A stretch of DNA of 64,000 bases, from contig NZ_JAEULM010000044.1 in NCBI RefSeq assembly GCF_016793825.1, positions 248,001-312,000 on the forward strand, written 5' to 3'. Under the pieces are notes generated by a model, which saw only the letters and a list, made by a program, of their open reading frames with translations, ran no database searches and was not told where the DNA came from. The translations under genes were made by a program, and so were the position numbers. Positions 1 through 64,000 of this stretch are shown piece after piece. The stretch's first letter is position 1; each line of letters begins with the position of its first letter. The DNA comes from Sphingopyxis sp. GTDB taxonomy: Bacteria > Pseudomonadota > Alphaproteobacteria > Sphingomonadales > Sphingomonadaceae.

Positions 1-241
1 GGTCGCGGCCCCCAAACATCCCAAGGCGGCGCTTCAGGAATGGGCGCTTGCCCGCAAACGCAAACCGCCCGAATACCGTCTGGTCCGCCGCGACGGACCC
101 GACCATGCGCCGCGTTTTCTGGTCGCGGTCGCAGTCGGCAAGCTCGCGGAGGCCGAAGGCGAAGGGGCATCGAAGCAGGCGGCAGAGAAGGCTGCGGCCG
201 CGGCGTTGTTGGACCGATTGACACAGGAAGACGTAAAATGA
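1..241 (+). CDS. rnc: Ribonuclease III, C-terminal part (dsRNA-binding domain), 5' end outside window
   Basis: The frame is open from the window edge and encodes the last 79 residues. They match a double-stranded RNA-binding domain: [20 protein letters not shown] at the start, then the C-terminal helix with [15 protein letters not shown]. RNase III cleaves double-stranded regions in rRNA precursors and structured mRNAs in the cytoplasm. The catalytic RNase III domain must lie upstream of the window. The stop codon overlaps the era start as ATGA (238-241), the usual rnc-era arrangement, so the two are translationally coupled. The partner era supports the assignment strongly. Confidence 0.9.
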
Positions 242-1131
242 CCCAGCGTTGCGGTTTCGTGGCCGTCGTCGGTGCCCCAAACGCGGGCAAATCGACCCTT
301 GTCAACGCGCTCGTGGGCCAGAAGGTCGCAATCGTGAGTCCCAAGGCGCAGACGACGCGCACGCGCCTGATGGGCGTCGCGATGGAAGGCGATGCGCAGA
401 TCGTCCTGATCGACACCCCGGGGATCTTTGCGCCGACCCGCCGGCTCGACCGCGCGATGGTCGCGGCGGCGTGGAGCAGCCTCGATCAGGCCGAGGCGAT
501 CCTTGTAATGGTCGATGCCGCGGCAAAGCTGACGGGCCGGGTCGAGCGCGTCCTCGACGGCATCGCCAACCGGCCCGAAAAGAAATATCTGATCCTCAAC
601 AAGGTCGACCTGTCGAGGAAGGACAAGCTGCTGACGGTCGCGACCGAACTCAACGCGAAGGTCGCGTTCGACGAAACCTATTTCATCTCGGCCAGCAGCG
701 GCGACGGGGTCGCCGAACTCAAGATCAATCTCGCGGCGCTGATGCCCGAGGGGCCGTGGCATTTCCCGGAAGACGAGGTCAGCGATGCGCCCGAACGGAT
801 GCTCGCCGCCGAGATCACGCGCGAACAGCTCTATCGCCAGCTCCACGAGGAACTGCCCTATCAGTCGACGGTCGAGACCGAGTTGTTCAAGACGCGCCCC
901 GACGGCAGCGCCGAAATCCACCAGCAGATCTTCGTCGCACGCGATACCCAGCGCGCGATCGTGCTCGGCAAGGGTGGCAGCCGGATCAAGGAAATCGGCG
1001 CCAGGGCGCGCGCCGAGTTGGCCGACCTGATGGGACGCAAGGTCCACCTGTTCCTCCACGTCAAGGTGAAGGAAGATTGGGACGAAGACCGGGGCGTCTA
1101 CCGCGACATGGGGCTCGACTGGGTGGAGTGA
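238..1131 (+). CDS. era: GTPase Era, 30S ribosome assembly factor
   Basis: The product has 297 residues, the usual Era length. The G domain shows G1 GAPNAGKST (about residues 12-20), a G2 threonine in QTTRTR, G3 DTPG (59-62), G4 NKVD and G5 SA in FISASSG. The C-terminal KH domain has [13 protein letters not shown]. Era binds the 3' end of 16S rRNA and helps mature the 30S subunit. The start at 238 was chosen because it overlaps the rnc stop as ATGA and begins directly with [12 protein letters not shown]; the longer in-frame extension upstream is rnc-coding sequence. The gene converges on topA with 67 bp between them. Confidence 0.97.
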
Positions 1132-1153
1132 ATCGCGAACCTGCGAGCGCGGG

Positions 1154-1192
1154 CCTCCAGACACCGGCACAATGCGCCGATGGTTCTGGAGG
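1154..1192. terminator. Hairpin between convergent era and topA (possible bidirectional terminator)
   Basis: CCTCCAGA at 1154-1161 is the exact complement of TCTGGAGG at 1185-1192, with further pairing inside the loop (CCGGC/GCCGA region). It sits between the stops of era (1131, + strand) and topA (1199, - strand), where a shared terminator is expected. No T-run follows on either strand, so it is not a canonical intrinsic terminator. Confidence 0.35.
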
Positions 1193-1198
1193 ACGCCA

Positions 1199-3742
1199 CT
1201 ATACCTCAGACTTCTCCGCCGCCTTCTTCTTGGCCGGCGTCTTCTTCGCCGCGGCTTTCTTCGCCGGCGCCTTCTTCTTGCCCTTCGCTGGCCCCTTTGC
1301 CGCGCGCGCATCGATCAGCGCGACAGCTTCTTCCGTGGTCAGCGTGTCGGCCTCGACCGTCTTCGGCAAGGTCGCGTTCGTCGTTCCGTCGGTGACATAG
1401 GGGCCGAAGCGCCCCGCCATCAGCTTCATCTCGCCGCCGCTTGTCGGATGCGGTCCGAAGGTCTTGAGCGGTTCGGCCTTCCCCCGGCCGCGCCCGCCGC
1501 CGGCGGCGGCTTCGGCAATCCGGACGACCGCCGTGTTCATTCCGATATCGAAAATCTCGGCCGTGCCGGTCAGCTTGGCATATTTGCCATCGTGCAGCAG
1601 ATAGGGGCCATAGCGTCCCAGCCCCGCGACGATCGGCTTGCCGCTTTCGGGGTGGATGCCCACCTCGCGCGGCAGCGCCAGCAGGCGCAATGCATAGTCG
1701 AGATCGAAGTCCTCGGCCGGGATATCCTTCGGGATCGACGAACGCTTCGCCTCCTTGCCGTCGCCAAGCTGGACATAGGGGCCAAAGCGCCCGCTGCGCC
1801 GGGTCACTTCCTGCCCGCTCTCGGGATCGTTGCCCATCGTTTCGGGACCGGTATCAGCCTCTCCGTTACCGCCGGGCTGCGCAAACTTGCGCGTGAATTT
1901 GCAGTCAGGATAATTGCTGCAGGCGATGAACGGCCCGAACTTGCCGCCGCGCAGCGCCAGTCGCCCGGTGCCGCAATTGGGGCAAAGGCGCGGGTCGCTG
2001 CCATCGCCTTTGTCGGGGAAGAGGTAAGAACCGAGAAATTCGTCCAGTGCCGCGGTGATCTCCGACGGCTTCTGCTCCATCACCTCGCCCGTGCGCGGCT
2101 TGAAGTCACGCCAGAATCGTTCGAGCACCGCCTGCCACTGCGCGCGGCCACCCGAGACGTCGTCCAGTTCTTCTTCCAGGCCGGCGGTAAAATCATATTC
2201 GACATAGCGGCCGAAAAACCGTTCGAGAAACGCAGTCAGCAATCGCCCGCTTTCCTCGGGAATGAACCGGTTCTTCTCGACGCGCACATAGGCGCGATCC
2301 TTCAAGACCTGCAGGATCGAGGCATAGGTGGACGGACGCCCGATACCGAGCTCTTCCATCTTCTTGACAAGGCTCGCTTCCGAATAGCGCGGCGGCGGCT
2401 GGGTTTCGTGACTTTCGACTTCCACACCCGTCTTGGCGGGCGCGTCGCCCTTCGCCATCGCGGGAAGCAACCGCGCGTCCTCGTCTTCCGCGTCATCGCG
2501 CCCTTCGTCGTACAGCGCGAGGAAGCCGGGAAATTTCACGACTTGCCCCGTGGCGCGCAGCACCGTCTTGCCGGTACCATCGCTCAGGTCGACGCTCGTG
2601 CGTTCCAGCCGTGCCGAAGCCATCTGGCTCGCCAGCGCGCGTTTCCAGATCAGGTCATAGAGCCGCGCATGATCGCCGCCCCCGACCTTGTCTTTCGAAA
2701 AATCGGTCGGACGGATCGCTTCGTGCGCTTCCTGCGCATTCTTCGCCTTGGTCTGATACTGGCGCGGCTGGTCGGGAACATAGCCGCCGTCGTAGCGCGT
2801 CGCGATGGCCTTGCGCGCGGCACTGATCGCGCTGCCATCCATCTGGACGCCGTCGGTACGCATGTAAGTGATCGCGCCATCCTCATAAAGGTCCTGTGCG
2901 ACCCGCATCGTATGGCTCGCCGAAAAACCAAGTTTGCGTGCCGCCTCTTGTTGCAGCGTCGACGTCGTGAACGGCGGCGGCGGGTTGCGTGTCAGCGGCT
3001 TGGTCTCGACCGTATCGACGGTGAAATTACCCGCCTTGACGTCGGCCTCGGCGGCGCGTGCATCGGCTTCGGTCCCGATCGTCAGTCGCTCGATCTTGTC
3101 CCCGCGCCAGCGCGCGAGCCGCGCCTTGAACGGCGTACCGGCCATTTCGAACAGTCCGGTGACCGACCAATATTGCTGCGCAACAAACGCTTCGATCTCC
3201 CGCTCGCGTTCGACCACAAGGCGCAGCGAAACCGACTGGACGCGGCCTGCCGACTTTGCGCCGGGAAGCTTGCGCCACAGCACCGGCGACAGGGTGAAGC
3301 CGACGAGGTAATCCAGTGCGCGGCGGGCGCGATACGCATCGATCAGATCGTCGTCCAGCGCGCGCGGATGCGCCATCGCGTCGGTCACCGCCTGCTTGGT
3401 GATCGCGTTGAACGTGACGCGGTCCACCTCCTGCGGCAGCGCTTTCTTGCTACGCAGCAGTTCCTGCACGTGCCAGCTGATCGCCTCTCCTTCGCGATCA
3501 GGGTCAGTCGCGAGGATCAGGCGGTCGGCCTGCTTCGCCGCGTCCTGGATATCCTTCATCCGCTTGGCCTTGTCCGGATACAGTTGCCACTGCATCGCGA
3601 AGCTGTCGTCCGGATCGACCGAGCCGTCCTTCGGCGGCAGGTCGCGAACATGGCCATAGCTTGCCAGAACCTTGAAATCGCGACCGAGATATTTCTCGAT
3701 CGTCTTCGCCTTTGCGGGCGACTCCACAATCACCAATTGCAT
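1199..3742 (-). CDS. topA: DNA topoisomerase I
   Basis: The product has 847 residues. The N-terminal TOPRIM domain starts MQLVIVESPAKAKTIEKYL and has the acidic motif DPDREGE. The active-site tyrosine lies in GAITYMRTDG. The C-terminal part has one four-cysteine zinc module (CPNCGTG...CSNYPDC) followed by repeated GRFGPYV / GRYGPYL modules that have lost their cysteines, and ends in a Lys/Ala-rich tail of about 30 residues. Type IA topoisomerases relax negative supercoils behind RNA polymerase. dprA lies about 3.7 kb upstream on the same strand, a neighbourhood shared by many alphaproteobacteria. The reverse strand over this gene carries an equally long open frame, which is a GC-driven shadow. 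Confidence 0.97.
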   Translation of the reverse strand: MQLVIVESPAKAKTIEKYLGRDFKVLASYGHVRDLPPKDGSVDPDDSFAMQWQLYPDKAKRMKDIQDAAKQADRLILATDPDREGEAISWHVQELLRSKKALPQEVDRVTFNAITKQAVTDAMAHPRALDDDLIDAYRARRALDYLVGFTLSPVLWRKLPGAKSAGRVQSVSLRLVVEREREIEAFVAQQYWSVTGLFEMAGTPFKARLARWRGDKIERLTIGTEADARAAEADVKAGNFTVDTVETKPLTRNPPPPFTTSTLQQEAARKLGFSASHTMRVAQDLYEDGAITYMRTDGVQMDGSAISAARKAIATRYDGGYVPDQPRQYQTKAKNAQEAHEAIRPTDFSKDKVGGGDHARLYDLIWKRALASQMASARLERTSVDLSDGTGKTVLRATGQVVKFPGFLALYDEGRDDAEDEDARLLPAMAKGDAPAKTGVEVESHETQPPPRYSEASLVKKMEELGIGRPSTYASILQVLKDRAYVRVEKNRFIPEESGRLLTAFLERFFGRYVEYDFTAGLEEELDDVSGGRAQWQAVLERFWRDFKPRTGEVMEQKPSEITAALDEFLGSYLFPDKGDGSDPRLCPNCGTGRLALRGGKFGPFIACSNYPDCKFTRKFAQPGGNGEADTGPETMGNDPESGQEVTRRSGRFGPYVQLGDGKEAKRSSIPKDIPAEDFDLDYALRLLALPREVGIHPESGKPIVAGLGRYGPYLLHDGKYAKLTGTAEIFDIGMNTAVVRIAEAAAGGGRGRGKAEPLKTFGPHPTSGGEMKLMAGRFGPYVTDGTTNATLPKTVEADTLTTEEAVALIDARAAKGPAKGKKKAPAKKAAAKKTPAKKKAAEKSEV

Positions 3743-3808
3743 TGAAAAACTCGTTCCCCGGAAGCTCTTACGTACGTACGCGCGAGGGTGGCGTTACCGC
3801 AGCGCGCG

Positions 3809-4477
3809 TCAACCGAAAATTTCCCGTAAGGTTGATGCCGGCTGTTCGATATTCAAATAGAGCGCCACCGCGGCCAGATATCCGCCGACCACACCCAAAG
3901 CCGAAACAAGATTCGACGCGATCCGCCAGGCAAAGCCATATTCGATCGCCAGGCCCGGAGCGGTCAGTTCGATCAGGATAGGCCCTGCCGCCAACAAAAA
4001 CATGATCAAGCCGACACCAAGCGCCGCAGGCCAATGCGCTTCGAGCATGTTCCAACTCCGCTCCATCGCCGCCCTGCGCCCGCTCCCTTTCTGCACCAGC
4101 AGCACGCTGGCGAGGTACCAGCGGGCGAAGAGATACAGGCCGGGCAGGATCAACAGCAACAAACCCGCCACGATGCCGAGGCCGACCAGCAGCCCTTGCA
4201 GATAGAGGCTGAGCGCGTTGCCCGTCGGCAGCGCCGGCTCGACGCCCGCCAGTTGGAGCCCCGCGCGGGTCACCCAGACCTGAATGAAGGTCGTCGCAAC
4301 GCCGTATAGAAGCGTGATGCCGCTCCCTGTGCCCCCGGACCGTTCGACGCCGACGTCGCACAGCACGCCGAGCAGCATCGTCCCCAACCATGCAATCAGC
4401 ATGGTTTGCGGCATGGCGGTGGCCATATCCCAGCTCCGCCGCATCGTCGGCACCAGCAAGCTGGCATTGAAATTCAT
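3809..4477 (-). CDS. Integral membrane protein of unknown function
   Basis: The product has 222 residues with about five or six hydrophobic segments, for example TMLIAWLGTMLLGVLCDVGV, a central run GLGIVAGLLLLILPGLYLFA, GVGLIMFLLAAGPILI and ASNLVSALGVVGGYLAAVAL. I recognise no enzyme motif. The start at 4477 (MNFNASLLVP) was chosen because AGGGAGG lies about 8 bases upstream; an in-frame start at 4555 would add a Gly/Pro-rich stretch of low complexity. It lies 66 bp upstream of topA on the same strand, so it may share a transcript. An inner-membrane location is inferred from hydrophobicity alone. Confidence 0.75.
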   Translation of the reverse strand: MNFNASLLVPTMRRSWDMATAMPQTMLIAWLGTMLLGVLCDVGVERSGGTGSGITLLYGVATTFIQVWVTRAGLQLAGVEPALPTGNALSLYLQGLLVGLGIVAGLLLLILPGLYLFARWYLASVLLVQKGSGRRAAMERSWNMLEAHWPAALGVGLIMFLLAAGPILIELTAPGLAIEYGFAWRIASNLVSALGVVGGYLAAVALYLNIEQPASTLREIFG

Positions 4478-4570
4478 TTGCCCCGACCTCCCTGTCGACC
4501 CTGAAGCCGCAGGTGGCGGGCGCCCTCCTCCTCCGTCAAGAAGGATTTGATCCACCCACCGCCGGAAGGG

Positions 4571-5563
4571 TCAACGGAGCGCGCCGAGCCGTTCGATCAG
4601 CATTGCACTCGCAAGGCTGGCGGCCTTCGCCGCACCTTCTTCATAATTTCCCGGCTTGGCCGCGAATTCGAACTTGCGCGTCTTGCCAAAGCGCAAGCCG
4701 CCAAGGCCCGCGACCGCCGCCAATCCGCCGGCGACATTCGCCGTGGACTGCAGGGCCTTGTCGGTACCGCTCGTCGCATCGTTCTTTTCAACGAACTCGC
4801 CTTCGACCGCGACTGGCTGCTTGATCGTGATCACCAACTGCTTGCCGGCCGGGGTGATCAGGCTGATACGCGAGTAATCGGCGCTGACCGACAGCGCGCT
4901 GTTCACTTGCAATCCGCCAAAACTGAAGGCGCCCGGGCGCTTCTGCTGCGAAAAATCGATAAGATAGACGACATCGACCACGCCGACCCCGCTTTCCCGC
5001 GCATAGTTGGTGAGCGCCATGCTCGCCCGCCCGGCGGACATGTTAATCCCCATGCTGCTCATGCCCGATCCCAGAAAGTCGCCCGGAATCATCAGCAGCG
5101 AGGGCAACGCCGACGGCTTGTAATAGGTCGCCTTCCCCTTGCTGCCCTTTTCAAGCGCGATGTTGATATCGAGGGGAACTTCCTGCGACTTGGTCTTCGC
5201 AAGCGCGCTGTGGCCGAACAGCTCGGCCGCGGGCTGCACAACATATCCTTGCGCCGTCAGTTGCGCGACGAAATCGGCATAGGCCGCATCGGTGACCGCC
5301 TGCATCATTTCCGGTGTGACCCCGACGAGTGCGCTCTTTGCCTTCGTGGTCCCACCGAATGCGCCCATCAAGCCACCGGATGCCGCCGTCTGGTCGATCG
5401 ATTCAAAGATGAAACCGACATTGAACGCGCCGACGGTGACGGTGGTGACGCCCTTCGCATTGGCGGGACCCGATATCTTGACGGGTTCCTTGTCCTTGGC
5501 AGCGACGACGACGGGCTGGGCCAACATCGCGGCGATCGCGATGGCCGACAGCATTTTCTTCAT
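4571..5563 (-). CDS. Secreted protein of unknown function
   Basis: The product has 330 residues and begins with a Sec signal peptide (MKKMLSAIAIAAMLAQPVVV-AA), so it should be periplasmic or surface exposed. The mature part is rich in small residues and contains short hydrophobic stretches such as TANVAGGLAAVAGLGGLRFG. I recognise no catalytic motif. A strong Shine-Dalgarno GGAGGG lies upstream of the ATG at 5563. It sits 93 bp upstream of the membrane protein gene on the same strand. It could belong to a family confined to sphingomonads. Confidence 0.75.
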   Translation of the reverse strand: MKKMLSAIAIAAMLAQPVVVAAKDKEPVKISGPANAKGVTTVTVGAFNVGFIFESIDQTAASGGLMGAFGGTTKAKSALVGVTPEMMQAVTDAAYADFVAQLTAQGYVVQPAAELFGHSALAKTKSQEVPLDINIALEKGSKGKATYYKPSALPSLLMIPGDFLGSGMSSMGINMSAGRASMALTNYARESGVGVVDVVYLIDFSQQKRPGAFSFGGLQVNSALSVSADYSRISLITPAGKQLVITIKQPVAVEGEFVEKNDATSGTDKALQSTANVAGGLAAVAGLGGLRFGKTRKFEFAAKPGNYEEGAAKAASLASAMLIERLGALR

Positions 5564-5676
5564 GGGTATTCCCTCCGAATCCCCACCTCGCCAGCCGACC
5601 CATCAGCCGAAGAGGGGAGTCAATCGAAGCAACCCACGGCCTCCGCATCGGTCAGATGCGCTGGCATGTCAACGTC

Positions 5677-7296
5677 CTACTGATTCTGCCATCTGAAGCC
5701 GGTCGGGAGGATGCATTTTCCGGCGTCATATTGGCCGACAGTTCGGATGACTTCCCTGTCCTCCGGCTCGATACGACGTCCACTGATCTGGCTGTCGATC
5801 ACCCGGCGGACCAGCGCATCGAGCCTTGTCACAAGATAGCAATCGATCGCCGGCGAGGCGTGCGGATTGCCGACACCGCTGTCGTCGGTCAGGAACAGAT
5901 ACCGCGACTGGGTCGCCGCGGCCATCGCGCGCATCGCATATTCGGCCTTGTCCGCGACGCCCGACGCCGCGACGGGCGTGATCTGGATCCGCTTGGCACG
6001 TGCGGCCTCCGCAGCTTTCCAGGTGCGGCCGAACTTGTCGTCATGCGGCGGCGCATCGGCGACAAGGAGCAACGATTTCACGGCATCGGGGCGCCATTCC
6101 TGCCCGACCGCGCGGATCAGTGCCCGATCCATGGCCTCGGGATAGTCGCCGCCGCCGTTCGCATCCTGCCTTGCCAGCGCGCCCTGCACGCGGCCGATAT
6201 CGCGATCGAAAGCGACCGTCCGCGTGACATAATCGTCGCCCATGTCGCGGTAGAAGACAAAGCCGATGCGGATATCGAGGTCGCGGTGCTTTTCGGTGAT
6301 CGCCGCGATGATCGAGCGCAGTTCCGACTGAAGATAGCGGATCTCGTCGCCCATGCTGCCCGTGGTATCCACGACCAGCATCAGGTCGAGCTTCGTCGCC
6401 CTCGTCGCAGCTTGGCTGGCTGTCAATCCGACGGTCTGCGTGCCTGCGGCATTGCTGACGAGAACCGCTCGTGCGTCAGCGATCGGACGCCCCCCTTTTC
6501 GCGCCGACACCGTGATCTTCTCGCTCAGCCGGTCGAGACCGGGAAAGAAGACGGCGCTTCCGTCCGCCTGCGTCGCCATCGTGATGCTGTTTCCGTCGCT
6601 GCACGTCACGACGACGTCGGCAAAGGGGATCGGCTGCCCGTTGCGGTCGTTCACCTTGACCGTGACCACGCGCATCGTATCGACCCGCGGCAAATCGCGA
6701 ACCTCTTGCCCCAGATTGCTGCTGCGGTTGACATAGGCGGCATAGAGTTCGGGGTTGAGCAGATCGTCATGTTCACCCGCCGTGAGGACGCCCGATTGCG
6801 GCTGCGGACGGGGGTATGGCCGCGGCGGCAGGATCGATGATGCAGACCGGTCGTCATAATCGGCCGACGATCCCGGAACGGGCGGTGCGACCGCGCCGAC
6901 CGCATCGACGCCGCTGTCGGCGCTTGACGCTTCCATTGCCGGCGCAGCCATACGCGACCCGGTAACGGCCGCGGCCGATTCGTCGACGGAACCGTCGTAC
7001 ATGGGTTCGGCCATCGCCGGAGGCGGCGCCGGTGGGGGCGCCGGTGGGGGCGCCATCGGTGGTTCGGGCGCGATCACGCCAGTGCGATAATCCTTGCCCG
7101 ACGCCTTGCCGCCACCATTCGTCTGTTGCGGACGCGGCGTGGTTTCGGGATCGAGGCGCGGCAGCGGGTCCGCGTTCCGGCAAAAGCCTCCCTGCCAGTC
7201 CGGCACCCTGGCATAGGCTGCCGCGATCGGCATCGGCGCGGGCGCGCAGGCCAGCATCGCAAACATCGTGGCACTCGTCAGCAATCGGCTTCGCAT
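5677..7296 (-). CDS. Secreted von Willebrand factor A domain protein with Pro-rich linker and Ig-like domain
   Basis: The product has 539 residues. The N-terminus (RSRLLTSATMFAMLACAPAP) is a signal sequence with a possible lipobox MLAC, so it may be a lipoprotein. A Pro/Ala linker (APPPAPPPAPPPAMAEP) follows, then a region resembling a carboxypeptidase-regulatory Ig-like fold (TVKVNDRNGQPIPFADVVV), then a VWA domain with the MIDAS-like motif LDLMLVVDTTGSM. VWA domains bind protein ligands through a metal ion. The start is the ATG at 7296, with GGGGAG seven bases upstream; a GTG directly before it is less likely. The promoter region contains a GAAC-N7-GAAC box and two palindromes. Function is unknown; a role in surface or envelope protein interaction is inference. 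Confidence 0.8.
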   Translation of the reverse strand: MRSRLLTSATMFAMLACAPAPMPIAAAYARVPDWQGGFCRNADPLPRLDPETTPRPQQTNGGGKASGKDYRTGVIAPEPPMAPPPAPPPAPPPAMAEPMYDGSVDESAAAVTGSRMAAPAMEASSADSGVDAVGAVAPPVPGSSADYDDRSASSILPPRPYPRPQPQSGVLTAGEHDDLLNPELYAAYVNRSSNLGQEVRDLPRVDTMRVVTVKVNDRNGQPIPFADVVVTCSDGNSITMATQADGSAVFFPGLDRLSEKITVSARKGGRPIADARAVLVSNAAGTQTVGLTASQAATRATKLDLMLVVDTTGSMGDEIRYLQSELRSIIAAITEKHRDLDIRIGFVFYRDMGDDYVTRTVAFDRDIGRVQGALARQDANGGGDYPEAMDRALIRAVGQEWRPDAVKSLLLVADAPPHDDKFGRTWKAAEAARAKRIQITPVAASGVADKAEYAMRAMAAATQSRYLFLTDDSGVGNPHASPAIDCYLVTRLDALVRRVIDSQISGRRIEPEDREVIRTVGQYDAGKCILPTGFRWQNQ

Positions 7297-7314
7297 CACC
7301 CAACTCCCCGCATG

Positions 7315-7327
7315 TGATATAATATCA
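7315..7327. promoter_or_regulatory. Perfect AT-rich palindrome TGATATAATATCA in the promoter region of the VWA gene
   Basis: TGATAT-A-ATATCA is a perfect 6-1-6 inverted repeat, unusual in this GC-rich sequence. It contains TATAAT on the + strand and TATTAT on the - strand and lies 19 bases upstream of the VWA gene start, where a -10 element or operator is expected. Confidence 0.5.
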
Positions 7328-7345
7328 TCAGCCTGTCGGCCAGCC

Positions 7346-7377
7346 GCTGAACCGTGGCTGAACCGTGATCAACGGTT
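7346..7377. promoter_or_regulatory. 11-bp tandem repeat with SOS-like box GAAC-N7-GAAC and flanking palindrome
   Basis: GCTGAACCGTG is repeated exactly twice in tandem at 7346-7356 and 7357-7367. This spacing creates GAACCGTGGCTGAAC at 7349-7363, which fits the alphaproteobacterial LexA consensus GAAC-N7-GAAC. It merges into the inverted repeat AACCGT-GATCA-ACGGTT at 7361-7377. The cluster is about 50 bp upstream of the VWA gene start. Binding by LexA is inference; another regulator could use the repeat. Confidence 0.45.
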
Positions 7378-7410
7378 AGTTTAGAGGGGGTTGGCGCGCT
7401 GTGCGGGCCG

Positions 7411-8496
7411 TCACATTAGCGCGACACGCGCGCCCGCATGGCGCACGACGCGGCCAGCCAGTTCGAGTTCGAGCAGCACAAGCTGCACCGCGGCGGTGCT
7501 TCGTCCCGATTGCCGGACCAGCTCGTCAATCGCCACGGGCGTCGGCCCCAGAAGGCCGGACACCGCATCGCGATCGCCGTCGCCGGTCCGTTCGACGTCC
7601 ACATTTTCGACATGGGCCCGGCGCGGTTCGCGCGCCATGCGCACGTCGATCGGGCCAAGCGCTTCGATGACATCTTCGACGGTCTGGATCAGGGTCGCCC
7701 CCTCGCGGATCAACTGATTGCAACCCTGCGCCCGTGGATCGAGCGGCGAACCGGGAACCGCCAGCACTTCCCGCCCGTAATCGCCCGCCCGTCGCGCTGT
7801 GATCAGCGATCCCGACCGTGGCGCAGCTTCGATCACCAGCGTCCCGTGCGCCAGTCCGGCAATGATGCGGTTGCGCGCCGGAAAATGCCGAGCCAGCGGG
7901 TCTGTCCCCGGAGGCTGTTCGGCGATGAGCAATTGCTCCGCCGCGATCCGGTCCTGCAATCCGGCGTTTTCGGTCGGAAAAGCAATATCGATCCCGCTTG
8001 CGATGACGGCAGCGGTCGACCCGCCGAGCGCGCCGACATGCGCGGCCGTATCGACCCCGCGGGCCAGCCCGCTGACGATCGTCACCCCCTGGGCCGACAG
8101 GTCGGCCGCCATCTGGCGTGCAAAGCGGCAAGCGATCGCCGACGCATTGCGCGCGCCGACAATCGCGACACATGGCCGCCGCAGCATCGCCATATCGCCC
8201 CGCACAATGAGGACCGGTGGCGCGCCCTCGACTTCACGAAGCAGCGGGGAATAGCCCTGCTCGTCGCTGAACACGTGGCGCGCGCCGAGCGCCGCGACAC
8301 GTTCAATCTCGCGTTCCGCCACCTCGACCGGGGCGACGCGCGCTCTTCCCGCACCACCACGCAAAGCGAGGTCGGGCAAGGCGTCGATCGCCGCCTCCCC
8401 CGATCCAAAGCGCTGAATCAACTGGTGCCAGCTTACCGGGCCGACGTGCGGCGTCCGGATCAACCGTAGCCGCGCCAGCCGTTCGGCCGATGTCAT
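7411..8496 (-). CDS. dprA: DNA-processing protein DprA (Smf)
   Basis: The product has 361 residues. An N-terminal helical region (MTSAERLARLRLIRTPHVG) precedes a Rossmann-like DprA domain with VAIVGARNAS, VTIVSGLARGVDTAAH and NRIIAGL, then SGSLITAR. A C-terminal winged-helix (DML1-like) domain follows, with PTPVAIDELVRQSGRSTAAV. DprA loads RecA onto incoming single-stranded DNA during natural transformation. The start at 8496 overlaps the plsY stop as ATGA, so the two are coupled. comEC, the DNA uptake channel, is present at 61-63 kb, so two transformation genes occur in this window. Confidence 0.95.
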   Translation of the reverse strand: MTSAERLARLRLIRTPHVGPVSWHQLIQRFGSGEAAIDALPDLALRGGAGRARVAPVEVAEREIERVAALGARHVFSDEQGYSPLLREVEGAPPVLIVRGDMAMLRRPCVAIVGARNASAIACRFARQMAADLSAQGVTIVSGLARGVDTAAHVGALGGSTAAVIASGIDIAFPTENAGLQDRIAAEQLLIAEQPPGTDPLARHFPARNRIIAGLAHGTLVIEAAPRSGSLITARRAGDYGREVLAVPGSPLDPRAQGCNQLIREGATLIQTVEDVIEALGPIDVRMAREPRRAHVENVDVERTGDGDRDAVSGLLGPTPVAIDELVRQSGRSTAAVQLVLLELELAGRVVRHAGARVALM

Positions 8497-9113
8497 GTCG
8501 TGCCGCTTTCTTCCCCGCCACCTTTCTTCGATCCGATGCGCGGTTCGGCCCCCGCTCGCAGACGGGCAATATTTTCGCGGTGGCGCCACAGCACGATCAC
8601 CGCGAGCGCCGCGAGACCGATCGCATAGGTCGGATATCCCAACGCCAGCGCCGCCGCCGGCGCCGACACGGCGCCAACCATCCCGCCCAGCGATGAAATG
8701 CGCACCAACAGCACCGTACCGAGCCAGGCCGCCGCGAACACCAGTCCGATCGGCCAGGCAAGCGCGAACGACAGGCCGAGCAGGGTCGCAACCCCCTTCC
8801 CGCCCCGAAACCGTAGCCACACCGGATAGCAATGCCCGATCATCGCCGCGGCTCCCGCGATCATGGCGCCGTCGGGTCCGAGGCCTGGAAAGAAATGCCG
8901 CGCAAGCAAGACAGCGACCGCCCCCTTGGCTCCGTCCAGGATTAGCGTTCCTGCCGCCAACCCCTTGCGCCCGGTTCGCAGAACATTGGTCGCGCCGATA
9001 TTGCCTGAACCGATCTGCCGCAGGTCTCCTGCCCCGAACAGCCGCGTCAGGATGACGCCGAAAGGGATCGAACCGAGCAGGTAGCCGGCACCGATCAATA
9101 AAAATATTGCCAT
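8493..9113 (-). CDS. plsY: Glycerol-3-phosphate acyltransferase PlsY
   Basis: The product has 206 residues and is very hydrophobic. It carries the PlsY motifs GSIPFG near the start, GSGNIGATN, a Gly-rich LRFRGGKGVAT and DGAKGA. PlsY moves an acyl group from acyl-phosphate to glycerol-3-phosphate in the inner membrane, the first step of phospholipid synthesis. The start at 9113 (MAIFLLIGAGYLLGS) is the only one that begins directly with the first membrane segment; the in-frame ATG 48 bases upstream would add a charged extension. It overlaps dprA and is divergent from murI. Confidence 0.95.
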   Translation of the reverse strand: MAIFLLIGAGYLLGSIPFGVILTRLFGAGDLRQIGSGNIGATNVLRTGRKGLAAGTLILDGAKGAVAVLLARHFFPGLGPDGAMIAGAAAMIGHCYPVWLRFRGGKGVATLLGLSFALAWPIGLVFAAAWLGTVLLVRISSLGGMVGAVSAPAAALALGYPTYAIGLAALAVIVLWRHRENIARLRAGAEPRIGSKKGGGEESGTT

Positions 9114-9269
9114 GGATACCCCTTTTGCGTTTCGCGCAGTGTACGACGTTGGCCGGTGCAATCAACGGATTCGGACGTGGCGTCATCCAAATCGGACAAG
9201 CTCGTGCGCGCGACCTTCCACCTCATGGAGATGATTGAGCGCCGCCGCGTCGGCTGCTAGGCGACACGC

Positions 9270-10076
9270 ATGCAACCGCCCGCCGCTGACGCGCCCATCC
9301 TCTTTTTCGACAGCGGCCTCGGCGGTCTCACCGTGCTGGGACCGACACGCGCGCTGCTGCCGACCGCACCCATCGTCTATGCCGCCGACTATGCCGGTCT
9401 TCCCTATGGCCAAAAGAGCGATGTCGAACTCGCGGCGCGCGTTCCGGCGCTGCTTGGCCGGCTGGTCGAACGCTACCAGCCGCGGCTTGCGGTCATCGCC
9501 TGCAACACCGCATCGACCATCGCGCTGACCCATGTCCGCGCAGCGCTCGACCTCCCGATCGTCGGCACCGTCCCGGCGATCAAGCCGGCGGCGGAGATGA
9601 CGAAGACCGGGGTCATCGGCGTCCTCGGCACCAAAGCCACGGTACGCCAGCCCTATGTCGATGACCTCAGCGCGACATTCGCAAGCGACAAGACCGTATT
9701 GCGCCACGGCAGCCCCGGACTGGTTACCGCGGCGGAAGCGAAGCTGCGCGGTGCGGCGTTCGATCCCGCGGCGATCGACCGCGCGATCGCGGGTTTGCGC
9801 GACCAGCCAGGCGGCGACGCGCTCGACGTCATCGTCCTCGCCTGCACGCATTTCCCGCTGTTGCACGACGAGTTGCAGGCGGCGGCTGGTCCACAGGTCC
9901 GCCTGATCGACGGCGCGGCGGGGATCGCTCGCCGTATCGCCTATCTTACGCAGGGCCAGGCGTGGCCTGCCGCAGCGCGGCCGGGCGTCGCGGTGTTTAC
10001 GCGAAGCGACGAGCGGGAGCCCCCGCCGCTTTCCGCCCTCGCCCCCTATGGCATCGGACGCATTGAGACAATTTGA
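9270..10076 (+). CDS. murI: Glutamate racemase
   Basis: The product has 268 residues. Both catalytic cysteines are present: Cys78 in ACNTAST and Cys192 in ACTHFP. The N-terminal substrate motif FFDSGLGGL is also conserved. The enzyme converts L- to D-glutamate for peptidoglycan precursors in the cytoplasm. The gene is divergent from plsY with 156 bp between them, which holds both promoters. A 15-bp palindrome starts 9 bases after its stop and precedes hemA. Confidence 0.95.
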   Translation: MQPPAADAPILFFDSGLGGLTVLGPTRALLPTAPIVYAADYAGLPYGQKSDVELAARVPALLGRLVERYQPRLAVIACNTASTIALTHVRAALDLPIVGTVPAIKPAAEMTKTGVIGVLGTKATVRQPYVDDLSATFASDKTVLRHGSPGLVTAAEAKLRGAAFDPAAIDRAIAGLRDQPGGDALDVIVLACTHFPLLHDELQAAAGPQVRLIDGAAGIARRIAYLTQGQAWPAAARPGVAVFTRSDEREPPPLSALAPYGIGRIETI

Positions 10077-10085
10077 CCTATCTGC

Positions 10086-10100
10086 TGCGAATCGTTCGCA
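10086..10100. promoter_or_regulatory. Perfect palindrome TGCGAA-TCG-TTCGCA upstream of hemA
   Basis: The 6-3-6 inverted repeat TGCGAATCGTTCGCA lies about 100 bp upstream of the hemA start. The reverse complement of its first 14 positions recurs at 46292-46305. Its shape is compatible with a GC-shifted Fur-type 7-1-7 site (TGATAAT-N-ATTATCA keeps 9 of 14 positions), which would fit iron control of heme synthesis. The identity of the regulator is inference. Confidence 0.45.
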
Positions 10101-10200
10101 CTGGATTTCAGCCCGTTTCGCCGTTATTGCGACGTCGATTATCGCCGCCGGAGGGAGCGGCCCAAGAGCCTGGACTGGCACCTGACTGCGGGGCTGAGAC

Positions 10201-11415
10201 GTGAACTATAACGATATTTTCGCTCGAGCGATCGACCGGCTGCACGAAGAAGGACGCTATCGCGTCTTCATCGACATCCTGCGCAACCGCGGCGCCTTTC
10301 CCAACGCCCGCTGCTTTGCGGGGCACAACGGGCCAAAGCCGATCACGGTCTGGTGTTCGAACGACTATCTCGCGATGGGCCAGCACCCCAAGGTGATCGC
10401 CGCGATGGAAGAGGCGCTGCACGATGTCGGCGCCGGATCGGGCGGCACCCGCAACATCGGCGGCAACACCCACTATCATATCGACCTCGAGCATGAACTT
10501 GCCGATCTGCATGGCAAGGATGGCGCGCTGCTTTTCACCTCGGGCTATATCTCGAACGAGGCGACGCTGGGCACGCTGGGCAAGCTGCTGCCGAACTGCA
10601 TCATCTATTCGGACGAGCTCAATCACGCATCGATGATCGCGGGAATCCGCAACTCGGGCTGCGAAAAGCGCGTATGGCGCCACAACGACCTCGCGCATCT
10701 CGAGGAACTGCTCGCTGCCGACGATCCCGAGGCGGCAAAGCTGATCGCGTTCGAAAGCGTCTATTCGATGGATGGCGACGTCGCGCCGATCCACGCGATT
10801 TGCGATCTGGCGGACAAATATAATGCACTGACCTATTGCGACGAAGTTCATGCCGTCGGCATGTACGGGCCGCGCGGCGGCGGCATCACCGACCGCGACG
10901 AAGCCGCGCACCGCGTGACCATCATCGAAGGGACGCTCGGCAAGGCGCTCGGCGTCATGGGCGGCTATATCGCCGCCGACAAGAATATCATCGACGTGAT
11001 CCGGTCCTATGCGCCGGGCTTCATCTTCACGACCAGCCTGTCGCCTGTTCTCGTGGCGGGCGTTCTCGCGAGCGTGCGGCATCTCAAATCGTCGAGCGTC
11101 GAGCGCGAGGCACAGCAGCAAGCGGCCGCATATCTCAAGCAAAGCTTCCGCGACGCAGGCCTGCCGGTGATGGATTCGACGACGCATATCGTCCCGCTGA
11201 TGGTCGGCGACCCGGTGCGGGCAAAGAAGATCAGCGACATCCTGCTCGCCGAATATGGCGTCTATGTACAGCCGATCAATTTCCCGACCGTGCCGCGCGG
11301 CACCGAACGCCTGCGCTTCACGCCGGGTCCGGCGCATGACGAGGCGATGATGCGCGAGCTCACCGAAGCACTCGTCGAGATCTGGGACCGTCTGGAGCTG
11401 CGCAAGGCCGCGTGA
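10201..11415 (+). CDS. hemA: 5-aminolevulinate synthase
   Basis: The product has 404 residues and belongs to the alpha-oxoamine synthase family of PLP enzymes. The PLP lysine is Lys248 in [25 protein letters not shown] and DEVHAVG are conserved. It condenses glycine and succinyl-CoA to 5-aminolevulinate, the first step of heme synthesis by the C4 route typical of alphaproteobacteria. The start is a GTG at 10201, giving [15 protein letters not shown] palindromic operator candidate lies about 100 bp upstream. The stop overlaps the next gene start as GTGA. Confidence 0.97.
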
Positions 11416-11747
11416 TACGCATCCTGGCCTTTTTCATGGCGCTTGGCCTCGGCCTTTCGCTTGCGGCTCAAAGTGACGCAAAGGATCGGAACCGGCTCTA
11501 TTCGGTAATTTTTGCCGTCGATGTCGATGCGCAAGGACAGATAACCGGCTTCAACGTCGAGAAAGTAATTGATCCCAAATCCGGCTCGACGGCAGCCGTA
11601 AACGTGCCCGTGCCGGACGTTTATATAGAGGCCGCTCGCAAGAAGGCGGCAGCAAGCGCCAAAGCGGGTGAGGCAAAGCGTTACTTCACCTATTATTTTT
11701 TTGATCCGCGCTTCCCCGGATCCGCTGACGTCTTCCCCGGCCGATAA
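11412..11747 (+). CDS. Small secreted protein of unknown function
   Basis: The product has 111 residues and begins with a signal peptide ([20 protein letters not shown], cleavage probably near SDA-KD). The mature part of about 85 residues has no motif I recognise; it ends in a Tyr/Phe-rich segment ([15 protein letters not shown]). The GTG at 11412 overlaps the hemA stop; an ATG at 11436 would leave too short a signal. It is probably cotranscribed with hemA. Third-position base use is more relaxed than in hemA. Confidence 0.65.
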
Positions 11748-11760
11748 GGGCGCTCAAGCC

Positions 11761-12462
11761 ATGCAAAGCGACTTGATGGGTCAGCCGGGTTTCGATGACG
11801 TCGTTGTCGGACGCCGCAGCATCCGCGGCTTCCTCGACAAGCCCGTACCCAAGGCGCTGATTGCGGAGATCCTCGAGGTCGCGATGCGCGCGCCCTCGTC
11901 GTTCAACAACCAGTGCTGGAACTTCTCGGTCGTCACCGGCGATGCACTGGCCGCGATCCGGCAGGGCAACACCGAGGGCATCCTCGCGGGCAAGCCCGAC
12001 AGCCGCGAATTTCGCCGCTTCGACGGGATCGCGGACGACCATCGCGCGCGGCAGATCGAGATCGCGAAGCAACTCTTCGGTGCGATGGGTATTGCGCGCG
12101 ACGACAAGGATGCTCGGCAGGACTGGGTCCTGCGCGGCTTTCGCCAGTTCGACGCGCCGGTCAGCGTCGTCGTCACCTATGACCGCGTGCTGCTGGGCAG
12201 CGACATCGCACCGTTCGACTGCGGCGCCGTCACCAACGCACTCGTCAACGCGGCCTGGTCGCGCGGGCTGGGCTGCGTGATTAACAGCCAGGGCATCATG
12301 CAAAGTCCGGTCGTGCGCGAACATGCGCGCATCCCCGACGATCAGGTCATTATGATCTGCGTCGCAATGGGCTGGCCCGACGAAAGTTTTCCCGCCAATG
12401 CGGTCGTGTCGAACCGCAAAAGCGTCGAGGAAGCGGTGCGGTTCGTCGGTTTCGACGATTGA
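11761..12462 (+). CDS. Nitroreductase family flavoprotein
   Basis: The product has 233 residues. The family pattern is clear: RRSIRGFLDKPVP near the start, AMRAPSSFNNQCWNF for FMN binding, and a C-terminal CVAMGWPDESFPAN. These FMN enzymes use NAD(P)H to reduce nitroaromatics, quinones or flavins; the substrate here cannot be told. The start at 11761 follows the preceding gene by 13 bases; an in-frame ATG at 11668 lies inside that gene and is unlikely. It converges with the GNAT gene, 15 bp apart. Confidence 0.9.
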   Translation: MQSDLMGQPGFDDVVVGRRSIRGFLDKPVPKALIAEILEVAMRAPSSFNNQCWNFSVVTGDALAAIRQGNTEGILAGKPDSREFRRFDGIADDHRARQIEIAKQLFGAMGIARDDKDARQDWVLRGFRQFDAPVSVVVTYDRVLLGSDIAPFDCGAVTNALVNAAWSRGLGCVINSQGIMQSPVVREHARIPDDQVIMICVAMGWPDESFPANAVVSNRKSVEEAVRFVGFDD

Positions 12463-12477
12463 TGGCCGGTCACAGCG

Positions 12478-13068
12478 TCATCCCGCCGGCCGCATCATAC
12501 CCCAGAAATGCGGGCCTCCGCGCGGCACATCCCATTCGACCTGCGTGACGAACCCCAGCCGCTGGTACAGCGGGACATTTTCAGGCGTCGCGGTTTCCAA
12601 CCAGCACGGCAACCTCTCATCGTCAGCCACCGCCGTCTGCGCGCGGATGATCCGCCCGCCATGCCCTTTTCCCTGATGATCGGGCCGCACGCCGACGTAA
12701 TGCAGATACCAGAAGCGTCCCTTGGGCCGGTGCGCGTCGATGCCGGCCTGAACTGTCAACCCGCGCGGCAAGGCGGTGCCGAAGGTCGCCACCAGCGGGA
12801 CCACGGTACGCAGGAACTCCAGCGTCCCGCTATGCGCCTGCCCCGGCGCGCGCCACAGCGCCGCCGCCTCGTCCCCTGCCGCCCGCAGCGCGATCCCCGC
12901 TCGCATGTCCGCGGGCACGAGAACCCGAAAAAGGCTGCGTAGCGCACGGGAACGATGTGCCGGATCGGGTAGTATCCACGACAGCGCCGGATCGGTCTGG
13001 AATGCCTGCGCCAGCGTTTCGACCAGCGCGGGCTTGTTGTCGACGCCCCCGCTCTTGATGTCACTCAT
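12478..13068 (-). CDS. GNAT family N-acetyltransferase
   Basis: The product has 196 residues. The acetyl-CoA binding motif A is seen as LHYVGVRPDHQGKGHGGRII, followed by LETATPENVPLYQRLGF, which is typical of small-molecule GNAT acetyltransferases. The substrate is unknown. A G-rich ribosome-binding region lies upstream of the ATG at 13068. It converges with the nitroreductase gene and lies 47 bp downstream of a lipoprotein gene on the same strand. Confidence 0.88.
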   Translation of the reverse strand: MSDIKSGGVDNKPALVETLAQAFQTDPALSWILPDPAHRSRALRSLFRVLVPADMRAGIALRAAGDEAAALWRAPGQAHSGTLEFLRTVVPLVATFGTALPRGLTVQAGIDAHRPKGRFWYLHYVGVRPDHQGKGHGGRIIRAQTAVADDERLPCWLETATPENVPLYQRLGFVTQVEWDVPRGGPHFWGMMRPAG

Positions 13069-13115
13069 GCCTCACCCCCCGCCACCCCGACTTGGCGCGA
13101 ATGACTGTCCATCGA

Positions 13116-13571
13116 CTAATCGCGGCAATAGCCCTCACCGTTTTTCACGATCAGGCATTCCTTCTTGCCCGCCAGATATTTGAGGCCGGTCTCGTCGCCG
13201 CTGCCGCGCCGCAGGCTCAACTCCTCTGTCCCGCGTTTGAACTTGATGCCATGTTCGCTGTCCTCGCCGTCATACGTCCCCTTGGTATCGAGGTCCGACT
13301 GCATCTCCAGCTTGTATTTGCCGGGCGCGGCGGCGGCGATGGTCACATACATGCCCTCGACCCCCGTCCACTTGCCCACCCAGTTCGCAAAGCGGTGCGG
13401 GGCCGTGGCGGGGTCGGTGGCGGCTTCGCCCGTTCCGGCAGTTTCGGCCGGTACGGTTTCGACGGGTACTTCGGTGGTGGTCGTATCGGCCGGAGCAGGC
13501 GCCTCGGCTTTCTGGCAGCCTGCCAGCAACGCCAACGCCGCGGCGCCGGCCAATATCGTGCCATTCTGCAT
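13116..13571 (-). CDS. Lipoprotein of unknown function
   Basis: The product has 151 residues. The signal ends in the lipobox LLAGC (MQNGTILAGAAALALLAGCQ), so it should be lipidated. A Thr/Glu/Pro/Ala-rich linker (about residues 24-55) leads to a compact C-terminal domain with NWVGKWTGVEGMY and a final pair of cysteines (KKECLIV, GEGYCRD) that may form a disulfide. AAGGAGA upstream of the ATG is a strong ribosome-binding site. I do not recognise the domain. Confidence 0.78.
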   Translation of the reverse strand: MQNGTILAGAAALALLAGCQKAEAPAPADTTTTEVPVETVPAETAGTGEAATDPATAPHRFANWVGKWTGVEGMYVTIAAAAPGKYKLEMQSDLDTKGTYDGEDSEHGIKFKRGTEELSLRRGSGDETGLKYLAGKKECLIVKNGEGYCRD

Positions 13572-13623
13572 CTTGCGTCTCCTTCCCCGTCCAAACGCCT
13601 GGCGTCGGATAAGTTTCCGCTGC

Positions 13624-14613
13624 CTATTCGGTAATGATCTCCGCGAATTTCAGCGGATCGACGTTACCGCCCGACAGGGTGACGAGCGTCGCGTCGGTCA
13701 GCGCAACCTTTCCGGCCAGGACCGCCGCGAGCGCTGCGGCGCCGCCGGGCTCGATGACGAGGTGCAACCTCTCGAACGCCATTCGCATCGCGTCGCGAAC
13801 CTCGCGGCGAGTCACCACGACCCCACGAACGCCCCGCGCCTGCAACACAGCAAAATTGATCGGCCAGGTTTCGGGAGTCTGAAGCGCATCGCATTCGGTC
13901 GGCCAGGCCATATCCTCGACCGACAGGATGCGCCCTGCGGCAAGGCTGCGCGTCACATCGTCCCACCCTTCGGGTTCTACCGCGATGATATCGGCATAAG
14001 GGCACGCGAGCGCGAGCCCCGCCGAAAGACCGCCCCCGCCGCAGCAGGCGATGATCCGGTCCGGTCCCGCGATACCCCGCGCGGCAAGCTGTGCCTGCGC
14101 TTCGATACCGGCGGTTCCCTGCCCTTCGATGATCCAGGGGTCTCCATAAGCATGGACCAGCGTCCCGCCGCGTTCGGCGATCAGCTTCGCCGCCACGGCA
14201 TCGCGCGATTCGGTGACGCGGTCGTACAACACCACGTCGGCCCCCAGCGCGCGCGTCGCCGCCAGCTTCATCGCGGGCGCATTGCTGGGCATGACGATCG
14301 TCGCCCCGATGCCAAGCCGTTTCGCCGCCCAGGCGACGCCCTGCGCATGATTGCCACTGGAAACGCCAACGACCCCCGCGCTCGCCTGCTCAGGCGTCAG
14401 GTCGGTGAGCCGATGCCAGGCCCCGCGAATCTTGAAGGCGCCGACAGGCTGCAGGCATTCGGCCTTGCACCAGATGGTCCGGCCGTCGACTTCCAGCGGC
14501 AGCAACGGCGTTTGGGGCAACAATGCAGCGACTTTCGCTGCCGCGCGTTCGACACCGGCAAGCGTCGGCGCGCGGCCGGGATCGAGCAGGGCTTCGGGGC
14601 TTTGCTGTGTCAT
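13624..14613 (-). CDS. Threonine/serine ammonia-lyase-type PLP enzyme without regulatory domain
   Basis: The product has 329 residues of the fold-II PLP family. The PLP lysine lies in QPVGAFKIRGAW; SSGNHAQGVA and the phosphate-binding CCGGGGLSAG are conserved. The length and lack of a C-terminal ACT-like domain separate it from biosynthetic IlvA; it resembles catabolic threonine dehydratase, serine dehydratase or serine racemase. It is divergent from the carboxyspermidine dehydrogenase gene with 65 bp between start codons. Confidence 0.85.
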   Translation of the reverse strand: MTQQSPEALLDPGRAPTLAGVERAAAKVAALLPQTPLLPLEVDGRTIWCKAECLQPVGAFKIRGAWHRLTDLTPEQASAGVVGVSSGNHAQGVAWAAKRLGIGATIVMPSNAPAMKLAATRALGADVVLYDRVTESRDAVAAKLIAERGGTLVHAYGDPWIIEGQGTAGIEAQAQLAARGIAGPDRIIACCGGGGLSAGLALACPYADIIAVEPEGWDDVTRSLAAGRILSVEDMAWPTECDALQTPETWPINFAVLQARGVRGVVVTRREVRDAMRMAFERLHLVIEPGGAAALAAVLAGKVALTDATLVTLSGGNVDPLKFAEIITE

Positions 14614-14678
14614 GGCTTCGTCCTATAGGGCGCGGCATAGATCACAAGCGCCATAAGGGGCGCGACAGGAGATTTTTC

Positions 14679-15887
14679 ATGAGCAAGGTTCTGGTGATCG
14701 GCGCAGGCGGCGTCGGTTCGGTCGCGGTGCACAAGATGGCGATGAACGCCGACATCTTTCCGGACATCACCCTCGCCAGCCGTCGCAAGTTCAAATGCGA
14801 TGCGATCGCCGAATCGGTGAAGGCGCGCACCGGCGTCACCATCAACACGACCGAAGTCGACGCCGACCATATCGACGCGACGGCCGCGCTCATCCGTCAG
14901 ATCGGCGCGACGCATGTCGTGAACCTCGCGCTCCCCTATCAGGATCTCACGATCATGGAGGCCTGCCTGTCGACCGGTGCGCACTACCTCGATACCGCAA
15001 ATTACGAACCGCGCGACGAGGCGAAGTTCGAATATCACTGGCAGTGGGCGTATCAGGACCGCTTTCAGCAGGCCGGACTGATGGCCTTGCTCGGTTCAGG
15101 CTTCGACCCCGGCGTGACCAGCGTCTTCACGACCTGGCTCAGAAAGCATCATTTCGACCGTATCGACACGCTCGACATCCTGGACTGCAACGGCGGCGAT
15201 CACGGCCAGCATTTCGCGACCAACTTCAACCCCGAAATCAACATCCGCGAAGTGACCGCGGTCGCGCGTCACTGGGAAAACGGCGACTGGGTCGAAACCC
15301 CGCCGATGTCGGTGAAACAGCAGTTCGATTTCGAAGCCGTCGGCCCGAAGACGATGTACCTCATGTATCATGAGGAGATCGAAAGCCTGAAGACCCATCT
15401 TCCAGAGATCAACCGCATCCGTTTCTGGATGACCTTCGGCGAAGCCTATATCACGCACCTCACCGTCCTCCAGAATGTCGGCATGACGCGGATCGACCCG
15501 GTGATCTATGAAGGGCAGGAGATTATCCCGCTCCAGTTCCTGAAGGCCGTGCTTCCCGAACCGTCGAGCCTGGGCGAAACCACGAAGGGCAAGACCAACA
15601 TCGGCGTCATCGCGACAGGTCTCGGCAAGGATGGCCGGGAAAAGACGCTCTACCTCTACAATATCTGCGACCATGAAGAGGCCTATGCCGAAACAGGCAA
15701 CCAGGCCGTCAGTTACACCACAGGCGTTCCGGCGATGATCGGCGCCGCGATGATGGTTACCGGCACCTGGGCCGGCGACGGGGTGTTCAACATGGAACAG
15801 ATGGATCCCGACCCCTTCATGGACATGCTGAACAGGCACGGCCTCCCCTGGCAGGTGAAGGAACTGGACGGCCCGCTCGATTTCTGA
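14679..15887 (+). CDS. Carboxynorspermidine/carboxyspermidine dehydrogenase (Lys1-like)
   Basis: The product has 402 residues. The N-terminal Rossmann motif is VLVIGAGGVGSVAVHK; the body carries GSGFDPGVTSVF, NGGDHGQHFATNFNPE and FNMEQMDPDPF, matching the carboxynorspermidine synthase family of the saccharopine dehydrogenase fold. The enzyme reductively condenses putrescine (or diaminopropane) with aspartate semialdehyde using NADPH. The start at 14679 has AGGAGA seven bases upstream. nspC and an ornithine-type decarboxylase lie downstream on the same strand, which fixes the pathway. In alphaproteobacteria this route makes spermidine. Confidence 0.93.
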   Translation: MSKVLVIGAGGVGSVAVHKMAMNADIFPDITLASRRKFKCDAIAESVKARTGVTINTTEVDADHIDATAALIRQIGATHVVNLALPYQDLTIMEACLSTGAHYLDTANYEPRDEAKFEYHWQWAYQDRFQQAGLMALLGSGFDPGVTSVFTTWLRKHHFDRIDTLDILDCNGGDHGQHFATNFNPEINIREVTAVARHWENGDWVETPPMSVKQQFDFEAVGPKTMYLMYHEEIESLKTHLPEINRIRFWMTFGEAYITHLTVLQNVGMTRIDPVIYEGQEIIPLQFLKAVLPEPSSLGETTKGKTNIGVIATGLGKDGREKTLYLYNICDHEEAYAETGNQAVSYTTGVPAMIGAAMMVTGTWAGDGVFNMEQMDPDPFMDMLNRHGLPWQVKELDGPLDF

Positions 15888-15938
15888 TTGCTGCGCAGGG
15901 CCGGCGCAAGTCGGCCCCCTCGCTGCAAAGGACATTCG

Positions 15939-16289
15939 ATGACCGCTTATCTCGCGCCGATCGGCCTGCTGTTCGTGTCGAACATCTTCATGACATTCGC
16001 ATGGTACGGCCAACTCGGTGACATGTCGCGGCCGATCTGGCTTGCAGTGCTGATCGCGTGGGGGATCGCTTTCTTCGAATATTGCCTTGTTATCCCCGCC
16101 AACCGCATCGGTTACGGCGTCTACAGCGCCGCCGAACTCAAGACCCTGCAGGAAGTGATCACGCTGATCATATTCGCCGGGTTCGCGGTCTTCTGGCTCG
16201 GCGAGAAGTTGACCGTGAACCATCTCGTTGGGTTCGGCTTGATCGCGGCGGGTGCCTTCTTCATCTTCAAGGGACCGATTGCGGCCTGA
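15939..16289 (+). CDS. DUF486 (DMT-superfamily-like) small membrane protein
   Basis: The product has 116 residues with four predicted membrane helices: APIGLLFVSNIFMTFAWYG, WLAVLIAWGIAFFEYCLVIP, VITLIIFAGFAVFWLGEKL and HLVGFGLIAAGAFFIF. The segment FEYCLVIPANRIGY and the overall size fit DUF486, a four-helix family distantly related to small drug/metabolite transporters. The transported compound, if any, is unknown. AAAGGA precedes the ATG at 15939. Its place between polyamine genes raises the possibility of a polyamine-related role, which is inference only. Confidence 0.85.
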   Translation: MTAYLAPIGLLFVSNIFMTFAWYGQLGDMSRPIWLAVLIAWGIAFFEYCLVIPANRIGYGVYSAAELKTLQEVITLIIFAGFAVFWLGEKLTVNHLVGFGLIAAGAFFIFKGPIAA

Positions 16290-16328
16290 AGCGGCGCCCG
16301 CTAGCCTGCGGTCGGCAGGAGGACGAGC

Positions 16329-17330
16329 ATGGGCGATGGCAGCAAGATCTCTCGGCGCGCTTTCGGCGCCGGCGCGGCGGGACTGGCGGCGCTGGGCGCG
16401 ACGCGGGCATCTGCGAAGCCGGCGAAGCCAAAGACCATCGCAACCGGAAAGCCCTTCATCCTGACAACATGGGAATTCGGCCCGGGCGCCAACGCGATCG
16501 GCTGGCCGATGCTTGCCTCGGGCGCCTCGGCGATCGACGCGGTGGAGACGGCGATCAACCACGTCGAACTGCTCGGCGATTATTGGGTCGGCGCCGGCGG
16601 CGTGCCGAACGAGGTCGGCGAAACAACGCTCGATGCGATGATCATGTGGGGCCCGACGCACGATGCGGGCGCGGTCGGCTGCCTCAAGCGCGTCAAACGG
16701 GCAATCTCGGTCGCGCGCAAGGTGATGGAGGAAACCCAGCACAGCCTGATCGTTGGCGACGATGCAACGCGCTTTGCGGCGCGCATGGGGTTTACCGAGA
16801 CATCGTTGACCAGTGTGGTGTCGCAGCAGGCCTGGGACAAGTGGGCCGCCACAGGTGCCAAGACCACTGCCTTCGATCCCGAACCGATCGCCAGCGCCGA
16901 CAAGCTCGTCGGCCACGACACGGTCGGGAGCATTGCGCTGGATGCAGCGGGCAATCTTTGCGTCGGCTGTTCGACCAACGGTCGCGAGTTCAAGATCCCG
17001 GGGCGCGTCGGCGATTCGCCCATCATCGGGGCCGGTGCCTATTGCGATCAGGCGGTGGGCGCCGCGGTGGCGACCGGCAATGGCGACGTGATGATGCGTT
17101 TTCTGCCGACCTATCACGTCGTCGAGCTGATGCGCGGCGGGATGGAGCCGCAGGCGGCCGCAGAGGCGACAATCCAACGGATCGTGGATGCCGGCTACCA
17201 GATCGATGGCGGGATCGCCGTCATCCGCCGTGACGGCGTGCACGGTGGAGCCAAGACGGGGTGGGCTGACACGCCCTTCAGCTATTCGGTGCAAACAGCC
17301 ACGGGGAACGTCACCGTCCCAGTGTCTTGA
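16329..17330 (+). CDS. N4-(beta-N-acetylglucosaminyl)-L-asparaginase family Ntn hydrolase, Tat-exported
   Basis: The product has 333 residues. The N-terminus SRRAFGAGAAGLAALGATRA is a twin-arginine signal, so it is exported folded to the periplasm. The catalytic residue of the Ntn-hydrolase family is Thr198 in GHDTVGSIALD, which becomes the N-terminus of the beta subunit after self-cleavage. The WEFGPGANAIGWPML and HNDAG-like THDAGAVGC regions are family hallmarks. Bacterial members hydrolyse N4-substituted asparagine or act as isoaspartyl/asparaginase enzymes; the substrate here is unknown. It lies 39 bp after the DUF486 gene and 83 bp before nspC. Confidence 0.9.
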   Translation: MGDGSKISRRAFGAGAAGLAALGATRASAKPAKPKTIATGKPFILTTWEFGPGANAIGWPMLASGASAIDAVETAINHVELLGDYWVGAGGVPNEVGETTLDAMIMWGPTHDAGAVGCLKRVKRAISVARKVMEETQHSLIVGDDATRFAARMGFTETSLTSVVSQQAWDKWAATGAKTTAFDPEPIASADKLVGHDTVGSIALDAAGNLCVGCSTNGREFKIPGRVGDSPIIGAGAYCDQAVGAAVATGNGDVMMRFLPTYHVVELMRGGMEPQAAAEATIQRIVDAGYQIDGGIAVIRRDGVHGGAKTGWADTPFSYSVQTATGNVTVPVS

Positions 17331-17337
17331 AAAGCGT

Positions 17338-17411
17338 GGCGCGCCTCCGCAATTAGGGCCGACGAAGCCAACCCGCTTTCATCCGTCACCGAATAACTCT
17401 AGAGGCGCGCC
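17338..17411 (+). promoter_or_regulatory. 10-bp inverted repeat bracketing the nspC leader and covering its ribosome-binding site
   Basis: GGCGCGCCTC at 17338-17347 is the exact complement of GAGGCGCGCC at 17402-17411. The right arm ends two bases before the nspC ATG at 17414 and contains GAGG, the only Shine-Dalgarno-like sequence. If both arms are on one transcript, a 10-bp GC stem closing a 54-base loop would hide the ribosome-binding site. Confidence 0.45.
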
Positions 17412-17413
17412 CC

Positions 17414-18601
17414 ATGGAAACCAGAGCCGGCGATCCCGGAGCCTTTGCCCGCTTCGACCTGACCCGCGTCCCCTCGCCCGCGTTCGTCATCGACGCGGCA
17501 AAGGTGCGCGCCAACCTGTCGGTGCTGCGACATATCGGCGATGCTTCGGGCGCACGCGTTCTGGCGGCGCTCAAGGCCTTTTCGATGTGGTCGCTGGGAC
17601 CGACGGTCGCTTCCTATCTCGACGGGGTCTGCGCGTCCGGGCTGTACGAAGCAAGGCTGGGACGCGAGGAATATACAGGGCCCGCCGGCGACCGCGAAGT
17701 CGCCACCTATTGCGCCGGTTACAAGGAGGCCGACCTTCCCGAGATTGCTCGCCTGTCGGACCATCTGATCTTCAATTCGCCCGGCCAGATCGCGCGCTTC
17801 CGGCCGCTACTGGACGACCTGCGCACCCAGGGTGTGCAGTTCGACGTCGGGCTGCGCATCAACCCGATGCACAGCGAAGGAGAGGTGCCGAAGTACGACC
17901 CCGCCGCGCCGTGCAGCCGGCTGGGCTTTCCGATCAGCCAGCTTCTTCCCGAACATATGGAAGGCGTCGATGGCGTGCATATGCACAGCCTGTGCGAACA
18001 GGATTTCCCGCCGCTCGAACGCACCTGGTTGGCGGTGCAACCGATGCTGCGCCCCTTCTTCGCCCAGCTCAAATGGATCAACTTCGGCGGCGGGCACCAT
18101 GTGACCCGCGCGGACTACCAGATCGACGATCTGATCGCGTTTCTGAAGCAGGTGCGGGCCGCGACGAATTGTGACGTGATGATCGAACCGGGCGAAGCGA
18201 TCGCGCTCGACGCCGGCATCCTCGTCGGCGAAGTACTCGACCTCTTCGACAATGGCATGCCGATCGGGATCACCGACATCTCCGCAACCTGCCATATGCC
18301 CGACGTGATCGAAGCGCCCTATCGCCCGGCGATGCTGGACGAAGGCAGCGACGGCATGGTGACGCGCCTCGGCGGTCCGTCGTGCCTCGCCGGCGACGTG
18401 ATCGGCGACTATCGGCTGCCCGGAGGCGCCCGCATCGGCCAGCGCTTCGCCTTCCTCGACCAGGCGCATTATTCGATGGTGAAGACCAATAGCTTCAACG
18501 GCGTGCCGTTGCCGTCCATCTGGCTGTGGGACAGCGAAACCGACGAATTGAGGCTGATCCGCGAATTCGGATATGAAGATTTCAAGACGCGGCTGAGCTA
18601 A
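17414..18601 (+). CDS. nspC: Carboxynorspermidine/carboxyspermidine decarboxylase
   Basis: The product has 395 residues of the alanine-racemase-fold PLP decarboxylases. The PLP lysine is Lys54 in AALKAFSMW; GVHMHSLCEQDFPPLERT and NFGGGHHVTRADYQ are typical of NspC, as is the MIEPGEAIALDAG phosphate-binding turn. It removes the carboxyl group from carboxyspermidine to give spermidine in the cytoplasm. The dehydrogenase that makes its substrate is encoded about 2.7 kb upstream. A long-range stem in the leader may control its translation. Confidence 0.95.
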   Translation: METRAGDPGAFARFDLTRVPSPAFVIDAAKVRANLSVLRHIGDASGARVLAALKAFSMWSLGPTVASYLDGVCASGLYEARLGREEYTGPAGDREVATYCAGYKEADLPEIARLSDHLIFNSPGQIARFRPLLDDLRTQGVQFDVGLRINPMHSEGEVPKYDPAAPCSRLGFPISQLLPEHMEGVDGVHMHSLCEQDFPPLERTWLAVQPMLRPFFAQLKWINFGGGHHVTRADYQIDDLIAFLKQVRAATNCDVMIEPGEAIALDAGILVGEVLDLFDNGMPIGITDISATCHMPDVIEAPYRPAMLDEGSDGMVTRLGGPSCLAGDVIGDYRLPGGARIGQRFAFLDQAHYSMVKTNSFNGVPLPSIWLWDSETDELRLIREFGYEDFKTRLS

Positions 18602-18603
18602 GG

Positions 18604-18642
18604 GCAGGACCCATTTGTCCTGCGCCGACCCCGTCTCGGCGC
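18604..18642 (+). other. Two adjoining hairpins after nspC
   Basis: GCAGGAC (18604-18610) pairs with GTCCTGC (18617-18623) across a six-base loop, and GCGCCGA (18622-18628) pairs with TCGGCGC (18636-18642). The two stems share two bases, so they are partly exclusive. No T-run follows, so this is not a clear intrinsic terminator; it separates nspC from the leader of the decarboxylase gene. Confidence 0.4.
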
Positions 18643-18682
18643 GTCCATCGCATCGCTGTTACAAAATTGCGCTATAGGGTCT

Positions 18683-18790
18683 TTACAGGGGGGACCCCCG
18701 CCCATATATCGCCCTCCGCTGCCCCAGGGGGACTTCCAATAACCGCAAGGCAGCCTTTGTGTTGAACGTTATTTTTGGGGGTCCCTTGAG
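18683..18790 (+). ncRNA. Structured 5' leader of the ornithine-type decarboxylase gene, probably the alphaproteobacterial speF RNA element
   Basis: The 189 bp between nspC and the decarboxylase gene contain a G/C-run structure. GGGACCCCC at 18691-18699 is the exact complement of GGGGGTCCC at 18777-18785, which ends five bases before the TTG start at 18791 and includes the only purine-rich ribosome-binding sequence. CCCCC at 18695-18699 could instead pair with GGGGG at 18727-18731, which would free the start region. A cis-acting RNA named speF is known upstream of ornithine decarboxylase genes in alphaproteobacteria; position and long-range pairing fit, but I have not matched its consensus. 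Confidence 0.6.
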
Positions 18791-19984
18791 TTGCACCAGC
18801 ATCATAGCGCCCACGGGCTGATTCAGGCACTTTCGCCGGTCGAACCTGTTACGCTTGTCCGTCCGCACGCTGCGGCGCGCGCGGCGCGTTTCTTCATCGA
18901 CCGGTTTCCCGGCACGACCATGTATGCGGTCAAGGCGAATCCGTCGCCTGACCTTCTGCGCGTGCTGTGGGATTCGGGCGTCACCCATTACGACGTCGCC
19001 TCGATCGCCGAGGTCCGGCTCGTGGCGCGGACGCTGCCGAAGGCGACGCTCTGCTTCATGCATCCGGTCAAGGCGGAGGAAGCCATTTCCGAAGCCTATT
19101 GGAAACATGGCGTCCGGACCTTCTCGCTCGACACCATGGAGGAGCTCGAAAAGATCGTCCGGGCGACCGAGAGCGCTGCCGATCTCAATCTGCTCGTGCG
19201 CCTGCGCGTTTCTTCGGACCATTCGAAGCTCAGCCTCGCCGCAAAGTTCGGCGCCGAGCCCGAGGAGGTCGCCGAATTGCTGATGGCAACCCGCCAGGCC
19301 GCCGACGCGCTCGGCATCTGCTTCCACGTCGGGAGCCAGGCGATGACGCCCCATGCGTACGCCCAGGCGATGGAACGTGTCCGCACGGCGATCGTCGCGG
19401 CGGCGGTGACCGTCGACATCGTCGATGTCGGCGGCGGCTTTCCCTCGACCTATCCGGGCATGGAACCTCCGCCGCTCGACGCCTATTTTGAAACGATCCA
19501 CCGCAGCTTCGAAAGCCTGCCGATCAGCTATTCGGCTGAACTCTGGTGCGAACCGGGCCGCGCGTTGTCGGCGGAATACAGCTCGCTGATCGTTCGCGTC
19601 GAAAAACGTCGAGGCGACGAGCTGTACATCAACGACGGCGCATACGGCGCGCTGTTCGACGCGGCGCACGTCGGCTGGCGTTTTCCGGTGGCGCTGCTAC
19701 GCGAGCCGCAGAGCGACGCCGAAATGGTGCCGTTCAGCTTCTATGGCCCGACATGCGACGATCTCGACCATATGAATGGCCCGTTCTTTCTGCCTGCGGA
19801 CGTCAAGGCCGGCGATTTCATCGAGATTGGCCTGCTCGGCGCCTATGGCTGCGCGATGCGAACCAAATTCAACGGCTTCGGCGCGGAGGAAATCCACGTC
19901 GTCAGCGACGAGCCGATGGCGAGCCTTTATACCGGAGCCGCCGAACCCGAGCGCCGCAGCGCCACGGTGACCAAGCTCTTCTGA
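18791..19984 (+). CDS. Ornithine (or lysine/ornithine) decarboxylase, alanine-racemase fold
   Basis: The product has 397 residues. The PLP lysine is Lys48 in TMYAVKANPSPDLL; the GGGFPSTYPG turn, EPGRALSAE and the active-site cysteine in FYGPTCDDLDHM are conserved. The enzyme makes putrescine from ornithine, and some members also make cadaverine from lysine. The start is TTG at 18791, the only plausible in-frame start before the conserved region; it sits directly behind the leader stem. An intrinsic terminator follows. With the dehydrogenase and nspC it completes a putrescine-to-spermidine route. Confidence 0.92.
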   Translation: MHQHHSAHGLIQALSPVEPVTLVRPHAAARAARFFIDRFPGTTMYAVKANPSPDLLRVLWDSGVTHYDVASIAEVRLVARTLPKATLCFMHPVKAEEAISEAYWKHGVRTFSLDTMEELEKIVRATESAADLNLLVRLRVSSDHSKLSLAAKFGAEPEEVAELLMATRQAADALGICFHVGSQAMTPHAYAQAMERVRTAIVAAAVTVDIVDVGGGFPSTYPGMEPPPLDAYFETIHRSFESLPISYSAELWCEPGRALSAEYSSLIVRVEKRRGDELYINDGAYGALFDAAHVGWRFPVALLREPQSDAEMVPFSFYGPTCDDLDHMNGPFFLPADVKAGDFIEIGLLGAYGCAMRTKFNGFGAEEIHVVSDEPMASLYTGAAEPERRSATVTKLF

Positions 19985-20003
19985 ACGGCACGCATATCGA
20001 GAC

Positions 20004-20038
20004 AAAGGGCTGGCGCAGCGATGCGACCAGCCCTTTTT
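20004..20038 (+). terminator. Intrinsic terminator after the decarboxylase gene
   Basis: AAAGGGCTGG (20004-20013) pairs perfectly with CCAGCCCTTT (20027-20036) across a 13-base loop and runs into TTTTT (20034-20038). It lies 20 bp after the stop codon. Confidence 0.9.
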
Positions 20039-20128
20039 CCTGCGCGAATATTGGAGCGATCCCACGAAGGACTTGGTTAATCCTTTCTTATCGCAACTCT
20101 GGCACACACGGCGCGCATCTGGGCGAGG

Positions 20129-21925
20129 GTGATTGTGCGGATTCCAAAGCTTGTGGGACAGGGCGGCCTGCGCGATATCCTTATCGCAGTGACGATTGTC
20201 GCGCTTGTCGCGCTGTCATGGTCGCTGGTGGCTGGTGGCGGCTCGAACGAACCGGGGCCGTTGCTAAAGCATTATCTCTACATTCTTGCATACAGTTACA
20301 TCATTCTTGTGCTGCCGCCGGTTTCCGCTAGCAGGCGTCTCGCCTCGGCGATTTCTATCGTCGCCGGCCTCGCGCTGGCGGTATTCCTCGCCGCCGACCT
20401 GACGACGATGCGGTTCTTCGATTCGCCGTTTCTTGAGCTCTATCGCTACCTTCCGGTGACCGCCGGCAACGCCTCGATGGCGGCGCTTGCGGGATATGCC
20501 GCGTCCTATGTTCCCGTCACCGTGTGGCTGCTCGCGACCACCGCTGTCTTTGTCGGCATGGGACTCTCGCGGTGTCTCCGCGATCGCGGACGAGCCCGAT
20601 TGACCATTCTCGCACTGTTGCCGCTATTCTATGTCGCGGCCTCGCTGGCGACCGCATCATCGGGCCCATCCGATCCGCGCATTGCCGCGCTGATCGACGA
20701 ACCCCGAGCTCCGCTGCGCCATTTCGGCCGATCGGACCGGTCGGGTCATTTCACCTTGGCCGCCGCCCCGCGCGCCGAACCCAAGACGATCGTTTTCGTC
20801 ATCATGGAGTCCACCGGTGCATCCACGCCCGCCAGCGACGGCAAACGGCTATTGAGCCAGAGCATCGCCGAGGAAAGCGGCGTGGACCGGTGGATCGATT
20901 TCGAAAATGCCGTAACGAACAGCAATGCCACGGACATCAGCGTGCCCTCCCTCCTGACCGGAAGCGGAGCGCATGAGCCCATCGCCAAGATCGAGGCGCT
21001 GCCGTTCGTCTCGCAATATGCGGCGGCTCGCGGATATCGAACCGCCTTCATCACCTCATCGACGATGCAATGGGCAGGGTTCGACGCGTTTTTCGGCGAT
21101 GCGCAGATGGACGACATCATCACCGCGGAATATTCCCGCCTGCCGTTCGTCAACGACCTCGCCGTCGACGACCATTTCGTCTATCGCACCGCTGCCGAGG
21201 CCATCGAAAAAGCGGACGGCAAGCTGTTCCTGACGCTCTATCCGCAAGCGCTGCACTGGCCGTTCCAGACCGACAGCGCCTTCGGCGTGCCTTCTCATAT
21301 CAAGGATCGGCGCGGGCGTGCCGCCTATATCGCCGAGCGCGGCTTCCGGCTGCTCTTCGACAGCCTTCGCAAAGCCGGACGACTGGATGACACGCTGATC
21401 ATCATCGCGGGCGACCACGGCGAATTCGACTATGCATCGACGCTGAAAATGCCGCGTATGCGCATGGATACGTTCGACGAAGGCATACTTTCGCCGATCT
21501 TCCTCATCAAGGCCCCCGCCAGCCTTTCGGCTAGGGATTTCGGGACGCTGACGGACAATTCGGGCAAGCTGGTCGCCAATCTCGACATCGCGCCGACTCT
21601 GGCCGACCTTCTGGGCGGTCAGCTCAAGGAAGGTCTCGCTTACGATGGCCACAGTCTGTTGCGAGACATTCCCGATACCCGCGTCACCTATTCGACATCG
21701 ACGAACGAATGGCGTCACTGGACCAAGGCTGCGATCGCCGTCGCGCGCGGCCGCGACCGGATGACATGCGACAAGACCGATCTTTGCCGTCTCAGCACCG
21801 CCACGGGGTCAAAGCTCACGGCCGGACGTGCCGCGACCCCCGACGACGAATTTTTCCGGCTGGCCTTGAGCAACCCCGTCCTGCGACAGGCGCTGGGGCA
21901 GGTTTACCGGGACTATTACCAATAG
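20129..21925 (+). CDS. Membrane-bound sulfatase/phosphoethanolamine transferase-like protein
   Basis: The product has 598 residues. The N-terminal third has about five membrane helices (DILIAVTIVALVALSWSLVA, HYLYILAYSYIILVLPPV, SAISIVAGLALAVFLAA, VPVTVWLLATTAVFVGMGL and a fifth at ILALLPLFYVAASLA). The C-terminal domain is of the alkaline phosphatase/sulfatase type with IVFVIMESTGAST at the nucleophile site and IIIAGDHGEF for metal binding. Relatives add phosphoethanolamine or phosphoglycerol to envelope glycolipids; the substrate here is unknown. The start is GTG at 20129 or at 20135, the latter better spaced from GAGG. An isolated transcription unit after a terminator. Confidence 0.82.
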   Translation: MIVRIPKLVGQGGLRDILIAVTIVALVALSWSLVAGGGSNEPGPLLKHYLYILAYSYIILVLPPVSASRRLASAISIVAGLALAVFLAADLTTMRFFDSPFLELYRYLPVTAGNASMAALAGYAASYVPVTVWLLATTAVFVGMGLSRCLRDRGRARLTILALLPLFYVAASLATASSGPSDPRIAALIDEPRAPLRHFGRSDRSGHFTLAAAPRAEPKTIVFVIMESTGASTPASDGKRLLSQSIAEESGVDRWIDFENAVTNSNATDISVPSLLTGSGAHEPIAKIEALPFVSQYAAARGYRTAFITSSTMQWAGFDAFFGDAQMDDIITAEYSRLPFVNDLAVDDHFVYRTAAEAIEKADGKLFLTLYPQALHWPFQTDSAFGVPSHIKDRRGRAAYIAERGFRLLFDSLRKAGRLDDTLIIIAGDHGEFDYASTLKMPRMRMDTFDEGILSPIFLIKAPASLSARDFGTLTDNSGKLVANLDIAPTLADLLGGQLKEGLAYDGHSLLRDIPDTRVTYSTSTNEWRHWTKAAIAVARGRDRMTCDKTDLCRLSTATGSKLTAGRAATPDDEFFRLALSNPVLRQALGQVYRDYYQ

Positions 21926-22069
21926 GTCAGCGCCGCAGCATCTTTTCACGATGGTCGATCATTTGCGCTTCCGTTTCACTTCGCAATCCTTCTATCTTCG
22001 CACGACGAGCGAGAGGAAGGGACGGGACTTGGATCTTGAAATCATGATCGCTTCGCGTGTGTTCGGCAC

Positions 22070-23230
22070 ATGACCTTGCTCTCCGGCATCCGGATCATCG
22101 ACCTGACCACGGTCATCTTCGGCCCCTATGCAACGCAGATGCTTGCCGACCTGGGGGCGGAGGTGATCAAGGTCGAAACGCCCGGCATTGGTGACGTTTC
22201 GCGCTATCTCGGCACCGGCAATCCCGACCCGACGATGGGATCGATCCATCTGACCGTCAATCGCGGCAAGCGATCGATCGCGCTCGATCTCAAGAAGCCC
22301 GAGGATGCCGCTATCCTCCGCGAATTGATCGCGACCGGCGACGTCTTCTTCCACAATATCCGTGGCAAGGCGATGGCGCGGCTCGGTTTCGACTATGCAA
22401 GCTGCAAGGCACTGAAGCCCGATATCATCTATGTCCACGGCACCGGCTTCGGCCAGGACGGCCCCTATGCCGACCTGCAGGCCTATGACGATGTGATCCA
22501 GGCCGCGAGCGGGACGACAAGCCTGCTTCCGCGTGCGGACGGGAATCCCCGGCCGCGCTACTTTCCGTCGCTGATCGCCGACAAGGTTGCCGGTCATTTC
22601 GGAGCGCAGGCGATCCTGGCTGCACTCGTTCACAAGCTCCGCACCGGCGAAGGACAAGAGGTCGCCGTGCCGATGTTCGAATGCTTCACGGCCTTCATGC
22701 TGACCGAACATCTGCGCGACGCGACGCTCGACCCCGCGATCGGGCCGGCCGGCTATCCGCGGCAGCTCGATCCGGCACGCCAACCCTTCCCCAGTGCCGA
22801 TGGTTATCTCGCCATCGTCCCCTACACCCCCGAGTCGACCGCGCGCCTGCTGGGCTTGCTTGGCAGCGAAGAGCTGCTGCTTTCCCCCGAGTATGAGGCG
22901 GCCAAGGCCGAAGGCCGGCATATGTCCCTGATATATGCCGAGATCGCGCGTAAGACTCCGGCAAAAACCAGTGCCGAATGGCTCGCAATTTTTGCTGCGA
23001 ACGACATTCCCGCCATGGTCGCGCGCGACCTGGAGGATATCCGGGACGACCCGCACCTGACCGCCACCGGCTTCTTCCGCCGCCGCGAGCATCCTGATGT
23101 CGCTGGATACGTCGAGATGCGCCCCCCGGTAAGATACGGTGCTGCCACAGAAGGCGATCTTGGCTTTGCACCCCGGATCGACGGCGACGGCGCCGCAATC
23201 CGCGCTGAACTGGCTGCCCGGCGCAATTGA
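22070..23230 (+). CDS. Family III CoA-transferase (CaiB/BaiF)
   Basis: The product has 386 residues. The start LSGIRIIDLTTVIFGPYATQ and DLGAEVIKVE are hallmarks of the CaiB/BaiF family, followed by NRGKRSIALDLK and a region SLIADKVAGHFGAQAILAAL that holds the likely catalytic Asp. These enzymes move CoA between acyl groups. The acids involved cannot be read from sequence. The gene stands 144 bp after the sulfatase gene and 64 bp before two MAPEG genes. Confidence 0.9.
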   Translation: MTLLSGIRIIDLTTVIFGPYATQMLADLGAEVIKVETPGIGDVSRYLGTGNPDPTMGSIHLTVNRGKRSIALDLKKPEDAAILRELIATGDVFFHNIRGKAMARLGFDYASCKALKPDIIYVHGTGFGQDGPYADLQAYDDVIQAASGTTSLLPRADGNPRPRYFPSLIADKVAGHFGAQAILAALVHKLRTGEGQEVAVPMFECFTAFMLTEHLRDATLDPAIGPAGYPRQLDPARQPFPSADGYLAIVPYTPESTARLLGLLGSEELLLSPEYEAAKAEGRHMSLIYAEIARKTPAKTSAEWLAIFAANDIPAMVARDLEDIRDDPHLTATGFFRRREHPDVAGYVEMRPPVRYGAATEGDLGFAPRIDGDGAAIRAELAARRN

Positions 23231-23294
23231 ACGTCGCCGATTGCATTGCCGACAAACTGCCCTAGCATGATCGCAAATAATAAAGGGGAGCGAT

Positions 23295-23726
23295 ATGTCG
23301 AACAGTTTGCTTGCGCCCGGCGCAATCCTCGTCCTGTGGACGCTTGTCATGCTGATCTGGACTGGGGTGACGCGCTTCAGGGCGCTTGCAAAGGCCGGTA
23401 TCGACCTCAAGGAGGCGCCTCCCGGCGGGCGCGGGGTCAATCTGGAGACCATTCTTCCGCCCGAAACCAATTGGAAATCGCATAATTATACGCACCTGCT
23501 GGAACAGCCGACGATCTTCTATGCCGTTATTGTTTTTCTCCAGCTTTCAGGCGGCAGCACCGATCTGACGCGCGGTCTCGCCTGGGCTTACGTCGTGCTG
23601 CGCATCGTCCACAGTCTTTGGCAGTCGACGGTCAATCGCATTCCGGTGCGCTTCGCGATCTTTTCGCTCGCGACATTGTGCCTGCTGGCGCTGTCGCTGC
23701 TGGCCGTCATCGCGACTTTGGGTTGA
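23295..23726 (+). CDS. MAPEG family membrane protein, copy 1
   Basis: The product has 143 residues with four hydrophobic segments. The MAPEG signature is visible as NYTHLLEQPTIFYAVIVF with the following YVVLRIVHSLWQSTVNRIPVRF. MAPEG proteins are trimeric membrane enzymes, some with glutathione transferase or peroxidase activity; bacterial roles are mostly unknown. AAAGGGGAG lies just upstream of the ATG at 23295. The next gene is a clear paralogue with the same signature order, so this is a tandem duplication. Confidence 0.9.
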   Translation: MSNSLLAPGAILVLWTLVMLIWTGVTRFRALAKAGIDLKEAPPGGRGVNLETILPPETNWKSHNYTHLLEQPTIFYAVIVFLQLSGGSTDLTRGLAWAYVVLRIVHSLWQSTVNRIPVRFAIFSLATLCLLALSLLAVIATLG

Positions 23727-23762
23727 GGGGTTAGTTGAGGAATTAAGGGAGGGAGAGAGAAA

Positions 23763-24197
23763 ATGGAAACGAATGCGATATTGGGGCCCGTCGCAACACT
23801 TGCGCTATGGTCGATGGTGATGTGGATCTGGATGTACGCGACACGTATCCCGGCGATGCAGCGTGCAAAGATCGACGCGAAAAATCTCGTCGGGACGACG
23901 GGACGCGGCCTCGACGAAGTCCTGCCCGCCGAAGTTCAGTGGAAGGCCCACAACTATAACCACCTTATGGAACAACCGACGGTCTTCTACGCCGTCGCAC
24001 TGGCGCTCGCCGTCGGCGGCATGGGTGGCGGGCTTAACGCGCAGCTTGCTTGGGCCTATGTCGGGCTACGCATCCTGCACAGCCTGATCCAGGCCACCGT
24101 GAACCGCGTGATGTGGCGTTTCGCTGTCTTCGCGCTCGCGAGCCTCGCGCTCATCGCGCTGTGCCTGCACGCCTTCATCGGCTTCGTGCTGCACTGA
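23763..24197 (+). CDS. MAPEG family membrane protein, copy 2
   Basis: The product has 144 residues. It repeats the signature of copy 1 as NYNHLMEQPTVFYAVALAL and YVGLRILHSLIQATVNRVMWRF. The two proteins are alike along the whole length but diverged in the first and last helices. GGGAGGGAGAG precedes the ATG. The stop codon abuts the stop of the convergent RNA methyltransferase gene with no spacer (24197/24198). Confidence 0.9.
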   Translation: METNAILGPVATLALWSMVMWIWMYATRIPAMQRAKIDAKNLVGTTGRGLDEVLPAEVQWKAHNYNHLMEQPTVFYAVALALAVGGMGGGLNAQLAWAYVGLRILHSLIQATVNRVMWRFAVFALASLALIALCLHAFIGFVLH

Positions 24198-25397
24198 TCA
24201 GCGACTGAACCGCGCGGCCAGTTCCACATGGGTAGACCAGCGGAACTGGCCGACCGGCTGTACCCAATCCAGCCGATAGCCGCCCGCGACAAGGATTTTC
24301 GCATCGCGCGCAAAGCTGGCGGGATTGCAGCTCACATATGCAATGGCCGGCACGTTCGATGCCGCGATCTGCTTGACCTGCTCCTCGGCACCGGCGCGCG
24401 GCGGATCGAGGATCACAGCGCCAAAGCGGTCGAGTTCGGTCGGCACCAGCGGCCGGCGAAACAGATCCCGATGTTCCGTCGCGACCAATGCCCGCGCGCG
24501 GTTGGCCGCCGCCATCAGCGCCGCGATCGCGTCGCGCGCGCCCTCGGCGGCATAAACTTTTCGTCCCGCCTGCACCGACAAGGCAAAGGTGCCGACACCG
24601 GCGAACAGATCGGCGACCGCCGGGGCTTCGCCGATCGCGCGACGCACGGCTTCGACAAGCGTCGCCTGCCCGGTGGCCGTCGCTTGCAGAAAGGCGAACG
24701 GGGGAAGCTCGACCGAGATTCCGCCAAAGCATATCGTCGGCGGCTCCGGTTGCCACATGGTCTCAAGCCCGTCGCCCTGGTCGATAGCGAGGCGCGCAAG
24801 CGCGTGGTCGCCCGCGAAATCCTGCAAGGCCATCGCGGCGTCCAGCCCTTCGGCCTTCACGCCTTCCAGAATCACTTCGATGCCCTGATCCAGCATCTGA
24901 AGCTTGATCTTCACCGGACGGCGCTGCGGCGCGATCATATCGAGCAGGGAGCGGATGGGCGCGACGAGCGCGAACAGGTCGGGCAGCAGCAGCGGACACA
25001 TCCGCATATCGACGATCTGGTTGCTCTGCGCCGCGTTGAACCCCAGCGCGACCTGCCTGCCGATCTTCAGCGCCGTCAGCGTCGCACGGCGGCGACTCTG
25101 CGGCGGTGAAAGCAACGCGGGAAGAACCTCTCCCCCGGCCAGTTCCTGCCCTTCCAACGCGCCGGCCACCCTGTCGCGAACGAAATCGGCCAGCGCGCCT
25201 TCGGCGACATGCTGTAACTGACAACCGCCGCATTTGCCGAAATGTCGGCAGACGGGTTCCGAGCGGTTGGGGCCGGGAATGAGAATTCCGTCCGCGCGCA
25301 CGCGGTCGCCCGGAACGCCGCCCGCCACATAACGACCATCGCCGGTCACGCCGTCACCGCGCGCGGCGATGCGCTCGATCAGCGCGGCTTCCGTCAT
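24198..25397 (-). CDS. 23S rRNA (uracil-5-)-methyltransferase-like protein (RlmD/TrmA family)
   Basis: The product has 399 residues. Cysteines 50, 56 and 59 in CRHFGKCGGC and Cys134 in MRMCPLL are placed for a [4Fe-4S] cluster as in RlmD. The methyltransferase domain has VADLFAGVGTFAL (SAM motif), LDPPRAG and the catalytic cysteine in YVSCNPASFARD. It methylates uracil at C5 in 23S rRNA; which position is unknown. The N-terminal TRAM domain seems very short. The start at 25397 follows the preceding stop by one base. Confidence 0.9.
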   Translation of the reverse strand: MTEAALIERIAARGDGVTGDGRYVAGGVPGDRVRADGILIPGPNRSEPVCRHFGKCGGCQLQHVAEGALADFVRDRVAGALEGQELAGGEVLPALLSPPQSRRRATLTALKIGRQVALGFNAAQSNQIVDMRMCPLLLPDLFALVAPIRSLLDMIAPQRRPVKIKLQMLDQGIEVILEGVKAEGLDAAMALQDFAGDHALARLAIDQGDGLETMWQPEPPTICFGGISVELPPFAFLQATATGQATLVEAVRRAIGEAPAVADLFAGVGTFALSVQAGRKVYAAEGARDAIAALMAAANRARALVATEHRDLFRRPLVPTELDRFGAVILDPPRAGAEEQVKQIAASNVPAIAYVSCNPASFARDAKILVAGGYRLDWVQPVGQFRWSTHVELAARFSR

Positions 25398-25398
25398 T

Positions 25399-26757
25399 TC
25401 ATTCCCTAACCAGATCGTCGGCGACAAGGCCGGGGCCTATATGCGCGGCGCGCGCAATATGCCAGCCCACGGCAGCAACAGCAGCATCGAAAGGGTCGCC
25501 GCCCTGTGCGAGCATCGCACCGCACGCTCCGGCCAGCACGTCGCCCGTCCCCGCCGTCGCAAGGCAGGGCGACCCCGGCCAGGCCGCGACGACGCGGCCA
25601 TCGGGCGCGGCAATCACGGTATCGGCGCCCTTGTATATCAGGATCGCGCCGGCATCGCTCGCGGCGGCGCGCGCGCGATCGATCTTGTTGCCGGAAAGGT
25701 TGGGAAAGGCCCGGACAAACTCCCCCTCGTGCGGCGTCAGGATCGCCGGCGCCGCGCCACGAAGCGTCCGCAAGCGCGGCAAGGCGGCGTCGATCGCGGC
25801 GGCATCGAGCACGACCGGCTTTTCTGCCGCCAGTGCCGCCGCGACATCGCGGGCGAGCGCGTCAGCGGCCGGATAGCCCGGCCCGATGACCACAGCGCCG
25901 AGCCGCCTATCCGCCAGTCGCGCGGCATAGTTCGCATCCGCCTCGGAAATGATCGCCAGAAACGGCCCCGCGCCTCCGCCGCTCAGCACGACATAGCCGG
26001 CCCCGGCGCGAAGCCCCGCCCCCGCCGCCAGGCCAGCCGCGCCGGGCATCGGCCCAGCCCTGACCAGCATCATCCCGCGATTGAACTTGTGCGACAGCGC
26101 GCCCGGCCGCGAGGCGGTCGCCACGGGCAGGCTCCGCAGCGTCCTGTCCGCTCGGATACCGATGCCGGCGATGATCAGTCGACCGCAATGTTGCGCCGCC
26201 GGAAGCAGGACATGCGCGGGCTTCAGCGCACCCAGCGCGACCGTGACATCGGCGCGTAGCGGCGGCGCCCACGGGTGATGGCCGTCGGCATCCACACCGC
26301 TTGGTACATCGACGGCCAGAACGCGCCGGTCGGCCAATCTGCCGAGCCGCTGCACCAGGTCATCAGCCAGCGGCCGCGTCAGCCCGACTCCGAACAGCGC
26401 GTCGACGATGACCGGCGCCGGCTGCAAGGCCGCATCGATCGCCTCGACTGCCCCGCTCCATGTCGCGCACGCCGCCTTCGCCAACATCGTCGTGGGAGGT
26501 CCAAGAGCGGCCACGCGAACCGCCGCGCCGCGATCCTTCAGCTGGCGCGCCGCGACATAGCCATCGCCGCCATTATTGCCCGGCCCGCACAGGACCAGAA
26601 TCGGTGCACCGGCCGCCATGCGCCATGCCGCATCCGCCACCGCCGCTCCCGCGCGGTCCATCAGTTCGCCAAGCGAAACGCCCGATGTCACGCAGGCCGC
26701 CTCGGCCGCACGCATCGCATCGCTGGTCAGGATCGGGGCATCGGCGGGAAAAGCCAT
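25399..26757 (-). CDS. nnr: Bifunctional NAD(P)H-hydrate epimerase / ADP-dependent NAD(P)H-hydrate dehydratase
   Basis: The product has 452 residues. The N-terminal epimerase half has LVLCGPGNNGGDGYVAARQL and VDALFGVGLTRPL; the C-terminal kinase-like dehydratase half has ILTPHEGEFVRAFP and the nucleotide-binding CLATAGTGDVLAG. Together they repair damaged (hydrated) NADH and NADPH. The start was placed at 26757 (MAFPADAP), with another ATG two codons earlier. The gene is followed with a one-base gap by the RNA methyltransferase gene, so the two are probably one operon. Confidence 0.93.
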   Translation of the reverse strand: MAFPADAPILTSDAMRAAEAACVTSGVSLGELMDRAGAAVADAAWRMAAGAPILVLCGPGNNGGDGYVAARQLKDRGAAVRVAALGPPTTMLAKAACATWSGAVEAIDAALQPAPVIVDALFGVGLTRPLADDLVQRLGRLADRRVLAVDVPSGVDADGHHPWAPPLRADVTVALGALKPAHVLLPAAQHCGRLIIAGIGIRADRTLRSLPVATASRPGALSHKFNRGMMLVRAGPMPGAAGLAAGAGLRAGAGYVVLSGGGAGPFLAIISEADANYAARLADRRLGAVVIGPGYPAADALARDVAAALAAEKPVVLDAAAIDAALPRLRTLRGAAPAILTPHEGEFVRAFPNLSGNKIDRARAAASDAGAILIYKGADTVIAAPDGRVVAAWPGSPCLATAGTGDVLAGACGAMLAQGGDPFDAAVAAVGWHIARAAHIGPGLVADDLVRE

Positions 26758-26792
26758 GCCCAAAACCTAGCACGCCCGCTGCAAAAGTCGCG

Positions 26793-27179
26793 CTACTTCG
26801 TTCCGCCCGTATTCGCGGGCAAGCGGTAGCGGTCGCGCCCGATCGCGACCTCGATCTTACCGTCGTCGATAATCGTGACCGTAGCCGGCAGCGCTCCGTC
26901 GGCGGAGACCACCCCGCGCCCGTCGGTGGTGATCTGCAGCCGTCGATACCCGACATCCTGCTTGCCGACGATCAGGATCGTCCCGTCGGCGCCGCGCATT
27001 TCCTCGACGGTGCAGGTGCGATCGAACAGTTTCGCGCCTTCCAGCGCGCACTCGATCCGGCCGTCCTCCGCCGCGTCCTTCGATCCGCGCGCTTCGGCCT
27101 CGGCCAGCTTGCCGTTGTCAGGCCCGCCGCAGCCGGCGAGCACCAACGCTGTCCCCATCATCGCCGCCGCCCTGATCAT
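26793..27179 (-). CDS. Small lipoprotein of unknown function
   Basis: The product has 128 residues. The signal [20 protein letters not shown] ends in lipobox VLAGC. The mature protein is charged, with one cysteine pair ([15 protein letters not shown]) and a beta-rich C-terminus ending [16 protein letters not shown]. The start overlaps the ilvD stop as ATGA (27176-27179), so it is translated with ilvD. I recognise no domain. Confidence 0.82.
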
Positions 27180-29035
27180 CCCTTGCCCTTCAACTGCGAC
27201 AGGTCGCGAACCGCGCCGCGCGCAGCGCTGGTCGTCATCGCGGCATAGGCCTGAAGCGCCACCGAAACCTTGCGCGGGCGCGCTTTTGCCGGCTGCCAGG
27301 CGGCGTCGCCTTTCGCTTCCATCGCCGCGCGGCGCCTTTCCAGTTCCGAATCGGCCAGCGCCAGCGTGATCGTGCGCGCCGGGATATCGATATTGATCAG
27401 GTCGCCATTCTCGACCAGCCCGATCGTACCGCCCTCCGCCGCTTCGGGCGAGACATGACCGATCGACAGGCCCGACGTCCCGCCCGAAAAACGCCCGTCG
27501 GTAATCAGCGCGCACGCCGCTCCCAGCCCTTTCGATTTGAGGTAGCTTGTCGGATAGAGCATTTCCTGCATTCCCGGCCCGCCCTTCGGCCCTTCGTAAC
27601 GGATGACCACCACGTCGCCCGCCTCGACCTGTCCGGTCAGGATGCCCGCCACCGCCGCGTCCTGGCTTTCATAAACCTTGGCCGGTCCCGAAAATTTCAG
27701 AATGCTATCATCGACACCAGCCGTCTTCACGATGCAGCCATCGAGCGCGATGTTGCCCGACAGGACCGCAAGCCCTCCATCCTTGCTGAAGGCATGGTCG
27801 GCGGAACGGATTACTCCGCCCTCGCGGTCGAGGTCGAGCGAATCCCATCGCCGGTCCTGGCTGAACGCCGTCTGCGTCGGAACGCCGCCCGGCGCCGCCA
27901 GAAAGAATGTCTGCACGGCAGGATCGTTGGTCCGCGCGATGTCCCATTTGTTGAGCGCATCGCCCAGCGTCGCGCTGTGCACGGTCGGCAGGTGCGCGTG
28001 AAGCAGTCCCGCGCGCTCCAGTTCGCCGAGGATCGCCATGATCCCGCCCGCGCGGTGAACGTCTTCCATATGGACATCGCTCTTCGCCGGAGCGACCTTC
28101 GACAGACACGGCACGCGGCGCGACAGCCGGTCGATGTCGGCCATGGTAAAATCGACCCCGGCTTCATGGGCGGCGGCGAGCAGGTGCAGCACCGTATTCG
28201 TCGATCCGCCCATCGCGATATCGAGGCTCATCGCATTCTCGAACGCCTCGAAGGTCGCGATGTTGCGCGGCAGGACGCTGTCGTCGCCCTCCTCATAATG
28301 ACGACGGCACATTTCGACGACGATCCGACCCGCCCGCAGGAACAACTCCTTGCGGTCGGCGTGGGTCGCCAGCGTCGATCCATTGCCGGGCAACGACAGG
28401 CCGAGCGCTTCGGTCAGGCAGTTCATCGAATTGGCGGTGAACATGCCCGAACAGGATCCGCACGTCGGACAGGCCGATCGCTCGATCGCGGTCACTTCCT
28501 CGTCGCTGTATTTTTCGTCGGCGGCGGCGACCATCGCGTCCACCAGGTCGAGCGCGACTTCCTTGCCCTTCAGTACGACCTTGCCCGCTTCCATCGGTCC
28601 ACCCGATACGAAGACGACCGGAATGTTGATGCGCAGCGCCGCCATCAGCATGCCCGGGGTAATCTTGTCGCAGTTGGAGATGCAAACCATCGCGTCGGCA
28701 CAATGCGCGTTGACCATATATTCGACGCTGTCCGCGATCAGGTCGCGCGACGGCAGCGAATACAGCATGCCGTCATGCCCCATCGCGATTCCGTCATCGA
28801 CCGCGATGGTATTGAATTCCTTGGCGACCCCGCCTGCGGCCTCGATCTCGCGCGCAACCATCTGGCCGAGGTCCTTCAGGTGAACATGACCGGGCACGAA
28901 CTGGGTAAAGCTGTTGACGACCGCGATGATCGGCTTGCCGAAGTCACTGTCTTTCATCCCCGTCGCGCGCCAAAGCCCGCGCGCGCCCGCCATGTTGCGG
29001 CCATGAGTGGTGGTTCGCGAACGATATGAAGGCAT
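27176..29035 (-). CDS. ilvD: Dihydroxy-acid dehydratase
   Basis: The product has 619 residues, the usual size. [20 protein letters not shown] at the start is the family signature; cluster cysteines lie in [11 protein letters not shown] and [16 protein letters not shown]. The enzyme makes the 2-oxo acid precursors of valine and isoleucine, using an iron-sulfur cluster. The start at 29035 fits the conserved N-terminus; an ATG three codons upstream is possible. AGGA lies nine bases before the start, and the upstream 59 bp are AT-rich and likely hold a promoter. Confidence 0.97.
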
Positions 29036-29094
29036 TGAGAGCAATCCTGATAATTTTATTACAAAAATAGACGAAGAAACGCGCCTCTACACGC
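29036..29094 (-). promoter_or_regulatory. AT-rich promoter region of ilvD
   Basis: The 59 bp between the N-formylglutamate amidohydrolase gene and ilvD contain an AT-rich core (GTAATAAAATTATC on the - strand) that stands out from the GC-rich surroundings and can supply a -10 element. This is the one clear intergenic break in the otherwise tight leftward run from 34.0 to 24.2 kb. Confidence 0.4.
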
Positions 29095-29826
29095 CTACTC
29101 TACCAGATTCAACGAAACTTTGCTGCACATGCGCGAAAGCCGTTGGGCGAACAGCGCCTGGCCCGCCGCGTCGCGCACCAGATCCTGCCGCATCTCGATT
29201 CCGATATACGGGATGCCATTGCCCTCCGCATGCCGGTTCATCGTCGCGTTGAGAAGCTTCCCCGAATAAGGAAGCTGATCACCGACCGTCAGCCCTTCGG
29301 CGCCCAGCGCCGCAATCGTTGGCGCCGCGAGCCGATCGTCCTCATTATACAGCACCCCCACATGCCACGGCCGTTGTTGCTCCGGATCGCTGGCCAGCGC
29401 AGGGGTGAAGCTGTGCAGTGACAGGATCATCCCCGGCCGATGGGCCGCGATCGCCTCTGCGATATGCGCATGATAGGGGCGAAAGAATCGCGCCATTCGT
29501 GCTTCGCGCCCGCTATGATCCACGGCATTGCCCGGAATGGCATGTCCGTCGCTGACGATCGGCAGTGCCCCCAGCGCCTCCTCGTCGCGATTGCAATCGA
29601 CAACGAGCCGCGAAACTCCGCCAAGGATCGCTGCATCCACCGCGCCCGCTTCGACCAACAGCGCCGCCACCTCGGCGACGCCAACATCGATCGCGATATG
29701 CTCGCGCAGCAACGCCAGGTCGATCCCGAGGTCGATGTCGTCGGGCACATGTGCCGATGCATGATCGCCGATCAGCAGGACGCCGCCGATCCGCGGCGTT
29801 CCCAATTGCCGCCATGCCTCACTCAT
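29095..29826 (-). CDS. N-formylglutamate amidohydrolase family protein
   Basis: The product has 243 residues. GVLLIGDHASAHVPDDID, RLVVDCNRDEEAL and MILSLHSFTP carry the metal- and substrate-binding pattern of the family. The family deformylates N-formylglutamate in histidine degradation, but no hut genes are nearby, so another N-acyl amino acid could be the substrate. The start at 29826 overlaps the ispE stop as ATGA. Confidence 0.88.
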   Translation of the reverse strand: MSEAWRQLGTPRIGGVLLIGDHASAHVPDDIDLGIDLALLREHIAIDVGVAEVAALLVEAGAVDAAILGGVSRLVVDCNRDEEALGALPIVSDGHAIPGNAVDHSGREARMARFFRPYHAHIAEAIAAHRPGMILSLHSFTPALASDPEQQRPWHVGVLYNEDDRLAAPTIAALGAEGLTVGDQLPYSGKLLNATMNRHAEGNGIPYIGIEMRQDLVRDAAGQALFAQRLSRMCSKVSLNLVE

Positions 29827-30671
29827 CGCAGCGTTCCCGCCATTTGCCACCAACCGGGATGGCGTGCGGCAAGAATCGCCGCCGCCGCGTCGCGTTCGGC
29901 CGGTGCGTCGAACAGCGCAAAGCAGGTCGCTCCCGAACCCGACATCCGCGCGAGCCACGGTTTCAATGCCCCCAATTCGGTCAGTACATCGACGATCGCC
30001 GGACATTGCGCGACCGCGGGCCGTTGCAGGTCGTTGCGTGCCGCGAACAATTGCGCTCGCAGGTCCGCACCCGTGAACAACGGCCCGCGATCGACGCCGT
30101 CCCACGCCGCGAACACGGGGCCGGTGGCCACCGGCTGGCGCGGATTGACGAGCAGGACCGGCGTTCCCGTCAGGAGCAGTTCGGGAACCGCGCTCAGTTC
30201 CTCACCGACGCCGACGCCCAGACAGGTCTCGCTCGCGACGCAGGCGGCAATGTCGGCGCCCAGCGACCCCGCCAGCCGCGCCAGCGCCTCATTGCCCACT
30301 TCGGGGAGGAAATGCCGCCGGACGAGCCGCGCCATCGCGGCCGCATCGGCTGATCCGCCTCCAATTCCCGCCGCTACCGGCAAGCGCTTGGTCAGGCCGA
30401 TCGCCAGCGGCGGAATGCGCGGCGCGCCGTAACGATCGCGCAGCAGCGTCAATGTCCGCAGAACCAGATTGTCGGCGCCGGCGCTCAGTCCGCCGCCGAA
30501 CTCGCCATCGATGACCAGATGATCGCGGTCGGCCACTTCGGCCTCGATCGCATCGCCGGCATCGACGAACGCGAACAGCGTTTCGATGGCGTGATAGCCG
30601 TCGCTCCGTCGCGCACGGATGTGCAGCGCCAGGTTGATCTTGGCCCAGCCCGTCTCGCGCATCGCCGCCAT
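29823..30671 (-). CDS. ispE: 4-diphosphocytidyl-2-C-methyl-D-erythritol kinase
   Basis: The product has 282 residues of the GHMP kinase family. The ATP loop is LPVAAGIGGGSADAAAM; the N-terminal substrate region reads WAKINLALHIRARRSDGYH, and the C-terminal motif is ARMSGSGATCFALF. It phosphorylates CDP-methylerythritol in the MEP isoprenoid pathway. The start at 30671 (MAAMRETGW) shares one base with the stop of the TPR gene (TGATG), which supports it over the ATG at 30662. Confidence 0.95.
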   Translation of the reverse strand: MAAMRETGWAKINLALHIRARRSDGYHAIETLFAFVDAGDAIEAEVADRDHLVIDGEFGGGLSAGADNLVLRTLTLLRDRYGAPRIPPLAIGLTKRLPVAAGIGGGSADAAAMARLVRRHFLPEVGNEALARLAGSLGADIAACVASETCLGVGVGEELSAVPELLLTGTPVLLVNPRQPVATGPVFAAWDGVDRGPLFTGADLRAQLFAARNDLQRPAVAQCPAIVDVLTELGALKPWLARMSGSGATCFALFDAPAERDAAAAILAARHPGWWQMAGTLR

Positions 30672-32308
30672 CAGGGCGCCGTCGTCGCTGGCGTCAACCC
30701 GTCGCGCAGCTTTGCATCGATGCGCGTCGCCATGTCGGCCTCGGCCAGCAGCGCCGCCGCGCGCCACGTATAACGCGCCTGAAACCGGCGCCCAGCCTGC
30801 CAATAGGCATCGCCCAGATGTTCGACAATCACGGCATTGTTCGGATCGCCGCGCTGCGCCCCTTCAAGCAGCGACACGGCGTCATCGCTCCGTCCGGTCA
30901 GGAAATAGGCCCAGCCGAGCGAATCGGTGATGCTCGCACTTTGGGGCTCGGCCTTCCATGCCGCTTCGATCCGCCCGAGCGATTGCTTGATGTCCTTGCG
31001 CCGTTCGATGGCCGAATATCCCGCAAAATTCAGGACCGTCGGATCGTTGGGAGAGATCGCGAGCGCCTGCTCCATCAGCGCCTTCGCGCCGTCCCAATCG
31101 TCCGCCTGCAGCAAAAGCTCGGCGCGCGCGATCAGCAGGCTGCCGCGAAGCCGCTGGTCTGCCGCATCGCTGCCCAGCGACGCTTCGATCCCGGCATAGG
31201 CGCGCGCTGCGGCCGGCCGATCATCGGCACGCCGCGCGATATCTGCAAAGCGGACCAGCAGGCTGCGCGCCGTGCTACCCCCGGCCACGGCCGCGTCGGC
31301 CTCGCGTGTCGCGCCCACAAAATCGCCGGCATCGGCCAGGAATTCGGCGCGGCGCATCCGCAGCGCCGCCGGCATCGATCGCTGGCCGGTCACCAGCGCC
31401 ACAGCGTCGCTCCGCTGCCCGTTGCGATCGAGCGCTTCGACCAGCGCCGACCGCACCGTCCAATCCTTGTCGTCGAGCCAGAAGGCGGCGCGCGCAAACA
31501 ACATGGGCAGCTTTGGGCTGCTGTTCGGCGCCCGAGCCAGCCCGTCGGCAAGCAAGCCAAGCCAATGGGCCATTCCCCCGCGGGGTGTCGAAATCGGCTG
31601 GTCGGACAGCAGCAGCACCGGATCCTCGCGTCCGCTGGCGGCAAGCGCGATCCGTCCGCGCAGCGCCCTCGCGGCGTCCATCTCGCCGCCCGCCTCCAGC
31701 GTCGCGGCAAGACGCAGCGCGACAAGCTGACTTGTTCGATCGGACAGCACCGTCGCCGTCGCCAGCGTTGCCGCATCGGCGGGACGCTTCGCCGCCGCCT
31801 GAACGATCGCCGCCTCGAGAGCGAGCGCGGGTTCCGGTCTTGCCCGGCCCGCTGCAGCTACGAGATGGCGCTCCGGCGCCGCCTCGCGCGCGCCGACGTC
31901 GATCCAGCTATTGAACGCCGGCTGGATCAGCTTCGCAATGGCGTCGCCGCCCGCCTTGTCCGACCGTCCGCCAATATACTCCCGCGCTGCCTTCCAGTCC
32001 GACCGGCGCATCGCATCGACCAGCATCACCAGTTGCGCATCGAACCGCCGGTCGCCGGCATTCCACAACTGCCCCGCCGCGCTGCGCGCCGCGACCAGGT
32101 CGCCGGCCTGAATCGCCTGCTCCAGCATCCGCCCGCGCAGTCCCGGCAGGGTCGGCGCCTCGCTTGCGACATGGGTCAGCGCGGCCAGCGCCGCCGCCGG
32201 ATTACCGGCCTCTTCGGCCAGCCGCGCCCGCACCAGCGCATCGACGGCCGCCCCCCCGTCGCCGCTTGCCGCCGTCGCCGGCCCGGCGCCGGCCAGCGCG
32301 CCGGCCAT
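30671..32308 (-). CDS. TPR-repeat protein, probably exported
   Basis: The product has 545 residues, very rich in alanine and helical. TPR-like units are clearest in the C-terminal half, for example NDPTVLNFAGYSAIER, ASITDSLGWAYFLTGRSDDA and NAVIVEHLGDAYWQAGR. The N-terminus ([15 protein letters not shown]) looks like a truncated signal peptide with no positive residues. The in-frame codons just before it (KPVRLFL) would complete a signal, but I see no start codon there. It lies 19 bp after ETF-QO and overlaps ispE. Relatives act in envelope assembly; the role here is unknown. Confidence 0.8.
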   Translation of the reverse strand: MAGALAGAGPATAASGDGGAAVDALVRARLAEEAGNPAAALAALTHVASEAPTLPGLRGRMLEQAIQAGDLVAARSAAGQLWNAGDRRFDAQLVMLVDAMRRSDWKAAREYIGGRSDKAGGDAIAKLIQPAFNSWIDVGAREAAPERHLVAAAGRARPEPALALEAAIVQAAAKRPADAATLATATVLSDRTSQLVALRLAATLEAGGEMDAARALRGRIALAASGREDPVLLLSDQPISTPRGGMAHWLGLLADGLARAPNSSPKLPMLFARAAFWLDDKDWTVRSALVEALDRNGQRSDAVALVTGQRSMPAALRMRRAEFLADAGDFVGATREADAAVAGGSTARSLLVRFADIARRADDRPAAARAYAGIEASLGSDAADQRLRGSLLIARAELLLQADDWDGAKALMEQALAISPNDPTVLNFAGYSAIERRKDIKQSLGRIEAAWKAEPQSASITDSLGWAYFLTGRSDDAVSLLEGAQRGDPNNAVIVEHLGDAYWQAGRRFQARYTWRAAALLAEADMATRIDAKLRDGLTPATTAP

Positions 32309-32327
32309 CAGGAAAAGGCGGACGGGC

Positions 32328-33983
32328 TTACATGTTCGGGTAATTGGGGCCTCCGCCGCCTTCGGGAGTGACCCAGTTGATATTCTGGGTCGGGTCCTTG
32401 ATGTCGCACGTCTTGCAATGGACGCAATTCTGCGCGTTAATCACCAGCTTCGGGTCACCTTCATCCTGCCCGACGATTTCATAAACGCCGGCGGGGCAAT
32501 AGCGTTGCGCAGGCTCGTCATACACCGGCAGATTATATTCGACGGGGATCGACGGGTCTTTCAACTGCAGGTGGACCGGCTGGTCTTCTTCATGATTGGT
32601 GTTCGACAGGAACACCGAAGACAGGCGATCGAACGTCAGCACGCCATCGGGTTTCGGATAACTCGGCTTCGGCATCATGTCGGCGCGATAGAGCGTTGTG
32701 TTGTCGGGGTGATGCTTCATCGTGAAGGGCATGCGGATGCCGAAATTCTCCAGCCACATCGTCGTGGCCCCCAGGATTGTCCCGGCAATATCGCCGAACT
32801 TCTCGACCATCGGCAGCACGTTGCGGACGACGCCCAGTTCTTTCTTCACCCAGCTTTCGTCATAGGCGTCATGATAAGCGGTCAGCACATCACCCTCGCG
32901 GCCCGCGCCAACCGCGGCGAAAGCCGCCTCGGCCGCCATCATGCCCGACTTCATGGCGGTGTGCGTCCCCTTGATGCGCGGGACGTTCAGAAAGCCGGCG
33001 GTATCGCCGATCAGCGCGCCGCCCGGAAAGACCAGCTTCGGCACCGACTGATAACCGCCGTCGCTGATCGCGCGGGCGCCATAGGAGACGCGCTTGCCGC
33101 CTTTCAGAATCTTCGCGATCTCGGGGTGGGTTTTCCACTTCTGCATCTCCTGGAACGGGGAGATGTGCGGGTTGCGATAGTTGAGCCAGGTCACGAAGCC
33201 CAAGGCCACCTGCCCGTTCGCCTGATGATAGAGAAAACCGCCACCATTGGCATTTTCATCGAGCGGCCAGCCCTGCGTGTGAATGACGCGGCCCTGGGCG
33301 TGATTGTCGGCCTTGATGTCCCACAATTCCTTGACGCCGATGCCATAGACCTGCGGCTCGCTGTCGGCGTCGAGCGCAAATTGCGGCTTCAACATTTTGG
33401 TGAGGTGCCCGCGCACGCCTTCGGCAAAGAAGGTATATTTCGCGTGCAGTTCAAGCCCCGGCGCATAGTCGCCCTTGTGGCTGCCGTCGCGCGCAATGCC
33501 CATGTCGCCGGTCGCAACGCCCTTCACCGACCCATCTTCGTTATAAAGGATTTCGGCCGCCGCAAAGCCCGGGAAGATTTCCACCCCCAGCCCCTCGGCC
33601 TGTTCGGCCAGCCAACGGCACAAATTGCCAAGACTGCCGGTATAGGTGCCCTTGTTGTGCATGAAGGGCGGCGTGATGATGTGCGGGATGCCGAACTTTT
33701 TCTTTTTCGTCAGCATCCAGTGCTGGTTGTCGTTGACCGGCACTTCGGCGAGCGGACAGCCCTGCGTCCGCCAGTCGGGAAGAAGTTCGTCGAGCGATTT
33801 CGGATCGATCACCGCACCCGACAGGATATGCGCGCCGACCTCCGATCCTTTTTCGAGGATACAGACCGACAACTCGCTGCCCGCCTCATTCGCCATCTGC
33901 TTCAGCCGGATCGCCGCCGAAAGCCCCGCCGGCCCTGCCCCGACGATCACGACGTCATAGGGCATCGATTCCCGTTCGCTCAC
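32328..33983 (-). CDS. Electron transfer flavoprotein-ubiquinone oxidoreductase
   Basis: The product has 551 residues. The FAD-binding motif VVIVGAGPAGLSAA is near the start; a C-terminal ferredoxin-like domain has RYCPAGVYE and NCVHCKTCDIKDPTQNINW, which bind a [4Fe-4S] cluster. The enzyme passes electrons from ETF (fatty acid and amino acid oxidation) to ubiquinone at the inner membrane. The start is GTG at 33983 with AAAGGGA upstream, giving MSERESMPYD; the ATG at 33965 is an alternative. A 16-bp palindrome lies about 85 bp upstream. Confidence 0.95.
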   Translation of the reverse strand: MSERESMPYDVVIVGAGPAGLSAAIRLKQMANEAGSELSVCILEKGSEVGAHILSGAVIDPKSLDELLPDWRTQGCPLAEVPVNDNQHWMLTKKKKFGIPHIITPPFMHNKGTYTGSLGNLCRWLAEQAEGLGVEIFPGFAAAEILYNEDGSVKGVATGDMGIARDGSHKGDYAPGLELHAKYTFFAEGVRGHLTKMLKPQFALDADSEPQVYGIGVKELWDIKADNHAQGRVIHTQGWPLDENANGGGFLYHQANGQVALGFVTWLNYRNPHISPFQEMQKWKTHPEIAKILKGGKRVSYGARAISDGGYQSVPKLVFPGGALIGDTAGFLNVPRIKGTHTAMKSGMMAAEAAFAAVGAGREGDVLTAYHDAYDESWVKKELGVVRNVLPMVEKFGDIAGTILGATTMWLENFGIRMPFTMKHHPDNTTLYRADMMPKPSYPKPDGVLTFDRLSSVFLSNTNHEEDQPVHLQLKDPSIPVEYNLPVYDEPAQRYCPAGVYEIVGQDEGDPKLVINAQNCVHCKTCDIKDPTQNINWVTPEGGGGPNYPNM

Positions 33984-34066
33984 CGCAAGTCCCTTTCTGC
34001 CGTCCCCACGCGGGATCATTCATCGTGTCCCGCGCTCATTCTGTCACGAATTGCGATGCCCGCCAA

Positions 34067-34082
34067 TTGACGTGTCCGTCAA
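34067..34082. promoter_or_regulatory. Palindrome TTGACG-TGTC-CGTCAA between ETF-QO and the UDG-like gene
   Basis: The 6-4-6 inverted repeat is perfect and lies in the 120 bp between divergent start codons. Each arm also reads as a -35-like TTGACG on its strand. A dimeric regulator of fatty acid or branched-chain amino acid catabolism would fit the ETF-QO gene; this is inference. Confidence 0.45.
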
Positions 34083-34103
34083 CAGGCTGTTTCAACAAAT
34101 CAC

Positions 34104-34889
34104 ATGGGTGGGCGAAATTCAGCTTTGCTTGCGGAAAGCTATCACGACTGGTGGTCACTCGCCGGCGTCGAGGCCCTTGTCGGCGAAGCGCCGGCGGGAT
34201 GGCTCGCGGTGCCCGTTGCCAATGACGCCGCCGCAAGGCCGCGTGTGTCGCCGATTGCCGAGCCCGAACCCGCGCCGCTTCCCGCCGCGCTTCAACGCCA
34301 GAGCCCGCCTGTGGAGGCAAAGGCAAAGGGCCCGGCCGTCTTTCCCGACGAATGGACCGCCTTTCAGGGCTGGCTCGCGGCAAGCTCCGATGTTCCCGGC
34401 AGCCAGTGGGACGCGCGCCGCGTTCTGCCGGTCGGAAACCCCGGGGCGCCGCTGATGCTGCTCACAGCCTGGCCCGAAATCGACGACCAGCGCGACGGCG
34501 AACTGTTTTCCGGCCCCGCCGGCAATCTTCTCGACGCGATGCTGCGCGCCATCGGCATGGCGCGCGCCGATTGCTATCTCGCCAGCCTCGCCGTTACCCG
34601 CCCGCCGGGCGGCCGCTGCGACGACGATGCCGCCGCCGATCTCGACCGGCTGCTCTGGCACCATTTGCGCCTGGCCCGACCCGGACGACTTTTGCTGATC
34701 GGCAGCGACATCGTCCGCATGACCGCGAACACCCAACTCGCCGAAGCGCGCGGAAAGTTACTCGATATTAACCAAGATGGCGGCAAGATGGAGGCAGTAG
34801 CAGTCGCAAGCCCTGCGATGTTGCTAGCCCGGCCGGCTCAGAAAGCCGCGGCGTGGGACAGCCTGAAACTGCTCAACCGGGGACGTTGA
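34104..34889 (+). CDS. Uracil-DNA glycosylase superfamily protein with degenerate motifs
   Basis: The product has 261 residues. The stretch LFSGPAGNLLDAMLRAIGM matches the family 4/5 UDG segment (usually GRPFVGPAGKLLD), and LASLAVTRPPGG lies where NVVKCRPP-like motifs sit. The usual motif-A sequence (GEAPG) is replaced by LTAWPEIDDQ and the usual C-terminal HPAYLL by SPAMLLARP, so a catalytic His is missing. No Fe-S cysteine set is visible. The first 80 residues are a Pro/Ala-rich extension. It may be a non-catalytic DNA-binding relative. Confidence 0.75.
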   Translation: MGGRNSALLAESYHDWWSLAGVEALVGEAPAGWLAVPVANDAAARPRVSPIAEPEPAPLPAALQRQSPPVEAKAKGPAVFPDEWTAFQGWLAASSDVPGSQWDARRVLPVGNPGAPLMLLTAWPEIDDQRDGELFSGPAGNLLDAMLRAIGMARADCYLASLAVTRPPGGRCDDDAAADLDRLLWHHLRLARPGRLLLIGSDIVRMTANTQLAEARGKLLDINQDGGKMEAVAVASPAMLLARPAQKAAAWDSLKLLNRGR

Positions 34890-34892
34890 CAG

Positions 34893-36659
34893 ATGCAGAA
34901 GATGACCGGAATTTTCCTTTCGTGCGCCGTGGCCGCTCTTGCGGCGGGCGCGACACCCGTGCTTGCGGCCGACGCCGGAGCGCCTGATTTCAGCGCGGCA
35001 CCGCAGACGGTGCCGGACACGCTTTCATCCAAACAGAGGCAGCTTTACACACAGGTGCTCGCGGCCATCCGCGGCCAGCGCTGGGCGGAAGCGAAGTCGT
35101 TGATCGGCGACGACAATGGTCCGCTCGGCGACTTTCTGCGTGCCGAACTGCTGACCGCGGCGAACAGCCCGCGCGCCGAAGTGTCCGATCTGATGCCGAT
35201 CCTGTCGCGATCGCCGCAGCTTCCGCAGGCCGAACAGCTCGGCCGCCTCGCCGCAAAGCGCGGCGCGACCGACGTCCCCATCCTGCCCTCGCAGACGCGC
35301 CTTAGCTGGTCGGGCACCGCACCGCGCCGCGTCGGTGCGGACAGCGTGAGCGACCCGTCCGCGGCAGGCCTTGCCCGTTCGGTCCCCGACCGGATCAAGA
35401 ATGACGATCCCGCCGGCGCCGAGGCGCTGTATATGGCGGTGGCGGACAAGCTGACGCCCGAGGCTCGCGACGAATGGCGGCAGAAGATCGCCTGGTCCTA
35501 TTATATCGAAAACGACGACGTCAACGCGCTGCGCCTTTCGCTGGCCTGTGCCGAAGGGCGCGGTGCCTGGGCGACGCAGGGCGCGTGGGTCCAGGGTCTC
35601 GCCGCCTGGCGCCTCCACGATTATCGCACGTCGCTCGTCGCCTTCGACCGCGTCGCCAAGGAAGCACCCGACAGCGAGCTTCGCGCCGCAGCCTATTACT
35701 GGGCCGCCCGCGCCGCGATCGCATCGGGTCAGCCCGCAGCCGTCCAGCCGCGCCTCCGCGCTGCCGCCGCGAACGAAGAAACCTTCTACGGCCTGCTTGC
35801 CGCCGAAACACTGGGCGTCGAACCGCGTACGCAGCGCGAGAATGTCCGCGCCGACCGTAGCGCATGGCGCGCGCTCGAAGACCTGCCCAACGTCCGCGCG
35901 GCGATGGGGTTCGCCGAAATCGGCGAAGACGCCTATGCCGACGAACTTCTCCGCCACCAGGCGCGCATCGGCGATCCGCGCCAGCACGAACAGCTTATCG
36001 GGATGGCACAGGCGCTGAGCCTGCCCGAGACGCAGCTCTATCTCGCCCACAATACGCCGCAGGGCCGCAAACTTGCCGCCGCGACGCGCTACCCACAACC
36101 AAAGTGGGAGCCGAATGGCGGCTGGCGCGTCGATCCGGCGCTGGTCTTCGCGCACACGCTCCAGGAATCGCGGTTTCAGCGCAAGGCCGTCAGCCCCGCC
36201 GGCGCAATGGGACTGATGCAGGTCCGCCCCGGGACCGCGAACGACCTCGCGCGCTGGAACGGCGATGGCCGCGGCCCCGGCGACCTCAAGGTGCCGGCCG
36301 TCAACATGGACTTCGGCCAGCGCTATCTGCAATATCTCAGCAAGGACAGCTCGACCGGCGGCCAGCTTCCCAAGGTCATCGCCGCCTATAACGCCGGCCC
36401 GGCGCCGATCGCGCGCTGGCAAACCGAAATCCGCGATGGCGGCGATCCGCTCCTTTACATCGAATCGATCCCTTATTGGGAAACGCGCGGCTATGTCGGC
36501 ACGGTCCTTCGCAACTACTGGATGTACGAGGCGCAGCAGGGCAAGCCATCGGTCAGTCGCGACGCGCTTGCCCAGGGCAAATGGCCGCGCTTTCCCGACA
36601 GCAAGGACCGGGTACGCCTGACCTATGCCGGCGGGGCCGGCCTCGCCAATGCCGATTGA
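34893..36659 (+). CDS. Soluble lytic murein transglycosylase
   Basis: The product has 588 residues. A signal peptide ([20 protein letters not shown]) leads to a long helical domain of TPR-like repeats (about 60-400), then the SLT lysozyme-like domain. The catalytic Glu lies in [25 protein letters not shown], followed by [16 protein letters not shown]. It cleaves glycan strands in the periplasm to leave 1,6-anhydro ends. It starts 3 bp after the UDG-like gene and overlaps moaB by 11 bp, so the three genes are likely one operon. Confidence 0.95.
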
Positions 36660-37173
36660 CGACAGCCTGCCGTTCCGGCCCGTGCGGATCGCGGTGCTGA
36701 CGGTATCCGACAGCCGCAGCGCGGCGGACGACAGGTCGGGCGACAAGCTGGAAGAACTGCTGACGGCGGCCGGTCACACGCTTGCCGCGCGTGCCATCGT
36801 CGCTGACGAGGGCGACCTGATCGTTTCGCGGCTTCACAATTGGATCGACGATCCCGAGGTGGATGTCGTCATCACCACCGGCGGCACCGGCGTCACCGGC
36901 CGCGACGTCACGCCCGAAGCGCTCCACCGCCTCGACGGCAAGGACATTCCCGGGTTCGGCGAACTGTTCCGCTGGCTGAGCTATCAGAAGATCGGCACCT
37001 CGACGATCCAGTCGCGGGCCTGCGCCATCGTCGCACGCGGCACCTACATCTTCGCGCTCCCCGGCTCGACCGGCGCCGTCACCGATGCGTGGGAAGGCAT
37101 ATTGTCGACCCAGCTCGACAGCCGCCACAAGCCTTGCAACTTCGTCGAGCTGATGCCACGCCTGCGCGAATAG
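36649..37173 (+). CDS. moaB: Molybdenum cofactor biosynthesis protein MoaB/Mog family
   Basis: The product has 174 residues. [17 protein letters not shown] and [18 protein letters not shown] are the molybdopterin-binding motifs. MoaB/Mog adenylylates molybdopterin before metal insertion. The start at 36649 overlaps the transglycosylase gene by 11 bp; an ATG at 36625 is also in frame. The other Moco genes, moaC and moeA, lie 22 kb away in the same window. Confidence 0.93.
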
Positions 37174-37223
37174 AGCATATTGTTCTTTATTTGTTCTCGT
37201 CGTTGTGCTGAATTGCCGCAACA

Positions 37224-38312
37224 GTGGAACCCGCCAAACCCCTCCCCCCGATTTCAGGTCGCGGCGCGCCGACCAACCTGCGGCCCACCCGCACCGGATC
37301 GCTCGAGCGCGTTGCCGACGGCGACTGGCTCGACGTGGCGGAACATGTGGACGGCGCTGCGCCGCGGCTGCGCACGACCGTCACCGTCGAACGCCCGAAA
37401 ACGATCATCGCGCGCAATGCGTCCCCCGACATCGGGTTCGACCGGTCGATCAACCCCTATCGCGGCTGCGAGCATGGCTGCATCTATTGCTTCGCGCGGC
37501 CGACCCACGCCTTTCACGACTTGTCGCCGGGGCTCGATTTCGAGAGTCGGCTGTTTGCCAAACCCGACGCGGCGAAGCTGCTGCGGAACGAGCTCGCGAA
37601 ACGCAACTACAAGGTCGCACCGATCGCGATCGGCACCAACACCGACGGCTACCAGCCGATCGAGCGCGAATGGGGCATCACCCGCTCGATCGTCGAAGTC
37701 CTCGCCGAGGCGAAGCACCCGCTGTTGATCACGACCAAATCCGACCGCCTGCTCCGCGACATCGACCTGCTCGCCGCGATGGCGCGCGACAATCTGGTCG
37801 GCGTCGCGATTTCGGTGACGACGCTCGATCCGGTCGTGGCGCGGACGCTGGAACCGCGCGCACCGCACCCGCGGCGGCGCCTCGCCGCAATCCGTGCGCT
37901 GATCGACGCCGGCGTGCCGACACAGGTCAACATATCGCCGATCATCCCGGCGATCACCGACCATGAAATCGAGGCGATCATGGCCGCCGCCGCCGAAGCT
38001 GGCGCAATCCGCGCCTCCTATATCCTTTTGCGCCTTCCGCACGAGGTCGCGCCCCTGTTCCGCGCCTGGCTCGCCGCGCACTATCCCGACCGCGCCGACA
38101 AGGTCATGCACATGGTGCAGGATATTCGTGGCGGCCGCGACAATGACCCCGCCTTCTTCACGCGCATGAAGGGTCAGGGCGTCTGGCCGCAACTGATCCG
38201 CCAGCGCGTCCAGCGCGCGGCGCGCGAACATGGCATGGATCGCCGCTTTCCGTCGCTCCGATCCGACCTGTTCCGTCCGCCCGAACGCGATGGGCAGATG
38301 GAGTTGTTCTAG
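37224..38312 (+). CDS. PA0069-family radical SAM protein (spore photoproduct lyase-like)
   Basis: The product has 362 residues. The radical SAM cluster motif is CEHGCIYCFARPTHAF (CxxxCxxC), preceded by NPYRGCEHG. TNTDGYQPIERE and SPIIPAITDHEIEAI are typical of this family, related in fold to spore photoproduct lyase. The reaction is not established. The start is GTG at 37224. It converges with the acyl-CoA ligase gene, 10 bp apart. Confidence 0.9.
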   Translation: MEPAKPLPPISGRGAPTNLRPTRTGSLERVADGDWLDVAEHVDGAAPRLRTTVTVERPKTIIARNASPDIGFDRSINPYRGCEHGCIYCFARPTHAFHDLSPGLDFESRLFAKPDAAKLLRNELAKRNYKVAPIAIGTNTDGYQPIEREWGITRSIVEVLAEAKHPLLITTKSDRLLRDIDLLAAMARDNLVGVAISVTTLDPVVARTLEPRAPHPRRRLAAIRALIDAGVPTQVNISPIIPAITDHEIEAIMAAAAEAGAIRASYILLRLPHEVAPLFRAWLAAHYPDRADKVMHMVQDIRGGRDNDPAFFTRMKGQGVWPQLIRQRVQRAAREHGMDRRFPSLRSDLFRPPERDGQMELF

Positions 38313-38322
38313 GGTCCCGCGC

Positions 38323-39927
38323 CTAGGCCTCGGTCAACGACTTCAGCCTGTAAGTCTTATATTCGTCGCGCAGTTGACGTTTCAGGATTTTGCCTGTCGC
38401 GGTGTGCGGCAGTTCATCGACAAAGACGATTTCGTCAGGAAGCCACCATTTGGCGACCTTGTCCGACAGATAGTCGGTGATCGCCGCCTCGCTCGTTTCG
38501 GCGCCCGGCTTCCTGACGATCAGCAGGATCGGCCGCTCGTCCCACTTCGGGTGATAGACGCCGACTGCGGCGGCCTCCTGTACGCCCGGTGCCCCGACGG
38601 CGGCATTCTCCAGCTCGATCGAACTGATCCATTCGCCGCCGGACTTGATGACGTCCTTCGCGCGGTCGGTGATCTGCATGACGCCGTCGGGGTGCAGCAC
38701 CGCGACGTCCCCCGTGTCGAACCAGCCGTCCTTGTCCGCCGCGTCGGTATCCGCCTTGAAATAGCGCTGGATGATCCACGGTCCGCGAATCTGCAGCCGC
38801 CCGCTCGATTCGCCGTCGCGCGGCAGGACATTGTCCTCATCATCGACCGTGCGAAGCTCGACCCCCATCGGAACGCCGCCCTGCCGGCAGATGATATCCA
38901 CCTGCGCGTCGAAGGTCAGATCGTCCCAGTTCCATGGACGCCGCCCCATCGTGCCGATCGGACTGGTTTCGGTCATCCCCCAGGCATGTCCGACATAGAC
39001 GCCGGCCTTCATGAACCGTTCGATCATCGCGCGGGGCGCCGCCGACCCGCCGATGATGACGTGGCGAAGCTTGCCATAATCGACGCCGGTCGCATCCATA
39101 TGAGCGAACATCGCGATCCAGACCGTCGGCACGCCGGCGCTGTGGGTGATTCCCTCCGCATGGATCAGATCGCACAGCACCTTGGCATCGTTGGTGGCCG
39201 AAAAGACCAGTTTCGCCCCTACCGTCGCGGCGGCATAGGGAACGCCCCAACTGTTGGCGTGAAACATCGGAACGATCGGCAGCACCACCGCCCGATTCGA
39301 CAGGTCGAAAGCATCGGGCTGAATTTCCGTGATCGCATGGATGACGTTTGACCGATGTTCGTACAGCACTCCCTTGGGATTTCCGGTCGTGCCGCTGGTG
39401 TAACAGAGCCCCACCGGATCGCGCTCATCCAGATCGACCCATTGAAAGCTGTCATCTTCGGCATCCACCAGATCGCGATAGGACAGATAGCCATCCCTTG
39501 CGGGTGCGTCGAACAGAACGAAATATTCCACCGTGGGCAACTGCGCCCGCAACCGCTCGACGATCGGCAGGAAAGCCGCATCGAACAACAGCACCCGGTC
39601 TTCGGCATGATTGATGATATAGACGAGCTGCTCGTCGAACAGCCGCGGATTCACGGTGTGGAGTACCCCGCCCATCCCGGCCGCCCCGTACCAGCTCACC
39701 AGATGGTGCCCATGATTCATCGCCAGCGTGGCGATGCGATCGCCCTTCTTCATTCCCAGCTTGACCATCGCCGCGGCAAAACGCCGCGCATCGGCGCCCA
39801 CTTCGCGCCAGTTCGAGCGCGTCGTGCTGCCATCGGCCCAGCGCGAGACAATCTCGCGTCCGCCATGCTCGCGCGCGGCGTGATCGATCAGGCTGGTCAC
39901 CAACAGCGGCTGGCCTTGCATTCCCAT
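38323..39927 (-). CDS. Fatty-acid-CoA ligase (AMP-binding enzyme)
   Basis: The product has 534 residues. The AMP-binding signature is [48 protein letters not shown] and the C-terminal catalytic lysine region [14 protein letters not shown] follow in order. It activates a carboxylic acid, probably a medium- or long-chain fatty acid, through an acyl-AMP. The start at 39927 has AGAGGA seven bases upstream; ATGs at 39936 and 39945 are also in frame. Confidence 0.93.
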
Positions 39928-40019
39928 CGTCGGCATTCCTCTCATAGTTTTGACAAGGAATAAGGCCGCAAACGCCGCCGACGCAAGCCCCGGAGCCGAG
40001 ATTTATGCCCGTGCGCCGA

Positions 40020-43000
40020 CTATCCACGCATCCGGAAATCGCGCGGCGCGACAAGCGACAGCGCCGGATCGACGATCCCCGTCACCATGTCGAGGCGCGA
40101 CACCACGTCGGGATCAAGCGCGAAATTCCGGCCCAGCTCGATGCAGATATCCTCGCCAGTCAGCGGATCGGGCGTCGAGAGGATCACCCGACCGCGCGCA
40201 TCGCCCCGCTTTTCCAGCAAGCGTGCCATCTCTTCGATCGCTTCGGGCCGCTCGACACGGCACAGGAGCTGCAACGCCGCGGTCGCGGCGATTTCGGCGA
40301 GCACCTGCGCCCCCCGCACCGTCACGCGCGGCGTTTCCTCGCCTTCGAGCAGGTCGAGTTCGACAGACAGCAGCGCGCACCCGCCGTCAGCCGCAAGCGC
40401 CTCCAGCGTCTTTCCGGCCTGCTCGTCGAAACAGCTCGACTGGAACTGGCCGCTGCGATCGGACAGCGTCAGGTTGAGGAACCGGTTGCCGCGCTGCGAT
40501 ACCCGCGGCCGCGCGCTTTCGACCATCGCCGCCATCACCATCGGGATGCGAGTGCCCGGCGTCATTTCGACATTTTCGCAGATGTCGCCGTAACTGCGCG
40601 CGCCGCGCGCGTGGACGATCGCCTCATATTGTTCGACCGGATGCGCAGAGAAATAGAAGCCAAATGCTTCCTTTTCGCGCGTCATCCGTTCGGCAAGCGT
40701 CCATGGATCGACGGCGGGAAGGCGCAGAGCGGGAACCGTGTCGATTTCGCCGAACAGGAAATCCTGCCCGATCGATCGCTCACGCGCATTGACATTGGCC
40801 GACCCCAGCATGCTTTCCGCGCCCGCGTAGACTCGCGGCCGGTCGGCTTCGATCCCGTCGAACGCACCGGCCCCGGCCAGCGCCTCGATCTGCCGCCGGT
40901 TGAGCTGCCTCGGATCGATCCGATTGGCAAAATCGTCGAGACTGGCAAAATCGCCCCTGGCATTGCGTTCGGCAACCAGCGCTTCCATCGCCTTTTCGCC
41001 AACCCCCTTGAGTGCCCCCAGCGCAAAACGCACGGTCAACTCGTCGCCGCTCTGTCCGACCGAAAAATCGGCCTCGCTCTCGTTGATCGAAGGCGGCGCG
41101 ACCGCAACGCCCAGCCGTCGCATATCGTCGATGAAGATCGACAACTTGTCCGTCTGGTGACTGTCGAACGACATCGACGCAGCGAAAAACTCGTGCGGAT
41201 AATGTGCTTTCAACCAGGCGGTCTGATATGACAGCAGCGCATAGGCCGCGGCGTGGCTCTTGTTGAAACCATAGCCCGCGAACTTGTCGATCAAGTCGAA
41301 CAGCTCATTGGCCGCCTTGGCGTCGATGCCGTTATGTTCGCCGCACCCCTTGACGAACGTGTCGCGCTGCGCGTCCATTTCGGCCTGGACCTTCTTGCCC
41401 ATGGCGCGGCGCAGCAGATCCGCCCCACCAAGGCTGTAGCCGGCGAGGATCTGCGCCGCCTGCATGACCTGTTCCTGATAGACAAAGATGCCGTAGGTTT
41501 CGGCCAATATGCCTTCAAGCAAGGGATGCGGATAGGCGATTGCCTCGCGCCCATTCTTGCGCGCACCGAACAGCGGAATATTGTCCATCGGTCCGGGACG
41601 ATATAGTGCGACCAGTGCAATGATGTCGCCGAAATTGGTCGGCTTCACCGCCGACAGGGTGCGCCGCATCCCTTCGGATTCCAACTGGAACACCCCGACC
41701 GTCTCGCCACGCTGCAGCAGAGCGTAAACATCCTCGTCGTCCCACCCGAGCGAATCGAGATCGACATCGACCCCGCGCAGGGCAAGCAGGCGGCGCGCTT
41801 CCTTGAGTACCGACAGCGTTTTCAGGCCAAGGAAGTCGAATTTCACCAGCCCCGCCGTCTCGACATATTTCATGTCGAACTGCGTGACCGGCATGTCCGA
41901 ACGCGGGTCGCGATAGAGCGGGACGAGCTGGTCCAGCGGCCGATCGCCGATCACAACCCCCGCCGCATGGGTCGAACTGTGCCGCGGCAAACCTTCCAGT
42001 TGTCGCGCCATGTCGAACAGACGGCGGACGCCATCATCCTGCTTATACTCGGTCATCAGCTCGGATACGCCGTTCAGTGCGCGTTCCAGCGTCCACGGAT
42101 CGGTCGGATGATTGGGCACCAGCTTCGCAAGCCGGTCGACCTGACCATAGCTCATCTGGAGCACGCGGCCGGTGTCCTTCAGCACCGCGCGGGCCTTCAG
42201 CTTACCAAAGGTGATGATTTGCGCCACGGTGTCGCGGCCGTATTTCTCCTGAACATAGCGGATCACTTCGCCGCGCCGCGTTTCACAGAAATCGATGTCG
42301 AAGTCGGGCATCGACACGCGCTCGGGGTTGAGGAAGCGTTCGAACAGCAAACCCAGCTTCAATGGATCGAGGTCGGTGATCGTCAGCGCCCAGGCGACGA
42401 CGCTGCCCGCACCCGATCCGCGTCCCGGCCCCACGGGAATATCTTGGGCCTTCGCCCATTTGATGAAGTCGGCAACGATCAGAAAATACCCCGGAAATCC
42501 CATCTGAATGATGACATCGACCTCGAATTCCAGGCGCCTCACATAGGCGTCGCGCTCTTCTGCGGAGAGGTCGGGATAGTGCGCAAGCCGCGCTTCAAGC
42601 CCGGCATGCGCATCGCGTTTGAGCTGTGCCGCCTCACCCTCGCGGTCGCCGGCAAGGCTCGGCAGGATCGGCTTGCGCTTGGGTGCCATGAACGCACATC
42701 GCTGCGCGATGACGAGCGTGTTGCGCATCGCCTCGGGCAGATCGCTGAATGCATCTTCCATCGCCTCGGCCGGCTTCAGCCAGGCCTCGGGGCTCGACAC
42801 GCGCCGGTCCTCGCTTTCGACATAGGCCGACTGCGCGATACACAGCATCGCGTCATGCGCCGCATGGAATTGCGGCTCGACAAAACTTGCGGGATTGGTC
42901 GCGACCATCGGCAGCGCGCGCGAATAGGCAAGATCGATCAATGCGGCTTCGGCGGCCATTTCGGTCGCATCCCCGCGCCGGGCAAGCTCGACATAAAGCC

Positions 43001-43508
43001 TGTCCGCGAACAGCGCTTCAAGCTGTTCGACATAATCGTCCGCCGCCGTCTTCTGTTCGCCCGCGAGCAGCCTGGCGAGCGCACCCTCCCCACCGCCGGT
43101 CAAGCAAAGAAGTCCCTCGGTCCTGCCCGCCATATCGGCCAGCGTGACATGCGGCTCCTGTTCGACGGGTCGGTCGAGATGCGCCGACGACACCAGCGCG
43201 CACAGATTGTTGTACCCCGTTTCGTCCTGCGCATAGAGCGCGAGCCAGTCGATCATCGGCGCGCCACTCGCCAGCCGCTGCCCCGGCCGCGCGACACTCA
43301 GGAACGCGCCGACAATCGGTTGCACGCCCGCGGCCTTGCACGCTTCGCCAAAGGCCATGACGCCATAAAGCCCATTGCGATCGGCAACCGCGATCGCAGG
43401 AAATCCACGCTCGCGCGCCGCTTTCGCAATCGCCTTGGGCTCGATCGCCCCTTCGAGCATCGTGAAGCTGGAAAAGACGCGAAGGGGAACGAAGGGGCTG
43501 TAGGCCAT
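40020..43508 (-). CDS. dnaE: DNA polymerase III subunit alpha
   Basis: The product has 1162 residues, the usual DnaE1 size. The order is PHP domain, polymerase domain with catalytic PDFDIDFCETRRGEVIRYVQ, then helix-hairpin-helix and OB-fold regions. It is the replicative polymerase subunit. The PHP entry motif is altered: FVPLRVFSSFTMLEGA lacks the His residues of the metal-binding FVHLRVHS form, so the PHP domain probably no longer binds metal. The strand opposite carries long shadow frames. Confidence 0.96.
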   Translation of the reverse strand: MAYSPFVPLRVFSSFTMLEGAIEPKAIAKAARERGFPAIAVADRNGLYGVMAFGEACKAAGVQPIVGAFLSVARPGQRLASGAPMIDWLALYAQDETGYNNLCALVSSAHLDRPVEQEPHVTLADMAGRTEGLLCLTGGGEGALARLLAGEQKTAADDYVEQLEALFADRLYVELARRGDATEMAAEAALIDLAYSRALPMVATNPASFVEPQFHAAHDAMLCIAQSAYVESEDRRVSSPEAWLKPAEAMEDAFSDLPEAMRNTLVIAQRCAFMAPKRKPILPSLAGDREGEAAQLKRDAHAGLEARLAHYPDLSAEERDAYVRRLEFEVDVIIQMGFPGYFLIVADFIKWAKAQDIPVGPGRGSGAGSVVAWALTITDLDPLKLGLLFERFLNPERVSMPDFDIDFCETRRGEVIRYVQEKYGRDTVAQIITFGKLKARAVLKDTGRVLQMSYGQVDRLAKLVPNHPTDPWTLERALNGVSELMTEYKQDDGVRRLFDMARQLEGLPRHSSTHAAGVVIGDRPLDQLVPLYRDPRSDMPVTQFDMKYVETAGLVKFDFLGLKTLSVLKEARRLLALRGVDVDLDSLGWDDEDVYALLQRGETVGVFQLESEGMRRTLSAVKPTNFGDIIALVALYRPGPMDNIPLFGARKNGREAIAYPHPLLEGILAETYGIFVYQEQVMQAAQILAGYSLGGADLLRRAMGKKVQAEMDAQRDTFVKGCGEHNGIDAKAANELFDLIDKFAGYGFNKSHAAAYALLSYQTAWLKAHYPHEFFAASMSFDSHQTDKLSIFIDDMRRLGVAVAPPSINESEADFSVGQSGDELTVRFALGALKGVGEKAMEALVAERNARGDFASLDDFANRIDPRQLNRRQIEALAGAGAFDGIEADRPRVYAGAESMLGSANVNARERSIGQDFLFGEIDTVPALRLPAVDPWTLAERMTREKEAFGFYFSAHPVEQYEAIVHARGARSYGDICENVEMTPGTRIPMVMAAMVESARPRVSQRGNRFLNLTLSDRSGQFQSSCFDEQAGKTLEALAADGGCALLSVELDLLEGEETPRVTVRGAQVLAEIAATAALQLLCRVERPEAIEEMARLLEKRGDARGRVILSTPDPLTGEDICIELGRNFALDPDVVSRLDMVTGIVDPALSLVAPRDFRMRG

Positions 43509-43546
43509 CGGAAGACGCTAGGCTCGCAGGGCGATTCGGGGAAGCC

Positions 43547-43762
43547 TCATGCGCTGCGCCCGCGCGATTTAATGGCGCCTCGTTCTTCCCATTTTCGATA
43601 CGCAATCGGCCAGGAAAGCCCGGCGACGAAAGCGACCGGAAGAAAGAGCAGCACACCCGTCCAACCGAATTGGTCCCGGATCAGGTGCGTGAGCAGCATC
43701 CCGACGCAGATCACGGCCAGCCGCTTCAAAAATATCCGCGTTTTTCGCTGCATCCCGGCCAT
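43547..43762 (-). CDS. Small two-helix membrane protein of unknown function
   Basis: The product has 71 residues. A basic start (MAGMQRKTRIFLKR) leads to two hydrophobic segments (LAVICVGMLLTHLI and WTGVLLFLPVAFVAGLSWPI) and a basic tail. The start at 43762 has GTAGGG upstream; ATG 43753 is possible. It lies 10 bp after gpx and 38 bp before dnaE on the same strand. Confidence 0.6.
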   Translation of the reverse strand: MAGMQRKTRIFLKRLAVICVGMLLTHLIRDQFGWTGVLLFLPVAFVAGLSWPIAYRKWEERGAIKSRGRSA

Positions 43763-43772
43763 CTGGCACGCC

Positions 43773-44249
43773 CTACCCCAGCAATTCTTCAATCTCTTTC
43801 CGGAGTTGTTCGGGCTTCGTCGTCGGCGCATGGCGCGACACCACCTTGCCGTCGCGATCAACCAGGAATTTGGTGAAATTCCACTTGATGCCGCTGCCGA
43901 GCAAGCCGGTCTTTTCCTTCTTCAGATGCTTGAAGATCGGATCGGCGCCGTCGCCGTTGACGTCGATCTTCGCCATCAAGGGGAAACTGACGTCATAGGT
44001 CAGCGAGCAGAAATTCTTGATCTCTTCGGCATCGCCCGGTTCCTGCGCCCCGAACTGGTTGCACGGAAAGGCCAGTATCTCGAGCCCGCGATCCTTGTAA
44101 TCGCGATACAATTCTTCCAGCCCTTCATATTGGGGCGTGAAACCGCACTTCGACGCGGTGTTGACGATCAGCAGCACCTTGCCGCGATAATCGGCCAACG
44201 ACTGCGCGCCGCCGCCCGGCAGCTTTGCCGAAAGATCATAGAGTGCCAT
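43773..44249 (-). CDS. Glutathione peroxidase family, cysteine type
   Basis: The product has 158 residues. The peroxidatic residue is Cys35 in [16 protein letters not shown], with [12 protein letters not shown] and [13 protein letters not shown] completing the family set. These enzymes reduce peroxides with thioredoxin or glutathione. The start at 44249 overlaps the lolD end by 14 bp; the in-frame ATG at 44273 would give a longer charged extension inside lolD. Confidence 0.93.
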
Positions 44250-44952
44250 TCTCACTTCCTCCTGCCGACGCAACCTGCGTCTCTATCCGCCCTTCGTGCA
44301 AGCGCAGCACGCGGTCCATCCGCGCCGCCAGCCGCTCATTATGCGTCGCGACGAGCGCGGCCGAACCATGGTCGCGCACCAGCGACACGAACTGATCGAA
44401 CACGCGGTCGGCGGTCGCCTCGTCAAGATTGCCCGTCGGCTCATCCGCAAGAACCAACAGAGGACGGTTCGCCAGCGCCCGTGCGACCGCAACCCGCTGC
44501 TGCTCGCCTCCCGACAACTTGCTCGGCTTGTGATGCAATCGCTCGGCAAGCCCCAGCCGTCCGAGCAGGTCGGCCCCGCGTTCCTCCGCCTCGTCTGGAC
44601 TCGCGCCGCGGATAAGCTGCGGCAGCACGACATTCTCGATCGCCGTGAAGTCGGGAAGCAGGTGATGGAACTGATAGACGAAGCCTATTTTCTCACGCCG
44701 CGTTTTCGTCCGCTCGCCCTGCTCGATGCGGGTCACGTCTTCGCCATCGATAAAGATCGTGCCGCCGAAACCACCTTCGAGCAGCCCGACAGCTTGCAGC
44801 ATGGTGGACTTGCCCGATCCCGACGGGCCGAGCAGCGCGACGATCTCGCCGCGGCGCAAGGTCGCATCGATGCCGCGCAGCACGTCGATCATGACGTCGC
44901 CCTGTGTGAAGCTGCGCTTCAGACCCGAAAGTTCAAGGACGATATCACTCAT
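44236..44952 (-). CDS. lolD: Lipoprotein-releasing ABC transporter ATP-binding protein LolD
   Basis: The product has 238 residues. Walker A is GPSGSGKST, the signature is [16 protein letters not shown], and Walker B is [14 protein letters not shown]. LolD powers the extraction of lipoproteins from the inner membrane. The start at 44952 overlaps the permease stop by 8 bp. Several lipoprotein genes in the window make clients. Confidence 0.95.
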
Positions 44953-46195
44953 AACGCAGCACCTGCACCGGATCGGTATTCGCGGCCTTGTAGGCTGGAT
45001 ACAGCGTCGCAAGAAAGCTGAAGACGATCGCCATGACGGCGATGGCGCCGATCTCGAAGGGATCGGGTTTCGACGGCAGTTCGGTCAGAAAGCGGATCGA
45101 GGGATCCCACAGCGACTGACCCGTGACGAACTCGACGCCGCGCAACACGCCCTGCCGGAAAAACAGCAGGCTGAACCCGATCCCCATGCCGGCCAGCGTT
45201 CCGGCCACACCGATCGACAGGCCGATTGCGATGAATATCCGCATGACCGAATCGCGTGGCGCCCCCATCGTCCGCAGGATGGCCATGTCGCGCGTCTTGG
45301 CCCGCACCAGCATGATCAGCGACGAAATGATGTTGAACGCCGCGACCAGAATGATCAGCGACAGGATCACGAACATCGCGACGCGCTCGATCGACAGCGC
45401 CTCGAACAGGCTGGCGTTCATTGATCGCCAATCGGAAATGACCGCCTTTGCGGCGACCTTTTCGGCAAGCGGCTGCAATATCTCGCCCACCCTGTCGGGG
45501 TCGGTCGTCTTGACCTCGATCATCCCGACCTGATCGCCGGAGAGCATCAGCAGCTGCGCGTCTTCCATCGGCATCACGATATAGGCCTTGTCGAAATCAT
45601 AGACGCCGATCTCGAAAATCGCCGACACGCGATAGGCAATCTCGCGCGGGACGGTGCCGAAGGGCGTCGAGCGCCCCTGCGGATTGATGATCGTGACCGT
45701 CGATCCAACCGTGGCGCCCAGGTTGCGCGCCAACTCACTGCCAAGCGCGACATTGCCCGAATTGGGGATCAGGGAGTCGAGGCTTCCCTGCAGGACCTTG
45801 CCGCCCAGCACCTCGTTCCGGCGGATGTCGGGGACCGTCATACCGCGCACCAACACACCCTCGACGCGCCCGCTGAAGCTGGCAAGCAGCGGTTGTTCGA
45901 TCAACGGGGTCGCCGATGTGACGCCCGGCGTCGCCTTCGCTTCCTTCAGCACCTCGCGCCAGTCGTCGATCCGGCCTCCAAAGCCCTGCACCACCGCATG
46001 ACCATTCAGTCCGACGATCTTGTCGAACAGGTCGGACCGGACGCCGTTCATCACGCTCATCACGACCACCAGCGCCGCTACGCCCAGCATGACCGCGGTA
46101 AAGCTGAAAGCTGCCGCGACGAAGATGAAACCTTCGCCGCGTTGGGGGAGCAGATAGCGTTTGAAGATGGCGCGTTCGTAACTACGCATGATCAT
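44945..46195 (-). CDS. Lipoprotein-releasing ABC transporter permease LolC/LolE type
   Basis: The product has 416 residues. It has the MacB/FtsX-type fold with a first helix ([20 protein letters not shown]), a large periplasmic domain, and three C-terminal helices ([60 protein letters not shown]). Only one permease gene is next to lolD, where gamma-proteobacteria have two, which suggests a homodimer. ATGs at 46195 and 46189 are both possible. A palindrome lies about 100 bp upstream. Confidence 0.92.
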
Positions 46196-46538
46196 GGGCG
46201 AGCGGCCTCTGGAGCGCGATACGCGATGCTGTCATGGCCTCGCTTTAGGGAGCGTCGGCACCGCTGGCAATGGCCGGCGACACGCCCCTATTGCGAACGA
46301 TTCGCGTAACCTGTTGCTCTTCGGCCACAGCGCGGGCGCAAAACGAGTCCGGTTCGTTCGTCGGAGGGTGACAAAGGCCACCCCTGCGCCTAGCCCTCCG
46401 TCTCTGGTTCAACGCGGCCCCAAGGCCCGGCTCCAGGGAGTGCAGGTCTTTCGCCAGGCCTGCAACAAAGGGGGATGGCGAGTGTTCGTCACAGGCGCCC
46501 GGGTCTCGAAAGCGAGGCCCGGGCGTTGTGATTCCAGT
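46196..46538. other. 343-bp gap with several strong hairpins; candidate structured RNA
   Basis: No gene is evident. Stems seen on the + strand: CGGAGGG (46362-46368) with CCCTCCG (46394-46400); TGCAGGTC (46441-46448) with GGCCTGCA (46457-46464, one wobble); CGCCCGGG-T-CTCG (46496-46508) with CGAG-G-CCCGGGCG (46513-46525), a 13-bp stem with loop AAAG. The density of perfect stems is higher than in other gaps of the window. It could be the leader of the lipoprotein gene at 46539 or an independent small RNA. No T-run follows the last stem. Confidence 0.45.
46292..46305. promoter_or_regulatory. Second copy of the hemA-type palindrome (TGCGAACGATTCGC)
   Basis: GCGAA-CGA-TTCGC is the reverse complement of the core upstream of hemA, with 14 consecutive bases identical. 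It lies about 100 bp upstream of the lolC/E start and about 235 bp upstream of the divergent lipoprotein gene. The regulator is unknown. Confidence 0.4.
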
Positions 46539-46973
46539 GTGGCAGTTCGAAGGTTTCAGGGTTTGCTCTTCCATCGCTTGCCCGCCGTTCTGTTACTAAC
46601 CATGCCAGTCGCGGGATGCACAGATGGCTGCGACAACATCGTTATCCACGAAAGCGCCAGCCCTTCAGGCCAGGTCAAAGCAGTCATGTTCCAGCGCGAC
46701 TGCGGCGCGACTACCGGCTTTTCGACGCAAATCAGTGTGATCCCTACAAACGACGAGCTGACCGGTGGCGGAAACGCCTTTATCGCCGATGACGATCATG
46801 GTGCCGCCTATACTGGCGATTGGGGTGGCCCATGGGCTGAAATGCAATGGGTGGCGCCGGATCGATTGATCATTCGCTACGCCGACAAAGCGCGCATCTT
46901 TGAGCAGAACGGCAAGGTATCCGGGGTACGCATCATCTATCAGCCCGTCCGTCACCACGAACGGCGGGACTGA
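46539..46973 (+). CDS. Lipoprotein of unknown function
   Basis: The product has 144 residues from a GTG at 46539. The signal RLPAVLLLTMPVAGCTDGC ends in a lipobox (VAGC). The mature part (SASPSGQVKAVMFQRDCGATT, then TQISVIP) resembles small secreted proteins annotated as DUF5412-like, which I recall only loosely. The frame is open for another 350 bases upstream, but that part has poor composition and covers the hairpin-rich gap. It converges with the crp-like gene, 9 bp apart. Confidence 0.65.
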   Translation: MAVRRFQGLLFHRLPAVLLLTMPVAGCTDGCDNIVIHESASPSGQVKAVMFQRDCGATTGFSTQISVIPTNDELTGGGNAFIADDDHGAAYTGDWGGPWAEMQWVAPDRLIIRYADKARIFEQNGKVSGVRIIYQPVRHHERRD

Positions 46974-46982
46974 GTCCGAGCC

Positions 46983-47669
46983 CTATCCTTCGCTCTCGCT
47001 GATGTCCTCCAGCATGGCCGTATCGAGCACCCTCACCCGCCCCTGCTCCAGCGAGATGACGCCCGATTCCTCCCAGCTCTTAAGCTGGCGGTTGATATGC
47101 TCGCGGCTCATCCCCGCGAAATTGCCGAGTTCCGTCTGGCTGAGTTCGACGCGGTGCGTCTCCTCCACGCTGTCCTTGCGGATCAACCGCTTGAGGTAAC
47201 GCGCAAGCCGCGGGCCGGAGGCATAGGCGCGATCGCTTTCGATCGTCTGGTCGGCCGTGCGCAGCCGCCGCGCGAGCTGCTGCATCAGCGACCAGGTGAA
47301 TTCGGGATGGCTCGCGGCAAAATCCTTGAGCGCGTTACGGCCAAGCTGAAGCGCGGCGCCCGCGCTCGTTGCAGTTACCGACGCCGTTCGTTCACCGCCG
47401 TCGAGCAGCGCGATTTCGCCCAGCACCGCGCCGGGCTCGGCATAGGCCAGCACGATCTCGCGCCCGCCCGCGGTCAGCATCGACACGCGCGCCGTGCCTT
47501 CGGTCAGGATCAGCATCATGTCGCCGGGATCGCCCTGAATCAGCAATTCCTTGCCCTTGGCAAAGCTGATCTGCACCGCGCGGCTGGCGATTTCGGCCCA
47601 ATCCTCGACCGACAGGCCGGAAAATATGCTGTCAGGACCCTGAAGCTCGGCGAGTCTCGCGTGATCCAT
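46983..47669 (-). CDS. Crp/Fnr family transcriptional regulator
   Basis: The product has 228 residues. The cyclic-nucleotide-binding domain has GEIALLDGGERTASVTA, close to the cAMP phosphate-binding cassette of CRP; the winged helix has LSQTELGNFAGMSREHINRQ. There is no cysteine at all, so it cannot be an iron-sulfur Fnr sensor. cAMP or another nucleotide is the likely ligand. It lies 38 bp downstream of pyrG on the same strand. Confidence 0.92.
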   Translation of the reverse strand: MDHARLAELQGPDSIFSGLSVEDWAEIASRAVQISFAKGKELLIQGDPGDMMLILTEGTARVSMLTAGGREIVLAYAEPGAVLGEIALLDGGERTASVTATSAGAALQLGRNALKDFAASHPEFTWSLMQQLARRLRTADQTIESDRAYASGPRLARYLKRLIRKDSVEETHRVELSQTELGNFAGMSREHINRQLKSWEESGVISLEQGRVRVLDTAMLEDISESEG

Positions 47670-47707
47670 GCCCTGTCACCCCTTCTTGCAGCCCCACCCC
47701 TGAGGCG

Positions 47708-49336
47708 TCAGACGAGCCGGCTTTGCTTCACCGCCGCTTCGACGAACCCCTTGAACAAGGGATGCGGATCGAAGGGTTTGGATTTCAGCTCGGGGTGAAA
47801 TTGCACCCCGATGAACCACGGATGGTCCGGCCGCTCGACGATTTCGGGTAACATGCCATCGGGCGACATGCCAGAAAAGACGAGTCCGCCCTTTTCCAGC
47901 CTGTCGCGGTACGCGCCGTTGACCTCATAGCGATGGCGATGACGCTCGGAGATATCGCTCGCGCCATAGACGGCCGCGACATGACTGTTCGGCGACAGCT
48001 TCGCTTCATAGGCGCCAAGGCGCATCGTACCGCCCAAATCGGTGTTCGCGCCGCGTTGCTGGAGGCCCTCGGCGCTCATCCATTCGGTGATCAGGCCGAC
48101 GACAGGTTCGTCGGTCTTGCCGAATTCGGTGCTCGACGCGCCCGCTATTCCGCTCGTGTTCCGCGCCGCCTCGATGCACGCCATCTGCATGCCTAGGCAG
48201 ATGCCGAAGAATGGCACGCCGCGTTCGCGCGCGAAACGCACGCTTGCGATCTTTCCTTCCGAACCGCGTTCACCGAACCCGCCCGGCACGAGGATGCCGT
48301 GCATCGGCTCGAGCTTGGCGGCAAGGTCGCCTTCCTCGAACAATTCGGCGTCGAGCCAGCGGATGTTGACTTTCACCCGGTTCGCCATGCCGCCATGGAC
48401 CAGCGCTTCGTTGAGCGACTTATACGCATCGGGCAGCGAGACATATTTGCCGACGACGCCGATCGTCACCTCGCCTTCGGGATGCTGCTTGCGGTCCATG
48501 ATGTCATACCATGCGGTCATGTCGGGTTCGGGCGCATCATGAATGCCAAAGGCGCGCAGCACTTCGTCATCGAGCCCTTCGCCATGATATTGCACCGGCA
48601 CCGAATAGATCGAATCGGCATCGAGCGCGGGGATCACCGCTTCCTTCCGCACGTTGCAGAATTGGGCGATCTTCGCGCGTTCGCCCTCGGGCAGCGGCTT
48701 TTCGCAGCGGCAAAGCAATATGTCCGGCTGCACGCCCAGCGAAGCGAGCTCGCGCACGCTGTGCTGCGTCGGCTTGGTCTTCAATTCGCCCGCGGCCGCA
48801 ATGTACGGCACCAGCGTGACATGGACCGACAACGTCCTGTCGCGCCCTTCTTCGTTGCGAAGCTGGCGAATTGCCTCGATGAACGGCAGCGATTCAATAT
48901 CGCCGACCGTGCCGCCGATCTCGCATAACACGAAATCCAGGTCGTCGGTTTCCGCGCGCGCGAACGCCTTGATAGCGTCGGTGACGTGCGGGACGACCTG
49001 CACTGTCGCGCCCAGATAGTCGCCGCGGCGTTCCTTGGTGATGATCTGCTGATAGATGCGACCGGAGGTGACATTGTCGCTCTGCCGCGCCGCAACGCCG
49101 GTAAAGCGCTCGTAATGGCCAAGGTCGAGGTCGGTTTCGGCCCCGTCGTCGGTCACATAGACTTCGCCATGCTGATAGGGCGACATCGTCCCCGGATCGA
49201 CATTCAGATAGGGATCGAATTTCCGGATACGAACGCGATAGCCGCGCGCCTGCAACAAGGCTGCGAGGCTAGCCGCCATCAAACCTTTGCCAAGCGAGGA
49301 GACCACGCCGCCGGTGATAAAAATGAACCGCGCCAT
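47708..49336 (-). CDS. pyrG: CTP synthase
   Basis: The product has 542 residues. The amidoligase domain starts [19 protein letters not shown] and has [19 protein letters not shown]; the glutaminase domain has the nucleophile in [11 protein letters not shown] and the His-Glu pair in [11 protein letters not shown]. It makes CTP from UTP and glutamine. The start at 49336 is fixed by homology, but no Shine-Dalgarno precedes it: the - strand leader reads CTTTCCTCCC just before ATG. A GNRA-like hairpin lies 30 bases upstream. Part of tpiA-secG-pyrG. Confidence 0.97.
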
Positions 49337-49365
49337 GGGAGGAAAGACTTACTCAATAGGAGGGT

Positions 49366-49381
49366 GACGGCGCAAGCCGTC
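49366..49381 (-). promoter_or_regulatory. Leader hairpin GACGGC-GCAA-GCCGTC upstream of pyrG
   Basis: A 6-bp perfect stem lies 30 bases before the pyrG start. The loop reads GCAA, a GNRA tetraloop, on the + strand and TTGC on the - strand, which is the pyrG transcript. It could be a transcription pause or attenuation element. Evidence is structural only. Confidence 0.3.
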
Positions 49382-49391
49382 GAATCGCAAA

Positions 49392-49412
49392 CGGCGGAAA
49401 ATATTTCCGCCG
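49392..49412 (-). terminator. Hairpin after secG (weak intrinsic terminator)
   Basis: CGGCGGAAA (49392-49400) and TTTCCGCCG (49404-49412) form a 9-bp perfect stem with a three-base loop, 46 bp after the secG stop. On the - strand it is followed by only TTT, so termination may be partial before pyrG. Confidence 0.4.
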
Positions 49413-49457
49413 CTGCGGATACGGTGCCGGCGGCCGAGGCCGTCCGGTTCCGCAAGC

Positions 49458-49898
49458 TTATTTCTTGGCGGGCGTGTCGGCCGGAGCAGGCGCAGCCGCC
49501 GCGGCAGCTGCAGCAGCAAGCGGATCGTCGCTCGAAGGGGCCGCTTGCGCCGGGGCGCTCTGCGCCGGGGCGGATTGTGCGGAGCCGGTCAGCGCCGATG
49601 CCGGGGCTGCGCCGCTGGTCTGCGCGGTCTTCGACAGCGAGGTATCGATCGCCGAACCGCCACCGCCGCCGACCGAAGCCAACGCTGCGAGGACGATCGA
49701 CAGGCCGACGAACAGGGTCGCGAGGATCGTCGTCGCGCGGGTCAGGAAATCCGCCGCACCGCGCGCCGACAGCAAGCCCGCGGGACTGCCGCCAACGCCC
49801 AGACCGCCACCTTCGGACTTCTGCATCAGGATGACGCCGATCATTGTCGCGGCGATCAGCGCCTGGACAACGAGCAGGAAGGTGAAGAGGCTGGACAT
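49458..49898 (-). CDS. secG: Protein translocase subunit SecG
   Basis: The product has 146 residues. The SecG core has two helices: SSLFTFLLVVQALIAATMIG followed by VILMQKSEGGGLGVGGSPAG, and TRATTILATLFVGLSIVLAA. SecG supports protein export through SecYE. The C-terminal half is an unusually long Ala/Pro/Ser tail (about 60 residues with runs of alanine). ATG at 49898 or 49901 can start. The genes on both sides, tpiA and pyrG, form the usual block. Confidence 0.93.
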   Translation of the reverse strand: MSSLFTFLLVVQALIAATMIGVILMQKSEGGGLGVGGSPAGLLSARGAADFLTRATTILATLFVGLSIVLAALASVGGGGGSAIDTSLSKTAQTSGAAPASALTGSAQSAPAQSAPAQAAPSSDDPLAAAAAAAAAPAPADTPAKK

Positions 49899-49990
49899 CA
49901 TGTTTTCCCGGACTTGCGCGGCCCGACACGGACCACGCCCGCGGCGCACATAGAGATGAAGAGAGCCGGCTTCAACCCACAGCGTGCGTC

Positions 49991-50010
49991 CGGGCCCAGT
50001 GCCGGGCCCG
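49991..50010. other. GC hairpin between tpiA and secG
   Basis: CGGGCCC (49991-49997) pairs with GGGCCCG (50004-50010) across a six-base loop. No T-run follows on the - strand. It may weaken read-through or stabilise a processed end. Confidence 0.25.
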
Positions 50011-50037
50011 CGCCGCGCGCGACGAACGGGCGTACGG

Positions 50038-50787
50038 CTACAGGCTGGCGCCCGCCGCTATGATCGGCACGAACTTCGCCGCCGTCAGGCTCGCCCCTCC
50101 GACAAGCGCGCCATCGACATCGCCGGCATCCAGCAGCTCGGCTGCGTTCTCCGCATTCACCGAACCGCCGTACAGGATACGCATGTCCTGCGCGGCGGCG
50201 GCGCCTGCCTGTTCGGCCAGCTTCGCACGGATTGCACCGTGCATGGCCGCCACGTCGGCGATGGTCGGGACCAGGCCGGTCCCGATCGCCCAGATGGGTT
50301 CATAGGCAATGGCCAGCCGTGATGGGTCGAACGTCGCGGGAAGCGACCCCGCGACCTGCGCGAGCACATGATCAATCGCCCGCCCCGATTCGCGCACGTC
50401 GCGCGGCTCACCGACGCACAGGATCACCGAAAGGCCGGCGGAGAGGGCCGCTTCGGCCTTGGCTTTCACATCGGCGTCGCTCTCGCCGCACCCGTCGCGC
50501 CGTTCGCTATGTCCGACAATCACCAGCACCGCGCCGATATCGCGCAGCATCGGCGCGGCGACCGATCCCGTGAACGCGCCCGAGGCGGCGCTATGACAAT
50601 CCTGCCCGCCTACCGCGGCGCCCGGCGCCGCCGCGATCATCGGACCGATCAGCGTGAACGGCGGACACAGCGCGACATCGACTGTGCCATGTTCCCTGGC
50701 TGCCGCAAAGATCGCCTCGGCCTCGCCCAGCGCGGCCGCCAGCCCGTTCATCTTCCAATTGCCGACCACATATTTGCGCCGCGCCAT
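50038..50787 (-). CDS. tpiA: Triosephosphate isomerase
   Basis: The product has 249 residues. The catalytic set is complete: Lys12 in GNWKMNG, His93 in VGHSERR and Glu163 in AYEPIWAIGTG, with the phosphate loop LYGGSVNAEN. It interconverts dihydroxyacetone phosphate and glyceraldehyde-3-phosphate. The start at 50787 (MARRKYVVGNWK) is fixed by homology. It is divergent from ppiD with 166 bp between the starts. Confidence 0.97.
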   Translation of the reverse strand: MARRKYVVGNWKMNGLAAALGEAEAIFAAAREHGTVDVALCPPFTLIGPMIAAAPGAAVGGQDCHSAASGAFTGSVAAPMLRDIGAVLVIVGHSERRDGCGESDADVKAKAEAALSAGLSVILCVGEPRDVRESGRAIDHVLAQVAGSLPATFDPSRLAIAYEPIWAIGTGLVPTIADVAAMHGAIRAKLAEQAGAAAAQDMRILYGGSVNAENAAELLDAGDVDGALVGGASLTAAKFVPIIAAGASL

Positions 50788-50953
50788 CGCCGATCCCTTC
50801 TCTGCCACGTGTCCGCCCGCCCTAGCGGGCACGGGGCCGACAAGGCAAGCGGGTCGCGCCCGGTCGCTTTCCCGCCTTGATGCATCCTCTCCTCCCGCCT
50901 AAAGCAGCGCCCAAATCGCGCGCATCGCGCCTCGCCGAAAGACTGTCTGTTAC

Positions 50954-52900
50954 ATGATCACGAACCTGCGCCGCCTCTTCGGATCCACCATCGGCAAGAT
51001 CATCGCGCTCGCCTTCATCGGCCTGATCGGGATCCTGTTCGCGCTGGGCGACGTGACGGGCAATGCCTCGTTCGGTGGTCTCGGCGGCGCCAATGTCGCG
51101 AAGGTCGGCAACACCGATATCGGCGTGGGCGAACTGCGTGAGCGGGTGCGCCAGTCCTATAATCAGGCGCGGCAACAGCAACCGGGGCTGACGATGGCGG
51201 CGTTCGTCGAATCGGGCGGCCTGGATCAGGCGTTGAACCAGACGATCGACGGGCTGGCCTTCGAACAATTCGCCGCCAAGCTCGGCTTTGCGGTCAGCAA
51301 GCGCCAGATCGACGGCCGGATCGCCGATATTCCGGCTTTCGCGGGTGTTTCGGGCAAATTCGATCAGAAGGCGTTCGAGAATTTCATGAGCCAGAACGGC
51401 CTGACCGAAGCGCAGGTCCGCCGCGAATTGAAACAGCAACTCCTTCTCGAACAGATCGGCGTGCCGATTGGATCGCTACCGCGCATCGCGCTCGGCATCG
51501 CACAACCCTACGCCGCGCTGCTCCTCGAGGAACGTCGTGGACAGGCGCTGTTCATTCCCGCAAGCGCCTATGCACCCGCCGGCGACCCCGGCGATGCCGC
51601 GCTCAAGACCTACCTCGCGCAAAACAAGTCCAAGTTCACGGTGCCCGAACGCCGGGTGTTGCAATATGCCCTGTTCGATCGCAGCTCGGTTCCGGTCCCC
51701 ACAATCAGCGACGCCGAAATCGCCAAGGCCTACAAGGCCAATGCTGCGCAGTTCGCCGCTACCGAAACACGACGCTTCGCGCAGGTCATCGCCCCCGATC
51801 AGGCGACCGCCAACGCGATCGCGACCAAGGCTCGCGGCGGAACCCCGCTCGCCGCTGCCGCGCAATCGGCTGGCCTCTCGGCCTCGACCACCAGCGAACT
51901 CACCCTGTCGGCCTACGCCGCGCAGAGCAGCGCGGCGACGGCCAAGGCCGCCTTCGCCGCCAAGCGGGGCGAAGTTGTCGGCCCGACACAGGAAGGTCTG
52001 GGCTGGATCGTCGCGCGCGTCGAAAGCGTAACCGCGAAGCCCGCACGCAGCCTTGCCGATGCGACGCCCGAGATTCGCGCCGAGCTTCAAAAGAACAAGG
52101 CGAACGAAGCGATCGTCGATTTCTACAACGCGATCCAGGATGCCGTGAACGGCGGCGCGTCGATCGAGGAAATCGCAGCCGATCGCAAGCTCAAGGTCGA
52201 ACAGACGCCGGCCCTGCTGCCGAGCGGCCGGGCGCCCGGTGTACCGGGCTTCGTTCCGGCCCCCGAACTTGCTCCCATGGTCAGCGGCGCGTTTCAGGGC
52301 AGCGAAGAGGGCGAAGGCCATATTGCCACCCTCGTCGAGAACGAGAAGTTTGCCGTCTATTCGGTCAAGTCGATCGTCGTCGCAGCGCCGCCGCCCTTCG
52401 CCGACATTCGCGCCGACCTCCTCACCGACTGGCGCTTTGCAGAAGGACAGAAGGTCGCCCGTGACAAGGCGCGGACGATCGTCAAGGCGGTCGAGGGCGG
52501 CAAGGGTCTTTCCGAAGCCGCCGCCGCCGCGGCTGCGAACATGGCCGGCGTGCAGACGGTCGGCGGTCGCCGCGCCGACCTCGGCCGCGATGGCAAGCCG
52601 GTGCCGCCCGAGCTCGCCCTGCTCTTCTCGATGGCGAAGGGCAGCGTCAAAACGCTCGAAGTGCCGGGCAATCGCGGTTGGATGGTGATCGCGCTGGGCG
52701 AGGTCGACCGTCCCAATCCCAAGGATATCGATCCGGCGCGCGTCGCCGCGATCGCGCAGCCGCTGGCGCCCGCGTTCGGCAACGAGCTGGTCGAACAATT
52801 CGCTGCCGAGGCAAAACGGCGCGTTGGCGTTACGATCAACAAGGACCTGCTCGAACAGCTTCGCAAGGAACTGACCGGCACCGCCCCGGTCGGCGAATAG
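50954..52900 (+). CDS. Periplasmic peptidyl-prolyl isomerase/chaperone PpiD
   Basis: The product has 648 residues. An N-terminal membrane anchor (GKIIALAFIGLIGILFALGD) is followed by a SurA-like N domain (VAKVGNTDIGVGELRERV, LVQAL-type helices) and a parvulin-like region (FAQVIAPDQATANAIATKAR, GPTQEGLGWIVARV). PpiD acts on proteins leaving the Sec channel. It is 6 bp before trpE, the conserved alphaproteobacterial order, so it probably heads the trp transcript. Confidence 0.92.
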   Translation: MITNLRRLFGSTIGKIIALAFIGLIGILFALGDVTGNASFGGLGGANVAKVGNTDIGVGELRERVRQSYNQARQQQPGLTMAAFVESGGLDQALNQTIDGLAFEQFAAKLGFAVSKRQIDGRIADIPAFAGVSGKFDQKAFENFMSQNGLTEAQVRRELKQQLLLEQIGVPIGSLPRIALGIAQPYAALLLEERRGQALFIPASAYAPAGDPGDAALKTYLAQNKSKFTVPERRVLQYALFDRSSVPVPTISDAEIAKAYKANAAQFAATETRRFAQVIAPDQATANAIATKARGGTPLAAAAQSAGLSASTTSELTLSAYAAQSSAATAKAAFAAKRGEVVGPTQEGLGWIVARVESVTAKPARSLADATPEIRAELQKNKANEAIVDFYNAIQDAVNGGASIEEIAADRKLKVEQTPALLPSGRAPGVPGFVPAPELAPMVSGAFQGSEEGEGHIATLVENEKFAVYSVKSIVVAAPPPFADIRADLLTDWRFAEGQKVARDKARTIVKAVEGGKGLSEAAAAAAANMAGVQTVGGRRADLGRDGKPVPPELALLFSMAKGSVKTLEVPGNRGWMVIALGEVDRPNPKDIDPARVAAIAQPLAPAFGNELVEQFAAEAKRRVGVTINKDLLEQLRKELTGTAPVGE

Positions 52901-52906
52901 CCGCCG

Positions 52907-54424
52907 ATGGCGCTGGAAGGCAGAGCCGCAGCGCTGGAAGCGCTGGCGCAGGGGCGCGGCGCGGTCGTCTGGCAGCGGCTGATCGCCGACATCGAAACCC
53001 CGGTATCGGCCGCGATCAAGCTGATCGAACCCGGTCGCGGAGACTGGGTGCTCGAATCGGTCGAAAGTGGTGAGACGCGCGGCCGCTACAGCCTGATCGG
53101 CCTGGACCCCGATTTGCTTTTCGAGGTCACGGGCGACTCGGCACGGATCAACCGCCACTGGCGAACCGATCGCGAAGCCTTCGCACCGCTCGAAACGGGG
53201 GCCTTACAAGCGCTCCGCGACCTCGTCGCCGAGTGCCGCTTCGACGTGCCCGAAGGCTTGCCCAAGGCGCTCGCGACGCTGGTCGGCTTCTTCGCCTATG
53301 AAACCATCGGCCTCGTCGAACGAATCCCCCGCGCACCGGGGACCGGGCTTGGCCTGCCCGACATGGTATTCGTGCGACCCACGACGATTCTCGTCTTCGA
53401 TCGCCTGACCGACGAACTGTTCCTTATCGCGCCGATCTGGCCCGACGCGGCGGCGCCGATCGACCGGATGATCGACGCGGCGCAGGACCGACTCGACGAT
53501 ATCGCCGCGCGGCTATCCAGCGCCAGCGCTCACGCAGAGCGAGCGACGACCGACACGCTGCCTGCGGATATCGTGGCCGCCGCCGCGATGACGCCGGCGC
53601 ATTTCGCATCGATGGTCGCGACCGCGAAAGAGTATATCGCGGCCGGCGACGTGTTTCAGGTCGTACTGTCGCAGCGCTTCTCCACCCCCTTCTACCTGCC
53701 TCCGTTCGATCTCTATCGCGCGCTGCGCCGCATCAATCCATCACCCTTCCTCTATTTCCTCGACCTCCCCGGTTTCGCGATCATCGGCTCGTCGCCCGAA
53801 ATCCTCGTTCGGGTCCGCGACGGCGAAATCACGATCCGTCCGATCGCCGGAACCCGCCCGCGCGGCCGGACCAGTGCCGAAGATGCCGAGAATCGCGAAT
53901 CGCTGCTCGCCGATCCCAAGGAACGCGCCGAACATCTGATGCTCCTCGACCTTGGCCGCAACGACGTCGGGCGCGCGGCCACGGGCGGCAGCGTCACCGT
54001 GACCGACAGCTACACCGTCGAATTCTACAGCCATGTCATGCACATCGTGTCGAACGTCATCGGCCGCATTGCGCCGGGGAAGGATGCGATCGACGCGCTG
54101 TTTGCTGGCTTCCCGGCGGGCACGGTCAGCGGCGCGCCAAAGGTCAGGGCTTGCCAGATCATCGCCGAACTCGAAACCGACGCCCGCGGCCCCTATGCCG
54201 GCGGCGTCGGCTATTTCGCCCCCGACGGCAATATGGATAGCTGCATCGTCCTGCGCACCGCGATCGTGAAGGATGGTGAAATGCACGTCCAGGCGGGCGC
54301 CGGGATCGTGGCGGACAGCGACGCCGCCTACGAACATCGCGAATGCGAAGCGAAGGCCGGCGCTCTTTTTGCGGCCGCACGCGAAGCGGTGCGGCTCGCG
54401 GGCGCACCGGGATACGGCCAGTAA
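52907..54424 (+). CDS. trpE: Anthranilate synthase component I
   Basis: The product has 505 residues. Motifs in order: SGETRGRYSLIGLDPDLL (tryptophan site region), GDVFQVVLSQRF, GSSPEILVRV, IRPIAGTRPRGRT, DLGRNDVGR and GFPAGTVSGAPKVRACQII. It makes anthranilate from chorismate using ammonia supplied by TrpG. No leader peptide or attenuator fits in the 6 bp after ppiD. The next trp gene, trpG, is 1.3 kb away behind an unrelated gene. Confidence 0.97.
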   Translation: MALEGRAAALEALAQGRGAVVWQRLIADIETPVSAAIKLIEPGRGDWVLESVESGETRGRYSLIGLDPDLLFEVTGDSARINRHWRTDREAFAPLETGALQALRDLVAECRFDVPEGLPKALATLVGFFAYETIGLVERIPRAPGTGLGLPDMVFVRPTTILVFDRLTDELFLIAPIWPDAAAPIDRMIDAAQDRLDDIAARLSSASAHAERATTDTLPADIVAAAAMTPAHFASMVATAKEYIAAGDVFQVVLSQRFSTPFYLPPFDLYRALRRINPSPFLYFLDLPGFAIIGSSPEILVRVRDGEITIRPIAGTRPRGRTSAEDAENRESLLADPKERAEHLMLLDLGRNDVGRAATGGSVTVTDSYTVEFYSHVMHIVSNVIGRIAPGKDAIDALFAGFPAGTVSGAPKVRACQIIAELETDARGPYAGGVGYFAPDGNMDSCIVLRTAIVKDGEMHVQAGAGIVADSDAAYEHRECEAKAGALFAAAREAVRLAGAPGYGQ

Positions 54425-54555
54425 GTCGCCCCACGCGGGCCGGCTTGATGAACGGCGGCGTCCGGCGCAACCGTCGCCGGTCCCCGCGCGCCGAATTCTC
54501 TCCGCATTCGTCCAATAGCCTTCATCATGGGCGAAATAGGCGCTAACCTCGCGCC

Positions 54556-55620
54556 ATGCGCAAATTTCTCACCCCCCTCGCCCTGCTGCTCGCCAGCGTC
54601 GCGCCCGCCCACGCCCAGACGATCGACGGCGCGGTCGAAGGCGATGCAATCCTCAAGGATTTTACCTTCGGTACCGGCGAAAAACTGCCCGAGCTCAAGA
54701 TCCACTACACCACGCTCGGCACGCCGCAGCGTGATGCGAAGGGCAATGTGACCAATGCCGTGATGATCCTCCATGGCACCGGCGGCACGGGCAAGCAGTT
54801 CTTCCAGCCGCAATTCGCGAACGAACTGTTCGGCCCCGGGCAAGTGCTCGACACCCGGAAATACTATGTCATCCTGCCCGACAACATCGGCCATGGCGGC
54901 TCTTCGAAGCCCAGCGACGGCATGCGGATGAAATTCCCGCACTATGATTATGACGACATGGTCGGCGCGCAATACCGGATGCTGACCGAAGCGCTTGGCG
55001 TGAAGACGCTGAAGCTGATCCTTGGAACCTCGATGGGCTGCATGCATGCGTTCGTGTGGGGGGAAACGCATCCGGGGTTTGCGCAGCGGCTTGCGCCCTT
55101 CGCGTGTCAGCCGGTCGAAATCGCTGGCGAGAACCGCATGTGGCGCACGCTCTCGATCGACGCGATCAAGGCCGATCCGCTGTGGAAGGACGGCGATTAC
55201 ACCGACCCACCGTCGGCCGGCCTGCGCACCGCCGCCTCGCTCACGATGATTGCCGGCGCCAATCCCTATGCGTTGCAGGCCCAATATCCGACCCGGATCG
55301 CGGCCGAAAAATACAAGGACGAAGCGTTCGCGCGCACCTTCGGTCGCAACGATGCGAATGACACGATCTACCAGCTTGATTCATCGCGTAACTACAACCC
55401 CTGGCCGAACCTCGAAAAGATCGCGGTGCCGGTGCTATGGATCAATTCCGCCGACGATTTCATCAACCCGCCGGGTTATTCCTATCCTCAGGACGGTGTG
55501 AGGCGCATGCCCCGCGCGCGGTACATCCTGATCCCGGCCAGCGCCGAAACCAAAGGTCATGGCACGCACACCTGGGCGAAATTCTGGAAGGACGATCTCG
55601 CGAAGCTGATGGCGGAATAG
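54556..55620 (+). CDS. Secreted alpha/beta hydrolase, homoserine O-acetyltransferase-like
   Basis: The product has 354 residues. A signal peptide ([22 protein letters not shown]) directs export. The hydrolase domain has the oxyanion region [13 protein letters not shown], the nucleophile in [11 protein letters not shown], an Asp in [10 protein letters not shown] and the final His in [11 protein letters not shown]. The fold is that of MetX-like proteins, but the signal and context argue against methionine synthesis. It sits between trpE and trpG on the same strand, 131 and 101 bp from them. Confidence 0.88.
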
Positions 55621-55721
55621 CCAACGACCCGTTCCTTTCATCATCCCGGCGAAGTTGGGTTTGCTGGGTGAAAAGCTTCTATCCCTTTCCCAACCCCGGC
55701 AAAGCCGTTAGTGCGCCTTCC

Positions 55722-56312
55722 ATGATCCTCGTCATCGACAACTACGACAGCTTCACCTTCAATCTCGTTCATTATCTGATCGAGTTGGGTGCTGACGTGC
55801 GCGTCGAGCGTAACGACGCACTCTCCGCCGCCGATGCACTCGCCAGCGACGCCGCGGCCTTCCTCATTTCGCCCGGCCCCTGCACCCCGAACGAAGCCGG
55901 CGTCAGTCTCGATCTCGTCGCCGCCTGCGCCGAAGCAAAGCGCCCGCTGCTCGGCGTCTGCCTGGGCCATCAGGCGATCGGCCAGCATTTCGGCGGCACG
56001 GTCCAGCGCGGCCACCTCATGCACGGCAAGACCTCGCCCGTCTGCCACGACGGCACCGGCCTCTTCGCCGATCTGCCCTCGCCGCTCACCGCGACACGCT
56101 ATCACAGCCTCGAGGTCGTCGACATTCCTGCCTGCCTTGCGATCAACGCCACCAGCGACGACGGAGCGGTGATGGGTTTCCGTCATGTCGACCTTCCGAT
56201 TCACGGCGTGCAGTTCCACCCCGAAAGCATCGCGACCGAGCATGGCCATGCGATGCTCGCCAATTTCCTTGCCGCTGCAGGATTGCCGGTCGCGGCACGA
56301 CAGGCGGCATGA
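55722..56312 (+). CDS. trpG: Anthranilate synthase component II (glutamine amidotransferase)
   Basis: The product has 196 residues. The nucleophile is Cys80 in [12 protein letters not shown], and the His166/Glu168 pair is in [25 protein letters not shown] and [12 protein letters not shown] are family signatures. It supplies ammonia to TrpE. The stop overlaps trpD as ATGA. The upstream 101 bp contain CATCCCGGCGAA, part of a sequence I recall as common in sphingomonad intergenic repeats. Confidence 0.96.
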
Positions 56313-57307
56313 CCCGGATATCCGCGCTTCCCGACCCCGGCGAGGCGCTGGGCTATGACGAGGCCGCCGATGCGTTCGCCGCGATGCTCGACGGCGCCGT
56401 CGGCGACGACGATGTCGCCCGGTTTCTGATCGCCCTGTCCGACCGCGGCGAAACGATGATCGAGATCGCCGCCGCCGCGCAGGCGATGCGCGATCGGATG
56501 ATCCCGATCGAAGCGCCGGCGGGCGCGATCGATGTCTGCGGCACCGGCGGGGACGGCCACCACACGCTCAACGTCTCGACCGCCGTTGCGATTGTTGTTG
56601 CTGCGTGTGAAGTTCCAGTTGCAAAGCACGGAAATCGTGCTGCTTCATCAAAATCTGGTGCCGCCGACACGCTGGAGGCGCTCGGCCTCGACATGGAACG
56701 CGCCGCCCGGATGGCCGAGGCTCAGCTCGCCGATCTCGGCATCTGCTTCCTCTTCGCCGCCCATCACCATCCCGCGATGAAGCGGATGATGCCGATCCGC
56801 AAGGCGATCGGCCGCAGAACGATCTTCAATCTGATGGGTCCGCTCGCCAACCCCGCGCGCGTGTCGCGCCAGCTCGTCGGCATCGCGCGCCCCGCCTACG
56901 TCCCCGTCTATGCCGAGGCGCTGCACCGCCTCGGGACCGATCATTCGCGCGTGATTTCGGGCGACGAAGGGCTCGACGAACTTTCGCTCGCCGGCGGCAA
57001 CGAGGTCGCGGTCGTCACCCGCGAGGGCGTTCGGATGCAGCGCAGCGTCGCCGCTGATGCCGGGCTGCCCTCGCACCCGATATCGGCGATTCGCGGCGGC
57101 GATGCGCCTGCCAATGCAAAGGCCCTACGCGGCCTGCTGCTCGGCGAGCAGGGCGCCTATCGCGACGCCGTTCTCTATAATGCCGCCGAGGCCCTCGTGA
57201 TCGCGGGCGCCGCCGATACGCTGGTCGATGGCGTCGAGGAAGCGGCCGAAGCCATCGACAAGGGGCTGGCCAATGCCCTGCTCAATTGCTGGATCGCCTA
57301 TAAATGA
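56309..57307 (+). CDS. trpD: Anthranilate phosphoribosyltransferase
   Basis: The product has 332 residues. The PRPP loop is [36 protein letters not shown] and [10 protein letters not shown] are conserved. It joins anthranilate to phosphoribosyl pyrophosphate. One 25-codon patch (56585-56659) uses A/T-ending codons in 21 of 25 positions, in contrast to the rest of the gene, and encodes the conserved [12 protein letters not shown] region. It overlaps trpG and trpC by four bases each. Confidence 0.97.
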
Positions 57308-58089
57308 ACAAGTTGACCGAAATCCTCGCGACCAAGGCGGAAGAAGTGGCGCAACGCCGCTTGGCCTATTCGATTTCCGACCTCGACCGGATCGACGCCG
57401 GTGCGCCGCGTGGGTTTCAGGCGGCGTTGCAGGCGAAAATCGACGCTGGCAGATATGGTTTGATTGCCGAAATCAAGAAAGCATCGCCATCCAAAGGATT
57501 GATTCGACCGGACTTCAACCCGGCCGATCATGCCCGCGCCTATGCGGCGGGCGGCGCGGCCTGCCTGTCGGTCCTGACCGACGCGCCCTGGTTCCAGGGC
57601 CATGAGGAATTTCTGATCGCCGCGCGCACCGCGTGCGACCTTCCCGTGCTGCGCAAGGATTTCATGATCGATCCCTGGCAAGTCGCCGAGGCCCGGTCGA
57701 TCGGCGCGGATGCGATCCTGATCATCGTCGCCGCACTTGACGACGGCACGATGCGCGAGATCGAGGCTGCGGCGGTCGAACGGGGCATGGATGTCCTGGT
57801 CGAGGTGCATGACGAAGCCGAGCTAGACCGCGCGCTGGGCCGGCTGCAATCGCGCCTGATCGGCGTGAACAATCGCGACCTGCGCACATTCGAAACCGAT
57901 CTCGCGGTTACCGAACGCCTTGCGAAGCGCGTTCCGGAGGGCACGCTGCTGGTCGGCGAAAGCGGCATCGCAACCCACGCGGATTGCCGGAGACTGGCAG
58001 AAAGCGGCGTGAGTGCATTCCTCGTCGGCGAAAGCCTGATGCGCCAAAGTGACGTCACATCAGCAACGAAGGCGCTGCTCCAAGAATAA
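57304..58089 (+). CDS. trpC: Indole-3-glycerol phosphate synthase
   Basis: The product has 261 residues of the TIM-barrel family. [46 protein letters not shown] and [13 protein letters not shown] are conserved. It closes the indole ring of tryptophan. A short patch (57451-57510) uses rare codons such as AGA, TTG and CGA over the KKASPSKG motif. The gene is the last of the trp block; a leftward gene converges on it 31 bp away. Confidence 0.97.
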
Positions 58090-58120
58090 GCACGCCGGCG
58101 CCGCAGCACCGGGTCGCCGC

Positions 58121-58711
58121 TCACCCGTCCCAGTTCGACTGGAACCATCGCGCCAGAAAGCCGTGCGGCCGCAGGCTGATACCCCTCACAATCCGGTCGT
58201 CGGCAGGCAGCCGGGGCGGTCTCGGATCGAAGGATTCGACGAACTGCATCTGAATGGCAAAGGCGGGTGCCATGCCTGCACGCTGGCACAGTACTATCTC
58301 TTCCTCCTCGCCTGGAATCCGCGGCGCCTCCGAAAATTCGGCCGTTGCATAGAGAATGGGCAGCAAGGGATCGAACATCAGGCCCGAAAAGCCGGTCGTC
58401 ATGCGCGAGTGTTTTGCGTGGAGCTTGCGGATCGCATCGACCGGATCGGACCATCGCCCGCCGCGGTCGCCGAGCAGCAGGTTCACCTCGACATGCTCTA
58501 TGCATTGCTCGGCAAGGAATACGTCGGGCCGGCCTTCATTCCAATAATGGCGAAAAAGGTCGAGTTGCCCCGCCATGCGCCGCCTTTCACGCGCCGTCGC
58601 GCGGAACGCCGGCGGCGGCCGCTGGCTGCACGCCTGCGCCTCACCCGCAATCGCTGCCGCCGCGGCTATACCCGCGGTGAGCCCCAGCGCCTGACGCCTG
58701 TCGATGATCAT
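58121..58711 (-). CDS. Exported SnoaL/NTF2-like protein of unknown function
   Basis: The product has 196 residues. The N-terminus [20 protein letters not shown] carries twin arginines and a hydrophobic core, so a Tat or Sec signal is likely. The rest ([20 protein letters not shown], then [13 protein letters not shown]) is reminiscent of SnoaL/NTF2-like folds, but I see no firm catalytic residues. GGGAG lies eight bases before the ATG. It is inserted on the opposite strand between trpC and moaC. Confidence 0.68.
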
Positions 58712-58810
58712 GACCCAATCTCCCAAAGGACGCCCCACGGTCCTACCTCGGCGCGGGTTAACGTCCAATCTCCTTGCCTTTCCTCCGCTGCCTTGCTTCG
58801 CTGGTGCACG

Positions 58811-59284
58811 ATGACGAACCGACCGACTCACCTCGACGATACCGGCGCCGCGCATATGGTCGATGTCGGCGCCAAGGTTGCGACCGAGCGCCGCGCCGTC
58901 GCGGGCGGGCGCATCACCATGTCCGCATCCGCCCTCGACGCGATCCGCACCGGCAATACGCCGAAAGGCGACGTTCTTTCGACGGCCCGGATAGCGGGAA
59001 TCATGGCCGCAAAACGCACCGCCGATCTCATCCCGCTTTGTCACCCGATCGCCCTGACCAGCGTTTCGATCGCGTTCGAATGGGAAGCGGACGGGCTTTC
59101 GGTGCGCGCCATCGCCGCCACGACCGGCCCCACGGGGGTCGAGATGGAGGCACTCACCGCCGCATCGGCCGCGTTGCTGACGCTTTATGACATGGCCAAG
59201 GCACTCGATCGCGCGATGGTCCTCGGCGACATCCGTCTTCTCGAAAAGAGCGGCGGGCGTTCGGGCGACTGGCGCGCCGAATGA
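58811..59284 (+). CDS. moaC: Cyclic pyranopterin monophosphate synthase
   Basis: The product has 157 residues. [49 protein letters not shown] and [11 protein letters not shown] are the MoaC signatures. It makes cyclic pyranopterin monophosphate, the first stable Moco intermediate. The 99 bp before it show no Moco riboswitch-like structure that I can see. The stop overlaps the moeA start as ATGA. Confidence 0.97.
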
Positions 59285-60471
59285 ACGGGTTGCTGCCGGT
59301 CGAGGATGCACAACGGCGACTGCTCGCCCTGCGAGCGCCGCTGGCAAGCGAAAAGGTTTCTTTTTCCCAATCACTTGGGCGCTATATTTCAGGTGATATT
59401 ATCGCCCGGCGCGATCAACCCGACGCGGCCTTGTCGGCGATGGACGGCTATGCTGTCCGCTTTGCCGACCTCCCCGGCCCGTGGATGATCGACGGCGAAA
59501 GCGCTGCGGGCAGCGCACCCTCCGCCCATCTCACGGGTGGAAACGCGATGCGGATCTTCACCGGCGCCATGCTTCCGGAGGGCGCCGACACCGTGATCCT
59601 TCAGGAAGATGTCAGCGTCGCAGCCGGGCGGCTGTCGCTAACGGCCGGCGACGATGTGAAGCATGGCCAGCATATCCGCGCCCGCGCTAGCGATTTTGCG
59701 GCCGGCGCCACGCTGGTTCCTTCGGGCACCCGTCTCACCGCAGGGGCGATCGCGACCGCGATCATGAGCAGCGCCGACCAGCTCGATGTCGGCGGACGCC
59801 CGCGCGTCGCCATTCTCACCACCGGTGACGAACTCGTTCCGCCGGGTCATACGCTTGCGCCCGGCCAGATACCGGACAGCAACGGTACGATGCTCGCGGC
59901 CATGCTGGCTCCCGAACCGGCGGAGGTCGGGCTGCCGCTCCACCTTCGCGACGACCGGGCGATCTTGTCTCGCGTTCTCAAAGACCTGGCGCGACGTCAC
60001 GACGTCATCGTGACCGTTGGCGGTGCGTCGGTCGGCGATCACGACCATGTCCGCGGCGCGCTCGAAGATGCCGGCGGGACGCTCGATTTCTGGAAGATCG
60101 CGATGCGGCCCGGCAAGCCGCTGATCGCCGGCACGATCGGCGACGCGCTTCTCCTCGGCCTGCCGGGGAACCCGTCGTCGGCGTTCGTCACCGCGACGCT
60201 CTTTCTCTTGCCGCTCGTCCGCCACCTCGCCGGTGCGCGCGCGCCGCTTCCCGATGTCCGGCAAGCCCCCCTTGCCGCCGACCTGGGCGCGGGCAGCCAG
60301 CGCCGCGACTATCTGCGCGCTCGATTCGAAAACGGCCGCCTTTCGGTCTTCGACGGGCAGGACAGCGGGCGCACCGTGCCGCTCGCCGTCACCAATGCGT
60401 TGGTGATCCGCGAAATCGGCGCGCCACCGCGCATCGCGGGCGAGGCGGCGGACTATATCGTCGTCGCTTGA
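59281..60471 (+). CDS. moeA: Molybdopterin molybdenumtransferase
   Basis: The product has 396 residues. [47 protein letters not shown] and [12 protein letters not shown] are in the usual order. MoeA inserts molybdate into adenylylated molybdopterin. A patch at 59344-59400 uses A/T-ending codons in about 14 of 19 positions ([17 protein letters not shown]). The LexA box of lexA starts 14 bp after its stop. Confidence 0.96.
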
Positions 60472-60474
60472 CAA

Positions 60475-60499
60475 GTTCTGCTTTGTTCCACTATCGTTC
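60475..60499 (+). promoter_or_regulatory. LexA (SOS) box upstream of lexA
   Basis: GTTCCACTATCGTTC at 60485-60499 fits GTTC-N7-GTTC, the alphaproteobacterial LexA operator. A further GTTC at 60475-60478 stands 10 bases before, giving an extra half-site off by one base from ideal spacing. The box is 49 bp before the lexA start, as expected for autoregulation. Confidence 0.85.
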
Positions 60500-60547
60500 T
60501 CCCTATGTCCAGTTCGGATCTGGCCAGGCCATCATGGAGATTGACCG

Positions 60548-61231
60548 ATGTTGACCGCGAAGCAGCATGAACTGCTCCACTTCATCCAGCAGCGTCTCGA
60601 CGCGAGCGGTATTTCGCCGTCGTTCGAGGAAATGAAGGAAGCGCTCGGCCTCAAGTCGAAATCAGGCATTCATCGCCTCATAAGTGCTTTGGAAGAAAGA
60701 GGTTTTCTTCGCCGACTGCCGAACCGCGCGCGCGCGTTGGAAGTGCTGAAGATTCCAGAGGCCGCGAAGGCGCTCGTGCGCAACGATCGTGAAAATGTCG
60801 TTCCGCTTCGCAAGCCCGCACCCGCGCTGCGACCGATCGCGGCGAATGACGTCATCGAGGTGCCACTGCACGGCAAGATCGCTGCGGGCGTACCGATCGA
60901 GGCGTTCGAGGATCATAACAACCTTGCCGTTCCCGCCGCGTTGCTCGGCGCCGGCGAACATTATGCTCTGGAGGTGTCGGGGGACTCGATGGTTGAGGCC
61001 GGCATTTTCGACGGCGACTATGCGCTGATCCAGAAGGCGAGCACCGCGCGCGAAGGCGATATCGTCGTCGCACTGGTCGATGGGCAGGACGCGACGCTCA
61101 AATATTTCCGCCGCGAAGGCAAGATGATCCGGCTCGACCCCGCGAACAGTGCCTATGAACCGCAACGCTATCCGGCCGAGCGTGTCATTGTGCAAGGGCG
61201 GCTTTCGGGACTGCTTCGTCGTTACCACTAA
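60548..61231 (+). CDS. lexA: LexA repressor
   Basis: The product has 227 residues. The winged helix covers about 1-65; self-cleavage occurs at Ala113-Gly114 in [11 protein letters not shown]; the catalytic dyad is Ser147 in [10 protein letters not shown] and Lys185 in DATLKYF. LexA represses SOS genes until RecA filaments trigger cleavage. A patch at 60659-60718 with rare codons (ATA, AGA) covers the recognition helix region. The 3' end overlaps the convergent comEC by 47 bp. Confidence 0.97.
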
Positions 61232-63344
61232 GCTGCTGCGCATGACGCCATGGATGGCCGTCGCCCGCTTCCAGCGTGGCGACGGCCTTCGGCGTTTTGC
61301 CGAGGTAGATCGCCAGTCCGCCGCTCGCCGCCAGACTGTCGCGGTCGATCGTCAGCCAGCGCCCGACGCATTCGCGCGGTAGCCAGCGATCGCTGACGAC
61401 GACGTCGGCCGCTGCGCACGCTGCCGCCATATCGGCGCCCTCGACCCTGTCGCGGCCACGAGCGGCGAGGATCACACGCTGCACCTCGCCCTCGCCTTGC
61501 CGCCAGCGACAGAAATCGGGATTGCATTCGACCTGCTCCAGATCGGCCAGCGCCCCCAGCGGCGTGTCGATTCCCGCCGCTTCGCTCATCGTATCGCGCA
61601 CGAAGTCCCCTGACCGGTCGCGAAGCAGGGCATAGCCCCCACCCGGCACGGCAGCCGCAATATTCCGGCCATCGCTGGTGATCAACAGGTCGGGGCGCGG
61701 CGCCACCAGCACCGTCGCCATTCCGATCATCAGCGGCATGACACCCAACCAGCGCCAGCGCGTGGTCCAGATGAGTATCCACAGGCCGCCGACCATCGCG
61801 GCGGAAAAGCCCCAGGGTGGAAAACGCGGTAACGTTGCGACCGCACCCGGTGCATCCGCGACCCGATGGGCAAGGACAATCAGCAGGGTCAGAGCCTTCT
61901 CCGCCACCCACCAGAAGGGCGCGCCAAGTCCGATGCTGTCGAACAACAGCGCGAGGCCCTCGGCCGGCATGACGACAAAGGTCGTGAGCGGAATCGCCAC
62001 GACATTGGCAAGCGCGCCATAGAGCCCCGCCTTGTGAAAGTGAAACAGCGCGATCGGTGCCAGCGCGAGCTCGACGACGACCCCGGTGATCAGCAACCCC
62101 GCCAGCCCGCGCCAAAGACGTCGGACCAGCGCTTCGTCTCGCCGCGCGAGAAAGCTTCGCATCATGGCGCTTTTGTGCAGCGCGACGATCGCGGTCACCG
62201 CCGCGAAGCTCAGTTGAAAGCTCGGTCCGACAAGCGCCTCGGGACGCCAGGCCAGCACGAGCAACGCGCCGGCCGCGACCAACCGGAGCGTCAGCGCCTC
62301 ACGCCCGAGCAGCAAGGCCACAAGCACCAGCAATGCGGCGATCAGCGAACGCAACGTCGGCACTTCGGCGCCCGCCAGCCATGTATATCCCGCTCCCGCC
62401 AGCGCGCCCGCCGCTGCGGCAAGGGGAAGCACATACCCAGCTAGAGCCATACGCCGGCTGAGCGCGAGCAGGCGCATCGCAAGGAGCATCGTGAAACCGA
62501 TCACAGCGGTCACGTGCAGCCCGCTGATCGACAGCAGGTGCGCCAGGCCGCTCCGCCGCATTGCGGCTTCGTCTTCTGGAGATATCGCGCCGCGGTCGCC
62601 GGTGACAAAGGCCGCGGCGATACCCCCGGGCGAACCGGAAACCTGCTCATGGATATGAACGCTCAGCCGCGCCCGCAGCGGCTGCTGAATCTTCCCTGCA
62701 TCCGGTGCGCGTGCGACATCGCCAAGAACCGTGCCGACGGCCCCGATCCCGTCGAACCACGCGCGCTGCGCGAAATCATAGCCGCCGGGCAGGCTCGCAG
62801 CCGGCGGCGGCATCAACCGCGCGCGCAACCCGATACGCTCGCCCGGCACGATCGTCAGCCCCGCGTCACCGCGCAGCGTTACGCGCAGCCGCGGCGGAAG
62901 GTCGGTCCGCCCGCGCGGCAGGACGATAAGTCTTGTTTCGCCCTTCGCCGGCAACGGATCAACCTGTTCGACCTCGGCCGAAAAGGCCGTGGTGATCGGC
63001 TGCCCTAGCACTGGCGCCGCGACCCAAAGCGAACGCGCCCAGATCAGCAGGACTCCTATCGCCATCGCCGCGCAGCCTACAGCGACCATGCGCCCGATCC
63101 GGCGATCCCAGCCGATCAGCAATGCACCCAAAAACATGCCGCCAAGAAGGAACAGCAATCCGATCCAATAGGCCGGGGTGGGCAACGCGAACCACAGCAC
63201 GATCCCGGTCCCCAGCGCGACCGGCAGCCACAGGCCGATCCGCTCGCGCTCGGCATCGAGTCGTGCCTCGACCGCACCGATAGTCCGACGCAACCGGTAG
63301 GCAACACGCGAACCAATGGAGGTTTGAAGCGGCCTTGTCGCCAT
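61185..63344 (-). CDS. comEC: ComEC/Rec2 DNA uptake channel protein
   Basis: The product has 719 residues. N-terminal helices ([20 protein letters not shown], then GALLIGW) precede a DUF4131-like soluble domain, then the competence core with [18 protein letters not shown] and about nine more helices. The C-terminal soluble part holds VVVSDRW and lacks a complete metallo-hydrolase motif that I can see. It forms the inner-membrane channel for transforming DNA. The start at 63344 removes an upstream basic stretch that overlaps gltX. It overlaps the lexA 3' end. Confidence 0.93.
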
Positions 63345-63390
63345 GCTAGGGGCTGCCCCGATCTTGCGTCCCTGAAGGGACGAAACCCTA

Positions 63391-64000
63391 ATGAAAGAGG
63401 CCATAGTGGCAACCGAAACCCCGACCGATTTGGCCGAAGCGACCGGCGCCGCCGTCGTGACGCGCTTTGCCCCCTCGCCGACCGGATACCTGCACATCGG
63501 CGGCGCGCGCACGGCGCTGTTCAACTGGCTGTTCGCGCGCCATCACGGCGGCAAATTCCTGCTCCGGATCGAGGATACCGACCGCGCGCGATCGACCGAC
63601 GCCGCGATCGACGCGATTATCGACGGTATGCAGTGGCTTGACCTCGACTGGGATGGCGAAACCGTATTCCAGTTTGCGCGCGCGCCGCGCCATGCCGAGG
63701 TCGCGCACGAACTGCTTGCAAAGGGGCAGGCCTACCGCTGCTACCTGACACAGGACGAACTGGCTGCGATGCGTGCCGAAGCGCAGGAAAAGCGCATCCC
63801 CTTCCGTGTCCGTAGCCCATGGCGCGACCGCAGCGACGGCGATCGGTCGGTTCCGCACGTCCTCCGCCTTCGCGCGCCGCAGGACGGAGAGGTGACGATC
63901 GCTGATCGCGTCCAGGGCAATGTCACGGTGCAGAACGCCGAACTCGACGATTTCATCCTGCTGCGCAGCGACGGTACGCCGACCTATATGCTCAGCGTCG
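63391..64000 (+). CDS. gltX: Glutamate-tRNA ligase, N-terminal part, 3' end outside window
   Basis: The visible 203 residues include the HIGH-class motif in [20 protein letters not shown] (HIGG about 35-38) and [13 protein letters not shown]. The KMSKS region is beyond the window. It charges tRNA-Glu. The start at 63391 has AAGGGA about 11 bases upstream; an in-frame GTG at 63406 gives a shorter N-terminus and is also possible. Divergent from comEC with 46 bp between start codons. Confidence 0.95.

What the first reader, a model, noticed from the sequence alone, without database searches (positions are those of the whole stretch)
18683..18790. Ornithine decarboxylase leader with two competing pairings over the start region
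GGGACCCCC (18691-18699) is the exact complement of GGGGGTCCC (18777-18785), directly before the TTG start. The same CCCCC could pair with GGGGG at 18727-18731, which would open the start. The layout is that of a translational switch, and it stands in front of a polyamine-producing gene in an alphaproteobacterium, where the speF RNA is known. The ligand and mechanism of speF are, to my knowledge, not settled.
Basis: partly seen in the sequence, partly recalled or inferred. Interest (0 to 1): 0.7.

Follow-up and report, generated by a model that had tools for sequence, protein, structure and literature searches.

The report
Published odc1 leader controlling ornithine decarboxylase

Summary
Relatives show an H-type pseudoknot (129 of 144 leaders placed). 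P1 is 18718-18723 x 18749-18754. P2 is 18729-18737 x 18777-18785 and hides the Shine-Dalgarno. It is not speF: no speF hit even at E 10. It matches the published odc1 motif (PMC8632094): two UUG starts two bases apart, the first opening an 11-codon overlapping uORF, the second the ODC gene. The ligand is unknown. The model matches once per genome in 210 of 213 genomes of the window's family and in none sampled from other families. My addition: the uORF stop is selected. In 65 distinct leaders where this stop could come only from a rare NTA codon, 64 have NTA and 62 end at codon 11, about 4 expected. The peptide is less constrained. This favours start choice or ribosome occupancy over a sequence-specific arrest peptide. 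Identity is firm; mechanism and ligand are inferred.

The parts
   Evidence: similar box pair with 16-18 nt spacing in 127 of 141 loci, the -10 test asking only for TA at its start (111 of 127 begin TATA); the consensus scan did not report it; no transcript data
18712..18793 (+). odc1 leader element as modelled here (model R1)
   Evidence: cmsearch 91.5 bits (the window sequence is in the model's training set); one hit in the genome, E 4.6e-23; description matches PMC8632094 section 19
18718..18723 (+). P1 5' strand GCUGCC (pseudoknot helix)
   Evidence: full 6/6 pairing in 122 of 129 loop-anchored loci of 144; compensatory changes
18724..18728 (+). loop 1 CCAGG (CCAU, CCAA, CCAUG or CCAAG in most relatives; an extra hairpin in some divergent members)
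18729..18737 (+). P2 5' strand GGGACUUCC, partner of the Shine-Dalgarno strand
   Evidence: 9/9 pairing in 114 of 129 loop-anchored loci of 144
18738..18748 (+). loop 2 AAUAACCGCAA; the CCGCAA part is strongly conserved
   Evidence: alignments; CCGCAA present in 123 of 135 parsed loci
18749..18754 (+). P1 3' strand GGCAGC
18755..18776 (+). loop 3, variable in sequence and length
   Evidence: 18-39 nt in the distinct cores listed apart from the misplaced L103; much longer in L142, L146 and L148
18777..18785 (+). P2 3' strand GGGGGUCCC containing the Shine-Dalgarno GGGGG (GGAGG in many relatives)
   Evidence: predicted paired with probability near 1 without the pseudoknot
18786..18821 (+). overlapping uORF, UUG start, 11 codons (read as LSCTSIIAPTG, first residue presumably Met), stop TGA 18819-18821
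   Evidence: 11 codons in 139 of 144 loci; stop under selection
18791..19984 (+). ornithine decarboxylase-type PLP enzyme (397 aa, UUG start)
   Evidence: PF02784 and PF00278; best solved relatives are lysine/ornithine decarboxylases, 5gjm E 6.7e-43

Best explanation
This is the Sphingopyxis-type copy of the odc1 leader, a cis-acting RNA that controls translation start on the ornithine decarboxylase mRNA. Shown by comparison: an H-type pseudoknot (P1 6 bp, P2 9 bp) whose P2 strand contains the Shine-Dalgarno sequence, followed by two UUG codons two bases apart, the first opening an out-of-frame 11-codon uORF, the second the enzyme. Inferred: when the pseudoknot is stable, ribosome access to the shared Shine-Dalgarno is blocked and little enzyme is made. 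When it opens, ribosomes must choose between UUG1 and UUG2, and those that take UUG1 translate 11 codons, terminate 28 nt inside the enzyme gene and delay or exclude starts at UUG2. The conserved loop residues (CCA, CCGCAA) are the likely sensing site; the likely signal is a polyamine-pathway metabolite (putrescine, spermidine or a precursor), giving feedback on polyamine synthesis. Ligand and direction are not shown.
For: The published description matches in the points readable in its text. P1: 122 of 129 loop-anchored loci fully paired and 209 of 222 pair cells over 37 distinct cores, against at most 97 of 222 when slid by 1-2; P2: 304 of 333 against at most 238 when slid. Compensatory P1 changes: GCAGCC/GGCUGC in L049, L052, L120, L122; GUUGCC/GGCGAC in L149 beside near-identical L141 with GCUGCC/GGCAGC; GCUGCU/AGCAGU in L137. 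One match per genome in 210 of 213 family genomes. The uORF stop is selected: 62 of 65 against 4.1 expected; NTA codon 64 of 65 against 2% (Leu) and 5% (Val) in the rest of these genes, 2 of 42 at positions 2-9 and 15 of 134 at positions 12-21. The uORF start varies among TTG (138), GTG (5) and ATG (1) in 144 loci, as a true start codon would. In the paper both starts were used in lacZ fusions and loop mutants M4-M6 lost main-ORF expression. No terminator-like site was found in 18550-18850, which favours translational control.
Against: No ligand is known. M4-M6 lower main-ORF expression rather than raise it, so the intact loop may promote ODC start instead of only blocking it. P2 is so conserved that only one of its nine pairs (pair 7) shows changes on both sides, so covariation support for P2 is thin; 29 of 333 P2 cells and 13 of 222 P1 cells do not pair, some of them from two misplaced loci. 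L154 and L155 have lost a recognisable pseudoknot yet keep the gene. L110 and L111 have a 9-codon uORF with an intact pseudoknot. The folding energy of the leader is not exceptional.
Confidence: 0.65

Rival explanations
1. The uORF acts as an arrest (leader) peptide: the ribosome stalls on it in response to ornithine or a polyamine and changes ODC translation, with the pseudoknot secondary.
For: Fixed 11-codon length (139 of 144 loci) and selected stop. Sensing leader peptides are known for other polyamine genes (E. coli SpeFL, recalled). Synonymous conservation of codons 2-11 is somewhat raised among the 31 loci compared, 0.63 against a mean of 0.516, rank 16 of 383 overlapping windows.
Against: Peptide residues 5-11 vary widely, e.g. 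SIIAPTG, NFQTPRL, ISMMRRS. After the start only Cys3 (75 of 76) is near-invariant; its codon is the UG of UUG2 plus the first base of the next main codon. Sequence-specific arrest usually needs conserved residues near the end (recalled).
Confidence: 0.2
2. The pseudoknot has no small-molecule ligand; it is a static attenuator, a protein-binding site or a temperature- or ion-sensitive fold that sets a low, balanced ODC level.
For: No ligand reported in the odc1 section of the paper. Polyamines and ions stabilise pseudoknots generally (recalled), so feedback could be non-specific.
Against: Strongly conserved unpaired loop residues (CCGCAA in 123 of 135 parsed loci) are more than a simple attenuator needs.
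Confidence: 0.25
3. One reading: a speF-type switch in which 18691-18699 alternates between 18777-18785 and 18727-18731.
For: Exact complementarity in the window and in 22 of 49 Sphingopyxis-like loci; the minimum-energy fold of 18683-18800 contains it.
Against: 0 of 30 other loci keep it 9/9; the arm sits in the inferred promoter spacer; pairing probability 0.00 when 18683-18830 is folded; no speF hit in the window or its genome.
Confidence: 0.02

Closest known systems
odc1 motif (uORF-25-1), PMC8632094, RNA Biol 2021
   Same: Same gene, same class of bacteria, stem with the RBS in its 3' shoulder, pseudoknot from the 5' end into the loop, two UUG codons two bases apart, 11-residue uORF; a CoA transferase of PF02515, a family in the paper's gene list, also lies downstream here at 22070-23230.
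   Different: Nothing tested here differs.
speF leader, Rfam RF00518, PMC1273637
   Same: Also an orphan leader before an ODC gene in alphaproteobacteria; its authors report no measurable binding of ornithine, lysine, diaminopimelate, putrescine, cadaverine or spermidine.
   Different: No model match in either direction. Found in 11 of 289 class genomes (9 over cut-off), none in this family, of which that sample held only 4; over cut-off in 0 of 199 family genomes, with 2 weak matches. Three ODC proteins behind speF were compared and are 29-31% identical to the window's.
SAM-II and preQ1 type H-pseudoknot translational riboswitches
   Same: Works like them in outline: compact pseudoknot that buries the Shine-Dalgarno (resemblance recalled).
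   Different: No Rfam family reaches its gathering score in the window; the two-start uORF arrangement is not part of those classes as far as I recall.
Spermidine riboswitch (SAM-I variant), PMC10853860
   Same: RNA control of polyamine genes.
   Different: Built on a SAM-I fold; no Rfam hit at gathering score here.

Membership tests
odc1 motif | stem whose 3' shoulder contains the RBS | tested here: met
   P2 18729-18737 x 18777-18785, 9/9 pairs; 9/9 in 114 of 129 loop-anchored loci
odc1 motif | pseudoknot between the 5' end and the loop | tested here: met
   P1 18718-18723 x 18749-18754; 122 of 129 loop-anchored loci fully paired
odc1 motif | two UUG codons separated by two nucleotides | tested here: met
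   TTG 18786 and TTG 18791
odc1 motif | 11-residue uORF peptide | tested here: met
   LSCTSIIAPTG then TGA (for L095, the same place in the window's own genome)
odc1 motif | upstream of an ornithine decarboxylase gene in alphaproteobacteria | tested here: met
   PF02784 and PF00278; nearest solved relatives are lysine/ornithine decarboxylases; relatives are Sphingopyxis and kin
odc1 motif | both starts are translated | not testable with these tools
   shown for S. echinoides in the paper, not for this locus
odc1 motif | match to the published alignment or figure | not tested
   figures and supplements were not available
speF leader RF00518 | covariance model score at or above the gathering threshold | tested here: not met
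   none at gathering in the window, no speF match at E up to 10 in 18400-18950
metabolite-binding riboswitch | selective ligand binding that changes expression | not testable with these tools
   no ligand known; needs binding and reporter assays

The most novel reading that the evidence does not exclude
odc1 is a length-gated two-start switch: what evolution keeps is not so much the uORF peptide as the place where its ribosome stops. With the stop codon in the A site at 18819 the P site is at 18816, 30 nt from UUG1 and 25 nt from UUG2. Against a ribosome footprint near 28-30 nt (recalled), a slowly terminating ribosome would just permit a new start at UUG1 but shut UUG2. A polyamine-sensitive termination rate or pseudoknot could then set ODC output by ribosome occupancy alone. 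The alternative with the same signature is termination followed by back-stepping and re-initiation at UUG2. The 9-codon uORFs of L110 and L111 would shorten both distances by 6 nt and are a point against a strict gate.
Probability: 0.3. Interest if true: 0.7.

Novelty: new member of a known kind. Interest (0 to 1): 0.42.

Why it matters
odc1 is an unsolved riboswitch candidate in front of the committing enzyme of polyamine synthesis, where few polyamine riboswitches are accepted. Showing that the uORF stop, more than the peptide, is under strong selection makes a clear test possible: move the stop by single codons and ask whether ODC start changes. It also separates two orphan leaders (odc1 and speF) that sit before distantly related ODC genes in different alphaproteobacterial families, so their ligands can be sought independently.

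Tried and rejected
Rejected: speF membership. Weak sub-cut-off speF matches in two family genomes (L163, L164) were followed for one of them, L163: it lies antisense inside a thiamine-diphosphate-type enzyme gene (name by my reading of the ORF), so probably chance. L164 was not examined further.

Rejected: the 18691 arm as a conserved RNA arm. Its near-palindrome GGGGGGACCCCC might be an operator, but it occurs once in the genome and is largely a feature of Sphingopyxis-like promoters (listing), so I left it.

Considered and dropped: competition between the conserved CCCC (18722-18725) and the GGG of P2. Hairpins of this kind exist in some divergent members, but by eye in L127, L128, L138 and L156/L157 they can coexist with P2, so competition is not a family trait.

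Considered: conserved synteny with nspC. It is upstream in the window, but a same-strand match within 1.6 kb upstream was found in only 52 of 144 loci, some of them with short flanks.

Weak spots of the counts: one search chose arms partly by best pairing and misparsed at least L020, L066 and L072, so I rely, which anchors on loop letters only. One search misplaced L103 and L128, left 15 of 144 loci unanchored (mostly divergent or degenerate ones), and its 129 loci hold many near-identical Sphingopyxis. One search's parse is wrong for L142, L144, L146, L148 and L152 and shifted or uncertain for L139, L150, L153, L154 and L155. The 144 loci count the window twice (window and L095) and contain near-duplicates; L047 (cut) and L078 (no motif, ATG start, 15-codon frame) were left out. 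One search's first estimate used 80 loci with duplicates; one search used distinct sequences. One search stopped with an error after printing the counts used here; one search finished the background counts. One of the 65 (L155) could not make the stop at all with its next residue. One search failed on a missing file and was redone. One search read minus-strand loci unturned and was redone. The whole-genome searches (over 40 genomes each) used stricter filters that lose some weak matches.

Full report
WHAT IS THERE. The gene behind them is an ornithine decarboxylase-type enzyme starting at TTG 18791. A search of one genome per species found 84 relatives and kept 80, nearly all Sphingomonadales by their record titles. 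Their leaders, apart from L078 and the cut L047, share a conserved core.

THE REAL FOLD. The conserved core is CCGCUGCCCCA-N-GGGGACUUCC...ACCGCAAGGCAGC...GGRGGUCCCUUGAGUUG. It forms an H-type pseudoknot: P1 18718-18723 x 18749-18754 and P2 18729-18737 x 18777-18785. Anchoring each leader on loop letters alone, without using pairing, 129 of 144 leaders could be placed; 122 of these pair fully in P1 and 114 in P2. Over 37 distinct cores, 209 of 222 P1 cells and 304 of 333 P2 cells pair; sliding one arm by 1-2 bases gives at most 97 and 238. P1 shows compensatory changes, clearest in L149 against its near twin L141. P2 is almost invariant, so its covariation support is weaker: only pair 7 changes on both sides. 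Single-sequence folding energy is ordinary, and the nested prediction pairs the Shine-Dalgarno with probability near 1 (that program cannot form the pseudoknot, so it gives P1 zero).

The 18691-18699 arm lies between -35-like and -10-like boxes that recur at 16-18 nt spacing in 127 of 141 loci; the -10 test asked only for TA at the start, and 111 of the 127 begin TATA. The promoter is inferred from conservation; the consensus scan did not report it and there are no transcript data.

WHAT IT IS. No Rfam family reaches its gathering score in the window; at E up to 10, 18400-18950 gives two chance-level matches to other families and none to speF. A literature search led to PMC8632094, whose section on the odc1 motif I read in full: 272 alphaproteobacterial examples, before ODC genes, stem with the RBS in its right shoulder, pseudoknot from the 5' end, two UUG codons two bases apart, an 11-residue uORF. 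In their lacZ fusions of the S. echinoides leader both starts worked, the uORF about three times more than the main one; [quoted passage not shown] No ligand is given. The features that can be tested from the text are met here, except the reporter result, which needs the bench. A search for the motif's names found four papers in the library, of which only this one concerns the motif.

DISTRIBUTION. A model built from 36 leaders finds one match per genome in 210 of 296 genomes of the order; all 210 are among the 213 genomes of the window's family (the family total follows from the listing). Of the three without a match, two have the ODC gene with a divergent but recognisable leader and one (G407) gave no ODC match at E 1e-60. 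In the class sample only 4 of 289 match, all in this family. speF matches 11 of the same 289, none of the 4 family members among them, and 0 of 199 family genomes reach its cut-off, two having weak matches. The odc1 model finds nothing in the 11 speF loci at E up to 1. Three speF-linked ODC proteins compared are 29-31% identical to the window's.

THE uORF. Its length is 11 codons in 139 of 144 loci; the others are L110 and L111 (9), L155 (22), L074 and L144 (48). L155, and L074 with its look-alike L144, also have degenerate pseudoknots (L074: P1 5 of 6, P2 5 of 9), whereas L154 is degenerate but keeps 11 codons. Among 79 distinct sequences of the overlap, 65 could make the stop only with an NTA codon at main codon 10; 62 of 65 have exactly 11 codons where 4.1 are expected from each gene's own codon use, and the codon is NTA in 64 of 65, against 46 of 2169 Leu and 103 of 2003 Val codons from codon 15 on, 2 of 42 Leu/Val codons at positions 2-9 and 15 of 134 at positions 12-21. 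In the other 14 sequences 14 are 11 codons with 8.4 expected. The uORF start codon is TTG in 138, GTG in 5 and ATG in 1 of 144 loci. By contrast the peptide is loosely kept: after the start only Cys3 is near-invariant (75 of 76), and that follows largely from the main frame. Synonymous conservation over codons 2-11 is only moderately raised, rank 16 of 383 overlapping windows among 31 loci. Loci share ancestry, so these counts are not independent events, but three stop codons and several amino-acid contexts serve the same end.

MECHANISM. Shown: structure by comparison, two starts, selected stop. Inferred: P2 blocks the Shine-Dalgarno; the open form offers two starts; uORF translation competes with ODC translation. 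The fixed stop place, 28 nt inside the gene, suggests that where the uORF ribosome ends matters, by occupancy or by re-initiation. Ligand and sign of control are open; M4-M6 in the paper warn that the loop may favour ODC start.

LITERATURE SEEN. PMC8632094: section 19 in full and passages. PMC1273637: passages on speF. PMC10853860: three passages, one of them from the abstract. PMC11109978, PMC6429828, PMC2864571 and PMC4239095: term searches only. Other papers: search listings only. Remarks on SpeFL, SAM-II, preQ1 and ribosome footprints are recalled.

VERDICT. The finding points at a real and interesting element, already in print as odc1, with the wrong fold and the wrong family name. What is added here is the family-wide census, the separation from speF, the promoter argument and the evidence that the uORF stop is selected. 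The paper already stated that the peptide length does not vary; the codon evidence for selection on the stop I did not see in the section read.

Noticed in passing
window 18688-18699: Near-palindrome GGGGGGACCCCC in the promoter spacer; once in the genome, seen in many Sphingopyxis-like promoters and few others (listing); possibly an operator.
   Followed up: partly
window 17414-18601: Carboxynorspermidine decarboxylase-like gene (TIGR01047, 375 bits, below the curated cut-off of 409) directly upstream; a same-strand match lies within 1.6 kb upstream in 52 of 144 loci.
   Followed up: partly
L060, L075, L127, L128, L138, L139, L150, L153, L156, L157: Divergent leaders appear (by eye) to carry an extra C-rich/G-rich hairpin in loop 1 with differing stems; it sometimes overlaps the P2 strand.
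   Followed up: partly
L137: Both starts are ATG instead of TTG, with the same two-base spacing and an 11-codon uORF.
   Followed up: no
G407 (genome handle): Of 213 family genomes the only one with neither an odc1 model match nor, in the follow-up of the three misses, an ODC match at E 1e-60.
   Followed up: no
L142, L146, L148: These leaders have a loop 3 far longer than usual between P1 and the Shine-Dalgarno strand; their three genomes carry the same genus label, g238.
   Followed up: no
window 20129-21925: Sulfatase-family protein (PF00884) downstream, followed by a CoA transferase (PF02515) at 22070, a family named in the odc1 paper's gene list.
   Followed up: no
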